In this document: positions 1-64,000 of the stretch, one piece after another
How the letters are laid out: the number at the start of each line of letters is the position of its first letter
Position numbering within the stretch: the stretch's first letter is position 1
Assembly: GCF_026210795.1 (NCBI RefSeq)
Contig: NC_089441.1
Location: 2,480,001-2,544,000 of the forward strand
Length of the DNA: 64,000 nucleotides
Source of the DNA: Rhizophagus irregularis
Lineage: Eukaryota; Glomeromycota; Glomeromycetes; Glomerales; Glomeraceae
Reading direction: 5' to 3'
The notes under the pieces: model-generated
The model's input: only the letters and a program-made list of their open reading frames with translations
The model's database searches: none
What the model was told of the DNA's origin: nothing
Translations under genes and position numbers: made by a program

Positions 1-154
1 CTGTTTACTATACATAATTTATACAATTTATACTGCAATATGACTATTTTTAATTACATCCTTTAAATACATACCTATTAGCAGTAGTTATATTTTTAAA
101 TATACCATATAATAGTTCTGTTAGGACCACTTACTTACAATAAAGGTCACTTGG

Positions 155-285
155 CCCTTTATTAATGTTTTTACTTTTACTTTTTTTAAAAAAATTATAT
201 TGGTTAATTAGCTAAAAAGGAAAAAAAAATCATAATAATGTAACATTAAATTTCCTTTTATAGTAAGATCTGCAAAGAAATTTAG
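155..285 (+). repeat. Dispersed AT-rich repeat, copy 1
   Basis: This stretch matches, in opposite orientation, the segment 30333-30462. Shared blocks include the words ATTGGTTAATTAG, AAAAAGGAAAAAAAA and CATAATAATGTAA and the end GCAAAGAA. The similarity is strong by eye over about 130 bp with small indels. It is probably a short non-autonomous transposon relic; I found no clear terminal repeats. Confidence 0.6.
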
Positions 286-420
286 TTTAGGCTTGGGTGA
301 CCTATCTTATAAGCGGGTCCTATTCTGTTGCTTATCGGAAATTTGTTATTTTGGCTAGCCACATTTTATTGGAAATTTGTTATATTTTAATGCTGGCTAA
401 TTTATAATTCAGGCCAAATA

Positions 421-440
421 TCACGTGAATTTCACGTGAA
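421..440. promoter_or_regulatory. Twin CACGTG palindromes upstream of the p24 gene
   Basis: Two CACGTG hexamers lie 11 bp apart (422-427 and 433-438); the second sits in the 10-bp palindrome TTCACGTGAA. CACGTG is the E-box bound by bHLH factors. They lie about 330 bp before the p24 start, but also next to a mobile-element relic, so a role in p24 expression is only a guess. Confidence 0.3.
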
Positions 441-556
441 AATCTTAAACCATCGATAGCAGCGATGGTAGCTGCACCTGTATTATCCAGAATATTCGCG
501 CATTCCCAATTTTTTCCTTTAATATGAGTTTCATACCAATCTCTCGCCGTATAGAT
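436..556 (-). other. Short relic resembling the gag-like region of a retroelement
   Basis: The minus strand encodes a short peptide that, from memory, resembles a gag-like protein common in Rhizophagus retroelement copies. It is a fragment of about 40 codons with no flanking repeats in view, so it is an old, broken fossil. The family assignment is recalled and uncertain. Confidence 0.3.
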
Positions 557-766
557 TATAACTAAAATTTAGACTTCATGGAATCTTTGAGACTTGCCTT
601 GAAGATGATGTCTTTGATCATAATGAATTAATTTAATTAACTTCAATGTGTCAATCTTTTATTGGCCATTCAGTGTTGCACTAAATTCGTCCATTAGAAT
701 TTGAAGTCCAAAAATTCGAAAAAATTTTAAACACAGGTTAAACAAAAGTTTTTCCAATTTTGAACA

Positions 767-1480
767 ATGAAGAAGTCAACTTCGTCTTTATTATTTATTT
801 TACTTATTTTGTTACTCCTCAGGACTTCAGAGGGAACATCTTTAACATATAATGTTGCTGCTCATGAAAGAGCGTGTTTTTACGCTTGGGCCGATAAACC
901 TGGCGAAAAAGTTGCTTTTTATTTTGCAGTAAGTTTTACAGATGTGCCTAAAGTTATAAAATAAAAGACTTGTTAATTAATTACTTAATCAATTAATTAG
1001 GTTCAATCTGGTGGGTCTTTTGATATTGATTATGTGGTAACCGATCCACGTAATAGGATAGTATTAAATGGTGAACGGGAGAGACAAGGAGATTATATTT
1101 TTACAGCAAATTATGTTGGGGAATATTCATTTTGTTTTGCAAATGATATGTCAACATTTGCAGAAAAACTTGTTGATTTTGAAATTTCTATTGAAAATGA
1201 ACCAAGAGCAGAATTACCGCCATCTAAAGGTATTCAACCTGAACATACGAGCAGTATGGAAGAAAGTCTTATAAGACTTAGCAGTAGTTTAAGTACTGTT
1301 TCTAGAACTCAAAAGTATTTTAGAACAAGAGAAAATAGAAATTTTTCAACTGTTAAGAGTACCGAAAATAGAATTTTCTGGTTTGCTTTACTTGAAAGTA
1401 TGTTAATTGTTGGAATGGCAGCTGTTCAAGTTTTTGTGGTTAAAACCTTCTTTAATACTACTAAAAAAGGCCACGTTTAA
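767..1480 (+). CDS. p24/emp24 family cargo receptor (Erp2-like)
   Basis: Single-pass membrane protein of the early secretory pathway; p24 proteins help sort cargo into COPII and COPI vesicles. Exon 1 is 767-928 and exon 2 is 1001-1480, with a 72-nt GTAAGT...AG intron in phase 0, giving 213 residues, the usual family size. Visible features: signal peptide (residues 1-22, rich in Leu), GOLD domain with two cysteines (ACFYAW and EYSFCFAN), the stretch GDYIFTANYVGEYSFC, a coiled-coil neck (about 125-170), one membrane helix near the C terminus, and a short cytosolic tail with the FF and KK sorting signals (TFFNTTKKGHV). The NDMSTFAEKLVDFEI block is typical of fungal Erp2-type members. The gene converges on the HAD phosphatase at 1660. 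The start is the only ATG giving a signal peptide. Which p24 subfamily it belongs to is less certain than the family itself. Confidence 0.93.
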
Positions 1481-1659
1481 TTTTTAGTTAAAAAATTTTT
1501 TCACATACCCTAAAACCAATAATATATAGAATAATCAAAGGCTGAGTTAATAGTTTAAATGAATATTTATTCAATATGTAAATATAATCTTATTAACTAA
1601 TAAGTACGAAAAAATAAATAAATCATAAATAACCACATTGATAATTACAAAAGCTATTT

Positions 1660-2739
1660 TCAATCTAGTAAACCACTATCAGAAATTTCCTTCCAATTTT
1701 GTATTCTATATAACTTTCCATTTTTTTGATCACTTTCGTTACACATATCATCAATATTATAACGTCTAAAATCTGTTAATCCTTCCACGATTTCAATTTT
1801 ATATTTATCACAATATTTCGTAAGAGTTCTATTATTCCCCATTATAATCCCAATATTAGCTTGTACTATAAATAAAATTCATGCATTAGTATTAAAACAT
1901 GTCTTAATTAAAAAATTCATGTGTTGAATTCGGCTTTAAAGTATACTATTATACTCACGTAAACATGGTAAATCAGTATTTGAATCACCAATATAAACGG
2001 ACAAATTACTTTTTGAAGTATTTAATTGATCAAATATTTCAAGTTTATCAAGCGCACATAAAACTTTACGATCTAATTTTCCAACAGAACAATTATTGTC
2101 ATAAATTAAATCATTAGAAAAAATGTTATTCTTATTAAATTTATTTTCAGATGCTAATTCAAATAAACTCCCTAATATTAAATCTTTTGACCAATTCGTT
2201 GAAATAATATACAAATTTCTTTCAATATGGGATTTCACATCATCATTAAAAGTTGAATGAGGTTCTTTTAAAAGAAAATTTTCACAATTCTGTTGTTTTT
2301 TAGAAATAAATTTTCTTAATACATTTAATACATCATCTCTTTTCTTTACTGATGTTCCTTTTTCAATCAAATCATCATAACAAACCCCTTTTAAACATCC
2401 ATATTTTTCAATTCTATCAATTGATTTGTTTTCAACCATTTTTAATGATTCTAACATCTTAAAATGATCTTGAAGAGTATCTTCAGAATGTTGTTCACAC
2501 CAATGTTTAATATGTTCTTTATATTCTTTAAAATATAATTCGACGAAATGTAACCAAGGTGGTGGACATTCTTCGTCACTATCATTTGAGAAAAGAGTTG
2601 GACAATTTGGCGGTTTTGGACATTTTCCCGTTTCTGCTCTTTTTTCATAAGCTAAGTTAGCTATTTCACAAATTGTATCATTCTGTGTTATAGTCTCGTC
2701 AAAATCGCAAACTAATAAATCGACTAGACGCGAACCCAT
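1660..2739 (-). CDS. HAD-superfamily phosphatase-like protein
   Basis: Haloacid-dehalogenase-type hydrolase of about 328 residues. Exon 1 runs 2739-1959 and exon 2 1865-1660 (minus strand), joined by a 93-nt GTGAGT...TAG intron in phase 1. HAD motifs are present: motif I DFDET (residues 13-17), motif II around YIISTNWS, a conserved Lys region (VGKLDRK), and motif IV GDSNTDLPCL, which continues across the splice as QANIGIIMG. The long cap insert holds cysteines (ECPPPW, KWCEQH-like region). It resembles the fungal group containing yeast Cto1 (YCR015C), from memory; substrate unknown. It shares a 197-bp divergent intergenic region with the mitochondrial ribosomal protein gene at 2937. No truncation or frameshift is seen. 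Confidence 0.85.
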
Positions 2740-2936
2740 TTTTAGAGAGAAAAAGAGTAAAGAAACGATACATTTGTGAAAAAGGTTATAAATTATGCAC
2801 CCTATTCGTGGGAAAAAATAGTATGATAAAAATCAAAAATCATGTTATATTACAGATGTTGATCTATTTAATCAAGTGACTGATAAGATCTTCATCCTTT
2901 CATCTAACATACTGTTTCTTCTCTCGATTTATCAAA

Positions 2937-3779
2937 ATGTCATCAAGAATGCAAAAAGGTCCCGTTCATATGTTAAGACAAAATTGGTCAAAATTCAAAG
3001 ATGGAAATGCAATTATGAGGAAATTTAATAGACCACAAAAATGGGTACATCCAAAAGATCGGATCGTAAGATGGAAGATTTTTGAGGGAGATTTAGTTAA
3101 AGTAATAGCTGGTAAAGCAAAAAATGAAGTCGGAAAAGTTAAGAGTATTGATAAATTAAGTAATAGATTGTGGATTGAAAATGTTAATATGGGCAGAATG
3201 ACTGTACCTAAATTAAATCCTAGTAAAATTAATCCTGAAAATCAAGATAAAACTGGTGGCTGGTGGTTGGCTTCTGTTCTTAAACCAATACATGTTTCAA
3301 ATGTTATGCATGTACATCCTGATGATACCGATGAGTAAGTATTTTGAATTTATTTTCTTTTGTAAGAAATTTTAATATGTAACCTCTTTTTAGTGAAAGT
3401 AGACCAAGTAGTGAAAAGAGGGCTGTTCGATCCGAATGGAAGAAGGTTGATATTGATGGGAATGGAACAATGAGATGGAGACGTGTAATTGCTGGAACTA
3501 AAATAATCATACCTTTTCCTCAAAAACCAAAGGAACGAGAACGAGAAAGTAAGAAAATCACGAAGGAACTTATGATTCTTATGTGAATTATGAATTTATT
3601 TAAACCGAATTATGGTTTTTTTAGAGTCATCTTTCGATACATCAGCGGAGATTGCTAGAGAATTAACCTGGGATATAAATTTGGATCCTCCACTTCCTCC
3701 TGGTGTTATAGATGAACTACGTACTCCTCATAAAGGTTGGAGATACAATGCGCAACATAAAAATCGGCCTTTTATTTAG
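2937..3779 (+). CDS. MRPL40: Mitochondrial large-subunit ribosomal protein uL24m
   Basis: Component of the mitochondrial 54S ribosomal subunit (yeast Mrpl40). Exons 2937-3334, 3394-3548 and 3625-3779 join through GTAAGT and GTAAGA introns to give 235 residues. The N-terminal part is basic. A KOW motif follows at about residues 48-85 (EGDLVKVIAGKAKNEVGKV...), the hallmark of L24 proteins, then the family's C-terminal extension with KKVDIDGNGTMRWRRV and a final proline-rich block (DPPLPPGVIDELR). Length fits fungal uL24m. The gene is head-to-head with the HAD gene and tail-to-tail with TIM8. The C-terminal match to mitochondrial rather than cytosolic or bacterial L24 makes this call firm. Confidence 0.93.
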
Positions 3780-4090
3780 TTTTACATTTCGCACAAGGGT
3801 TTGTGAAAGTTCCGTTCATGGCTGACATTTATGATACGCTACGTTTTCAAGAGTGGATTTCAACTCAAAAATGTGAAATTTATTCTAAAGCTAAATAAAT
3901 ATTGGCAAGCGAACAAATACGAGACATAAGTTATATCAACCATTTTAGTTTTTACTAAAAAATACCAGGCTAATCTCGTTAACAGTATTCTTTGGGAGAA
4001 AACTACAAGTGATAAATTTATTTCTTTAAAATTGCAACTCCATTACCCAACCTTCAATAACATATTTATTTCTATATGTAGTATCTTCTA

Positions 4091-4369
4091 TCAACTTAAA
4101 TTTTTTCTAGTTTCTTCTAAACGTTTAACAATAAACAAACTAGTATCTAAAAATCTTTCAACACAATTAGTTAAACAAGTTTCCTCGCCACGATCAATTT
4201 TATTACTAATCTTATTAATGCATTTATCCCAACATAAGTCCGTGAATGTATGAATTGATTGTTGTAATCTCATGCGTGCATTTTCACTTTCCAAAAACTT
4301 TCCTAATTCTTTTTGTGTTGCTTCGTCAAATTCCAAATTTGAATTTGGTTTTGGTAAAAGACTTGACAT
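4091..4369 (-). CDS. TIM8: Mitochondrial intermembrane-space chaperone Tim8
   Basis: Small Tim chaperone which, with Tim13, escorts hydrophobic precursors such as Tim23 across the intermembrane space. The single exon encodes 92 residues. The twin CX3C signature is intact: CWDKC and CLTNC, spaced 16 residues apart, forming the two disulfides that hold the helical hairpin. The block ETCLTNCVERFLD is characteristic of Tim8 rather than Tim9, 10 or 13. Like other small Tims it has no presequence and would be imported by the Mia40 route. It lies 277 bp from the divergently transcribed aminotransferase gene. Confidence 0.95.
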   Translation of the reverse strand: MSSLLPKPNSNLEFDEATQKELGKFLESENARMRLQQSIHTFTDLCWDKCINKISNKIDRGEETCLTNCVERFLDTSLFIVKRLEETRKNLS

Positions 4370-4645
4370 TGTGTTAACCTATTATAAACAGATAATAAGA
4401 TTAAAGGTTGAACGTTGTGAAGTGTAAGAATATAAAATGTTAGTAACTCACGTTTCGTTTTTTTTAGAAGTTAATTTTATTTCTTTAATTTTAGTTTTTT
4501 AATTTTTATTTATTTATTTTTTTTTTTCTGGGAAAAGTGAATTTTTTTAGATCAAAGATCTAGTGTAACGGCAAAAAAAAGCTCCATGTAGATAAAAAGG
4601 AAGACTGCGATAGTGACACAAATCAAGAATTTTTTTTTCATAACT

Positions 4646-6331
4646 ATGTCTACCGTGCAAAATTTTTCTCATAATAATGTAAACAATAAATTGTCTCGTA
4701 TGAAGGAATGGCGTGTTCCTGCCTCAATTGTTGCCAAACGTACAAAGAATCCTATTCGTGAAATAGTTTATAATATGAATGTTACTCCAAATCCTGAGAA
4801 AGAGTATATTTCATTGGCACTAGGTAAATTATCTTTTAATTCATGAAATCAACTGAAACTAAAATTAATAAAATCGATTTTGGATGACAGGTGATCCTAC
4901 ACATTATGGAAATTTTAAAATTCACGAAAATTGCATCGATGCTGTAATAACTCAGTTGAAATCTTATAAAGCGAATGGATACGTGCCATCAGTTGGTAAG
5001 TTACATTTTTACTCATTTATAAATTCTCCTATTTTAACTTTTCTCTTTAGGAGTTGAAAGTGCGAGGATTGCTCTCGCGAAAAAATTTTCAACAAAAGAA
5101 GCTCCATTAACTTCGGAGGTGATCAAGTTTTCATGATCCGCTAAAATTACTGTTAAAAATGTTCGATTCAAACTTTTTTTATTATATTAGGACATTGTTT
5201 TAGCGAGTGGAGCTTCGGATGCGTTGAGTCTTGCGATAAGCGTATTATGTAACGAAGGACAAAATATTCTTCTTCCAAGGCCCGGATTTTCGCTTTATCA
5301 GACTCTTTCAGAATCAAAGGGAATTGAATGTCGTTATTATAATTTATTGGTAGATATTCATATTTTGATTTTTTAATTAATTTAACAAGTTCCTTATATA
5401 ATGAATAAATGGTCTTGTATTATATTATAGCCTGACCGTAATTGGGAAACGGATTTAGATCATTTATCATCTTTAATCGATGACAAAACGGCTTGCTTAC
5501 TTATAAACAATCCTTCTAATCCATGTGGATCTAATTTTACTCGCCAACATTTAGAATCAATATTATCATTATGTGAAATTTACAAACTTCCAGTAATATG
5601 TGATGAAATTTATGAAGATATGGTATATGGAGATAATATATTTTATCCTTTAGCAAATTTAACTAAAACAGTTCCAATATTAAAAATTAGCGGATTAGCA
5701 AAAAGGTACTTAATTCCGGGTTGGAGAGTTGGGTGGATTTTCATATATGATTATAACAATATATTAAATGAAGTACGATCAGGTTTAGCTTCCTTAGCAA
5801 ATTTAATACTTGGAGCTAATTCATTAATTCAAAATGCTCTACCTGATATTATAATGAATACGCCTCAATCATTTCATGATGAAACCGACAAGTTATTAGA
5901 AGAAAACGCAAAACTAAGTGCCAATGTTTTGGGGAAAATCCCTGGGTTACATGTTATTGTGCCTCAAGGTGCCATGTATATGATGGTCGGAATTAATATA
6001 GAAGAATTTAAAGATATTAACAATGATATAGAATTCAGTGAGAAATTGGTACAAGAAGAGTCAGTTTTATGTTTACCGGGAAAGGTAAGTAAGTTTTACA
6101 AAAAGGAAGGAAACGGTTTAAATTGTGTTAATAATCAAATTATAAAATTTCTAGAGTTTTCATTATCCTAATTATGGTAAGTTATTTCAATTGGATAACG
6201 CAATTAAACTGAGGATCCCTAAATGTTCTTAAAACATTTCATTAGTTCGTATAGTAACCACAGCTCCAGCTGAGAAATTGAATGAAGCTTATCAACGTAT
6301 TAAAGAATTTTGTGCCAGATATCATGTGTAA
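4646..6331 (+). CDS. Tyrosine-aminotransferase-like PLP enzyme
   Basis: Class I/II pyridoxal-phosphate aminotransferase, closest in motif content to tyrosine aminotransferase. Seven exons (4646-4823, 4891-4995, 5051-5118, 5191-5349, 5431-6084, 6155-6176, 6246-6331) join in frame to 423 residues. Key sites: [10 protein letters not shown] (about residues 195-204), the PLP-binding Asp in VICDEIYED (about 228), and the Schiff-base Lys in [17 protein letters not shown] (about 261); the downstream PGWRVGW is typical of the family. The early exons encode IREIVYNM and GDPTHYGNF, also as in TAT. Exon 6 is a 22-nt micro-exon encoding SFHYPNY, supported because it restores the family's FxYPN motif. I chose ATG 4646; a GTG lies 33 nt upstream in frame. 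Substrate range (aromatic amino acids versus others) cannot be told from sequence alone. Confidence 0.9.
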
Positions 6332-6877
6332 ACAGGTAAGTTGTGATATTTTCTTAATAACTTTATTAATAAACAATCAGGTTTAATTTTTTTTTCTTTC
6401 ATACTCTACTTGATTCGGATTTTCAAATCTTGCCAACAAAATACGAAGTTGATTATTACGTGCAAAAAAATATTTAAAATTTGAATTGTAGTAATCAAAA
6501 TCAATAAATTTTTTTATTACTTTATTTAATTACAGTAAATATATATTTCTTTTCTCATTAATTATCTAAGAAAAAAATTGCGTTATTATTATTCATATTT
6601 TTTATATGAATTCAGTAATATAAAAAGTTTATAATAATAAATGCTTACTTGAGTTAAAAGAAAAAATACATTGTCTATTACACATTCAATATATAAATAA
6701 TTGCAAGAAAATAAAAAAAAATTGCATAATATAGTCTACTATTTATTGAAGGAAATATTTTTTATGGATGGTTTACATAAGTATGAAATCAAAAAAGAAA
6801 TAAAGACAAAAAAACATAATTACAAAAAAGTCCTTCCGACTAAATTCAAAATTGGTAATACTTCCTACCAACCGTTA
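6332..6877. other. AT-rich intergenic spacer between convergent genes
   Basis: This holds the 3' ends of the aminotransferase (plus) and RING ligase (minus) genes. The sequence is A/T-rich with homopolymer runs. I see no conserved gene or repeat. Confidence 0.6.
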
Positions 6878-8576
6878 TTAATCAAGATCATGATCCAATT
6901 CCATAAAATCTTCATCTTGGTTCTGTTGGCCATTATTTTGTTGATTTCCTGGATAAGTCCCAGGTAAGGAAGAATTGGAATTGAATATAAAAGTTGGGGT
7001 TGACCTGAAATTATTATTATTGTTGTTATTGTTACTCGATGAACCAGCACCATTATTATTATTATGCGCGTTCTGTTCATTGCTTTCCTGGCTAACTAGT
7101 GAATATCGACTATTCAAAAATTAAAAGAACGTTAAACTCCGCAGTTATTATGAATAAAAATCATTAATTGGATACAGTAATAACGTACCAAACAGGACAG
7201 GTTCCGTTCATTTTTAACCACGGTTTTATACAATCGTAATGAAAAGTATGAGTGCAAGGCAGGTATACCGCTTCTTCGTCTATTTGAAATTCATCTTTAC
7301 AAACTGGACATCCCAATTGTTCTTCCACTTTTTATGGAAGAATACGTTCATTCATCAAAGTGTAAGAAATATATACCATTATCGAAATTTTGAACATTTG
7401 AGAATTATAATCTCCATTATCGATCAAAAGGAACCCATGCAAACACTAACCGACTTGCTTTTTTGTAATCTTCAACTTTGGTAAATTTTCAATTATTTCA
7501 TCTGTAGCTGGTGGTGGAGCTTGTCTTCTATTATTTTGTTAAATTTTTCCGAAAGTTTCATTCGAAATTCAAACAAAATGTAAATTTTTTAATAGCACTT
7601 GATTAAATTAACATTACTTATACTTAAAAAATCGCTAATTAACGTACCCAGCTTGTTGTTCCATTAATTGTGTAATGATATTGTCCCATCCTGTATTACC
7701 CCATGCATAATCTCTTGGATCACCTGCAATATTAAAGAAATTCAAGAAATTTGCTGTATTGTTTGTTCCGCCACCATTTTCTAATATCCTCTGGAACACT
7801 CTGACATGAAAATCATTGGTTAATAAAATTATAACCGACAGACATTTTTATAGGAGTAATGATATAAATAAAAAAAAACACAGTTAAGTAAAAGAGGATT
7901 TTTACACGAATAAAAAACTTACTGTGCAATATTTAAAAATGGAGGTGTACGATCTTCACCAGCGTTCGGTGCATTACTACCCATTGCAAAGATAATATTT
8001 GGACGATGTGTATGCTGCTGCTGCTGATTTCCATCTTGAAGACCTTCACCTTGTTGTTCAGAAGCTCCTCCTTCTGTCGCTGTTGTAGTTGTTCTTACTC
8101 CTGTAGTTGTTGTAGCTGTTATAGTTGTTGTACCATCCCGACTTTCCGTTTGCACTCGGACATTAGGCCCAGGTTGAATCGAAAACATTTGAAGGAGTTG
8201 CTGTACAAAATCTTGCCCATTTTGAGTATTTAAATGAATTGTCTCATCAAATTCATCATCAGAATCCTGTCCTCCAGCATTCTCAATATTTAGATCATCA
8301 TTTTCTCCAAGCTAATTTAATAAATTAATAAAATCAGAACTAACAACACATAATTTATAAGCTCAAATATAGTACTTCAAGTGCATTAGACGATACAGTC
8401 GTATCTGAATTAATTGTTATGAAATTACTCACTTCTTCTACAAAACCGCCATTGCAGTGAGGACAAGTTGGAGATGGGGCCATTAAAGCCTCTACTCTTC
8501 TCCGACATTGATGGCAATAATACAGTCTTCTAGTGTTAGCACTGGAATTGTTAGATTCTAACTCTTGATCGGACAT
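6878..8576 (-). CDS. RING-H2 E3 ubiquitin ligase, RNF126/RNF115 type
   Basis: Predicted ubiquitin ligase of 377 residues. Six exons on the minus strand (8576-8433, 8311-7923, 7800-7648, 7527-7451, 7327-7189, 7109-6878) close in frame. Residues 20-42 form the N-terminal zinc ribbon (YYCHQCRRR...CPHCNGGFVEE) found in RNF126/115/BCA2, which binds ubiquitin or clients. A low-complexity Thr/Gln/Gly region follows. The RING-H2 finger spans about 261-301 (CPVCKDEF ... CTHTFHYDC ... NGTCPVC); its last Cys codon is split by an intron. The Pro-rich linker before it (RQAPPPATDEIIENLPKLK) matches the family. The C terminus is an Asn-run tail. The gene is head-to-head, 202 bp apart, with the RNase II gene. 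Intron 4 uses a weaker GTTAGT donor, so that junction is the least certain. Confidence 0.9.
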
Positions 8577-8778
8577 TGTGTCTAATTTTATGTCAATGGA
8601 GATTGAAGATAAGTTATAATATCGTAATTACTATTATTCTTGTGAGTTGCGATCACCATTTAATGCATTTTTATACTGAGCGTCTGAGCCACCAATTTTG
8701 CCTCATTTGTGCTACAATAGTCATATAACATGTGCTTTAGTTTGTAAATCTATGATAATCTTACGATAGCTTTTAATA

Positions 8779-11700
8779 ATGTATGATAAAATGTTATCAA
8801 TAACAAAAGAAACTTTTAAATTAACTCAAAGGCAACGAACCAATCCAGTCTTTATCAGTTCCTTTATACGTGAAAATTATCACTTTAAAATCTGGTCAAG
8901 CTCACGTTTTCCTTATAAAAAATATCATTGGAAAACAAAGTCAGTTCCCGAAACTTCTAAACCAAAAAAAATATCTCGGCAGAAAGTTCCTTTGAAAGTT
9001 ACTAAAGAAGAAAAAAGGTATATATTTTTATTGTGTATTTAATAGCAAAATGATTTTAATCTATTTGTTTATTTATATTAAAGTAAAGATGTGCAAATAC
9101 TAAAGTCTTCTGAAGTATCAAAACATAAAATTGTTAAACGCTTTCAAAAAAAGGAATTAACTCAATCTACGCCAGATATAAAGGAACCTGAAATCGAATT
9201 ATCAGACATTGTTGAATTATCTAAATCTACACAATTACAAGTAGGAGATTTTGTAGATGTGCGAAGGTAAATGTGGATTATTATATTATCATTTGCCAAA
9301 ATATTTATTTCATACCATTTAATTACTGAATATTATAAAGGAATGGTAGAGGTTATATAGGAATTATTACAAAACTAAGTAATGATCCAACGTCAACTAC
9401 GTATAAAAATGAAATTTTACTTCCAAATAATCACCTACTTTTAACTCGTTCAGACGATATAGTCTTCAAAATTACAGGATATGCTTATAATAAAGAATTT
9501 AACAATTCTAAACTCGTCCTTGGTTCACCAATTCCTGAGAATTACGGAAAGCTTGCGTCAGATTTGAATAAATCGGCTCAAATCCTCTTACATTCCAAAA
9601 CTCTTGCATTTCGTCAACTTCATTCACAATTTGCAGATGAATTAGAAAATAGAAAGATTTCAATTAAAAGCGCAGCGCGTCACGTATTTCAGAATGGTAA
9701 CCCAACTGAAGCACAATTGTTGTCAACACACATGTTCCTTTTCAAGGAAAATATTTATTTCATGGCAGATCCTATGCAAATTGAAACCTACATACTGAGA
9801 TCAAAAAGATCGGTTAATGCAATAATAAAAACATTAGAATGGATTCGTCTTCGTGATCAGAGAGTATCCGATTTTCAAGAAAAAGTAACGAAGATTATTC
9901 AATACATACGTTCAATCGATAAAAAAATTTCAGAACCGCCTTCATTTACCAAAGGGGAGACATTACCAGAATTTACATCCGATGATCAAATGTTTATTAA
10001 CCTAGTTAAAACTTTTGTCTTTACTCCTAAGAATAGCCAAAGTGGATTAGAAGCACATTTATCAGCAATTCTGAAGCCATTGAAGTTATATGAAAGAGAT
10101 TTTGACAGAGAATGTGCAATTCAATTCTTGAAAGAAATTGGTATTTGGGCACCCTGGGAAAATCTAGCCGTTTATGAAGAAACAACAAAATTGAGCGGTC
10201 ATGGAATATCTAAGGAAGCTGATAAAGATCAAGAAGAGATCATAAATTTGGCTACAAATTTATTGGATTCCCAACCATTTGATACATCGAAAAATGTTAC
10301 ATCGACACCGGCATCATCAATACTAATTAAAACGGAAGAGTTTCTTGGAGAAAATGACTTTTATCCTCATGATATTTGTGAAGACATCCGACATGATTTT
10401 GGTGATTTGCCTGTTTACACTATAGATGATCCAACGGCTCATGAGCTTGATGATGGAATTTCAATAGAACGAGTAAATAATTCATCTGGAACAGAATCCG
10501 TATGGGTGCATATTCATGTTGCTGATCCATCTACTTATATTCATCCTGGTCATAAATTGGCAAAGGTTGCTCACTCAAGAGTTCAAACTGTATATTTTCC
10601 TGAACGAAATTATTCAATGTTACCATCATATTTAAGCAAGAAAATGTTTAGTTTGGGAGTAGATGGGAAAACGAGAGGAAATTATGTAATCACTTTCAGC
10701 TTACGAATTGGGGATGATGCAAGTTTGCTAGAATACAAAATTAGGCCTAGCATTATTAGAAATATTAAAATATTATATTACGATGATGTTGATAAATTTT
10801 TATCATGGGATTCTTTCTCTAAATTCAAAAAGGAAATTGATTTCGTCTACAAACAGATCCATTATCATCCGCACAAAATTTCTCTTCCAAACAATGAATA
10901 CAAACCGCTTCCATTATCTGGTCAACAGGATCTTAAGGATTTGCAAAAAATTGCAAACATTCATTTGAAAAATCGTGGACAAAAAGGATCTTTCAATCTA
11001 TCTCTGACCCAAGGAAATGCAGCATTATCACCTTTTCCATTGTACAAGACTCAACCTGATACTCAATATCCAATAATATTTACTGGTTTACCTACAATTC
11101 AGGTTAATCTTGATAAATTTAATTATTCTCCAGCTCGTATGATGGTAGCAGAATTTATGATAATGGCTGGACGAGTTGCTTCAATCTTTTGTTCAGAAAG
11201 AAAAATCCCAATTATATTTCGAACTCAACCTAAAAATGATGAAGTATTATCAATATTATCAAATATTGATGAAGATATTAAAGTTGTTCCAATTACTACT
11301 ATGCTTAAAATTCGATCATTGGTACAACCTACGAAAACCACTGTTGAACCTGGTCCGCATTTTTCTATGGGCATTACGGAAGGTTATTCAAAAGTCACTT
11401 CTCCTTTACGTCGGTATAGTGATTTAGTTGTTCACTGGCAAATAAAAGCATCACTTCTTAATGGTCGTTTACCTTTTTCCAAAGATGAGTTAGTAAATAA
11501 TATACCTTATATCACTTACTTCGAAAAAGAAATTCGTAGATCACAAACGAAAAGTAATAAGTTTTGGATTCTTAATTTAATTGATCGATTAAAGGCTAAC
11601 GGAAATTTACCAGAAATTACGGGAACTATCATTGAAGAATTTGACAAAGGAGATAGAACAGCTTTGATACGCGAATTTGGTATTCAAGGAAAAGTTATAA

Positions 11701-11795
11701 AGTCAACAGGTCAAATTGGTGATATAATAAATTTAAAAGTAATAGACATAATTCCTAATAAAAGTAATATAATACTTGAGCCTGTAAATAACTAA
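8779..11795 (+). CDS. DSS1: Mitochondrial exoribonuclease II (Dss1/Msu1-like)
   Basis: 3'-to-5' exoribonuclease, the catalytic partner of the Suv3 helicase in the fungal mitochondrial degradosome. Exons 8779-9017, 9084-9266 and 9341-11795 give 958 residues, close to yeast Dss1 (969). The basic N terminus (first about 60 residues, many K/R/S/T) looks like a mitochondrial presequence. Residues about 140-215 form a small beta domain. The RNB catalytic centre is at about 500-515: TIDDPTAHELDDGIS carries the metal-binding acidic cluster. The family's C-terminal signature is intact: GYSKVTSPLRRYSDLVVHWQ (about 827-846). A short S1-like tail follows. The long last exon is typical of older fungal genes. 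A second Met at codon 5 could be the true start; either gives a targeting sequence. Confidence 0.92.
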
Positions 11796-12173
11796 ACAAA
11801 TTTAAAATTTATTTTTTGAATAAACTTTAGCATATAATGGCAAATTTTCAACGATTGTCATGATTTAAACCTGATTTGTCTCTCGAAAAACATGCAATCA
11901 TCCGGGAGATCTTGTGTTCTTTAGACAATTACTACGTTACCGTAATTAGATAAACATCTACCAATCATAATCTATCATGATTTTATAGTTAAAAAAACTT
12001 TTTTTGAAATAATTTAAGAATTTCGTGTCAACCTTTTTTCATAGTTCTAATCGAAATGGTATTTTCGCGATTTATTAAATCTTATCAATAATTTATTATA
12101 GTTCACTAAATTGCTGTATTGACTTTTGTTTTCTTCTATACAATGTAAATAGTCGATTTCTAAGAATTCAAAA
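11796..12173. other. Spacer between DSS1-like and SmB genes
   Basis: Tandem same-strand spacer of 378 bp that should hold the DSS1 terminator and the SmB promoter. No gene, repeat or clear motif was recognised. Confidence 0.5.
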
Positions 12174-13295
12174 ATGTTAAACCTGATAAATTACCGACTC
12201 CGCATAACTCTTGCGGATTCGCGCGTATTAACGGGTCAAATGCTTGCCTTTGACAAACATATGAATCTTGTTTTGGCAGATTGTGAAGAATTCAGAAAGA
12301 TTAAACCGAAAAGTGGGTCAAAAGTTCCCCAGGGCCAACCTGAACAAGAAGAAAAACGAACATTAGGTTTGGTTATTCTAAGAGGAGAAACCATTATTAG
12401 TCTGAGTGTGGAAGGTCCACCACCACCAAGTGCCGATGATTCGAAAACTAAATTAGCTCAGGTATATTTTTAAACTCAAATAAAGCTACCGAATATTTTA
12501 TCGATTTATTTATTTATTTAACCTATAAATTGATTAGTTACCAGGTGGTACTGGAATAGGTCGACCAGCAGGTAGAGGGTTGCCAGTAGCTCCACCAGGT
12601 GTTGCTCCAGCGGGTATCAATCTATCAATTCTTACATATGTATGATTTATAATTTTAAGTTATAATACATAACTATTCTTTCTTAAACTTAGGACTAACT
12701 GGTCCTGTACGCGGTGTGGGTGGGCCAGCTCCCGGAATGATGCAGCCAAGAGGAGGTGCGCCAGCAGCTGCAGCTGCTCCAATATCGTATGGTCGGCCAC
12801 CAATTCCAGGACAGATGCCTCCTGCAATGCCACCGGGTATGGCACCTAGACCAGGTATGCCTCCTGTTATGGGTGGTATGCCACCAGCTGGGTATAGAGG
12901 AGGAATGGGTCCACCACCTGGAATGCCTGTTATGGGAGGAATGCCACCGGGAAATTACAGGGGTGGTGCACCACCAGGCATGCGACCACCACCAATGGGA
13001 ATGGTATGTAAAATATTTCTCATTTAAAATGGTTAAATTAAACTATTAATGTGATTCTCATTTTATGTTAGCCCGGTGGACCTCCACCATATCCCCAAGG
13101 TCGTAGTGGTATGCCTCCTGGGTAAGTAGTTAACTTTGATTTTGATTTATGTATTTAATTATATAGAATTAATTTCTGTTTCTGTATAGTTTCCCTGTCC
13201 CAGGACAAGCTCCACCTCAAGGATTTAGACCTCCACCACAAATGCGACCACCGGGAGGTCCCCAACAAGGCCAAGGTCGAGGTCAACAACAGTAA
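12174..13295 (+). CDS. SMB1: Spliceosomal core protein SmB (SNRPB-like)
   Basis: Member of the heteroheptameric Sm ring on U1, U2, U4 and U5 snRNAs. Five exons (12174-12461, 12538-12613, 12693-13003, 13072-13121, 13190-13295) join to 276 residues. Residues 1-85 hold the Sm fold: Sm1 ([20 protein letters not shown], with [11 protein letters not shown]) and Sm2 ([17 protein letters not shown]). The rest is the SmB/B' tail, rich in Pro, Gly and Met, with repeats of [12 protein letters not shown] and RPPP that bind WW and GYF domains. The RG-containing end (GQGRGQQQ) may be methylated. The start at 12174 lacks the few extra residues some SmB proteins have before LQHINYR, so an upstream start exon cannot be ruled out. 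Confidence 0.95.
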
Positions 13296-13763
13296 CTAAA
13301 AAAAACATTTCAAATTAGATAAAATTTTTGATTTACAAGATGGCAGGGTGTTACTGCATAGATTTACATAATGCATTGAAAAGTCAAGTCGGTTTTGTGA
13401 TACATAGATTTTAGACGACAATTTATTCTTTTCAAAGAAGATTACACATACTATTTTAAGATCACAATGGATGAAAAAATTTTTATTTGCATAATAAATG
13501 CACATCGTAAAAATCTATTACAAAAGTAATTAAAGAAATAATTGTCCATAAAAAAAAGTAAAATCTAATGTTGAAGATAATGTATTTTTTTTTATCAAGA
13601 GAATAAATAACAAAATCAACTGTAAATTATTAAAAAAATAACAAAATAACAATAAATAATAGTATATATGTAATTATACATACATACATTTTCTATGATC
13701 GGTATTGAGTAAGTTAGCAGCTATGACTGATATCAACCTTACCAAGTTAAAACTTCATTTTAT
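13296..13763. other. Spacer between convergent SmB and MOB2 genes
   Basis: 3'-to-3' intergenic region, AT-rich with A and T runs. I see nothing coding or repeated. Confidence 0.5.
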
Positions 13764-14667
13764 TTAACTGATTCTCCCATTATTTTCCATATGTGCAATT
13801 AACTCTTCCAAAGGAGCTAACTCTTTTTTATCAGGTAACAAATTAAACTCTTTAGCAAAAGAAATAAAATGTGCAAATAAGGAATTAAAATGTTTTTCTT
13901 CACGTAAATGTAATACTTGTTCATAATGTTGATAGTAAATATGGGCAAAAACTCTAAAACATTGCTTGAATATCGTTTTAACAGTTTGTTGAAAATCTTT
14001 AGGAAACTCTCGTCCTGTTATAATGAAAAGGAGACAATTTAATGGTACGTATTTACTTTTTTTCTTTTTGAAGAGAATAATCGCAGCTTACCAGCTTTTG
14101 TTGGGAAAACATTTTCATTATTGATAAGATCCTGAGCCCAAGTCATTACATAATCCATGTATGTTGGAGCTGGTAACTTATTTTTCTTTTGATTTTGATC
14201 TGTCCAAGTATAAGGTTCAAAACTATAAATTAAATAAATATAAATTATCAGCTGATTTTAAAAAATTCATCTCGATAAATTTGTTGGACTTACCCAGCGC
14301 CCGTATTCATAGTAGGGCAGTTAACCGGTGTACAGAAATCAGTGACTGTTCCATAAAACATGTTGAGATAATTAAAGAATTCGAATACTAAAATAAAAAA
14401 TTAGTTTGACTTAAATAACTATAAACTTTAAATTTTATCGAGAAGAGATTTCAGATCTCAAAGGAAATAATGGGTTTATTTACCGTTTACGGCTAACCAT
14501 TCGTCCACATCTACATATTTAGGCAATACAACAATTTTTTTAAAACTTCCTTCAACCAAAGAAGCATCAATAAATGGTTTTGAAAGGAATAAAGGACGTG
14601 AAATTGGAGTTGTTCGCGTACGACTTCTTTGAGTATTTTTTTTACTATGATAATATTCCAAACGCAT
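13764..14667 (-). CDS. MOB2: MOB2-type kinase activator
   Basis: Mob-family coactivator of NDR/LATS kinases; MOB2 partners the Cbk1/Orb6-type kinase in fungal polarity and morphogenesis. Four minus-strand exons (14667-14484, 14387-14294, 14222-14092, 14014-13764) make 219 residues in frame. The Mob core is complete: PLFLSKPFIDASLVEGSFKK, LPKYVDVDEWLAVN, FEFFNYLNMFYG, the zinc site with EFC-type cysteines (TDFCTPVNCPTM) and the histidines in AHIYYQHY, then NSLFAHFISFAKEFNLL. SLVEGSFK and PKYVD distinguish MOB2 from MOB1. The N terminus is the least certain part: I took Met at 14667, but a further upstream exon is possible because a pyrimidine-rich tract and an AG lie just before SRTRTTP. Confidence 0.88.
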
Positions 14668-15543
14668 CAATATAGTAAAAAAGCAAAAAAAAAAAAGATT
14701 AAATAAGTAAATCAATAAATAAAATGTTCAATCAAACCACCTTATTTGCAAGGTATATTAATATTTACCCTAACCAATTCATTGTGGAGATTGTATTAGA
14801 AAATAAGTTGTCTAAAAAAATAAAAATCTTTTTCAAGAAATATTTGGAGGAACTGAAGATTTACCCTTTAATTTATAAAACTGTATTGTTAAAGGTATAT
14901 TCCACCAACTTTCTTTTTTGTTTCACAAGATTTCTTTTTCGCACAAAATTTCCACGTTGTTTTTTGTACAACAAAAAGTTTCACATAATTGAACACAACC
15001 GTTAATATCCACGGTTATCTTCAGGATTTTCCATTATGAATTGCATAGTTTTGGCAAATGTAAAGTAATCCGCTACCGGGATTTGCATTTCATCCAATAT
15101 ATACTAGTCTATGCATAACAATGGATTAGGATTAACTTCTGGTAATCAGATTTCGCCAATTCACCATCGATTATTTAGGTTACACTAATAAACACCGGAA
15201 ATATCCAGTCTTTGGAACTCCCGCAGAACATAAATAGAATTGATATTTTAGAATCGTTCATGATTTAAGTTTATTAGATATTTTTCTAAGTGAATACAAA
15301 TAATTGTAAAATGGAATTTTTTTGGTAAAAATCTGAAAAATTAAAAAAAAAATATATATAAAAATATATATATATATATTGCAAAACTATATACAATGTT
15401 TGACCTAAAAATAAAAATAAATCAAACTATAAAAAAGATTCAAAGAACATGCACAAAATCAATTATACATGAAAGGAATTAAATTTTTTTTTAATTCGAA
15501 AAAAAAAATAATTAAATATATATACTAATTAACATGTTAATAC
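14668..15543. other. AT-rich spacer upstream of MOB2
   Basis: It contains A/T runs and a (TA)n stretch near 15350-15380. A possible upstream MOB2 exon could lie in its first few hundred bases, but I could not identify one. No other gene is visible. Confidence 0.45.
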
Positions 15544-17289
15544 TTAATATCTACGTGAACGATCAGGTGGTCTAGCAAGTCTGTTTGGTGGATTTCCAGA
15601 CAATCGCTATTTAAATAATACATTTAATACTTTCAATAAATCATAAAGGCGTTAACAACTAATAAAATTTACATTACCCGCTGTATATTATTTATTGATC
15701 CACGACCGTATCTATCTAAATATGGTGCAGTAGGAGGAGGTGGTCTGAATTCATTCCTATGATAATATGGGTATGGATCATCCCTTCCTCGTCCCTAAGA
15801 CAAATTAAAAGGATTAGTAATATGTACCTATAAAAATTTTCTTTTTTTTTAAAAAAAAAAAATTTTAAAATACAATAACCAAAATTAACATTATACCATC
15901 ATTCCGTTTCCTGTCATCGCACTCGGTCCAGTTGGCGGTAGACCATACATACTAGGAGTACCATGATTCATCTCATAATGCATTCCGTTTGGTGGATGTC
16001 GCATCCTTTTATTCATTTGCCCAAGAGTCGGTGGGGTTTGTTCATTCATACGTTTTATTCCAAATGGTAATTGATGATGAAATGCGGTAAAATCATCTTC
16101 ATGATGATGATATGGAGATAGATAGTTGGAATCATAATGATCGCGGGTTGGTGGTATATAACTAGGAGGTTGTACTTGAATACAAATCAAAAATTCAATT
16201 TTTGATATAAATAAAAATGAAAATGTCGTAAAAATAAATATAAAACTCATAAAAACCAAACATACTGTTATGCCTATCTACTCTATACGGTTGATCGTGC
16301 ATCCCAGTATTATAATTTGTCGATGTTTCCCTAATTATTCAGAAAAAAAGAAGAAAATTTAACAAAATTATTTTATTACAAAAAAAAAATAAATAAAAAT
16401 AAAATTAATCGTATTGTTAGAATTTGGAATAAATAATTATTATTTCTAATAATAAAATAATTTAACATAATATATATTCTCAGAAAAAAAAAAATTAATT
16501 TAATTGAAACAAATTTACATACTCTCGCAAATTATTATTTATTGATTCATTATTTGTGACAGCCTGTTCCTTTTTGGCTTGTTTTGCTTTCGCATCACGT
16601 AACTGTTGCCATAATTGTTTTTTCTTTGCCGTTAATTCCTCCAGTTTATTTACAAGAGTTTCTTCATCTGGTAAAGAATCATCACTACTTTCTTCTTCTT
16701 CTTCCTCTTCCTTATCATCATTTTGGCCTTTCAATATAGACTTTCCAGAATCTTTTTTATTATTACTAGACTCTCCATTTCCATCATCCGGTGGCTTGGG
16801 TGGTGGCTCAGGATTTATTGGTTCTTTATTTGATGATTCTTGATCTTGCGAAGATGATATTATTTCCTGCGTAGATTCATTATTGTCCTTATTATTTGAT
16901 ATGTTTTCATTGGAATTTGATGATTCCTTCTCAGATTCATCATCCTCATGATCTATTGACATTTTCTGGTTATTCTCACTATTATTTATTTCTCGAGCAC
17001 TAAAGTGTCCATTTATCTTTTTACTATGATCTATACCATTAATCTCTGAACTTATAGTAGATGTTTTTGTTGTTGTAACAGTCTTGTCCACATTTTCTTC
17101 TTGTTGTAAGTTTACAATATTATTATTATTATTATTTTGTGAACTGTTCTCAGAAGTATTGTTGTCTCTCCCTATTCTCTCCTGTTGCTGTTGTTGTATT
17201 ATTCTCCTTATAGTTGCTTTGCGTATATATTCTGGAACAGGACTAGGTGTAGGAAAGACAACATCTCTTGGTCTGCGATAGCTATCCAT
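15544..17289 (-). CDS. Unrecognised low-complexity coiled-coil protein
   Basis: Five minus-strand exons (17289-16523, 16330-16266, 16174-15897, 15794-15678, 15606-15544) close in frame to 429 residues, which supports a real gene although I do not recognise the family. Layout: a conserved-looking N terminus (MDSYRRPRDVVFPTPSPVP, then an Arg/Gln helix), a long Asn/Ser/Glu/Asp-rich disordered stretch with a Pro cluster (PEPPPKPPDD), an acidic Glu run, a charged coiled coil at about 215-250 (ETLVNKLEELTAKKKQLWQQ), and a His/Pro/Gly/Tyr/Arg-rich tail ending RPPDRSRRY. Acidic block, coiled coil and RG/RS-like tail would suit a nuclear or chromatin adaptor, but that is inference only. Introns 2 (AAG acceptor) and 4 are the softest junctions. 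Confidence 0.72.
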
Positions 17290-18200
17290 TACCCTATTTA
17301 GTTTAAAAATATTTTTTTTTTTAGCATTTTATTTTAGTCCCCTTTTTTTTAATCAATAAACTTAAATATTAAACCTTTTCTCTTACTCTTTTTATAACTT
17401 AGTTCTTTAGTTGTATTGAAAGTAAAAATATCATGGTCCGTAGTGAAAAGTTGGTTTAGTTTATTCATGTTAATAAAAAAATGTCAGATGATATATTAGG
17501 TTATATAAAGATTTTTTTGTCACTCTGTTGAAATGAATTTGCAGTTTTTTCTAATTTACATGTTTCTAAAAATGGTTCAGTATTCTGTGGTGCAACATAA
17601 TACAACATATTAATGACCCAAATACCTGAAAATTTTTACGTCACACATGATAATATAAGACCAAACGTTTCTTCAACTACTCTTTCCCAACTCTTTAAAG
17701 AATCTGTCGCCATGGAACGAGTTTCACACACTTTGTTCCTCTTTATAATCGAATATATAAGTGTTATCATGAAGCAAAAAAAAAAATCAAATTTATTTTA
17801 TTCTTTTTTTTTGTAAACTTTCGGTACATATTTATTTTATAATTGTACAATTTGTATAAATAGATATTTAGTTTGTTTTTAAAATAGTGAGAAAGATGAA
17901 GAAAGAGTTGGGAAAGAAAAGCATAATAAAAAAACCCCGAACAAAATATTAAATATATTCGATCTGATTGATCATGATATATTTCTAATAATGGGCCGAT
18001 CCTTCGATATGACCACCATTTTCATATTACGAGTACAAGAACACAAAAAATAACATCGGTAATTTGGAAACTGATATTTATCCACCAAATATAATTTTTT
18101 TTTTTAAAAAAAATAATTTTTAATAAATTTGAAATTTTGAAATTTAATAAAAAAAATAGAACTTAAACTCATAATGCATTATATTTCATAAACTATCTGA
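17290..18200. other. Intergenic region between two minus-strand genes
   Basis: Upstream region of the coiled-coil gene and downstream region of the KMO gene. A 67-codon plus-strand reading frame (17613-17816) has no recognisable domain, so I do not call it. Low-complexity A/T tracts dominate. Confidence 0.45.
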
Positions 18201-20194
<1,994 letters not shown>

Positions 20195-20637
20195 AATTTA
20201 TTAAAAAACTTTTTTTTTTAACATTTTGTTTATTCATAAAATTTCTTAATTTCTTTAAACTATATTTGTTTAATTTATGAAAGAACGAGTAAATAAATGA
20301 TTTATATTATCACCCAATCAAAATTAGATCCTGCATAGAATTTGTATCAAAAAAAAAAAAATGTATTTATAGTTATTCAATCGTAAATTATGTTAGATTA
20401 AAGATGATAAGATGATTCATCCTACAACAATATTCTATTGAATATAATAGAAGTTTATTAAAATGAATCTAGAAAAAAAACCAAAAATATCAAAAAACAA
20501 AAAATAATAAACCATATTTTAATAAAAGGTTACTACATAGAAAAAAAGGTTACATAGATTTAATAGTATTGAATTTTATATACTATTGAAAAATACCGCG
20601 ATTTTTTTATACTAAAAGAATCGATATTCTTGTATAA
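20195..20637. other. Spacer between KMO and HMG-box genes
   Basis: AT-rich 443-bp region upstream of KMO and downstream of the HMG-box coding end. Nothing further is supported. Confidence 0.5.
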
Positions 20638-21550
20638 TTAAATTTCATCATTTTCGGATGCTCCAGTTTCATTAACAATATTTTCTTCTTTATTATCACC
20701 AGCTTCACCTTCGTTATCCTCATCTTCCATTCTTACCTCATCTTCACATTCCATCGCTTCTTCACGTTCAGCTCTTGAGTGACGTCTCTTATTATTATAA
20801 TTAATATCTGCTGCTAATTCATCAATCTTCTCGCTATCAGTATCTGATTCATATTCATCTCCTCCGATATCTAATTTAACATCATCTTTTGTTTCAACAA
20901 ATTCTTCCTCTTCAAATTCTGATCCAATACCTCTCTCATTCTCATTAATATATTGTTCATAAGAATGATTATTATTATACGGTGATCCCAAAGTTGATGT
21001 TGTTGCTACCCGCGAAGTTTCAACTGTTGTCAGCGAGGATTTAACTTCACCGCTAATATCATTTCTATACGATTCACCATCATCATGATGATGATGATTA
21101 GACACGTTGTTACCTTCAACAAAGTAAGTGGTAACTTCATTTTGTATACCTTCATCTTGCTGAATATATCCGAATTGTGAAGATGTACCAACATAAGAAG
21201 ACATTTCTATTTCATAACGTTGTTTTTCTTTGTTATACATGTCATAATATTTCTGTTATTTTGTAAAAAACGGCGAGTTAAATTTGTCACAAATATAATA
21301 TACGAAGGAATCATAATTTTTTATATGTAACACGAACCTGTTTTTCCTCATTCGGTAAATCTTTCCATTTTTGACTCAAAATTCTGGTAACGTCTTGAAA
21401 TCCTTTATTTTGATTTTCTTCTCTTGCTTGATCGCGTTGAGATTTACAATACATTAGGAAGGCGTTTCTTGGACGTTTTGGCGCGTTTGGATCCCTATTT
21501 TGCTTTTTTCGTTTTCCGGTACGATGATCTTCTAACAATTCTTCCGCAGA
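20638..21550 (-). CDS. HMG-box protein, Nhp10-like (3' part of gene)
   Basis: Two exons (21550-21338 and 21252-20638) encode one complete HMG box followed by an acidic tail. The box reads RDPNAPKRPRNAFLMYCKSQ ... FQDVTRILSQKWKDLPNEEK and, across the intron, QKYYDMYNKEKQRYEIEM. The DVTR element after helix 1 and the RDPNAPKRP entry resemble Nhp10, the HMG subunit of the INO80 chromatin remodeller, more than Nhp6 or Hmo1. The roughly 190-residue tail is rich in Asp, Glu, Asn and Ser. The first exon here opens with SAEELLEDH and has no ATG of its own; the only Met lies inside the HMG box. The 5' part must therefore come from upstream, most simply from the INO80F-domain exons at 22758-22115 (same strand, matching phase 0). 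That fused model would be 373 residues. Confidence 0.8.
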
Positions 21551-22057
21551 CTTTTAAAATAAATATATATTTCCGCAGGAAGAATATAAATTCATATAAC
21601 ACACAAATTTAATTATAGAATTATAATATAATTTTTTAATTAATATAATATATATTTTTTTTTTTTGGTTTATCAAAAGATAGAAATATATCCAATAAAC
21701 CAAAATACGAATTTGATAGTTGAAAAAATATATATGATATTGATTCATCCATGTTTTGTTTATTGGATTTTTAAAAGGAATCAAATAAGGGATTGGTAGA
21801 TTTCGAAAGTGAGTATAAAATACATCAAAAGGTAAGGGGAAAGGGCAAGGGGGAAATCAAAGTTAGATACATCGAATAATATATGGATTGAATAATTAAA
21901 TATTATAACAAGCAACCAATTATATGTATCTCTCACGCTTTAATAATTTGTAAACGAAAATAAATTGCAAAAAAAAATAAATAACTTCCTCAATCCCCCA
22001 CTTTATGGCATTTTTAAAAGCAATATGATTTTGGTTGCGATGTTTTAAACAATTGCG
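21551..22057 (-). other. Candidate long intron or short intergenic spacer
   Basis: No ATG exon that splices in phase to the HMG exon could be found here. If a GTGGGT donor at 22114 is used, this belongs to an intron of about 564 nt; otherwise it is the 3' flank of the INO80F gene. Very A/T-rich. Confidence 0.4.
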
Positions 22058-22758
22058 TCACTGTTTCATAGATATAGCATGTGAGCCATTATCATCATTG
22101 CTGTCACTACCCACCGAAGATAAATCCTCCTCCGAATCTATCGCTCTTGGAGGCGATGATGTTGTGTCGGATTCAGACTCATTAGTGGGTTGTGATTGTT
22201 CTAACCGATCAAATAAGAAGCTAATTTGGAAAAAGAGAATAAAATAAACAAGGAGTAAATTAGAAACATAGTTTGACATAAACCATTTGTTACCTTCTCT
22301 CTATTTTTAACCGCTGTATATTTTTCTTTGCTCTGGTTAGTTTGAGTGACAGTTTTTCATTTTCCTAGATTGATAAATTGAAAAAAAAAAAATTTCAAAT
22401 TCGCTCGATAAGACAACAGTTTTTAAAAAAAGATGCCATTAATACCTCCTCCATTTCTCGGATCTTTTTCTTAAGTTCTTTATATTTCCTCTTGTATTTG
22501 AGATCTAATCATATTTAAGTGATCAACGGAGTAGATTATATAAAACAAAGAATGATTATTAAATTATAAATACCATCGTTAGCCGCAACTGCTTTGAATG
22601 TGGGTTGCTTTTGCCTTGACTATTGTTGTTGTAAAGAGTATTGAAACAACCAAATAAAGTTAGATCTAAAAAAAAGCCAAGTGAAAACAACTTTGCAATG
22701 AATAAGAAGAAAATACATGAAAAAACAGGTTTTCTCTTGTTCTTACCTTTGAAGACAT
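22058..22758 (-). CDS. INO80 complex subunit F-domain protein
   Basis: Five small exons (22758-22747, 22619-22574, 22504-22446, 22364-22294, 22220-22058) join in frame to 116 residues. The core is a basic coiled coil: PTFKAVAANDDLKYKRKYKE, then KKKIREMEEENEKLSLKLTR and AKKNIQRLKIERSFLFDRLE. This matches the INO80F domain (TFPT-type subunit of INO80) as I know it: a KYK(R/E)L block, an ENEKL heptad and a final ER-FL-RLE. An acidic Ser-rich tail ends at TGA 22058. The 12-nt first exon (MSSK) is tiny; reading is open upstream, so the true start may be earlier. The next exons downstream encode an Nhp10-like HMG box lacking its own start, so this may be the N-terminal half of one INO80F-HMG gene. 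Confidence 0.8.
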
Positions 22759-23757
22759 ATTGTCGTTTGATTCAGGAAACGATTCCGTAGTAGGTTCACC
22801 GTACTGGTCTAAAATGTAGGTCACTTTTGGGTCGAAGGATAAGGATCGAGATGCAAAAAACCAAAATTATGATTTAATTTAAAAGAACGACCAAAAAATG
22901 TAATAAAAAAAATTGCTTTAGGGAACTAAATAGTAAAAGAACGGATAAATGTCCGATAGTTGCTTATCAACAAGACTCCAGAAGGTTGTAAAACCTTGAA
23001 AAATCGAATAGTTTCGCGAGAACGAAGGATATTATCACGATTTGGCGAATCGATCAATTATTTCCAACGCTTGATAAGTAAACAACTAGAAAAAATGTAA
23101 GAGGAGGGAAATATTTATAATTTACCTAGGACTTAGAACTTTTTGTTTTTTATATACTATTTTTTTTTACTTTTTAGGATAAATCAAGATTTGTGACTGG
23201 TTTTTTTTCTTTTGAGTGTTCTCTTTGATGACGTCAGCCTGATCGACGTTTGTCATGAGGAAACTTGTGGTTTTCACAGCAAAAAAACGAATGATTCATA
23301 AATTACAACATTTAATCCTTGCTTTTGATCAATTCGATACAAGGTTCTTTTTGAATCCTTTCTTATTCTTCTAATTTTGAAAATTTACTTAGACAGTTAT
23401 CTCCGAAACTTAAAACTTATTTTGGAAATTAATTCATGAATTAAAATTTGTTCTAGCAAGAGATATCATTTCGCGGACTTTTCCGTAATTTTTTCGGTAT
23501 CACTGAAAATAAATTGTGTAAACCAATCTGTAGACTGACAAATAGTAAACAATCTTCCAATGACTGATCAGTGAAGTAGTTATGATTAAGATAGTGTTGA
23601 TCTACAGATGATTAGATAAATATATGAATTATACAGATGCCACTTTTCATAAAACTTGAAATTCTGAATCAGGATTCAGTGTTCAAATTAATAATCTATT
23701 TTTTTCTATTTTTTTTCGAATAGAATCAATTGGACCTCTTTCTTTTTTATTATAAGA
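22759..23757. other. Divergent promoter region, INO80F versus TRAF-like gene
   Basis: About 1 kb between two divergently transcribed genes. It is less A/T-extreme than most spacers here and includes a CRE-like palindrome. I see no coding sequence. Confidence 0.5.
23229..23236. promoter_or_regulatory. CRE-like site TGACGTCA
   Basis: A perfect 8-bp TGACGTCA palindrome, the site bound by ATF/CREB-type bZIP factors. It lies about 470 bp upstream of the INO80F start and 520 bp upstream of the TRAF-like start. A function is plausible but unproven. Confidence 0.35.
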
Positions 23758-25271
23758 ATGGATTTAAATTCTGTTGTTTATGTAGAGTCAGTTAATTCCA
23801 ATCTTATATGTTGTGTCTGTCAAACACCTTTCGTTGATCCTGTAGTTATAGAATCTTGCGGGTAATTAAATTTATTATATTTTCGGTATTTTGTTTAACA
23901 ATATATCAAGTAACTAATTCCATTCACGCTTAAACATTTTGTCAGTCACACATTTTGCAAGAATTGTATTACTCAAGCATTATCAACAAGATCAACTTGT
24001 CCAGTTGATCGATCACATATTTCTAATGTTAATGAACTTCGACCTGCTGCAAAAATAATTGCAAACATGGTTAATGAATTGTTAACTTACTGTCCAAATA
24101 AAAATGATGGATGTCCTTATAAAGGACAACGTCAATTGTTAATTACTCATATCAAGGAAGAATGTTTATTTACCAAATTATCATGTTATAACGAAGAATG
24201 TAAAGAAATTATTTTTAAAAAAGATTTACCAAAACACATGGAAAATTGTAAAGCTAGAATGGTTAAATGTGAAAATTGTGAAGCTAAAGTTCAATTATCT
24301 ATTTTAGAGGTAAATTTTCTTTAAAAAAAAATCATCACAATTTTAATATTTCGTACACCCCCCCTTTTTATGGTTATTTATTTATTTTAGATAAATTAAA
24401 TTAATACACGTTTTTATAAAGGGACACAAATCTAACTGTCCAGTCAAAAATATAGAATGTTCTTTTTGTCATACTACACGTATTCAATCAGAACATACTT
24501 TACATCTTGAAGAATGTCCAGAAAAACCTGTTACTTGTCATCATGCGGAATTTGGTTGTTCTTGGGAAGGTCGTCAACTTGATTTATTGGATCATATTGA
24601 TTCATGTAGCTATGAGCCATTGAAAGGATTTTTTAATATGTATAAACAACGTAATGAAGCTCTCGAACAAGAGAATCAACGATTAAAAACAAATATTCAA
24701 GAACTTAATAGCACAGTAAGCTTGTTAGAAAATCAGGTTACTGCTATGTCTAATTGGTTGTCAAATTTTACAGATTCAAAAGGAATATTATCAAATTCTG
24801 AAGGACAACCTTCAGGTTCATCAGCTCATGAACTTATTTTATCGGACGACGATCATATGAAGAATGAAATTGAAAATTTAAGTTTTAATCTAATGGATTT
24901 AGACGCAATTATGACGGAAAATATGAGAATGCAAGAAGAAATTCAAAGTGTAAAAAATATTTGTTATGGGTTAAGAATGCAAATGCATTATCTATTAATG
25001 GAGAGGAGAGGTGGAGAGCCATCTGTTGGGACAGCAGGTCCAACAAATTCTGTTGTTAGAACAGGATTAAATGGCCATATTGGTATTGGAAGAACTGTTC
25101 CACCCAATAACTCCAAATCCAGTCCTGATTCTTCTTCGGAATTAAATACGCGTCCTCTTCGTCCACTGGGACCTGGTAAATATTTTTATCATCATTTCTT
25201 GAAAACATACGTTTGTATGCTAATTTATTTTTACATATTTTTTAGAATCTCCGCGTCAAGAAAAACTCTAA
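23758..25271 (+). CDS. RING and TRAF-type zinc-finger protein
   Basis: Four exons (23758-23861, 23946-24309, 24422-25175, 25246-25271) give 415 residues. Residues 18-58 form a C3HC4 RING (CCVCQTPFVDPVV ... CGHTFCKNC ... STCPVD), suggesting E3 ubiquitin ligase activity. Residues about 80-200 contain a run of TRAF-type zinc fingers (CPNKNDGCPYKGQR, HIKEECLF, CYNEECKE, NCPVKNIECSFC, CHHAEFGCSWEGRQ, each with the CX6CX11HX3-4C-like spacing). A coiled coil follows (about 225-275, EQENQRLKTNIQELNSTVSL), then a disordered Ser/Pro tail. No C-terminal MATH domain is visible, as in the shorter TRAF-like proteins of fungi and protists. Exon 3 uses an AAG acceptor just before GHKSNC. This is the last core gene before the repeat-rich half. 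Confidence 0.88.
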
Positions 25272-26324
25272 ATAATTATAATTACATCTTATTAAAATGG
25301 GGTCTTAAATCTTACATTTAATTAAAATAAATGTTCAAAAACATTCTGATAACCTTTTTTTTTTAAAAAAAAAAAATAGAAATTAATGTAGTTAATTATA
25401 TTATATTTAAAATGAAACATAATATCCAAAATTATATAAAATTATTTATAAATAATTTAAATGATCAATTAATTTTTGAAATAAAAGCTAAAAATATTAC
25501 ATAGAATTGAAATAGAGTATTGTTCTGCTAGACCGCCAATGTTGAAAAAATAATTATAATACTGGATTTTTGGATTATAAAAGCATAGGAGTATAACAAT
25601 ATGTTATATTAATTTAGAATATCATCAAATATTCATTTACATGAGCAGTTTTATTTTAAATTGGAAATTAATGCAATATATTTTATATTTAAATTACTTA
25701 AATTATAATTTTATTAACTATCTCTTTTAAATCAAGGCAATTTCTCTAAAATATGTTAAAATAAATGCAATTGCTTTTATATAATCTACTTTACAACTAA
25801 ATATGATTATAATAATGGTTTTATTTTACATCTTCAATTTATTAAATTTTTTAAAATACATTCTATTTTAACAATATTATAAATAAAATCCTTTCAATTA
25901 ATACTTCTTTTTTTTTATTTTATACCATTTATTAGTACTTTATAAGTAAATGGTAAAATACTCTATATTTTAAATATTTGTTATTTTATTAATTTTATTT
26001 TTTTATCAAATTACTTTAGTTTTACAAAGTATTTAAAATTATATTAAAGAATCCAGTAACTTAGATTAGATTACAACAGTGATTTATAATCTAATGATAA
26101 TGTAATTTAATGGTGATGTTATAATCTAATAATAATAGTATAACCTAGTGTCATAATCTAATTAGATGTTTTAATCATAATTGTTATATCATAATCTAAT
26201 ATAATAGTATTATTATAATTTATTATATAGCTGTAATTTTACAACTAATTAAAAACAGTTGAGACATTAAACTTAAATAATTAGTAATTTTTCTAACTGT
26301 CTTATTATTATTATGTTGGTTTAA

Positions 26325-26553
26325 TTCAGAATCCCAGAAAATATATAAATAGGTAAAATCTCAAGTTGTTTAGAATTTGCCAAAAAAATTATGTAAATCT
26401 TTTCTTTTTAAACAATACCGGCCAGAAATTTAATTTACTAATTTAAAAATTACCTAGTATTATTATAGTTCTGGCCCTGAAGAAATGCTTAGAGCTTATA
26501 GTAAATTTTTTTGGCTGAACCTTACCTATTTATATATTTTTCAGAATCCTCTT
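26325..26553. mobile_element. Short inverted-repeat (MITE-like) element
   Basis: The arms 26325-26365 and 26513-26553 are imperfect inverted repeats: TTCAGAATCC, AATATATAAATAGGTAA on the left and their complements on the right. An inner pair, GCCAAAAAAATT (26379-26390) and AATTTTTTTGGC (26504-26515), is perfect. The whole element is about 230 bp. There is no coding capacity and no clear target duplication. Confidence 0.55.
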
Positions 26554-27149
26554 AATTTTGTGACTTTTTTATTATTAAGAAACTATCTATGTGTTTAAAG
26601 TGTTTATCTATATTTAAAGTTGCATTATTTTATTATATTGAAATAATTAAAATTATTTTTAGCATTTCAGCTATAATCTTTTTATTTTTGACAAACAACT
26701 TTACCTATATTTTTCTTTTTTATTTTACTTAAATTGCCAAAAAATTATATTAAGTAGTAGCATAGTAATTCTGCAGATTAATTTCAGCCAATTTAACTAA
26801 CATTATACTGGAATTTCAACCTAATATTTAGAGTGTATTATTTTAATATTTAATAATCAATTTCATGTAATTCTGAATTTATTTGAAAACTCATAATTTA
26901 ATCTATATATATACTAAATTTAAAATTAATTCAGGCTAAAATTATATTATAGCTGATTTAAATTAATCAAATTTTTTTGGTAAAATCCATTAATATTATT
27001 AACAATTAGTAAAATTTTCAAAAATCATATGATTTAAAAATCTAATTGGATACTATAATAATGATTTAGTAATACTATTAAGATTACTAAAAAAACTTTG
27101 GCAAACCTTATTAAAAAGTTGTTAAAACTTTAAAAAAAAGTGAAATCTA

Positions 27150-27224
27150 ATAAAATTTATTATAAAAGTTAAAACTACTAAAACTAATCATAAGATTTTG
27201 AAGAGGTTTAGGCAAACAACCTTA
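27150..27224 (-). mobile_element. Decayed end of a hAT-type MITE
   Basis: The stretch ending AGGCAAACAACCTTA, preceded by GATTTTGAAGAGGTTT and ACTAAAACTAATCATA, matches the reverse complement of the left half of the MITE at 31485-31728. The other end has decayed beyond recognition. Confidence 0.55.
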
Positions 27225-29720
27225 AATAATATAAAACTATTATAAAGTTTTATAAAACTGGTAAGAACTAAAAAAATTTTATTAATTCATTAATTTCAAA
27301 TTACTTCTATATTAGCTTAAATACTAACCAAGTTTAATTAAAAATTATAAGATAATATTAACTAAAATTAAGCAAAATTAACTATATATTAATTTTAAGA
27401 ATATTTCTATAAATACTTCTTCATTATTTTTTATTATTCTTTATAACTTTTGAAAAATATGTTTACAATATATATATATATTATATTACTGTTATATTTC
27501 TAGTGTTTTCAAATTAAATTTTTAAGGTATTTTTAAGATATACTTTGTAATAATCGAAAAATACAATAAAATAGAATAAGGATAAATAATTAACCAATGG
27601 GTAAATAATTAGCCGATAAAATTATATTTATAGTTTAGTTTAGTGTAACGAGATAGACATATGATAATAGATCTTCAAATTTTATTAGAAAAGATAGAAA
27701 ATATGAGAAATATTTTTCTTAAAAATGTATAAATACAAGTGGATTTCGATAGGAAATTCCGCAGTTCAATTTTTGGAAAAATAAAAATTTTAGTTCGTCC
27801 TTAATAATAAACTAACACATTCTTTTGGCCTTTTTCTTATGAGCAAAAAGTGCCACATTAATTATTTTTTTTTAATTAATGGTTTATTAATGTTTTGTAA
27901 TTTTTGTAACTAATTTTTATTTTAAACCAAGCATAGATATTATACGAACTCAACATGTCGGTGGCAACATACGATATTTTATTTTAATATCCTATGGGCG
28001 GCGTGTCACAACTTCTAAGTTTTTAAGTATATTTGTAAAATATTGTAAATATTTCTAAAATCTAATTATAATTTAAATTAAATTAAAGCAATCATAAATA
28101 TACTAATTTTTAGATTATTCTAAAATGAAAATTTTATTGAATTACTTTTTATAGTACTGAGATTTTGCTATAATTCTTTTTTTGATTTATCTTATTTTTA
28201 TATTATTTTTTTTAGGTGTCTTAAGTACTTTAATAAAAATAAAGTATTATTAAAAAAAAAAAATTTTTTTCTATATTTAATATAATATATGTACAGTATA
28301 TCTATTTATTATAAATAGAACTCTGTATTAAAACTGGTTTCCATAAAAATCTTAATAAAGAATTATATGTGCTGCAGCAAAAAAAAAAAAAAAAAATCAT
28401 AAATGAACTCTATTTTATTTATAAAATAGATCATTTCGGATCTAAAATAAAAATCATATACAGTCAAGTCACACCCTTCAGAACTGAAAAAAAATAGTGT
28501 GATTATAAAAATTATACATATAGACTGATTTGTCTACTCTGTATTAAAAAGAGTTGTTGATTGATTTTTACTCAAAATTGTTTTGTAATATCAAAAAATC
28601 ATCTGATTGATAATCACTTGACTAAATAATAAGTTGAACAAAAATTTACATTTGCGAAACTTAAATTATTAAATGTAAAAGAGCTGTGAAAAAACCCATT
28701 TCACTAATAAAAAACCCATTTCTCATATAGGAATTTTTAACATCTATCTATCTATTAAAAAACACTGCAATCATGTAGGCGTTATGTTTAGATTAACATA
28801 TAAATAAGTCATTTGAATTGTGTAATCCTACTCCTATTCGTCACAAATGTTACATAAGACAAAAAAGGAAATTTTATTTCTGGCAGAAAACTGAAATTTT
28901 GGGTTACACAGAATTCTATAAAAGTAAATTATTGGTTATGCGAATTTCCAAAAAGGAAATTTTGTCTTCTGTTACTTTTTAGAAAAATTTAAAAAATTGT
29001 GTTGCTCAAATTTCCAAAAAAAGGAAATTCTTTGCAGATCTTTTAATTCTGGCCGGAATTACATATTAACCGTTATCATAGACAACTAGTATATTATTAA
29101 AAAGTAAGTATATTTTAATAAAATATAAAGTAAAATAAAAATTTATATAGCCTTAGTAGCTATAAATGTTTATAAAAATATAATAAAAATATCATATAAA
29201 AGATGGTATCATAATAAATATTTTCAAACAATAAAAACTAGGAAACGGAAACCGTTGTAAGTTCGGAGCGAAAGATTTGTACAAAAATCCAAATATCTTT
29301 AAAAATTCAATTTGTACAAAAAATCTGGCATCCTTAAAAAAATAATAATAATAAATGAAACGTTAGAACCGTTTCTTTAAGGTTAAACAAGTAAGAAAAG
29401 CCTTCACAATTTACCTTTAAAAGTCCGGCATGTACAAAAAACCTGTGTTCCTAGATAACCCTAGGAAAAAAATAAGAAAGTCGTTTAAAAGAAAAATATA
29501 CTTACTAGCAGAAATCTAAAAAAAAAGGTAATAAACTTTTTTACTTGTTTATTTTTGATGTAGCACAAAATTTCAATACACATTTTGTGCGGACCAATCA
29601 GAAATGACGTGTGCGAACAACTGGAAATTGCCACGTGACACTAATTGTCATCGACCTTATATAGTCCTTTGCTACACTCCGGACAATAATTATTTTATGT
29701 CAGAGTTTGTATTACCATCT

Positions 29721-30031
29721 TTAAACGCAAATATATCAAGATTCACGGATCCATTTTCTATAATTTTAGGCTCATTAGAAAGCCCTTGTTCTGGACTTTA
29801 TAGGCGAAAAAAGAGCTCGCCGATTGAATCATTAGATCTGGAGATATTTACGTTTAAAGTTGAGGTACGAATTTTTTAACATGCTTAAATGCAAATATCT
29901 TGGGATCCACTGATCCATTTTTTATAAATTTAAGCTCTTTGGAAAGCCTTTGTTCTGGTCTATATGAATGAAAAAAGAGCTTGCCAATTGGATCACTGGA
30001 TCTGGAGATAAGTTGAGATACAAGTTTTTAA
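29721..30031. repeat. Diverged direct duplication of about 150 bp
   Basis: Copies 29721-29880 and 29885-30031 share blocks such as AAAAAAGAGCT, GATCTGGAGATA, GAAAGCC and TTGTTCTGG in the same order, roughly three-quarters identical by eye. The first copy lies in a 91-codon reading frame (29604-29879) with no recognised domain; I do not call it a gene because the second copy is not open in the same way. Confidence 0.6.
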
Positions 30032-30332
30032 CATATATATTAAATGCTAAAAACTATATTAATTTAAAAGAAATATTTACCAAATTATAATATAATAACA
30101 TTAAATAAAAATTTTTTAATACTCATTTCCAATTTACTGTATATTATATAGTATTTTGTATAATAAAATTGTAATAAAATTAATATTTTAATTAAAGGTA
30201 GACAAATCAGCCCATATGATATGATATAATTAAAGAAGAAGTTCATTATTAAGTAGTAACTTAGAATTAATGTAACATGCTTATAAGAGAGTTGTGATTA
30301 TACAGAGGGTGACTATATGAGAGGACAACTGT

Positions 30333-30462
30333 ATAAAATTCTTTGCAAATCTTATTATAAAAAAAAATTTTATATTACATTATTATGTTTTTTTTTCCTT
30401 TTTAACTAATTAACCAATAGAATTTAAAAAAAAATTAAAATAAAAATCATTAATAAAAAGCC
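30333..30462 (-). repeat. Dispersed AT-rich repeat, copy 2
   Basis: Inverted copy of 155-285. The blocks TTTTTTTTCCTTTTT, CTAATTAACCAAT and the TTCTTTGCAAATCTTATTATA start correspond. Both copies are short, so this is probably a non-autonomous element. Confidence 0.6.
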
Positions 30463-30782
30463 AATTTTCTACAGTAATTTTTATTATAAATAAGTAATGT
30501 CCTATTTTTTCATTTCATTTTTCTTGTTTTATTCTTCCTTTTATCTTTTTTTTATTTTTTATTTTACTTTTTATTTTTAGTTTTTACTAACTTTTTCAAT
30601 ATTTTCATTTAGCAATTTTATTAAAGAATTTTATAATTTGACATAATGGCGTTACAGCGCAGGTAATATATCACATGATTTTTTGTACAAATTCACATGA
30701 CGCTGATAATAAATTTTATTAATATTAACAAGTGATAATATAAATGTAATTAATGCTTACATAGCTCAATAAAAACTAGATA

Positions 30783-31440
30783 TTAAACATTATTACAATT
30801 TTTTTAATAATGCCCAACATTTTCACATTTTTTGCAACGCTTTGATGTTTTTCTTTATTTTTAGTTCCTTGTGATGATTTGAACCGTTTAGTACCTAATA
30901 GTTGACCTTTTCCACGTCTTTTCTTGGGATTGTGAAGCACATGCTCCTGATTTTCTTTATCACTAAAGTTTTCATCTTCAGATGGTTCATCAGTTTCTTC
31001 TGTAAATTCTTTCAATAGGTCAATAAGTTGTTGTGAACTTGACTTATTTTGAAGTGCTTTATGAAGAGCTTTCTTGTACATTCCATGTAATTTTCCATAA
31101 ACCAACCTTTGCTAATATGTATTAAGACCTTCTTCAAGAAAATCTTTATCTTGACCATATGCACATAGATAATCAATATTAACAGGTGATTCTTGTATAA
31201 TTCCATCATTTTCTTTGCAAAATTTATCTGCAGTAAAAAAAGGTTCATTACTTCCATCTAGATCTTTATAATATCAGCGAGAAAAAATAAGGCGAATATG
31301 AAATTTAGCATTACTTGTTATAAGCATTACTTGAAAATAATGCCTACAAACAACACCTTGCTGAATAGTAGAAATACATGAATAAATATGAAAATTATTC
31401 TTCAATAAGACAATGTAATGTTTTATGGCTATAGTGTTGT
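30783..31440 (-). pseudogene. MULE/FAR1-like transposase, C-terminal fragment
   Basis: Minus-strand coding pieces match the C-terminal part of Mutator-like (FAR1/MULE) transposases. From the hAT junction inward come a SWIM-like zinc motif (VVCRHYFQVM; the first CxC pair is degraded to SC), a linker with GKLHGMYKKALHKALQNK, an acidic stretch, a basic NPKKRRGKGQLLGTKR block, and a CCHC zinc knuckle (CKKCENVGHY then KNC). An in-frame TGA follows FSR and a TAA sits inside the knuckle, so it is dead. The catalytic N-terminal part is absent: the fragment stops exactly at the hAT element at 31442, which seems to have cut it. MULEs are plain DNA transposons related to the FAR1 regulators. Confidence 0.7.
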
Positions 31441-31484
31441 TTAAGGTTGCTTGCCGAAACTAGAGGGTTTCGGCAGAATGGCGT

Positions 31485-31728
31485 TAAGGTTGCTTGTCTA
31501 AACCTCTTCAAAATCCTACGATTAGTTTCGTCAAAATTTTACTATAGATTTATTATAGTTTCGGCAGAGTTTCGGCAGTTTCGGCATTTATAATAAGTTT
31601 TGGCAGTTTCGTCTTTCTCCAAAGTTTCACCAGTTTTTTAATATAACTTTAATATAGTTTCGGCAGAATTTCACTTTTCGGCGAAACGCCATCTTGCCTA
31701 AACCCCTAGGTTTCGGCAAGCAACCTTA
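31485..31728. mobile_element. 244-bp hAT MITE with perfect 8-bp target duplication
   Basis: Terminal inverted repeats TAAGGTTGCTTG (start) and CAAGCAACCTTA (end), flanked by the identical 8-mers AATGGCGT (31477-31484 and 31729-31736). An 8-bp duplication is diagnostic for hAT transposition. The ends are shared with the surrounding hAT element, so that family's transposase probably moved it. It has no coding capacity and is full of GTTTCGGC-type words. Because it interrupts the left end of the host element, it is the younger insertion. Confidence 0.9.
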
Positions 31729-32013
31729 AATGGCGTACGCGAAACTGCTGAAACTAGTTTCGCAAAATCATCAAGAAATGCCAAAACTGCGAAACCTATC
31801 AAAATCGCGAAACTGCCGTAACTTGCCGAAACTGTTTCAGCGTTTCGGCAATACTTTCTATATGATTTAATTAGAGTTTCGGCATTTAAACAATTTATAA
31901 GAATAAAGACAATATGATTTTTTGTATGTAAATATTTATTTTATAATATTTAATATTAAACTAATAAAATATACGATTAAAAATATAATAAAAATTAAAA
32001 TTTAATAATATCT

Positions 32014-32661
32014 TTATCTTCTATGCGATCTGCTTCTACCTCTTCTTCTATCTCTACTTCTGTCCCGTCTTCTATCTCTACTTCTATCTCGTCTTCTATC
32101 TCTACTTCTTGATCTACTTCTTGATCGAGACCTAGATCGCGACCTTCTTCTTTCCCTTTGCAATCTATATTCATATCGACATCGATCATGCGCAGCATGC
32201 TGCCGTCGATACTCTCATCTAAACAGATCTAAAATCCAATAAAAATATTAATGAATTGAATGAATTGCCTAAATAAAATTAATTTAAAATAATAATTAAT
32301 AATAATTACCAGTTTGTAACCAGAATTCATAGTTCATATCAGCAAAACACGCTCTATCGAAACTATTTGGGCTTATAATAGGAATGTCGTCATCATTATT
32401 ATTTATTATCCTACTGAGGTTTTCATAACCTCGTTTGAGGGCATTCCATTTTGTTTGGCATTGCCTGGGTGTCGCTGCAAATCCCGTTACAATGAACACC
32501 CTATTTGCTATTATTGTCCATGCATTTACATGATGATGGTTTGCAATTCTTTCGAATTGCTGATGTAAGTTTCTTCATTCCGCGATTAATTGCCTAGCTG
32601 CGTTAATCGTCCATTGGAATACTGGTGGTGGCGGTGGGACAAAAGGTACTAATGCTGCTAT
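32014..32661 (-). pseudogene. SANT/Myb-like RS protein, broken paralogue
   Basis: Paralogue of the intact gene at 46539-47126. Shared landmarks are the start region (AAL.., then PVFQW versus VYIQW), the DNA-binding-like block RQCQTKWNALKRGYENLSRI (RQCREKWNALKSGYENLERL in the intact copy), and an RS/RD-repeat second exon ending SRSHRR (intact copy SHRRH). The start codon is ATA instead of ATG and a TGA interrupts the first exon after LIAE. The intron lies at about 32225-32310. It sits inside the hAT element on the same strand as the transposase, so it looks like a passenger or second gene of that element. The trihelix/SANT-like assignment rests on the W...R..CR.KW.L..GYE pattern. Confidence 0.7.
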
Positions 32662-33225
32662 TTTTTATTTTTATGATTTTTTCGTAACTTAAAAATTAAA
32701 TACAATTTGAAAATTAAAATACAATTTGGTTTTGAATTGCGAAAAAAAAATTCAAATTTCATAATATTTATAATAATTTTAAAATTCGTTATAATGTTTA
32801 AAACATGAACTGATGAACATAATAACATTCTACATAATTAAAGTATTTGTAACAAAATAAATACAGTTTTGATTCTAATGTAATAAATTTAATTAACGCA
32901 GTTCTAAATTTTTTTTTGTAACGCAGTTCTTAAAATTTATTGATCTAATATAATAAATTTAATTAACGAAGTCCTTAAAACTTATTGATTCTAATATAAT
33001 ATGCTTATCCTTATTCCTTAATTAAATTGCAATGTTTTAAAATATAATATAAAATTACAATTGCCTGCATTGCCTGCATAATTATATGTTAACTGGACTT
33101 TGATCGCGAATATTTTGCCCTGCATAATTACATCATTTATTTCCTAAATAGTATCATTATTTAAATCACATGATATTAGAATTAATTCTCATTGGATTAA
33201 CTATTGTAATTATTTCTCATTATTA

Positions 33226-35513
33226 TTATTTCTCATTATCATCATAATTATCATCATTATTATCACCGTCATCCATACCTAATACATCATCTATATCATA
33301 ATCATAGTCACCTTCTCCGGGTCTCTTGTTATTACCACTATCATCAACTTCATCATCTTCCGCATTATTTTCATCTGAATCATCCAATATATCTCTTGGA
33401 ATATCGCCGATTTCACTAGTAATTGAATCATGCGATAAATTAACAAATTGATCAATCCATAGACTTTCAATTACTACACGGCAATTGTCTTCGGGTATTG
33501 TTTCGCCGCTTGTAGTTAATCTCTGAGTAGAAGCTTGCTCCTCATTATATTCCTCATCGTCATCTTCTGCAAAAGCTTCTGCAATACGTATATTGATCTC
33601 ATCATCACTAAGACGAGTATTCTTTTTTGATCAATTCCATAAAATCCAAGTTCAGTTTTTGAATTGGATTTCCAATACAAAATTAATTTGCACATGGATT
33701 CTAGTTTATCCACATTAAGATTTAAGTGACGTTTATGAAATAGCCATCCTAAAGTCGAAAATTCACGTTCGCAAGTTGCTGAGTTAGGACATATTGCAAA
33801 TAGATAACTTGCAATTCTTGGCAGGGCATCTGGTTCTGGTTCGGTATTAATATATTTCCACCAATTCACGGGATTATCTTTAGCAAAACCGATATCGAGG
33901 TCAAATGGCTCTTGCTCATTAATATATTTCTGTATTTGATCACATAAAGTTTCAGCTTCGTAACGGTCAAAACCTAAATTTTTCCCGATTGAAGCTGCAC
34001 ATTTGATAATTTTCATGAGGGCGCATTTTTTAAGTGGCGCGTTTCTAAATCTGGGATCCATAAAAAAACAAGTAATATACTTATCATCATCAAACTCATC
34101 AAATCTTTCATTTATTACTTTGATACAATGACTTCGGAATGCAGGATTTAATGATTTGGGTAACTTTTTTAATGTAGCTGCAAGTCTTGCCAAGCTCAGG
34201 AAACAATCTGCAAGTGTAGTTCTTCTCGATTCTAATGAAAGTACCGCTTTTCTTAGAGGATCCAGAACAAATCCAAGAACTCATAAATTTGAAAAAAAAT
34301 TTCTCGATTGAATAATCGGTTTTATTTTATCATTTGTTAGCACTTTATCGTGATCGCTGGCCATTTCTTCTAGTGCTGATTCTAAATTTATTATTGAATT
34401 TATGGATTCACTAGCAGTAGTCCAGCGTGTCTTGCAATATAATTTTAATCCTCCCCCACTAATTCCTTTTTCTTTAATTATTTGAGCAAGTTTTGCATTA
34501 TCCTGATGAGAACTTCTAAAAAAGGTTGTCAAAATATTAACACGTTTTAATAAATGTTCCCCAAACTTCTCCTTGACGATGTCGCATGCAATTAAATTGA
34601 TAGAATGTGCAACGCATTACACATTCTCAATCTTTGGATGATTCTCATGTATAATTTTTCATGCATTACGAACATTGGCCGCATTATCGGAAACTACAGC
34701 ACATATTCGATCTTCTCCAATACCTTCTATAACCTTTTCAATTACCGTAACTAGATATTCTGCAGTGTGCAAATTTTCAGACAAATCAGAAAGTTGATAA
34801 AGATATTCTTTACGTGACAGAGTCATTACAATGAAGTTCCAAATTGAACGATGTGTACCAGACGTCCAACCATCAAAGGCTAAATTATAAATTAATATTA
34901 TATAGTAAGTAAGATTAAATAAAAATGACGTATGATAGCCTATTTAATTTAACAAACTTAACGTTAAATTCGTTTCCTTTTCAAGCTCAGAATTAATTTT
35001 GAAGTTCACTTGAGCTAATTCACGTTCAAGTAGTTGATTTACTAATACTTCCCTTGTTGGTGTATTGTACCCAGCATTAAGCTCTTTTATAAAATTGATG
35101 AAAAAAGGATGTTCCACTACTCTAAACGCAATTCCGCACACAATAAAAATTTAACTAATGCACGATTAATTCGTGTACATCTTTGTTCGTTAAGCTCTGT
35201 TGAATCATGGTAATCATCCATGTTACTTTGACCTTCAGAGTATTTTCTTTTTTTGGATGACTTGGACTTATCTTGCCGTTCCATTACTTTAGTCATATAC
35301 CTTTTAACAACTGCTGCTGGCGCATCTGGACAATGGTTTGAAAGATGCTCTTTGAGCTTTGAAACTTTACCGCGTGACCATGTATTCTTACAGTGCGGCA
35401 AATTTGCCAGAACCAACAGCTTCTCCTTTATTAATATCTTCCCAAATGCTATTAGGTGGCTGATCTCCTCTATTTTTCTTTTTAATGGGTGAATCTTCTA
35501 TGTGATCAGTCAT
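33226..35513 (-). pseudogene. hAT transposase with BED zinc finger
   Basis: Reading down the minus strand: an N-terminal segment from ATG 35513 (MTDHIEDSPIKKK), a BED-type zinc finger (PHCKNTWSRGKVSKLKEHLS, HC), a conserved FDGWT, SDNAANVRNA then CVAHSINLIACDIV with the usual hAT spacing, CKTRWTT, and the C-terminal dimerisation region (ALPRIASYLFAICPNSATCE, REFSTLGWLFHKRHLNL), ending in an acidic tail. The gene is broken: frame changes near 35398 and 33630, TGA/TAA codons at the SDNAAN-CVAH region, and an intron near 34.88-34.96 kb. It is nevertheless well preserved across its length, so decay is moderate. Plain DNA transposon. Confidence 0.85.
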
Positions 35514-36021
35514 TTGAAACAGTTTATTATTAATTTTATTATTAAGAAAACGGAAGAAAGTAAAAGAAACTTTAGTTCAGTGTTAAAAGAGATGACAGAA
35601 TTGGATTTATTAAATGCATGTTACGCATTTTCCTTTAATGAATATAAGCCCCTTAAAAAAAAACTGTAAAAACGTGTAATATCATAATATTAATATGATA
35701 GTTAGAAATGAAAATTCTAACACTAGATAAAACTTAAAAGAACTAAGACGACGGTAAAATATTGAAGTTTAATCTTTTATTTGTAGATTATTTGATCATC
35801 TAAATTATATTATTAATTGGTGTAACTTGGCGTAACTATATGCAAATCTTATGATCAACTATGCCGAAACTACAGAGAAACCTATTATAGAATTTTCGGC
35901 ATGTTTCGGCAGTTTCGCAATTTTGACAGGTTTCGCAGTTTTGGCATTTCGGCGTTTCGGCACTATATAAGAGGTTTTACCTTTCGGCATTAGGCCAAAC
36001 AGGTTTTGGCAAGCAACCTTA

Positions 36022-36660
36022 CACATGCCTGAGCTTTTTTTGATATCTTCCCCAGTATCACCATCATTTTTCTATTTCCACGTAATTTTATGTCACATTA
36101 GCCTCATTGATTTATTTATTTATTTACGTTTAACAACAGTAATTTTGTAACTTTCGTAACCTTTTCTTTTCTTTCTTTAATATCAGATAAAAAGTTAATA
36201 AAAAGCTGTAAATATCAAGTTTAACTAATTATCTAAGTATAAAATTTATTGTTGGTTTATTTCACTAGTCGAATGATGTCAAATCAGAGACTAATCAGGT
36301 AACCAAATTCCACCCGATTGGTTCCTATTTTTTAAAAAATTTTTATTAATCAGTAAACCCGATTGCTGCCAAAAGATGGTGCAAAAGAAGAATACTCAAG
36401 TATCAATCAAGATATTCAATAGAAAGCAATCAGGTATTAATAGTTACAGTACTAATAAGATATTTACTATTTGGTATATTAGTATACCGATTGATAACTT
36501 TTTGATTAAATGTCAGTGTACTGATTGATTACTTTTTGATTAATTTATAACAATGCATTTTTATTTAAAATTATTTAGAATTTACATTAAAATATTAAAT
36601 TACAAAAATCAGTACATTATTTAATAATTCTATACATAAATTATGATACTAATATTATTA
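36022..36660. other. AT-rich spacer
   Basis: About 640 bp between the hAT element and the exon/intron-like repeat unit. No gene, terminal repeat or known family was recognised. Confidence 0.5.
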
Positions 36661-36826
36661 TATTCTTATACTTTCGAAACTTTTCTAGAATTCGGTAAAA
36701 AAAGTTTCGAAATGAAACTTTTCAAAACTCACTGATCCAAATCCAAGTCTAAGATCAAAGACAATGGTACCTAAAAAAAACAGAAAAAAAAATAAATATT
36801 TTTTTAATTAAAAAAAGGTTTCAAAA
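36661..36826 (-). repeat. Single exon/intron-like unit left of element A
   Basis: Same unit as the array that resumes at 61367. On the minus strand it reads as a polypyrimidine tract plus TTTTTAG, a block of about 38 nt starting GTACCATTG and containing GACTTGGATTTGGATCA, then GTGAGTTTTGAAAAG. Joining its right edge to position 61367 restores a normal unit, so this was one continuous array before element A inserted. Confidence 0.65.
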
Positions 36827-37153
36827 AGGACTCCAGAAAATACATATACAGGTTACATTTAAGTTTTAGCGAATTAACTCAAATTTAATTTAATGTCCAA
36901 ATTTAAGTTTTGGCGAATTCATGAAATTTAAGGGGTAGTCATAATTTTTAGTTTTGGCGAATTATATGAATTTTCTCATAGTCATATTATACGTTTTAGT
37001 GAATTAAATGGATTTTCTCATAGTCATATTATTTGTTTTAGCAAATTTATCCTGTTTTGGTATTTTTTTCACCTTTTCTCATGATCAAAAGTATATATTT
37101 TGAAACTAAATACGTGTTTTTTTTACAAAAACTTTTAAAACTTTACTTTTATA

Positions 37154-38261
37154 ATGTTGAAGTGAAAGCATACTCAAACTCGCTTAAGTGATAATAAATT
37201 TTGTGCAGCTATTATTAATAAACGTGAAGTATTTTGCAAATGTGGACAAAAGGTTATTCTTGATAACGACTATGATGAAAAAAGGCTTAACGAATATTCT
37301 AGAAACTCAAGATGTAAAATAAATAACCAAAAATGACAACTTGGTTTACCTGATTTGTTTCCTGTCTTACCTAATTCTAAAAAAAGTAAAAGAAGACTTA
37401 GAAGATTCATCACCACCACCACCACCACCACCACCACCGCTATCATTTTCAAATAAACCATATCCTGGACTTCATTCTGAACAAATTGTTACTTATATTA
37501 ATTGGAAAAGAAATGTTTCCAAATAAGTTTCCAAATAAACTACTATTTAATTCTAAAAAGCTTAATAAAAAAGAAATAACTGATTTTAATCAGCAAATGA
37601 TTGTTGAATCAGAATAGTTTATTAATCGTCTTGGTAAGAAAAATTAGTTAACGTATGATAATCATTTATTAATTTATTAATACTGACGTTTAATTTAGAA
37701 ATGTGTATTCGATCAGTTAATTGTGAGAAAAAAACTTATGAGCAACCCTGTTCATCATGTTCCCATATTTATTTTAATTCAACTTTTTTGAATCGTTTGC
37801 ATTGTGCTGTTTCCGATCTAAAAAATACTAAATTTACACCGAAATTTTATTATGAAAATAATCTGTTATTAACATATCTAAAAAATAGTCATATTAAACA
37901 ATTAAATGAATTTCTTGATACTGAGGATTCATCTGTAAGATTTTGGATGGAACTTGCTAATAAAGCCGTTCAAGGTGCATTTGACCAAAAACCAGTATTT
38001 AAAGGACTTTGCTATATTATGTTACAAGCTGCAGAACGTAAAGAACAAGGAAAAGGCTTACGAAATCTCAAATATTCAACTGAATTTTTAAATTTTCTTA
38101 TAGTATTGGAAAGTATTAGTTTAAAAGCATTGAATTTGTTCTGTTGTAAACGGTCAAATATTAAGCGTAAACAAATAATATACCAAATGGACAAATGTGA
38201 ACTTCAAGTACTAAATACGAACGAACTAATCTTAAATCAGCGTAAATGGATAAATGATTAG
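37154..38261 (+). pseudogene. Element A transposase-like gene, fragment 1
   Basis: Encodes a cysteine motif (CKCGQKVILD), a low-complexity Thr stretch from a (CAC)n run at 37411-37440, then after a probable intron a 186-codon block with CSSCSHIYFN, FLDTEDSSVRFWMELANKAV and ILNQRKWIND. From memory this belongs to a family hugely amplified in Rhizophagus; I cannot give it a formal superfamily from sequence alone. In-frame TGA codons after MLK and after NNQK show decay. Confidence 0.55.
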
Positions 38262-39365
38262 ACGAACAGGATAAACATTTAGGAAGAGTAATGATCTACA
38301 TGATGTAATATTTATTGAATAATTAACAAGGAACCAATAGATTGAGTAGGAAGTCGATCAATTGTGGCTTAGCAACCAGTTTATTGAGTTCAACAATAAG
38401 AAAAATTAGAAGGAATAATTATAAGCCACAAAAGATAAATCATATAAAATGGAGGGATAGTGGACTAAAGGAACACGCATAATGAAAATACATAAAAACA
38501 ATAATATAAAAGATAATATAAAAAGATAATATAATATAATATAAAAGATAATATAAAAGATAATACGAAAAGATATAAGCCACAAAAGATGGAACATAAT
38601 ATATTAAAAATAGAAACATATTGAAAGATAGTATATTAAAAAGATGGAACATAAAAGATGATGTATAACATATTAAAAATAGAAAGATAACATATTAAAG
38701 GATAGCATATTATATTAAAAGATAGCGTATTAAAAATAGTATATTAAAAAGATAGCATATTAGAAAGATAACATATAAAAAGAACATAAAAGATAGTATA
38801 TATTAAAATAGAAAATATAAGAAAGTTTGTTTAAATAGAGAGCGGAATTCAAAGTAATTCCATATCATCATAGAATTTATTGATCATCTCATCCACAATG
38901 TAATTTAGAATAGTTGAATTTAATTATTTGTTAATAAAGTATAATATTAAGTAAAGGTAATAGGTTCACCCTAAACTTTAGTTAACGTTTGCTTAATTAA
39001 TTTTAATTGAATAAAATGATAATTACGAAATAAATTAAATATACACTTTTGTAAAGAGAATTATCGAAATTTTAAAGTTGAAATAAATAGAATATTTCGT
39101 GGTGAGAGCTATCGAAGTTTGAAATTAAAGGTAAAGTGGATAAAAATTGAGGAAAATTTAGAGAAGTTAAATTTTATTTTATATCGTTTGAAGTTTTATA
39201 TTACTAATGTTATTTATGTTGTGAACTAAGAATATTATTGTTGCATATTGTTGTTATATGTTGTTGTATGTTGTTCGTTAATTATGTTGTTTGTTAATTA
39301 TATCGTTGATTATTTGCTTGTTTGTTTGTTTAAATTGTTCGTTCGTCTGTTTATTCGTTCATTCG
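38262..39365. repeat. GATAATATAAAA-type simple-repeat region inside element A
   Basis: Between two coding pieces of element A lies 1.1 kb dominated by AAAGATAATATAAAAGATAAT-like runs (38480-38830) and a TTGTT-rich stretch (39235-39360). It may be a further, unbounded insertion or an expanded satellite. No terminal repeats were found. Confidence 0.5.
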
Positions 39366-40761
39366 ACCATGAGAATGCCTATTCAATGTGGCAACTCTGT
39401 AAATTGATGACAGAGGGAATAGGGGGATCTCACCGTCAGAATTTAGCTGGTATGACAATTCGTACAATAAGGTAATGATAATACAATTAAAAATTATCTA
39501 ATTAGTATGATTATATCTATAATAAAGCATAATTTTTTATATGTATATAGGTATCATAGAAGTATTTCTGAAGATACTATTAATAATCCCGACCTTTGTT
39601 ATGAGAATGTTGCTTGATTTAAAAGGCTCTTAGATTCATTACACTATAAAGGTCCTGTTGTAGCCATAACAGATTGTACAATTTTAAAGTTCAGGTTGCA
39701 ATATTCAACAAATTTAGGTTGTATTGTTGAATCAACTCTAGACTGAAATGATTGCAAAATTGAACCTATGATGATATATATAAAAAGATTTCTGATATCA
39801 AGCAAAGAAATGCAATTGCAAAATATGTTAGAATTTATGTTCTTCAGGTAAATTTATTAAAAGAATTGATCGAATTTTAATTACTATTATTAAATTTAAT
39901 TGATTTAAAATTATTAGGTACCTCTTCCAAAGTTTCCACCTGTAATTGTGGCATTAATTCTAACTGGAAATGACAGTGCTAAAAAAATTTTAGCACTTTA
40001 TCAGAAACTTATTGATATCGTAGCAGATTTTGAATTACCTATAATTTCTATCAGATCAGATGGTGCTGCTGCTGAATTTCAGGCATAAAATTTACTACAA
40101 TTAATTAGAACAAGAAATTGTGTTCAACATCAAAATTTCCAATATGGAATCAATTTCAACTGTCCTGTATTTCCCAAAGTTAGACTTATAGTTCATATTC
40201 AAGATCCTAAACATGGGAAAAAAATAGCAAGAAATGCAGCCATGTCTGGTGCTCGTTTACTTACATTTGGTAATTCTACAGTCCGATTTGATCAGCTATT
40301 AACGTTATCTTTCAAGAAAATAGCATTATGTATAAGCGAGATGTAATAAAATTAGACCGACAGGATAATAATGCTGCGTATAGAGTATTTTGCTCAAAAA
40401 ATTTGGCACAAGTATTAGATGGAGAAAAAGAATTATCATCTGAATTTTGAGAATTATTTGTATATCTCTTTGTTATGGGTATGTATAATGTGTTAATTTC
40501 AAAATCTTTTATTACTTATTTTGAAATTTGGTTTATTAATTAATATTAAGATAGTTACCTTAATCGAAACATTACACATCATAAGAGGATCGAAATGGCT
40601 ATGACCACATATTTTTTTTACATTTGTGGAAATATCATATCGAGACTCTTAGTGATCTTTATCCTTCATATATATCTATTTCAAAAAACTTTTTAGCAAT
40701 GCAAACTTTTAATATTATGATTAGTTTAGTTGAATCTTAATTAAAATTCACAGAGATTCTT
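39366..40761 (+). pseudogene. Element A transposase-like gene, fragment 2
   Basis: Central part of the element A gene. Blocks in order: NAYSMWQLCKLMTEGIGGSH, FKRLLDSLHYKGPVVAITDC, VPLPKFPPVIVALILTGND, LPIISIRSDGAAAEFQA, HIQDPKHGKKIARNAAMSGA, RLLTFGNSTVRFDQLL, then ISKNFLAMQTFNIM. The paired motifs ISIRSDGA and QDPKHGKKIARN recall RNase-H-fold transposases of the P-element/THAP9-like and KDZ groups, but this is a resemblance only. There are introns near 39475-39551 and 39849-39918 and several in-frame stops. The gene breaks off at IHRDS where element B begins. Confidence 0.6.
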
Positions 40762-40799
40762 TACAGAAACCTTGAATTTTTAAACAATACCGAATTGAT

Positions 40800-41560
40800 A
40801 TAATAATGATGTTAAATAAATATCGTGGCGATATCGATTTGCAAATGATATCATTATGATATCGTAAAGATATTTGTTTGAAAAAATATCAGATCGATAT
40901 CATTTCGATATTGTTATAACAACAATGAATTTTTTGAAAAATGGGAAGTAAATACGATATTAATATGATATCGTTCCAACATTAATTCAATATCAATATG
41001 ATATCGTAAAGATATCACTTTATAATTATCTAATCGACATCATAACGATATTGACGAAACATCAAATCGATATCATATCGATATTTCGATATTGTTATAA
41101 CAATAATGAAAAATAGAAAGTAAATACGATATTAATATGATATCGTTCTAACATTAATTCAATATCAATATGATATCGTAAAGATATCACTTTATAATTA
41201 TCTAATCGACATCATAACGATATTGACGAAACATCAAATCGATATCATATCGATATTTCGATATTGTTATAACAATAATGAAAAATAGAAAGTAAATACG
41301 ATATTAATATGATATCATTCTAACATTAATTCAATATCAATATGATATCGTAAAGATATCACTTTATAATTATCTAATCGATATTGACAAATAACGAAAC
41401 GATATCATTTTGATATTGTTATAACAATAATGATTTTTTTAATAAATGCAATATCAATATAATATTATTTTAATATTAATTCAGTATCAAAATAATATCA
41501 AAATGATATTATCTATAAAAATATCAAATCAATCAAATATCGTTTTATAATATTTTAATA
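40800..41560. repeat. Left subterminal array of element B, 172-bp unit
   Basis: The word AGTAAATACGATATTAATAT recurs at 40947, 41119 and 41291, a period of 172 bp. Each unit is packed with palindromic GATATC and related ATATCGATAT words. Copies 2 and 3 are almost identical, so amplification is recent. Confidence 0.8.
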
Positions 41561-42817
41561 ATTTGTAATCTAATTTAAAAGTTAATTTCAATAGATTTAA
41601 GTTACCGGTTATTTATTACAATAACAATTTTAATTACAGATAAAGTATACATTAGTTTAAATATTATATAACAGATAAAAAAAATATCAATAAATCTATA
41701 ATAAACTAATTCAATAAATTAGAATTATGAGTTAAATTGGTGATGTAAGTCAAAACATTATGCCTTAATACTCCAGAATCATAACTCATCAACCCAAAGT
41801 TGAGGATTAACCGGGTACCTTGCTTTAGATTCAGCGACACTGCCCAAGTTGGATGGGGTGTCACAGGTACGCTTTAAGAAGACTCGCTACGACTCTATTG
41901 CAAAAAGGATAAGTATATTCGAAAACACCAGACATAAATTCACCTCAGAAGTTTGGCGGGAAACCCCTATAAACAACTGCAGTTTCATCATTACCAAAAT
42001 CATTGAATTTAGGGATACAATGAAAAAGTTCATGAGAATGACAGCTTTAAAAAAAAAATACAAATATATTCTCAACTTTGACAATTCACCCTTATTCTTT
42101 GGCCTGGAATTCTCATATGACTGCATTATTGTTGTTTGTAATTTGATCCATTGAATCCACCATAAATTGCCTGGCAAAGCGAACTTTTATTAGACAACTA
42201 TAGCTTCATCAACAAACGTTGCAATGTGTTTGGACGAATGACATCCTGTTTAATAAATTTTAAATGGGCAAACGTGGACCTAAAACCCATTATAAGGTAG
42301 GCTGCAAGAAGTGCAAAGCAACCTACCTAACCCACGAGTGGGTCTAAGGGTTAGGGAATTAATTACACGCCAAACACACACAAGTTGGTATGGAGTTAAA
42401 AGTCTTACAAACTAAAAATTATTTTTGCCACTTAATTCTCCAATAATCAATGTTATAAAAAAGTTACTTACGACTTAAGCCTACTTAATTATATATAAAA
42501 TGACACTTCGAACAGACAGAGCTCATGATATATGAGAATATCCCATCATGCCTATTTTAATCTTTGATTAAAGGATTTTCGTTGCGTTAATTATATAAGC
42601 TTTACGCCTATATAACATAAGCTTACACCTATATAATTCAAGTCCGCCTTTTCCTATAACACACTATGCACGACGGCAAACGGTATAGGAGGAAGACTCT
42701 ACTTTCAGAAAGAAAGTTTTTTTTTTCAAAAAAAAAAAACGTACAAATAAATAGCGGTTAAATAAAATAGTGGTTAAATTGACTTTTTAGGAATTAATAG
42801 GCCTTATAGCCTTATAA
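41561..42817. other. Unassigned interior of element B
   Basis: No gene is recognised. A 101-codon plus frame (41849-42154) has no domain and a reverse-strand counterpart, so it is not called. The part 42295-42356 can form two adjacent hairpins (AGGTAGGCTGC with GCAACCTACCT, then CCCACGAGTGGG). Confidence 0.4.
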
Positions 42818-42886
42818 TATACGCGATCATTTAATATACGCGATCATTTAATATACGCGATCATTTAATATACGCGATCATTTAAT
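42818..42886. repeat. Four exact 17-bp tandem repeats
   Basis: The unit TATACGCGATCATTTAA is repeated four times without change. Each unit contains CGCG and GATC. Exact identity implies recent slippage or selection. Confidence 0.85.
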
Positions 42887-43550
42887 CAGACAATTTATTA
42901 AATTTGGTATTACACGAACTTGATCAACCTGATAATTGTTTAGTCTCTTTATAGGTGGATATTTCTTAAATTATCACCTGAACTTTTCAATTTTTTGCAG
43001 AATCGAAGATGGAAACCGGAAAAGTATTCTGATTCAGAATTTTTTTTTAAGAAATGTGTTTGTTATTTTGTAAATTACCAGTCAGAATTGGCTTAAACTT
43101 TAAAGTTCTTACTTTACGCAAATGTTACGCAAATGTATTCTTTTTGATCTGTATAAGAACGTCAAATATATAGAGATATTTAGGCCGTATATACTAAAGA
43201 AGAAACGTCATATAATAACCATTCCATTTTTAACAAAACAACAATTACTTTTTAAACTTGAAAATGTTATATCTTAGACAAACATTTTATAGTTTTATAC
43301 ATCCATTTTATTTTATATTATTATCACTCGACATTATGGTATAATGTTTAGAATAATGATGTTTCATATTATCATTTGCTTCGTAAAATTTACTAAATTT
43401 ATTCAATGTAATATCGTTATAAAATGCATAATTTTATAAAAAAATTAGAGCGTTTGCTAAGATTTATAACTATGTATAATTTAATATTATTATTAATAAC
43501 TATGATTAAAGGATATGAAGTATCAGTACAGTATAAATAAAATAACTTAC
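42887..43550. other. AT-rich interior of element B
   Basis: This should hold the missing 3' exons of the gene at 43551-44739, but I could not recognise any continuation of its reading frame. Confidence 0.4.
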
Positions 43551-44393
43551 CGATAAAGAATCAATGATCTTATTTCCGCTCCTAGAAGGGATCATTAATT
43601 TTTTGGTCATATTATCTAATTCTTTAACGGCGGACAAATTTTTTCCGTTCCACGAAACCTTAAAGGTTTCTCTTACGAAATCAACCAAGGTATTGAATCC
43701 TCCATTTCTTGTTAATTCTGAAATATTAACAGCTATAAGCTGTCGGCTTAAAATCTTTTGGACAAATTCTTCATCAACGTAATCTATAAGTTCCTTTTGA
43801 GATAAACTTCCAGTAGATGCTCTATAATTAAATTAATAATTAATACAAACAGCACTATTTGGTTAGCTACGAAACAATTAAATAAATACCTGTTTTTTCT
43901 TATTTCTTTAAATTCTTCTACAGAAGTTAAAATAATTTGGTTAAACTTATTTCTGAAATCGATAAAAAATTTTCGGGTTTTTTCGAGGTAGCTTTTAGCT
44001 TCGTTCGAATGTATTTTTATTTTGAAAATTTTTGTTATCAACTCATCAAAAACTTCACCACGCGGACTTCTTGCACGTAAAAAAAGACACTTGACACTTT
44101 CGTCCCATAGACGAATTTTATCCTAAAATATTAAAAATACATTATTTAAAAGATTTAGACATAATAAAATCATGTTAATTTAATACTTACGTCCGTAATT
44201 TTACTGGATGATGAGATAGCAACATCTGTATTGTTCATTTCTAGTGCCAATCTTAAAATTTCTGGATGGTCGACGAGCTAAGCAACTATTTCTAAATTTG
44301 ACTTTGATTGAAATACTTCAGGTTTTTTATGATCTTCCGTCTTACTCTCATCATCATCATCATTATCATCATCATCATCATTATCATCATCAC

Positions 44394-44426
<33 letters not shown>

Positions 44427-44739
44427 TACTTCTTTTTTCATTTACTACTATAACTTCTTTATCAGCAGATTCGGCAGCTTCTTTATTACTATTTTTACTT
44501 TTTTTCATCAACTGATTGGCTTTCTCAATGTCAATATCTCTTCTTTTTTTCGTAATTTGTTTTCTTTTCGATCCTATTATACATATTTTTGGTATTTATT
44601 AATTATTCTTCTTACATATAACTATATAAGCAAAACTTACTATAAATTTACAAAAGAGTTATATCTACATACCTCCTTCAACTTCCATTTCTTGATTATC
44701 ATCAGACGATTTATTAGGTAATTTACGTTTAGTCGTCAT
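43551..44739 (-). pseudogene. Truncated lineage-specific gene with acidic run
   Basis: Four exons on the minus strand (44739-44673, 44573-44191, 44122-43890, 43821-43551) join in one frame of 318 codons, with good GT..AG borders. The product starts MTTKRKLPNKSSDD, has a lysine-rich nuclear-signal-like block, a long Asp run from (GAT)n (about 44345-44425), then a helical region (VFDELITKIFKIKIHSNEAK, YLEKTRKFFIDFRNKFNQ) and TGSLSQKELIDYVDEEFVQK. I recall this helical region as part of a large Rhizophagus family of unknown function. A TAG interrupts exon 2 (after LEIVA), yet the frame stays open and conserved after it. The last donor (GTAAGT at 43550) has no visible downstream exon. So it is a truncated, probably dead copy, or one with an unseen 3' end. 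Confidence 0.6.
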
Positions 44740-45970
44740 AATATAAAAAAAAAATATGAGCGAAAAAAAAGTGGAACAACCTTTTTGTTTAAAAGTAGGT
44801 GATATTTATCGAGAAAATATGAATGAATAAAAAATGTAGAGCAACTTTCTTGCTCAAAAAAGTAGATGATAAATATTGAATGAACAAAAAAAAGGGCGAG
44901 GTTATCATGATATAATTTTGAGATTTTAGCTATTGTAATTATGATTGTAGTATTTAATTGGAAAATATACATGATCTTAATATCATTGTGTATCGTGTAG
45001 AATGCAGGATTAGTTAAAAATATCAGGAGATGGGAAAACTAAAAATTATGATTTCTAGAAGATCGAAAATTAAATTTAATTAATATAAATAAATTATTAC
45101 AATATCGAATTTCATTCAGTGAAATTTTTTTTTACATGGAAGATTATCTCAAATCGATTTTACGGTTTCAAATTTATTATATTTTTCAGGCTATACGTGG
45201 AATGAGAAGAAAAATAATGGAAAGGTGAGAAGAAAAATGATCGGTAGAAGAAAAGGAGTGAGAAGAAAAATGATTGGTAGAAGAAAAGGAGTGAGAAGAA
45301 ATTAATGGAATATTACGTTTTGAATTTCCATTTTTATGTGTGATACGATGACATGCGAAAAAAAAATTTATAAGATCCTGGTACTCTTGACGGAAAAATA
45401 ACTGAGCCAATGAACCATGTGATGATCCTATCTAACTAAGCCATATCTATTTAATGTAAGCCTCTGGATTGATTACATAAAAAATAGATGGGATCTACAG
45501 TAGTAGACTTACAACGATATTTGAAAAATACTGATATATTGATTGAAATTGTGAAATTACTGATAGGAAAGAGTTTTAATACATATTGGTGTAATCAAAT
45601 ATCGGTATATAAAGTATCAACTATTCAAATAATACAAGTCATGTGCAACTAATCATTTGTTTAATTGTTCGATAATATTCCTAAAATGGAGTAAATTAAG
45701 ATCGAATTAAGTTCGTTACGGTGTAAATTAAGGTTAGCTTAAAATTCAGTATAATTGTAATATATCATCGCAGTGTAATATGAAATATAATCAAGGAAGG
45801 ACATGCGTGATTTAAAATATTATATTTTATAATTATAAAGTATAAAGATAACATTTTAACTCATTTTTTATTAATAGAATTTGTTTATTTATTTTTATTT
45901 ATATATATTAATTAATGCAGTATTACTATAATTATATTTTTAAAATAAATTGATAAATCAAAAAATTGAG
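44740..45970. other. Interior spacer of element B with short duplications
   Basis: It contains two diverged copies of a stretch of about 75 bp (from about 44757 and 44830; shared words GTAGAGCAAC/GTGGAACAAC and GATATTTATCGA/GATAAATATTGA) and a 35-bp duplication at about 45225-45300 (AGAAGAAAAGGAGTGAGAAG). No gene was recognised. Confidence 0.5.
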
Positions 45971-46487
45971 TGTATTCAATGTTAAATAAATTAATTAAAG
46001 ATGATTGCATTAGAACTAAAAAATTTAGGCAAGATCGTAAAAATAAACTCAAAGAAATCAAAAAAAAATATGTGTGTATTCAATGTTAAATAAATTAATT
46101 AAAGATGATTGCATTAGAACTAGACAAGATCGTAAAAATAAACTCAAAGAAATCAAAAAAAAATTATGTGTGTATTCATTGTTAAATAAATTAATTAAGG
46201 ATGATTGCATTAGAACTAAAAAATTTAGACAAGATCGTAAAAATAAACTCAAAGAAATCAAAAAAAAATTATGTGTGTATTCAATGTTAAATAAATTAAT
46301 TAAGGATGATTGCATTAGAACTAAAAAATTTAGACAAGATCGTAAAAATAAACTCAAAGAAATCAAAAAAAAATTATGTGTGTATTCAATGTTAAATAAA
46401 TTAATTAAGGATGATTGCATTAGAACTAAAAAATTTAGACAAGATCGTAAAAATAAACTCAAAGAAATCATAATAAATTTATTATAA
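45971..46487 (+). repeat. Five 105-bp tandem repeats, open as 35-residue repeats
   Basis: TGTATTC starts recur at 45971, 46075, 46171, 46276 and 46381. Unit lengths are 104, 96, 105 and 105 bp; the 96-bp unit lacks exactly 9 bp. Units 2-5 read continuously as a 35-residue repeat (containing YSMLNKLIKDDCIRTKKF and QDRKNKLKEIKKKL) up to TAA 46485-46487; unit 1 is one base out of frame. The reverse strand is also open. Copies are near-identical. It could be a young minisatellite or a small basic repeat protein; the frame-preserving deletion is suggestive but not proof. Confidence 0.75.
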
Positions 46488-46538
46488 ATATAGAGCCTTT
46501 TCTTGACATTTTCCCCATCAAACTAATAATATTTAATA

Positions 46539-47126
46539 ATGGCAGCATTAAACTTAAACGCAAATCTTCCAGTATACATTCAATGGCCCGATGACGCTGC
46601 TTTGACCTTAATTCAGCGTCGTCGGGCCTATCAGCCCTTATTCACCACAACGAGGTTACATAACCAAAACCAATTATGGCGTGGAATTGCTCGTGATATA
46701 CGAAACAACCACATATTCAGGCCAACTAGAAAACAATGTAGAGAGAAATGGAATGCGCTAAAGTCGGGATACGAGAATTTAGAGAGATTAATAAACAGAA
46801 ATCCTGAAGGATATCCCACTCGTACCCTGACTTTGCATGACGAGAGATTCCACCAGGAACTCTCTGACGAGTTTTGGAGAGTGGAGCGTAAGTATTTATT
46901 ATTTAACTGATTTTTTCATTAATTCATTGCATTTATATTAATACTTGCTTTGTTTTAAGCATTAGTCCGGGCCGCCCGGAGAAATAGGATGGATCGTAGA
47001 ACATACGAGTATAGAGAGCGCAGGCGCTCTCGCTCCCGATCCCCCTACTACCACCGAGAGCGCAGGCGCTCTCGTTCTCGATCTCCTCACCACCGAGAGC
47101 GCAGGCGCTCTCACCGACGTCATTGA
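46539..47126 (+). CDS. SANT/Myb-like protein with RS tail, intact
   Basis: Two exons (46539-46887 and 46966-47126) with a GTAAGT...TAG intron give 169 residues. The N-terminal 115 residues form a compact, Trp-rich helical domain: PVYIQWPDDAAL, LWRGIARDIRNNHIF, RKQCREKWNALKSGYENLER and DEFWRVE. The W...IA..I...R...QCREKW..LK..YE pattern resembles SANT/trihelix DNA-binding domains. Exon 2 encodes an Arg/Ser tail with three REERRRS-like units (YRERRRSRSRSP, HRERRRSRSRSP, HRERRRSHRRH), as in splicing factors. Exon 2 is much more GC-rich than its surroundings. It lies in element B just before the transposase, and a broken paralogue lies in the hAT element at 32014-32661. It is therefore probably an element-borne gene; DNA-binding or transposition-helper roles are inference. 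Confidence 0.75.
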
Positions 47127-47604
47127 TTTTTTATTTTTTATTTTATTATTTTAATATATTTTATTTTATTTTATTATTATGTTTTATTTTATTTTAATAT
47201 TATGTTTTATTTTATTTTATTATTATATGTTTTATTTTATTATATGTTTTATTTTATTTAATTATTATTATGTTTATATTATTATATGTTTTATTTTATT
47301 TTATTATTATGTTTTATATTATTATATATTTTATTTTATTTTCTGATTCAATAAATGACTATTTTCGATAATATTATTTGTCATACCAATTGTCATTAAC
47401 CGGTATAATTGACCCTAAATTTTGTGTAGCCAAATCGGCAGTAATTTAACCGAATTGATTACTTAATTGCATTTTTTTTTTGCCGACACACTAATAGTAT
47501 TTAATAAATTTAGTTCTAATTGAATTTATAACAGATACTGTGGTAGTGGTACCACTGGTAATTATGTTCTAATTAAATTTGGATTATTTTAAATTGTTAT
47601 AAAG
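47127..47604. other. TTTTATT-rich low-complexity spacer
   Basis: Positions 47130-47345 are nearly pure TTTTATTTTATTATTATG-like repeats. The rest is the presumed 5' flank of the transposase gene. Confidence 0.6.
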
Positions 47605-50600
47605 ATGAGAAGACGATATAGTCACAACAAGCCAATAGAGCCAATTCGAATTCGAAATCGGTTTTCTTACAGCAAACTTAATAAGACAACAGATTCTGAC
47701 GAGAGAGTGGCAATTCGTTCGCCTGTACGTTCACCTGATAATGATAACGATGACATGGACTTTCAGTATGATCATAAAGATGATTTAAGTTTTCAAGACA
47801 TTAATGATGACGATAATGCATATGGATCAATTAATCCTCAAGACTACAATGATGAGATGATATTTTCGCAAGATAATGTCAATTCATCTGATACTGAAGA
47901 GGAAGAAGAAAGTGATAACGAATACAATTATGAAGAGGAGAAAGAGGAGGAAGATAATAATGAAAACAATGACGAAGAGGAGGAGGATGAAGGTAATAAT
48001 GATGATAATAATAATCAAGTGGAAGAGGAACGTAATAACGATGAAGAGGAACGTAATTACGATGAAGAGGAACGTAATAACGATGAAGAGGAACGTAATA
48101 ACGAAGAGGAAGAAATACATCAAATCGTTGAAGCGTTAGATGAAGATAAGATACCGTTCTGCAATGGTCAATTTGCACCGTACTTTGATAATTATACAAC
48201 TACGGCATTATTTTGCTGGCTTCAGAAACATAATGTTTCTACGAAAGCATATGAAGATCTTGTCGATATCATTCACAATTCTCAATTTGAACCTACCCAT
48301 GTGGTAAAAAATATCCGAAGATTCCAATCATGGAGAAAACGTCTTCCTCTCCTACCAATAATAACAAAGTCTATTAAAATTTCACCAAAAAAACTCCATC
48401 AACCTCACGAGGATCAAAACTTTCGTATCAACTCTCAATTAGTGAAATTATATGGCGTGTTCTTAATAATCCGATGCTAATGAAGCATATGTATTTTGGA
48501 CCCGGCATTAATTCTGAAGAAAAATCAGAATTTTGGCATGGAAATTTATGGGGGGAATCCCCACTTTTTGGACAACACGAAATATTAATATCAGAAGGTT
48601 ATAAATTAATACACTTTGATACAATTATAATTTATTATCATTGATAATATTTATTAAAGTTATTTATTTTTAATAAATAGTATTGTACCGATCTGGTGAT
48701 TTTGTTTACTATCATGATGATAATGGTCAAAAAAAACTTGGAAGATTAAGATCAATTTTAAAAAATCATGATGGATATTATCAGTTACGAATTCAAAAAA
48801 TTTTGGAATATAGTGATTTACCCGGAAATTTAAAAGGGTTACCAAGACAATGTCGTTTTATTACCGGTGAAGTATGGTTACAAGATGAACCATTTTTAAT
48901 TATAATGACTTCTCAAATTTTAGAAAAAGTAACTATATTGATGATGTTTCAACATCAAAATATTCCTGATGGTTCATTGCGGATTAGTGAAATAATTTAT
49001 AAATGTAATGACCGTTGGCACGTTCGTAATGTAAAGCTTTCATACCTACATCCATCTGATTACATTTCTATTAGAAATCCACTATCATCATCTATGCCAA
49101 TCTATAAGCTGTTTTTAGATCTTTATTATGATGATTTTGGTACATTTAGAAATGTATACCATTCTCTAGGTGGTGTTTATGTACAGTTTGGAAATATGCC
49201 AGCACATCAAAGAAAGCTAATAAAGAACCATTTTGTTATTGGGTTTATCCCATTTGGAGGAAAATTTGACGAATTTATGATACCATTCATTTCAGAAATG
49301 AAGGAATTAGAGAAAGGAAAGGTGATGACTGTCCAAGGACAAGATGCATGGATAATTGCTGGTTTAGGCGTTGTTACGGCAGATTTACCTCAAGGTAACG
49401 ATATGACAGGAGTACTAAGGTATTTTTTCAACTTAGTTAATAATATAATAATATAATTTTATGACAACTATTAAAATTGTTTAAAAAATAAATTTAGACA
49501 TAATGCAAATAAGGGTTGTCGTACTTGTAAAACTACTAAAGAATCATTGAGTGCTCACAATCAGGATATCGTAACAACATTACATTATCATCATATTACA
49601 GACGAAGAAATCTTAAAAATTTCTCATGAGACTATAATGTCAAGAAGAGATCAACTTTGTACGGAATATGGTTTACGATCATTACCTAGTATTTTAGATA
49701 AATTAAAAAAGGGAAAGACATTTACAGACGCCGCAGGATGTTTATCATACGACTGCAGGAAAGATTGGGCGGCTACTAAAATTAACTTGTGAATTATTTT
49801 CACGAGAAGGAGAAGATAATTTTATCGAAATTTGGAAAAATTTTGAAATCCCAAAAAGATGGTCTCGCTTACCAAATCCGATTACTCACTACAATAGTTT
49901 TATGATGTCGGATTTACTTAGATTAGCTATGATTATGCCATTTTTGTTAAACCAGTTTTTAAAAGAATCAAGTATCAAACGTAATGAAACAGCCAGATTC
50001 AACAAAGAATTGATGCATTTCGAGTTAGTTCAGTTCCAAAAATTATTATATCTTGTTGGATACATGTTGCAAAAACTATGAAAGCGGTTTTTAACAAGAA
50101 ATTTACATCAGATAGCTATGGGAATTGCAACAATGTCTTGAAGAAGAGTTTTCAATCCTTCCAAAGATATAGTTACAAATTTGATATTGAAATGTGGAAT
50201 AATTTCAAATAATTAACAATATTTTACTTTTTATAGGTTTTTGTAAATTTTGTTAATTTACCAAACATACACGTTAATATGCATCTTTTGATGCATGCTA
50301 AAACCTTTGGAACACTTATTAATACCCAAGTTGGTATAAAAGAAATGGTCCATCGTATTTTTAAGGGGATGGTACCAAAAACTAATTGCAAAAACATAGA
50401 TTTAGATTTATTAAAGCGTTACAATACTTTATTTGCAATTCGACATTTAGCAGATGGTGGTATTGATCCAAGATTTAATAGATCTTGTACTGGATTTACA
50501 AATTCAAATTTTGGACAATTATTTTTAAATTGGTATGTTACAGAAGATAAATATTCAACTGAAGCAACTGAACAAGTTCAAGACGATGATGATGATACAA

Positions 50601-51240
50601 AAAGTAAGTATTTTATTGCATATAATATACATGTTTGATATTTATATTTACTAATCTTTTAATTTAGTTATATCTCCAGTAAACTTTATTTCCAATATTT
50701 CATTAAAAAAAAGAATGCCAAAGCGAGGAACGTGATAAACTTCTTTTAACTTTACATAATTTTAAAACTGAATTGTTTTTATCTTATGTGGATATGAAGT
50801 TTGAGGCGGCACTTATAAACTCTTCAATTAGTTGGTACAAATTTGCATCATATATGATTGAAGAAGAAAATGGTATCCTTTCAAAAGTTCACCTACATCT
50901 CGATGATTTTATTACAATTTATGAAGAAGATCATGAAGAATCTTATGCAATAATCAAAGGTATCTTTCAACATAAGGGTAACAATAACAAATATTATGCA
51001 TTTATTGTTGTAGATTGGTTTGAAGATACTATGGTTGAACATTCAGTATTAAAATGTCCACTTTACCGTCTCCAAGCAACAGGAGATAAATGGAGACGTA
51101 TTTTTCCAATTACTGTAATAGATAATGTTCAAAAAGTACATTTTATTCATAATTGTAATTCAGAAAGGTGCCAACTACCAAATCATGATACTACAAATAG
51201 AATTTGGATAAAAAATAATTTTTATTTTACAGCCATATAA
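47605..51240 (+). pseudogene. Plavaka/CACTA-related transposase of element B
   Basis: N terminus with a long acidic Glu/Asn/Asp region (four near-identical EERNNDEE repeats, about 48022-48110), then FCNGQFAPYFDNYTTTALFC, FGPGINSEEKSEFWHGNLWG, YRSGDFVYYHDDNGQKKLGR, a core with LFLDLYYDDFGTFRNVYHSL, GGVYVQFGNMPAHQRKLIKN, HFVIGFIPFGGKFDEFM, GLGVVTADLPQGNDMTGVLR and HNANKGCRTCK, and later HVNMHLLMHAKTFGTLINTQ. The order (LYYDDFGT, host-naming-like VYVQFGN, then TADLPQGND and a CxxC) follows Plavaka-type transposases of the CACTA/KDZ assemblage, as recalled. Introns fall near 48597-48681, 49421-49497 and 50605-50667. The gene is broken by a frame change near 48400 and several stops between 49790 and 50230. 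Plain DNA transposon. Confidence 0.65.
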
Positions 51241-51590
51241 TTATATTAATTATATAAATATAATAAAATAATTATTTTAATTTGTATCGTATAAAATTTT
51301 AACCAATAAAATCATATGCATGATGTAATAATAAATTAAAATTAACCAATTAAAATCACTTTAATTACATGCATGTGATATCATGCATGTGATATCTAAA
51401 AATAGCTAAAATTCGCGTTTATTAATAAGATTTTTTTTGTTTATTTTCAAAAATACGCTTTTCTCTTGTCTTTTATATTAATACTTTACGGTATTTTAGT
51501 TCGTCTCTTCTTTTTTCTTTTTAAAGTATACTTTAATTATCTTTTTACAATATTAACAATACTTTGGGACACTTTAGTTTATATATTCAA

Positions 51591-52460
51591 CATAGTAAGA
51601 CACCCACATACGAAAAGCAAGAATAAAAGCAAGAATAAAGAAAAGAAAATGTACCCGCCACTCACATACGAAAGAAAAGAATAAAAGAAAGGAAAAATGT
51701 ACCCACCTACCCACATACAAAAGAGAAAAAAGCCGTTTTTTAAATAAATAGTGGAGCTGTTAAGCAAGGTATGAAAATAGGATATACGCGTATTTTTCAT
51801 ATTTTTTTTACAATATGTTGTGGTTTGAGTATTTTTTTGTTAGACTGTGGTATAAATGTGAATATATTTTTCAACGGCCATGTATCTATTGCTTGTTAAA
51901 TATATTTGCAATTTCTTTGTTAGACTGTGGTATTACAATATGAAGTGTGAATATATTTTTCAACGGCCATGTATCTATTGCTTGTTAAATATATTTGCAA
52001 TTTCTTTTGTAATATTTGCTTTAGCCTGGAAGAAAATGTTGTAAAATAGGGCTGGATATTTATGGCATTTTCCGCCTTCCAATTACTTTGTCCGGGGGTA
52101 GCCTGACAATTTGTCGTTGTCCGTCAGTCGTAGCAACCAGCATTTTTTTACAATATTATGATTTTAAGAAACAAAACACTTTCAAAAAAATTTAAAGAAA
52201 GAACTAACTTAAAAATATTATCATTTTTATTATTCTTTACAAAATCCCAGAATTACCTGCTCTAACTATTATCCCAAGGTTATGTATTAAATTTTAAATA
52301 TATTTTACAAAGAGTACATTTTATTAATCATGATTGTTTTTTTTATTTTTTTTATATATATATATATATATTTTAAAATTGAAAATGACGTATCCATCCA
52401 CTCACATACGAGAAGAAAAGAATAAAAAAAAAGGAAGAAAAGAAACGTACTCCACTCACC
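51591..52460. repeat. Short tandem and dispersed duplications in element B
   Basis: Three related stretches of about 60 bp (from about 51600, 51658 and 52392) share CACATACGA.AAG then AAGAATAAA and TACCC/TACTCC. Separately, 51839-51918 and 51919-52010 are a tandem duplication (GTTAGACTGTGGTAT ... CAACGGCCATGTATC ... TTGCAATTTCTTT) that is nearly identical apart from a 14-bp indel. No gene is present. Confidence 0.7.
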
Positions 52461-52539
52461 CATAATAATCCACTAATAAAAAATTATTATTATTAATGTA
52501 TAATAAATAATAAACATATATTACAATAAAAATATTTTT

Positions 52540-53480
52540 GTGATGTTAATTCGGTGTTAATATAATATCATTACGATGTAGTTACGATATTAAATAAATG
52601 TAAAACATTTTTTGTAATATTAATTCGATATTAATATGATATTATTATGATGTAGTTACGATATCAAATAAAATTGTAATATTAATTCAATGTTAATACG
52701 ACATCACTACGATGTGGCTACGATATCAAATAGATGTAAAATATTTTTAATATTTTTGCAATATTAATTCGATGTTAATATGATATCACTACGATATGGC
52801 TACGATGTGGTTACGATATCAAATAAAATGTCAAATATTTTGCAATATTAATTCGATGTTAATATGATATCACTACGATGTGGTTACGATATCAAATAAA
52901 ATGTCAAATATTTTGTAATATTAATTCAATATTAATACGACATCACTACGATGTGGTTACGATATCAAATAGATAAAATATTTTTGAATATTAATTCGAT
53001 GTTAATATGATATCAATACGATGTGATTATGATATCAAATAAAATGTCAAATATTTTGTAATATTAATTCAATGTTAATACGACATCACTACGATGTGGT
53101 TACGATATCAAATAGATGTAAAATATTTTTGCAATATTAATTCGATGTTAATATGATATCACTACGATGTGGTTACGATATCAAATAAAATGTCAAATAT
53201 TTTGTAATATTAATTCAATGTTAATACGACATGGTTACGATATCAAATAAATGTCAAATATTTTTGTAATATTAATTCAATGTTAATACGACATCACTAC
53301 GATGTGATTATGTGATAATATTTACATCGCATAATGATCGCTGCGATATCGCAGAGATATCGAACTAATCAATGTCGAATAAATATAGTTACGACTAACT
53401 TAACGACGTCGAATCTATTTTTTATCAAAATATCGTAATGATATCGTAATGATATCATTGCAATATCTAATCAATATCGA
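52540..53480. repeat. Right subterminal array of element B, 75-90-bp units
   Basis: About ten copies of a unit built from AATATTAATTCGATGTTAAT, ATGATATCACTACGATGTGG and TTACGATATCAAAT(A/AA). Units vary between about 65 and 90 bp. The array ends about 25 bp before the right junction and shares the GATATC vocabulary with the left array. Confidence 0.8.
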
Positions 53481-53505
53481 TTGTAAACTCCAAGTTTCAG
53501 CAAAG

Positions 53506-53836
53506 TTACTATAAAAATATACCTTTATTACCATGGAAGCATGGTACCGAATCTTGTGAACATATTTTTGGAATTTCTCAACAATTTCGTTCTGATTTCA
53601 ATTATTTGGAAATTCTTCAAATGATTCCAAAAATTAACCAATATCTTAGGTCTGTTCAATCAGATAATTTACTATTTAGAAAGGAAAAAATCATATGTGA
53701 AGGTAAATATTATGATTAATATATATTCTGTGATTATTTTAATGATTTATCTTTTTTTGACCAAAAAGGTTTTCCATTATCATCAGAATATGTTGGTTTT
53801 AAATATATATCACCATTTATTCAATCAATAATATAA
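53506..53836 (+). pseudogene. Element A transposase-like gene, fragment 3
   Basis: Continues fragment 2 after element B: YYKNIPLLPWKHGTESCEHI, FGISQQFRSDFNYLEILQMI, PKINQYLRSVQSDNLLFRKE, then an intron with a GTAAAT donor at about 53702, and GFPLSSEYVGFKYISPFIQS. The ESCEHIFGISRQ-like motif is characteristic of the family and helps place the fragment. Confidence 0.6.
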
Positions 53837-54549
53837 TCTTCATGATATTATATATATGTTCATATTAATTTAAACATTAATGACAAAAAGCATAAATTAA
53901 ACTAAAAAAATTATTTTATTTTTTACTTAGGGCGGTGACATATATTACGTAATATCATTTTATTATAGACGCTTACTCCCACCCCCAGGTAAGATATCGT
54001 GATCACGTGAATACAGATCATTTCTTTTTATAGAATTGTGCATTGGTATTTCGTCAGTATTTCATCAGTATTTCATCGGTTTTTTTTTTAAAAAAAAAAT
54101 CGGTCAATTTCATTTATTTTTAAAACACGATAAATAAAAATGATATGAAACAATGATATAAAAATTTTATCCAATTTATATTTGCACGTTTATATATTAA
54201 ATTCATTAAATTCTCAATGTCTCACATTCTGAAATTCTAAAATTTTAAGTCCAAAAATCTTTAACGTTCGTATAACAGATAATCAAAAAAAAATGAGATT
54301 AATTACAAATGAATTAATGATATTCCATAGTATAGTGATTGCGACACCTATTACTGTTTGTAGTTGCGATTCACATTTTCTTGTTACAAAAGGAGAAATT
54401 GAACTCGCCGCAGAACTCATCCAGTTTATATTTAGATTTTAAACTCTCAACACGTCAATAATTTTGTTCCCATTTTATATTCCAAAACTTTGCAAGCTGT
54501 TTCTTTATTGACATTAAAATACAAGAAAATTGAGTAATTACAGTTTAAT

Positions 54550-57114
54550 ATGAACCATCAAACCTTCTTTTTTAGCCCAAAGTTTAATAAGAAACCGATT
54601 TATAAATTACAAACAAATAAGTACCAAGAATTCACAAATGCTTACGTATATAGTATTATGGTTAAGACCGGAAATGGTGATCCTACCCGTGCTGAACTTT
54701 GTGAATCAGCAGCTAAAGAATGGAATAAAATTAAAAGAAAGGATAACACGGAAATTGATGACATTATTAGAGGTTACCTGGCCACGTCATATAATCTATG
54801 TGATATACAAACAGTGAGGTCAAAATCATCTGGGTTTAAAGAAGAATCACACCCAAATCTTCCTATGTTTCATATAGTGGATCCTGTTCAGGAAATCTCT
54901 CTTAATGCATCAGCTCAAAAAAAGGCAGTAAACGAGATACAAATAGCAGAAAAAAAGCTTATCGAGTTTGAGCAGATCTACAACATCACAACCGATTCTC
55001 AATTTCAGCTTGATACTTATAAAAAAGTAGAAGATCTTTGAGATGAAATCAGATCTAATAAGGAAAGAATCATTAAATTAAAAAGAAATGCTAGTTATGC
55101 TCAAAAGTGCAGAGAAAAAAAAAGAAAAATACTTAACGAAAATCAGGAAGTAATACGATATGACAAACCTGGTCGTCCTTCACTTCTTTTTGAACATCTG
55201 AATTTAAATGATCATATCCATGATTCGATCGAATTTGGAGCAGCTGACGAAAAATGATGAAGAGAAGTTGTCAAAGTCCAAATCATTGAAAATTTGTGCA
55301 AAACCCTTAAAGAAAATTATAACGTTTATATGGCGAGAACTACATTAAATAATTACTTGTTGCCTCAGCAATCCAACTCCATCGCTGCAAGAGCGCATCA
55401 TCATCCGGCATTTGTCGCAGTAGCTAGCGTCTCATGTACCAAAATACGGGATCATCCTGATGGTTATTATTGCCTTGCATCTGTTAAAAGCGCGAGACAA
55501 TTTGCCACCATTTTTGCCGATAAAGCTGTTATTATTTCGCAAGATGATAAGGCGAAAATAGGTCTTGGAGTACCCGCTGTAGGTTGGCCATTTCGCACTT
55601 TACAATCAGTACATGAGCCTGTTAGCGTGGCTAATCATGATTTTTCTCTAGAAAATGGGCAAAAGTTAGTTCCATCAGTTTATCTTATGATAAAACTAAA
55701 TGAATCGAACGATGAGTTACGAATAGGACAACTTTCAATCTTTGTACGTCATCAATAGTCCCTTGGTACATCCTCACTCTCACATATGCAAGACCTCAAA
55801 AACCTTGCTCTGGATCCTAAATATAACGATGTGTTGAAAACAAATGGAGAGGTTTGATCTATTTGGGTGTTATTGGTGGATGGAAGTCCAAACGAAAATC
55901 CAAGACATCTAAAAAATATTAAAAACTACTGCCAACTTTTTCAAAAATTTGATTTAGATTACCTGACTGTGCGAACACATGCTTCAGGTTAGTCCAAGTA
56001 TAATCCAGTTGAAAGAGGCATGGCAACACTATCCGGAAAATTGGCTGGTATCACGCTACCAGTTGATCATTTTGGATCACACTTAAATACATAAGGCAAG
56101 GTAATTGATCTGGAGTTAGCCCTTCAAAACTTTCGATATGCTGGAGAATCACTTTGCGATATTTGGCGCAAAGATATGATTTTTGGGAAAAGCGTTGATG
56201 CACGGTATGTCAAAGAGCTTACTAATCCGTTTGAAAACCTAGAATTTGAGGCAGGGTACAGCAGTGTTCGGCAAATGACTTGAAATGACCAAATGATTCA
56301 AATGATAAATGACAAATGACATGTCATTTCAATGCTCAAATGACAAATGATCTTGGTCATTTTAATGTAATTTTGGCCAGCATTATGATTTTTGCCTACA
56401 CTACATTCATTATTTTTTAATTATAGTGCATGATTATTTATGTGATAAATATTAGCCAATCAAAATCAAATGATTGAAATGACCAAATGACAAATGATTA
56501 TGAATAATGACAAATGATTTCATAAATCATTTAAATGGCCAAATGACCAGGTCATTTCCGAACACTGGGGTACAGACAAAGAAAAAGAAGAAGAGTGAAA
56601 ACAACAAAAAAAGAAACAAGAAAATGAAAATGACATACCGGAATGTTTTATGCCATAGTCATGGATCAAAAACCATTGTAATTTATGTCTATATTCTCTT
56701 GATATTAAACGTTGTACAAATGCAAGTTGTTGTGGGCCATCTCGTGCAAAAGAAGCTACAGATTTTCTCTTGAATAATGGTTTTTTGCCTCCAATTACGA
56801 AAGCTAAAGATGAACATTTTACAAATCCCATACATCTCCTTGAGTATTATGACCTCTTGAAAATTCCTGGGTATGATTCACATTGTTCATCACTTGATCA
56901 AACAACCTATTCGTGCCTTCGTTGCTCAGTGTGCAACAAATACTTTCCAACTCTTGCTTATTTGACAAAACATAAAAAAGCAATGCATACAGCAAGCTGG
57001 GGACGACCTAAGAGAAAATCCAAGAATAATTCAAATTCTCTTGATGATTCCTCTCTTCTCACTTCACAACAAAACGAAATGTGTTTAAGGAAATATATGT
57101 CAGATAATGAATGA
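54550..57114 (+). pseudogene. DDE transposase of element C
   Basis: Plus-strand transposase of a family I recall as abundant in Rhizophagus. Order: N-terminal helical part (GDPTRAELCESAAKEWNKIK), a basic coiled coil (YAQKCREKKRKILNENQEV), GRPSLL, then the catalytic core with the likely DDE residues in VIISQDDKAKIGLGVPAVG, WVLLVDGSPNENPRHLKN and KYNPVERGMATLSGKLAG, and a C-terminal C2H2 finger (CSVCNKYFPTLAYLTKHKKA, MH). Stops at 55039-55041 and 55254-55259, further stops near 55756 and 55855, and the MITE at 56262-56567 make it dead. The three catalytic blocks are all still readable. Confidence 0.7.
56262..56567. mobile_element. 306-bp hAT-type MITE with perfect 8-bp target duplication
   Basis: Terminal repeats CAGTGTTCGG (start) and CCGAACACTG (end), extending as AAATGAC / GTCATTT, flanked on both sides by GGGTACAG (56254-56261 and 56568-56575). 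The 8-bp duplication and CAG...CTG-type ends mark it as hAT-mobilised, of a different family from the MITE at 31485. The interior is dense in AAATGAC/GTCATTT words. It interrupts the element C transposase, so it is younger than C. Confidence 0.92.
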
Positions 57115-57300
57115 TCGTATATAGCTTAGATATAAAAAAATTTTTTTTGTTAACATGGGAACACAAATGACTAATAAATTCTAAGCCACTAAATCGGTTA
57201 TATACTTTAATGATATCATGTGATCAATATTAACATAAGATTTTTCGTAGCCTTCCCATCTCCTAAAATATTACGTAATAAATGTCATCACCCTTATTAC

Positions 57301-57713
57301 GAAACTTACATTATTACTAGGTTATGATTTTAATGAATATGCAGAAATTAATTTTTTAAACAATAATCTTGAATGTTTACGGTATTGGCCATCTGATATT
57401 AAAATTGATAATGCAATTAGTATAGGTTATGAGAGAGCTATTCACCTAGCAAAATATTTGGAAATGACAGCTATACCAGATGATGCTTATTATTTTAATA
57501 TTCATAAGAGATTTCCAGATTTACAGCTTGATGATTTTTGGAATGATGATCCAAATCCTAGAATTATGGATAGTAATGATGAATTTAATGTGGATAATTT
57601 GTCAACTAATCAATATATAAATCACACAATATCTAAAATGAATATAAATCGAGAAAAAGAAATTAATTCTAATGATTCGCAAATTACATTTCTGATGAAA
57701 AAAAATTATAATT
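57301..57713 (+). pseudogene. Element A transposase-like gene, fragment 4
   Basis: Encodes LGYDFNEYAEINFLNNNLEC, LRYWPSDIKIDNAISIGYER, AIHLAKYLEMTAIPDDAYYF and LQLDDFWNDDPNPRIMDSND, ending MKKNYN at the element E junction. It belongs to the same family as fragments 1-3 by position and strand; the frame continues on the far side of element E. Confidence 0.55.
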
Positions 57714-60306
57714 GGGGACCCGCACAGCAAAAGCCGGGGCTCGGCTGATAACGTGTTTTCAAGAAAAATGAGGTTTTAAATTACGTAATTGATTTTGCTG
57801 ATCATTGCGAAAAAAGGCGATTTCTCAAAAACGTTCTTTATAACTTAGAATGAAATTTCGCAGGAATCTAATTGAAAACATTAGCTTCTTTTTAAATATT
57901 TTTTTTTTAATTAAATCATGAAATTTGTATAGCATGTATTTCAATAAAGTTCATGTAATATTTCTTTAAAAAAACCAAAATAGTTCGCTTCAAAAACTTT
58001 ACTTTTGCTTGATGTTTGCCTTTTAGAAGTATAAAAAAAAATAATAAACATAATGGCGGCGTCAGCAACAGTAAGTAAACTAAGAAATAGGCTTATTTTA
58101 TTTGAAAAATTAGTTTAACTTGTTTCATTTTCATTCGGCTTAGAGCAAGTAATGTCATGAAAGGGTAAATCAACAAAAGAGGAAATTTCCTTATATAATT
58201 CCTCTTGTCTTTTCAAGGAAAGGGGTCTGGGACTAATTGTAGATGGTAAAATATTCGTGGCATAAGTACAGTTATGAATTGTGGCTTCTTTATAGTTATC
58301 TTCAAGCCTATCTTTATAAAAAACAACTCCGGGATGTTGCGAATTAAAATAAAAGTGGTGGTATTTTTGAACATTAGGTAATTTTTTAAAACTTTGAAAA
58401 AAATCTTTAAAATTATAATACTGAAATCCTTCTTCATTTAGATAACGCTGTGAAGTATTAAGACGAACTATAGTAGAACGATTAATGATAGAAGTTACAT
58501 CGTCTACAGTATTTACTCTACTTTTCCTATAAAGAATCTTAATTAATCCGAAACAACTATCACAAATGAATTTTGTGTGCCCAGGTATTATAAAATTCAA
58601 CTCAATTTCTTCGTACAGACCACGATCAATTAACCATGAATAGAAAAATAAAGAATAATTGTTCTTATTTTGACCCACACAGTTATCACACGTGATAACT
58701 AATTTTTTTTCTCCACGATTATATTTTTGTATAGCGTGCCAAACTAAACTTAATGTACAATTAACACCCTTTCCCAGTTTACCATCGTCAGGCATTTCAC
58801 CTTCATCAATAACATAGTTGGTTTGTTCTGTATGTGGAAAATTCCCGGTATTGCAAACCCCAAACAAGTGTACTTTTCGAGGACTTCTAAAAAATAAACT
58901 TCCTATTTGCTGTGGAAAATAAGGAACTTGCACATTTTGAGCCCAATCATACGTAATGTGAGCACTACCTTCAAAAGTTTTAAAAAATACTTGAGATTCA
59001 GTTCTATTTGGATTACATTTACCATCTTCAACTGCGCGTGTAATATTAGCATTATAATAATCACGCTCTTCTTTTGCACGGTTCAAATGAGCCAAATAAT
59101 TCTCTGTCACTGATAATTTCTTTTCATGTTGTGTAGTGTGTTGAATTTCTAGCTTCATTGTTTCACATTTTTCGCATAAATCAGACTTTGGTGACATAAA
59201 TTGGAGTGATGGTATTAGTAATTTCCAGATTTTATGAAAAGTTGATTCAGCTACAGCTCGCATTTCCCTTCCATATTCATCTTTATAAGCTTGTACATAA
59301 TCACGATATACTGACATATAACTGTAACTTGTTGGAAGAAATACTACTGGCATGGATATTTTATTAAAGTTTCGTCCAGGTGAAGGTAATCCATGTATAT
59401 CGGAATAATTTTTTAAAAAATTAAAAATTCCATTTGCTACATCATAATTTACATCAACACGATTCATATTTTTTGGGACATTACCAGTATTACCATGTAT
59501 ACGTTCTTCAAGACCATTTTCTCGTAAATGTTTTATTACATTATCTAAATATAAATGTCCAACTCCAATAAGAGCCTGATATGTGCTGCGACAAATTGGA
59601 AGATCATTATTAAAACAATATTTGAAACGTGAAAACTTTCTGTTAATAGCGGTTGTTTTTTTTGTATTTTCTTCCTGCTGGAAAGCCATAAGCTGTCCCT
59701 TAACTACCATGTCTCGCATAACTTTATCCAAACTTTCAAATTCCACCCGGCGTTTAAGAAATCGTTCATAGCCTATTTTCTCAAAACAATTAGAATTACA
59801 TGAGCATTTTTTTTTTTCAAAAAGCTCTTTTACTTTTAATTTTAAATTATCATAGAATTTATCCTCAATATAATTATCAAGATTCTCTACAAACTCAAAA
59901 TTATTTAGATGCATTTCATTAAAATTTTCTACAAGATCTTCAATTTTATCAGAATCGGAAATATCATCACTATCCGATATATTTTTTTCATCTGAACTTG
60001 AATTATTTTCAACAAAAAAAGTATTATCTAGTTCTTCTAAAGCGGATAAAATATTTTTATTTGCATCATCACTATTAAAATTAATACCATATTCCATATT
60101 AATTAATAAGAATTATAAACAAAAAATGCGAAAGTTTTTAAAATAAAAGGTGTGAGAAAATTCTAGGATTACGCCTTATTTTTACTAATAAATTATAAAT
60201 GGAAAATCATTTTTTATGAAAGGTTAGACCTGTATACATATGTTCATCAAAAAATCTCAAAATCACGTGATCGGTCCGAGCCCCGGCTTTTGCTGTGCGG
60301 GTCCCC
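57714..60306 (-). mobile_element. Intact-looking DNA transposon E with perfect 31-bp TIRs
   Basis: The 31-bp terminal repeats 57714-57744 and 60276-60306 are exact complements (outer end GGGGACCCGCACAGC, inner part GCCGGGGCTCGG). They are strikingly GC-rich in this A/T-rich setting. AATT flanks both ends (57710-57713 and 60307-60310), a 4-bp target duplication. The 2593-bp element encodes one uninterrupted transposase (58115-60097, minus strand). Removing the element and one AATT leaves the element A reading frame continuous (KNYN then CQVIIELVEKLPD), confirming the borders. Perfect ends and an open gene indicate a recent insertion. The superfamily is unclear; a 4-bp duplication occurs in Sola-type elements among others. 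Confidence 0.93.
58115..60097 (-). CDS. Intact transposase of element E (DUF7869-like)
   Basis: A single exon encodes 660 residues with no stop or frame change. The N-terminal 80 residues are acidic and Ser-rich. A small cysteine cluster (KKKCSCNSNC, about residue 100) follows, then a predicted helical region with CRSTYQALIGVGHLYLDNVI and MPVVFLPTSYSYMSVYRDYV, and a zinc-site-like SDLCEKCETMKLEI (about 315). The likely catalytic core has AHITYDWAQNVQVPYFPQQI (about 380-400), LVITCDNCVGQNKNNYSLFF (about 467-486) and IIPGHTKFICDSCFGLIK (about 505-522). The DN.xGQNKN and GHTK...D.xF motifs are, from memory, those of the DUF7869 group found in transposon-like proteins of corals, oomycetes and fungi. 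The Asp residues fit an RNase-H-type nuclease, which is inference. It lies alone between perfect TIRs, so it is very probably the element's transposase. Confidence 0.88.
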   Translation of the reverse strand: MEYGINFNSDDANKNILSALEELDNTFFVENNSSSDEKNISDSDDISDSDKIEDLVENFNEMHLNNFEFVENLDNYIEDKFYDNLKLKVKELFEKKKCSCNSNCFEKIGYERFLKRRVEFESLDKVMRDMVVKGQLMAFQQEENTKKTTAINRKFSRFKYCFNNDLPICRSTYQALIGVGHLYLDNVIKHLRENGLEERIHGNTGNVPKNMNRVDVNYDVANGIFNFLKNYSDIHGLPSPGRNFNKISMPVVFLPTSYSYMSVYRDYVQAYKDEYGREMRAVAESTFHKIWKLLIPSLQFMSPKSDLCEKCETMKLEIQHTTQHEKKLSVTENYLAHLNRAKEERDYYNANITRAVEDGKCNPNRTESQVFFKTFEGSAHITYDWAQNVQVPYFPQQIGSLFFRSPRKVHLFGVCNTGNFPHTEQTNYVIDEGEMPDDGKLGKGVNCTLSLVWHAIQKYNRGEKKLVITCDNCVGQNKNNYSLFFYSWLIDRGLYEEIELNFIIPGHTKFICDSCFGLIKILYRKSRVNTVDDVTSIINRSTIVRLNTSQRYLNEEGFQYYNFKDFFQSFKKLPNVQKYHHFYFNSQHPGVVFYKDRLEDNYKEATIHNCTYATNILPSTISPRPLSLKRQEELYKEISSFVDLPFHDITCSKPNENETS

Positions 60307-61151
60307 AATTGTCAAGTAATTATTGAACTTGTAGAAAAATTACCTGACATTCTATGGTTTCCAAACGGTAAATAATAGTAATTAATTCTTCATTATTTTA
60401 TTGTTAATTTTGTATTTTATATTTATAAATAGATTCTAAATTCAACTGTAATTATATATTGGATGATGAATTAAATGTTGATTTTTTTTTGGATTTATGT
60501 CAAAATCATGATGCCTATACGAGTAGAAATCTTGAACGAACAAAAACTGTTTTTAAAAACAATGAAAATAATACTTTAGACAAACTTAATGTTAATATGG
60601 GTAGTAATTTGGTTTCATATTTAACGAAAAATGATGATTCTACTTTAACTAAATCGTGAGAAAATAGATGGAAGTTAAGTAAAAATACTAATAATAACAC
60701 AAAAGGTAAACTAATCTATAAACCATTAATTGTTAAAGATGAATTTTTTTCACATTTTTTTCTATTTTTAAATCATTCACATGCTGATAACTCTGCTTTT
60801 TTACTGTTACAAATTGGATCTTTCGTAATAGCTAAATTTGACAATACATTTTGTGTTACTCAAATCAACACCATGTATGAACAAAAGTCCTTAATGCATT
60901 CATATACTGATACTCCTGTTTTAGATCTCAAATCTCTTTCTTATGTATCTATGAAAAATTTCTTTCATATTAATGGTGCAATTTTTTCAGAGATTCAGAA
61001 TCATCATTTTTTAATTTTTTCTCATACTAAAATTTCACATATTATTTATCATTTGGTATTAAAAGATATTATTATTAGTGAAGAAGCATTAATTCTTAAA
61101 GGACAAGCAAAGGAATACTTTAATGCACTCCTTAAAAATAATAATAAATAA
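60307..61151 (+). pseudogene. Element A transposase-like gene, fragment 5 (C terminus)
   Basis: Starts CQVIIELVEKLPDILWFPN, then an intron (about 60370-60432), LDDELNVDFFLDLCQNHDAY, an in-frame TGA at 60657-60659, then FLLLQIGSFVIAKFDNTFCV, SYVSMKNFFHINGAIFSEIQ and a final helix ending EYFNALLKNNNK with TAA at 61149. It lies about 200 bp before the right end of element A. Confidence 0.55.
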
Positions 61152-61366
61152 AATCTTAATAAATAAATATAATAAATAAATTTTTTTTTTTACATAATTA
61201 TTTACATATAAAAATAAAGTCATAATTTAGTTTTGGCGAATTAATACTAAATTTGTATGTAATAATTCAATTTTTGGCGAATTTAACTAATTTTAAGGGT
61301 AGTGAAATACCCATAATTTTGTGCAGATCATTTATGACCTATATATGTATTTTCCAGGTCCTTTTT

Positions 61367-62290
61367 AAAATAAAACTTTTCAAAACTTACTGTTACCGAT
61401 CTAATTCTAACTAAAGATTAGAACCAATAGCTGATAGTACCTAAAAAAAACAGAAAAAAAATTAAATATTTTTTTTAAATATTAAAAAAAGTTTCAAAAT
61501 GAAACTTTTCAAAATTTACCGTTATTGATCCAAATTCAAGGGAACTGGTAGTACCTAAAAAACAAAGAAAAAAAAAAGTTAAAATTTTTTTTTAAAAAAA
61601 AAGTTTTGAAGCTAAGTTCTTCAAAACTTGCCATTACCGATCTAAAGTCCAAGTCCAAAGATCAGAGCTGATGTACCTAAAAAACAAAGAAAATAAAATT
61701 AAATTATTATTTTTTAAAAAAAAATATTAAAAGTTTCGAAAGTTTAAGTAAACTTTCAAAACTTACCGATCCAAAATTTATATCAAAGTCTGGGATCATT
61801 CCTAAAAAAAATTTGAAAATGGAATGTTAGTAATGCCTACTAATGTTCCTAATTTAAAAAAATCACGCCCTTCTTTATTTACCTTCCGAGATATTTCATC
61901 AGTTCTGAAGCGTCTTGAGGGTTCTTACAATAAAAAAAAAGAATTGGAACGTTAGTACTGCCTACTAATACTTCTAATTTAAAAATAATACCCTTCACCT
62001 CCTTCTTTATTTACCTTTTGAGATGTTTTATTAGTTTTGAAGCGTCTTGAAAGTTCCTACAATAAAAAAAAAGAAAATGGAACATTAGTAAATGATACTA
62101 ACGTCCATAATTTAAAAATAATACACTCCCCTCTTTCTTTATTTACCTTCTGAGACGTTCATCAGTTTTGAAGCATTTTGAGGGTCCTACAATTTAAAAA
62201 AAAGAAAATGGAACATTAGTAAATGACACTAACGTCTATTATTTAAATATCTTTTCTTCTCCTTTTTTATTTACCACTGGTCGAAATAGT
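61367..62290 (-). repeat. Tandem exon/intron-like units, types I and II
   Basis: On the minus strand the array repeats T-rich tract, TTTTTAG, a 35-45-nt block, then GTAAGT/GTAAAT-like donor and an 80-nt AT-rich spacer. Type I units (four, period about 113-125 bp, 61370-61830) have blocks starting GTAC and ending GGATCG. Type II units (three, period about 131 bp, 61860-62270) have blocks such as CCTCAAGACGCTTCAGAACT followed by a GAAATATCTC-type end. Spacers contain the palindromic pair GTTTCAAAATGAAAC. Block lengths differ and are not multiples of three, so coding is doubtful. Confidence 0.6.
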
Positions 62291-62458
62291 CCAAATCGGC
62301 TAGAAATCAGATGTCCGATTTTAGGCTGAATTTGGTGATAAAGATGGCCAAATTATCAATCCAAAAAAAGTTCCGATTGGCAGGCTGATCAATGCCGATC
62401 AGAATGTCCGAATTGTATCTAGATTGCTTAGTATTTTTAATCCGAATTGTTTAAAAAA

Positions 62459-62885
62459 ATATATTCATAAATTTACCGAATTGCAGTGAATTTATTCTGA
62501 ATTATGATAAATATTGATAAATTGTGATAAATTTTAATCTGAATTACAGTAAATTTTAATCTAAATTGCAGTAAATTTTATTCTGAATTGTGATAAATTT
62601 TAATCTGAATTGCAGTAAATTTTCTATTCTGAATTGCAGTAAATTTTATTCTGAATTGCGGTAAATTTAATCTGAATTGTGGTAAATTTTATTCTGAATT
62701 GCGGTAAATTTAATCTGAATTGTGGTAAATTTTCTATTCTGAATTGCGGTAAATTTATTCTGAATTGTGGTAAATTTTATTCTGAATTGCGTTTGAATTG
62801 CAGTTAATTTTATTCTGAATTGCATCTGAATTGCAGTAAATTTTATTCTGAATTGTATCGCAAATTACAGTAAATTTTATTCTGA
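62459..62885. repeat. 22-bp minisatellite, about 17 copies
   Basis: The unit TCTGAATTGCAGTAAATTTTAT recurs with small changes (GCAG/GTGG/GCGG/GTGA) throughout. It is flanked by exon/intron-like units on both sides. Confidence 0.85.
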
Positions 62886-62929
62886 AATTTAAAATATTAC
62901 ATATATATATAAAACAATTTCGCCTAAAA

Positions 62930-64000
62930 ATCAATATTCCAGTTGCCTGAAAACTTGAAAGGTAAAGTAGCCGTTTAAAATCACCTTACTGAATTTCCAT
63001 GCGTTTAAAAGACCTCAGAATAACGTTAAAAATGTTTAATTGCGTAAATAATAAAATACTTTTTTATAAAAGTTTTGAATTTTTTGTTTTGAAACTAACC
63101 TGGAAATCTGGTATACGTTAAATTCCTTAATTCCCAGAAAATCAAAACGTTACCTGTAGGATGGCAAATCAGAGCCGATTTCCCTACAAAAAAAATAATA
63201 AAAATAATAAAAAAACGTTAAATTAAATGTTTTTTATTAAGTTTCGTCAAAAAGTTTCAAAAATAGAAACTTTACTTGCGGGATTCCGGTATCCAAATTG
63301 GAGCCGATTTCCCTGCAAAAAAAAAATCAATGAAATATAATAAAAAAATGTTAATGTTTTTATTAAGTTTCGTCAAAAAGTTTCGAAAATCAAAACTTTA
63401 CTTGCGAGATTCCGGTATTCAAATTGGAGCCGATTTCCCTGCAAAAAAAAAATAAAAAATAATTAAAAAACGTTAAAATAAACGTTTTTTTATTAAGTTT
63501 CGAAAATACGAAACTTTACCTATAGGATTGGCCAAATCAGAGCCGATTTCATATAAAAAATATAAAAAACATTAAAAATAAACATTTTTTATAAAGTTTC
63601 AAAGAAAGAAACTTTAAAACTTTACCTATAGGATTGGCCAAATCAGAGCCAATTTCCTATAAAAAATATAAAAAACGTTAAAATTAACGTTTTTTTATTA
63701 AGTTTCGAAAATACGAAACTTTACCTGTAGATTTGGCCAAATCGGAGTCCCGCACTTTAGTGTTCTGGACCTATAAAATTAAGAACAAACGTTAGTTAAC
63801 GTTTGTTAAAATAAAATAAAAAAAAATTTTTTTCGAAGTTTCACTTTCGAAATGCCACCTAAAAAGCCGAAAATCTAAAAAAAAAAGAAAACTGAAACAT
63901 TAGTCAACGTTTCGTTCAAATAAAAAAAGAATAAAAAATCGGAATTTTAAGAGGTACCTTCAAAATTCCATCCAGTCATACGGAAACCGAAGAGCTGAAA
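62930..64000 (-). repeat. Tandem exon/intron-like units, type III
   Basis: Seven or more units of 110-130 bp. On the minus strand each reads TTTTTATAG or TTTTTGCAG, a block like GAAATCGGCTCTGATTTGGC ending CCTATAG or CCCGCAA, then GTAAAGTTT. The spacer holds two hairpins: AAGTTTCG..CGAAACTT and AACGTT..AACGTT. At least one unit has lost its acceptor (ATATGA instead of ATAGGA, near 63552). The array runs off the window end. Confidence 0.65.

What the first reader, a model, noticed from the sequence alone, without database searches (positions are those of the whole stretch)
57714..60306. Young, intact DNA transposon with perfect 31-bp GC-rich ends and an unusual transposase
The sequence shows exact 31-bp inverted ends, an AATT duplication and a 660-codon open transposase. 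Its core motifs (DNCVGQNKN, PGHTKFICDS) are recalled from the DUF7869 group, which to my knowledge is not assigned to a named transposon superfamily. Such ends in an A/T-rich genome imply recent arrival or spread. This is my best candidate for a poorly described system.
Basis: partly seen in the sequence, partly recalled or inferred. Interest (0 to 1): 0.85.

Follow-up and report, generated by a model that had tools for sequence, protein, structure and literature searches.

The report
Intact Sola-like DNA transposon in fungus
A complete, apparently recently inserted cut-and-paste jumping gene in an A/T-rich, probably fungal genome, whose transposase, end sequences and target choice are shared with rare bacterial elements and fit the already named Sola superfamily.

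Summary
Window 57714-60306 (2593 bp) has perfect 31-bp inverted ends, flanking AATT copies and an intact 660-codon ORF on the minus strand. The ORF matches only Pfam DUF7869 (E 1.5e-21). A motif scan of 84,980 prokaryote species genomes gave 16 loci, 11 encoding homologues (25-33% identity). Seven of the 11 have both ends; with the window, 16 of 16 ends carry AAAA at positions 16-19 and 13 of 16 start with GGGG. All 16 flanking 4-mers read A..T; the 4-bp copies are identical in 4 of 8 elements. Asp384, Asp471 and Asp513 are conserved and the model has an RNase-H strand order, but fold matches are weak. DDD transposase, 4-bp AWWT duplication and presence in bacteria are published Sola traits, and Rhizophagus is reported to carry Sola-2 families. 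No labelled Sola transposase was available, so membership by sequence is untested. GC3 resembles host genes: recent insertion is supported, recent arrival from elsewhere is not.

The parts
57710..57713 (.). left copy of the 4-bp target duplication, AATT
57714..57744 (+). left terminal inverted repeat, 31 bp perfect (imperfect to about 57759); GGGG at 1-4, AAAA at 16-19
58115..60097 (-). transposase ORF, 660 aa, single open frame, PF25273 DUF7869 at residues 409-595
59786..59806 (-). Cys motif CxCxxxC, residues 98-104 (possible metal site with C308/C311)
   Evidence: C100 and C104 kept in 10 of 10 rows with that region, C98 in 9 of 10; metal binding is inferred
59162..59185 (-). SDLCxxC motif, C308 and C311
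   Evidence: 10 of 10 rows with that region
58934..58951 (-). first catalytic Asp candidate D384 (YDWAQN), first core strand
   Evidence: 11 of 11 rows with that region
58661..58690 (-). second catalytic Asp candidate D471 (CDNCVGQNKN), end of the fourth core strand
   Evidence: 12 of 12 rows
58559..58582 (-). third catalytic Asp candidate D513 (GHTKFICD), short helix after the fifth core strand (low model confidence here)
   Evidence: 12 of 12 rows
60276..60306 (-). right terminal inverted repeat, 31 bp perfect
60307..60310 (.). right copy of the target duplication, AATT
57458..57709 (+). open frame of unknown family (no Pfam match at E up to 1) interrupted by the insertion; continues for 21 codons when the flanks are joined with one AATT

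Best explanation
57714-60306 is a complete autonomous cut-and-paste DNA transposon of the Sola type, most likely Sola2. Its single protein is a DDD transposase with an RNase-H-like catalytic domain (D384, D471, D513). The transposase recognises ends of the form GGGG-N11-AAAA, cuts the element out at the GGGG, and joins it to a target 5'-AWWT with a 4-base stagger, so that repair leaves AATT on both sides. The element landed in an open frame recently enough that ends, duplication and ORF are still perfect. Shown: anatomy, duplication, shared end pattern, A..T target form and conserved Asp residues. Inferred: catalysis, end recognition by the conserved blocks, metal binding by the Cys residues, current activity, and the Sola2 label.
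For: Perfect ends, AATT and ORF. Empty-site reading. Eleven of 16 motif loci encode homologues, and all 11 genomes score over the DUF7869 cut-off. Eight elements with both ends (window and 7 of the 11) have AAAA at 16-19 in 16 of 16 ends; 0 of 100,000 shuffles gave a common AAAA position. 16 of 16 flanks read A..T; identical 4-bp flanks in 4 of 8, chance about 2e-7 from local composition. D384 in 11 of 11, D471 and D513 in 12 of 12 rows. Model of residues 300-660: pTM 0.84, order b-b-b-a-b-a-b then a short helix with D513. Sola in print: DDD transposase, 4-bp duplication, bacteria and metazoans, mostly 2-9 kb (passages); Sola2-type elements with AWWT duplications ATAT, AAAT, ATTT (passages); R. 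irregularis with Sola-2 families (passages, section).
Against: No labelled Sola transposase could be compared; the founding paper is not held. 4 of 8 elements, all bacterial, lack identical 4-bp flanks; those four share only AT on both sides. No fold match reached E 0.001 in any of three searches. pLDDT around D513 is low in both models (blocks of 46 and 51). No second copy in the host was seen and no host genome is held, so mobility in this genome is not shown.
Confidence: 0.75

Rival explanations
1. A separate, unnamed superfamily of DDD transposons (the DUF7869 group) that shares only duplication length and A/T target with Sola.
For: Only DUF7869 matched in Pfam at E up to 10; no NCBIfam match over its cut-off for the window protein and two homologues; strong shared end signature GGGG-N11-AAAA. 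No Sola sequence was available to show kinship.
Against: Three published Sola traits coincide: DDD, 4-bp AWWT duplication, presence in bacteria; Sola-2 families are reported in Rhizophagus irregularis, although the window's species is not proven.
Confidence: 0.2
2. A member of another superfamily with 4-bp duplications (Ginger, Academ, Chapaev/CMC).
For: Duplication lengths overlap: Ginger 4-6 bp; those of the others are recalled.
Against: No Pfam integrase or other transposase model was listed at E up to 10, though HMMER's filters drop most matches above 0.1. Ginger ends TG..CA, this element starts GGGG.
Confidence: 0.03
3. A dead or domesticated copy, not a mobile element.
For: One copy in the window; no host genome to count copies.
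Against: Perfect 31-bp ends, perfect duplication, intact ORF and all three Asp.
Confidence: 0.05

Closest known systems
Sola superfamily, Sola2 group
   Same: DDD transposase, 4-bp duplication of AWWT form, terminal inverted repeats, mostly 2-9 kb, known from bacteria and eukaryotes (passages).
   Different: The Sola2-type elements of Dictyostelids in the passages have 12-21-bp ends, an 888-aa transposase in one case, and carry Fanzor1 genes; here 31-bp ends, 660 aa, and no second ORF over 100 aa.
Pfam PF25273 DUF7869
   Same: The window protein and matches in all 11 genomes of the homologues score over the curated cut-off.
   Different: The Pfam model is 192 positions long, covers the catalytic core only and gives no function.
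Bacterial DUF7869 elements with both ends found here (L006 Desulfocicer, L016 Desulfobacterales, L009 and L007 Thiomargarita, L010 Legionellales, L002, L012)
   Same: Homologous transposase (25-31% identity), ends with AAAA at 16-19 and mostly GGGG at 1-4 (GGGA in both L007 ends, GGCG in one L002 end), A..T flanks.
   Different: 2.0-2.7 kb; 4 of 7 lack an identical 4-bp duplication; the L007 copy is broken by stops.

Membership tests
Sola superfamily | DDD transposase | tested here: met
   D384, D471, D513 conserved in 11 of 11, 12 of 12, 12 of 12 rows with the region; RNase-H-like order in the model. Catalysis itself not tested.
Sola superfamily | 4-bp target-site duplication | tested here: met
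   Window AATT/AATT. In relatives 3 of 7 identical at 4 bp, 4 of 7 not.
Sola superfamily | sequence kinship of the transposase to named Sola transposases | not testable with these tools
   I found no labelled Sola sequence; founding paper not held; look-ups in supplements capped at 0.
Sola2 group | AWWT target | tested here: met
   16 of 16 flanks A..T, 15 of 16 AWWT. AWWT for Sola2-type elements from passages of PMC3627910; whether Sola1 uses the same target is not known from any call.
Sola superfamily | distribution reaching bacteria | tested here: met
   Homologues beside bacterial genes in L006 (named strain, 147-kb contig) and L016 (48-kb contig).
DUF7869 (PF25273) | score over the curated cut-off of 26 bits | tested here: met
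   77.3 bits
Ginger | integrase-like (rve) transposase and TG..CA ends | tested here: not met
   No rve match listed at E up to 10; ends GGGG..CCCC

The most novel reading that the evidence does not exclude
DUF7869 elements form a transposon superfamily of their own, spanning bacteria and eukaryotes, defined by GGGG-N11-AAAA ends, AWWT target and a DDD core with the motif GQNKN, and separate from Sola; the fungal element is a young, probably working member.
Probability: 0.2. Interest if true: 0.6.

Novelty: new member of a known kind. Interest (0 to 1): 0.38.

Why it matters
It ties an unnamed protein domain (DUF7869) to a concrete mobile element with defined ends, target and candidate catalytic residues, and shows that the fungal and bacterial copies still share an end code although their proteins are only about 30% identical. 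If Sola membership is confirmed, DUF7869 can be given a function and a name. The perfect copy is a candidate for an excision assay; I saw no such assay for Sola in the passages that I read.

Tried and rejected
Search of the window's own genome: none held. Viral contigs by protein, by exact end, by motif and by alignment: no relatives (in 48, 30 stretches matched a pattern, none confirmed). Plasmids and phages by tblastn: no match at E 1e-5. PDB by sequence profile: one match, E 0.85, taken as chance. Viral structure library: no match at E 0.001. More bacterial carriers: DUF7869 in 1 of 395, 2 of 95, 4 of 146 and 1 of 92 genomes, the alignment in 1 of 398 and 1 of 288; every carrier was one of the 11 already known, and the sets overlap. 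Other ends in the window: with up to 2 mismatches 10 matches against 13 expected by chance, and the only 2 exact ones are the element's own. Considered and rejected: recent arrival from a GC-rich or bacterial source (GC3 as host, best identity 33%, long branch and no supported placement in the tree).

Dropped before counts: of 16 motif loci, 5 (L001, L005, L008, L013, L014) encode no homologue. Of the 11 others, L004, L011 and L003 gave no end pair (weak single matches only in L011 and L003) and L015 one end only (AATT before GGGG), so the end statistics use 7 of 11 plus the window. Borders were set by the rule that GGGG (GGGA in L007) is position 1, and those of L009 and L010 were moved by one base; I had already seen the AAAA alignment by then. 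The GGGG count is therefore not independent evidence, and the AAAA and flank tests were made after the pattern was noticed; the AAAA shuffle allows any position. The composition control treats flanks as independent.

Full report
Observation. The element spans 57714-60306 (2593 bp). Its ends are perfect inverted repeats of 31 bp, and with the palindromic AATT on either side the match is 35 nt. The end occurs nowhere else in the window with up to 3 mismatches. One ORF of 660 aa (58115-60097, minus) fills most of it. Joining the flanks with one AATT keeps the interrupted frame open for 21 codons; with both AATT a stop follows at once. This is modest but independent support for a 4-bp duplication.

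Host. No genome is held. A neighbouring ORF (9564-11795) matches the RNB domain (E 5.7e-65) and, below the curated cut-off, a cyt-4-type winged helix (E 7e-4), which suggests a fungus. That it is a glomeromycete is my inference from composition and gene style, not a result.

Protein. Pfam gives only DUF7869; NCBIfam gives nothing for the window protein and one match far below cut-off for each of two homologues. A scan of 84,980 prokaryote species genomes (contigs of 3 kb or more) for D-x-C-x-G-Q-N-K-N gave 16 loci; 11 encode homologues, at E 4.5e-31 or better. All 11 genomes have a match over the DUF7869 cut-off; 0 of 14 control genomes do. Two loci lie on long contigs beside bacterial genes: L006 from a named strain (acyl-CoA dehydrogenase and rve integrase genes) and L016 (GAF, Toll/interleukin-receptor and response-regulator genes). 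The other 9 are on contigs of 3.1 to 8.1 kb, 7 of them titled as metagenome bins, so their hosts are less sure; L003, a sponge-symbiont bin with several broken pieces, may be sponge DNA. Besides the main match, shorter pieces were found in G008, G010 and G011, and the G009 copy is split by stops. The family is rare: six further searches, of 395, 95, 146, 92, 398 and 288 genomes, found no new carrier.

Ends and target. Seven of the 11 loci have both ends. With the window this makes eight elements and 16 ends. Lined up at GGGG (exact in 13 of 16), all 16 have AAAA at positions 16-19, while positions 5-15 vary. Shuffling positions 5-36 gave no common AAAA column in 100,000 trials. All 16 flanking 4-mers read A..T and 15 are AWWT; the product of local frequencies for A..T is about 5e-17 if flanks are independent. 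The 4-bp flanks are identical in 4 of 8 elements (window, L010, L002, L007); lengths of 3 and of 5 to 9 gave no match in any. The other four (L006, L009, L012, L016) match only over the 2 bases AT. In L006 the left flank cuts an rve integrase ORF, and by eye I could not see that frame continuing in the right flank, which would suit a later rearrangement; this was not tested, and the other three are unexplained.

Catalytic core. D384 is kept in 11 of 11 rows that reach it, D471 and D513 in 12 of 12; C100, C104, C308 and C311 in 10 of 10. The model of residues 300-660, on 12 sequences, has pTM 0.84 and three strands, helix, strand, helix, strand, then a short helix with D513, the order of an RNase-H core. 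Confidence around D513 is low (block mean 51). The full-length model is weaker (pTM 0.55). Foldseek against the PDB lists many RNase-H-like proteins (a chain of a CAST transpososome, Argonaute, endonuclease V, UvrC, terminase nucleases, an intasome chain) but none at E 0.001 or better, and unrelated proteins such as acetyl-CoA carboxylase stand among them. The viral library gave none at E 0.001 either; several listed names there are RNase H. That these belong to the RNase-H superfamily is recalled knowledge.

Age. Perfect ends and an open ORF speak for a recent insertion. The ends are 74% GC, but the interior (28.9%) equals the window (28.3%), and third-position GC (0.188) lies among four host-like genes (0.138-0.223); two further frames left of the insertion gave 0.155 and 0.284. 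The element therefore looks resident. The tree gives the window row a long branch (3.38) and no supported partner, so no recent transfer from the sampled bacteria is indicated.

Comparison with the known. [quoted passage not shown] PMC3627910 states that Sola2-type elements in Dictyostelids have AWWT duplications, and ATAT, AAAT, ATTT in Polysphondylium. PMC11075540 reports Sola-2 among families of Rhizophagus irregularis (passages, one section). PMC4455052 treats Sola1, 2 and 3 as subgroups of one superfamily (passages). These fit. The one test that would settle it, comparison with a labelled Sola transposase, could not be run; the founding Sola paper and a survey of catalytic domains are not held. 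DUF7869 and PF25273 appear in no paper of the library searched; that library lacks most papers of subscription journals.

Verdict. A genuine, intact cut-and-paste transposon, most probably Sola2-type (0.75). New member of a known kind, with a useful end and target signature shared by fungal and bacterial members.

Noticed in passing
L006 4582-6697, L009 1543-3598, L012 1580-4294, L016 631-2969: Four bacterial relatives have A..T flanks on both sides but share only the 2 bases AT, not 4. Rearrangement or a variable stagger are both open.
   Followed up: partly
L007 1633-3676: A Thiomargarita copy has perfect 35-bp ends and an ATTT duplication, but its transposase is broken by stops.
   Followed up: partly
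window 33516-34193: Minus-strand ORF with a hAT dimerisation domain, probably the remains of another transposon.
   Followed up: no
window 54550-57709: Several open frames with stops between them (no Pfam match over the cut-off) lie left of the insertion; the element may have landed in an older mobile or repeated gene family.
   Followed up: partly
window 61815-62886 and 45970-46482: Tandem arrays (units of about 132, 22-88 and 105 bp), the last with long frames open through its copies.
   Followed up: no
window 46539-46910: ORF with a Myb/SANT-like DNA-binding domain, possibly part of another mobile element.
   Followed up: no
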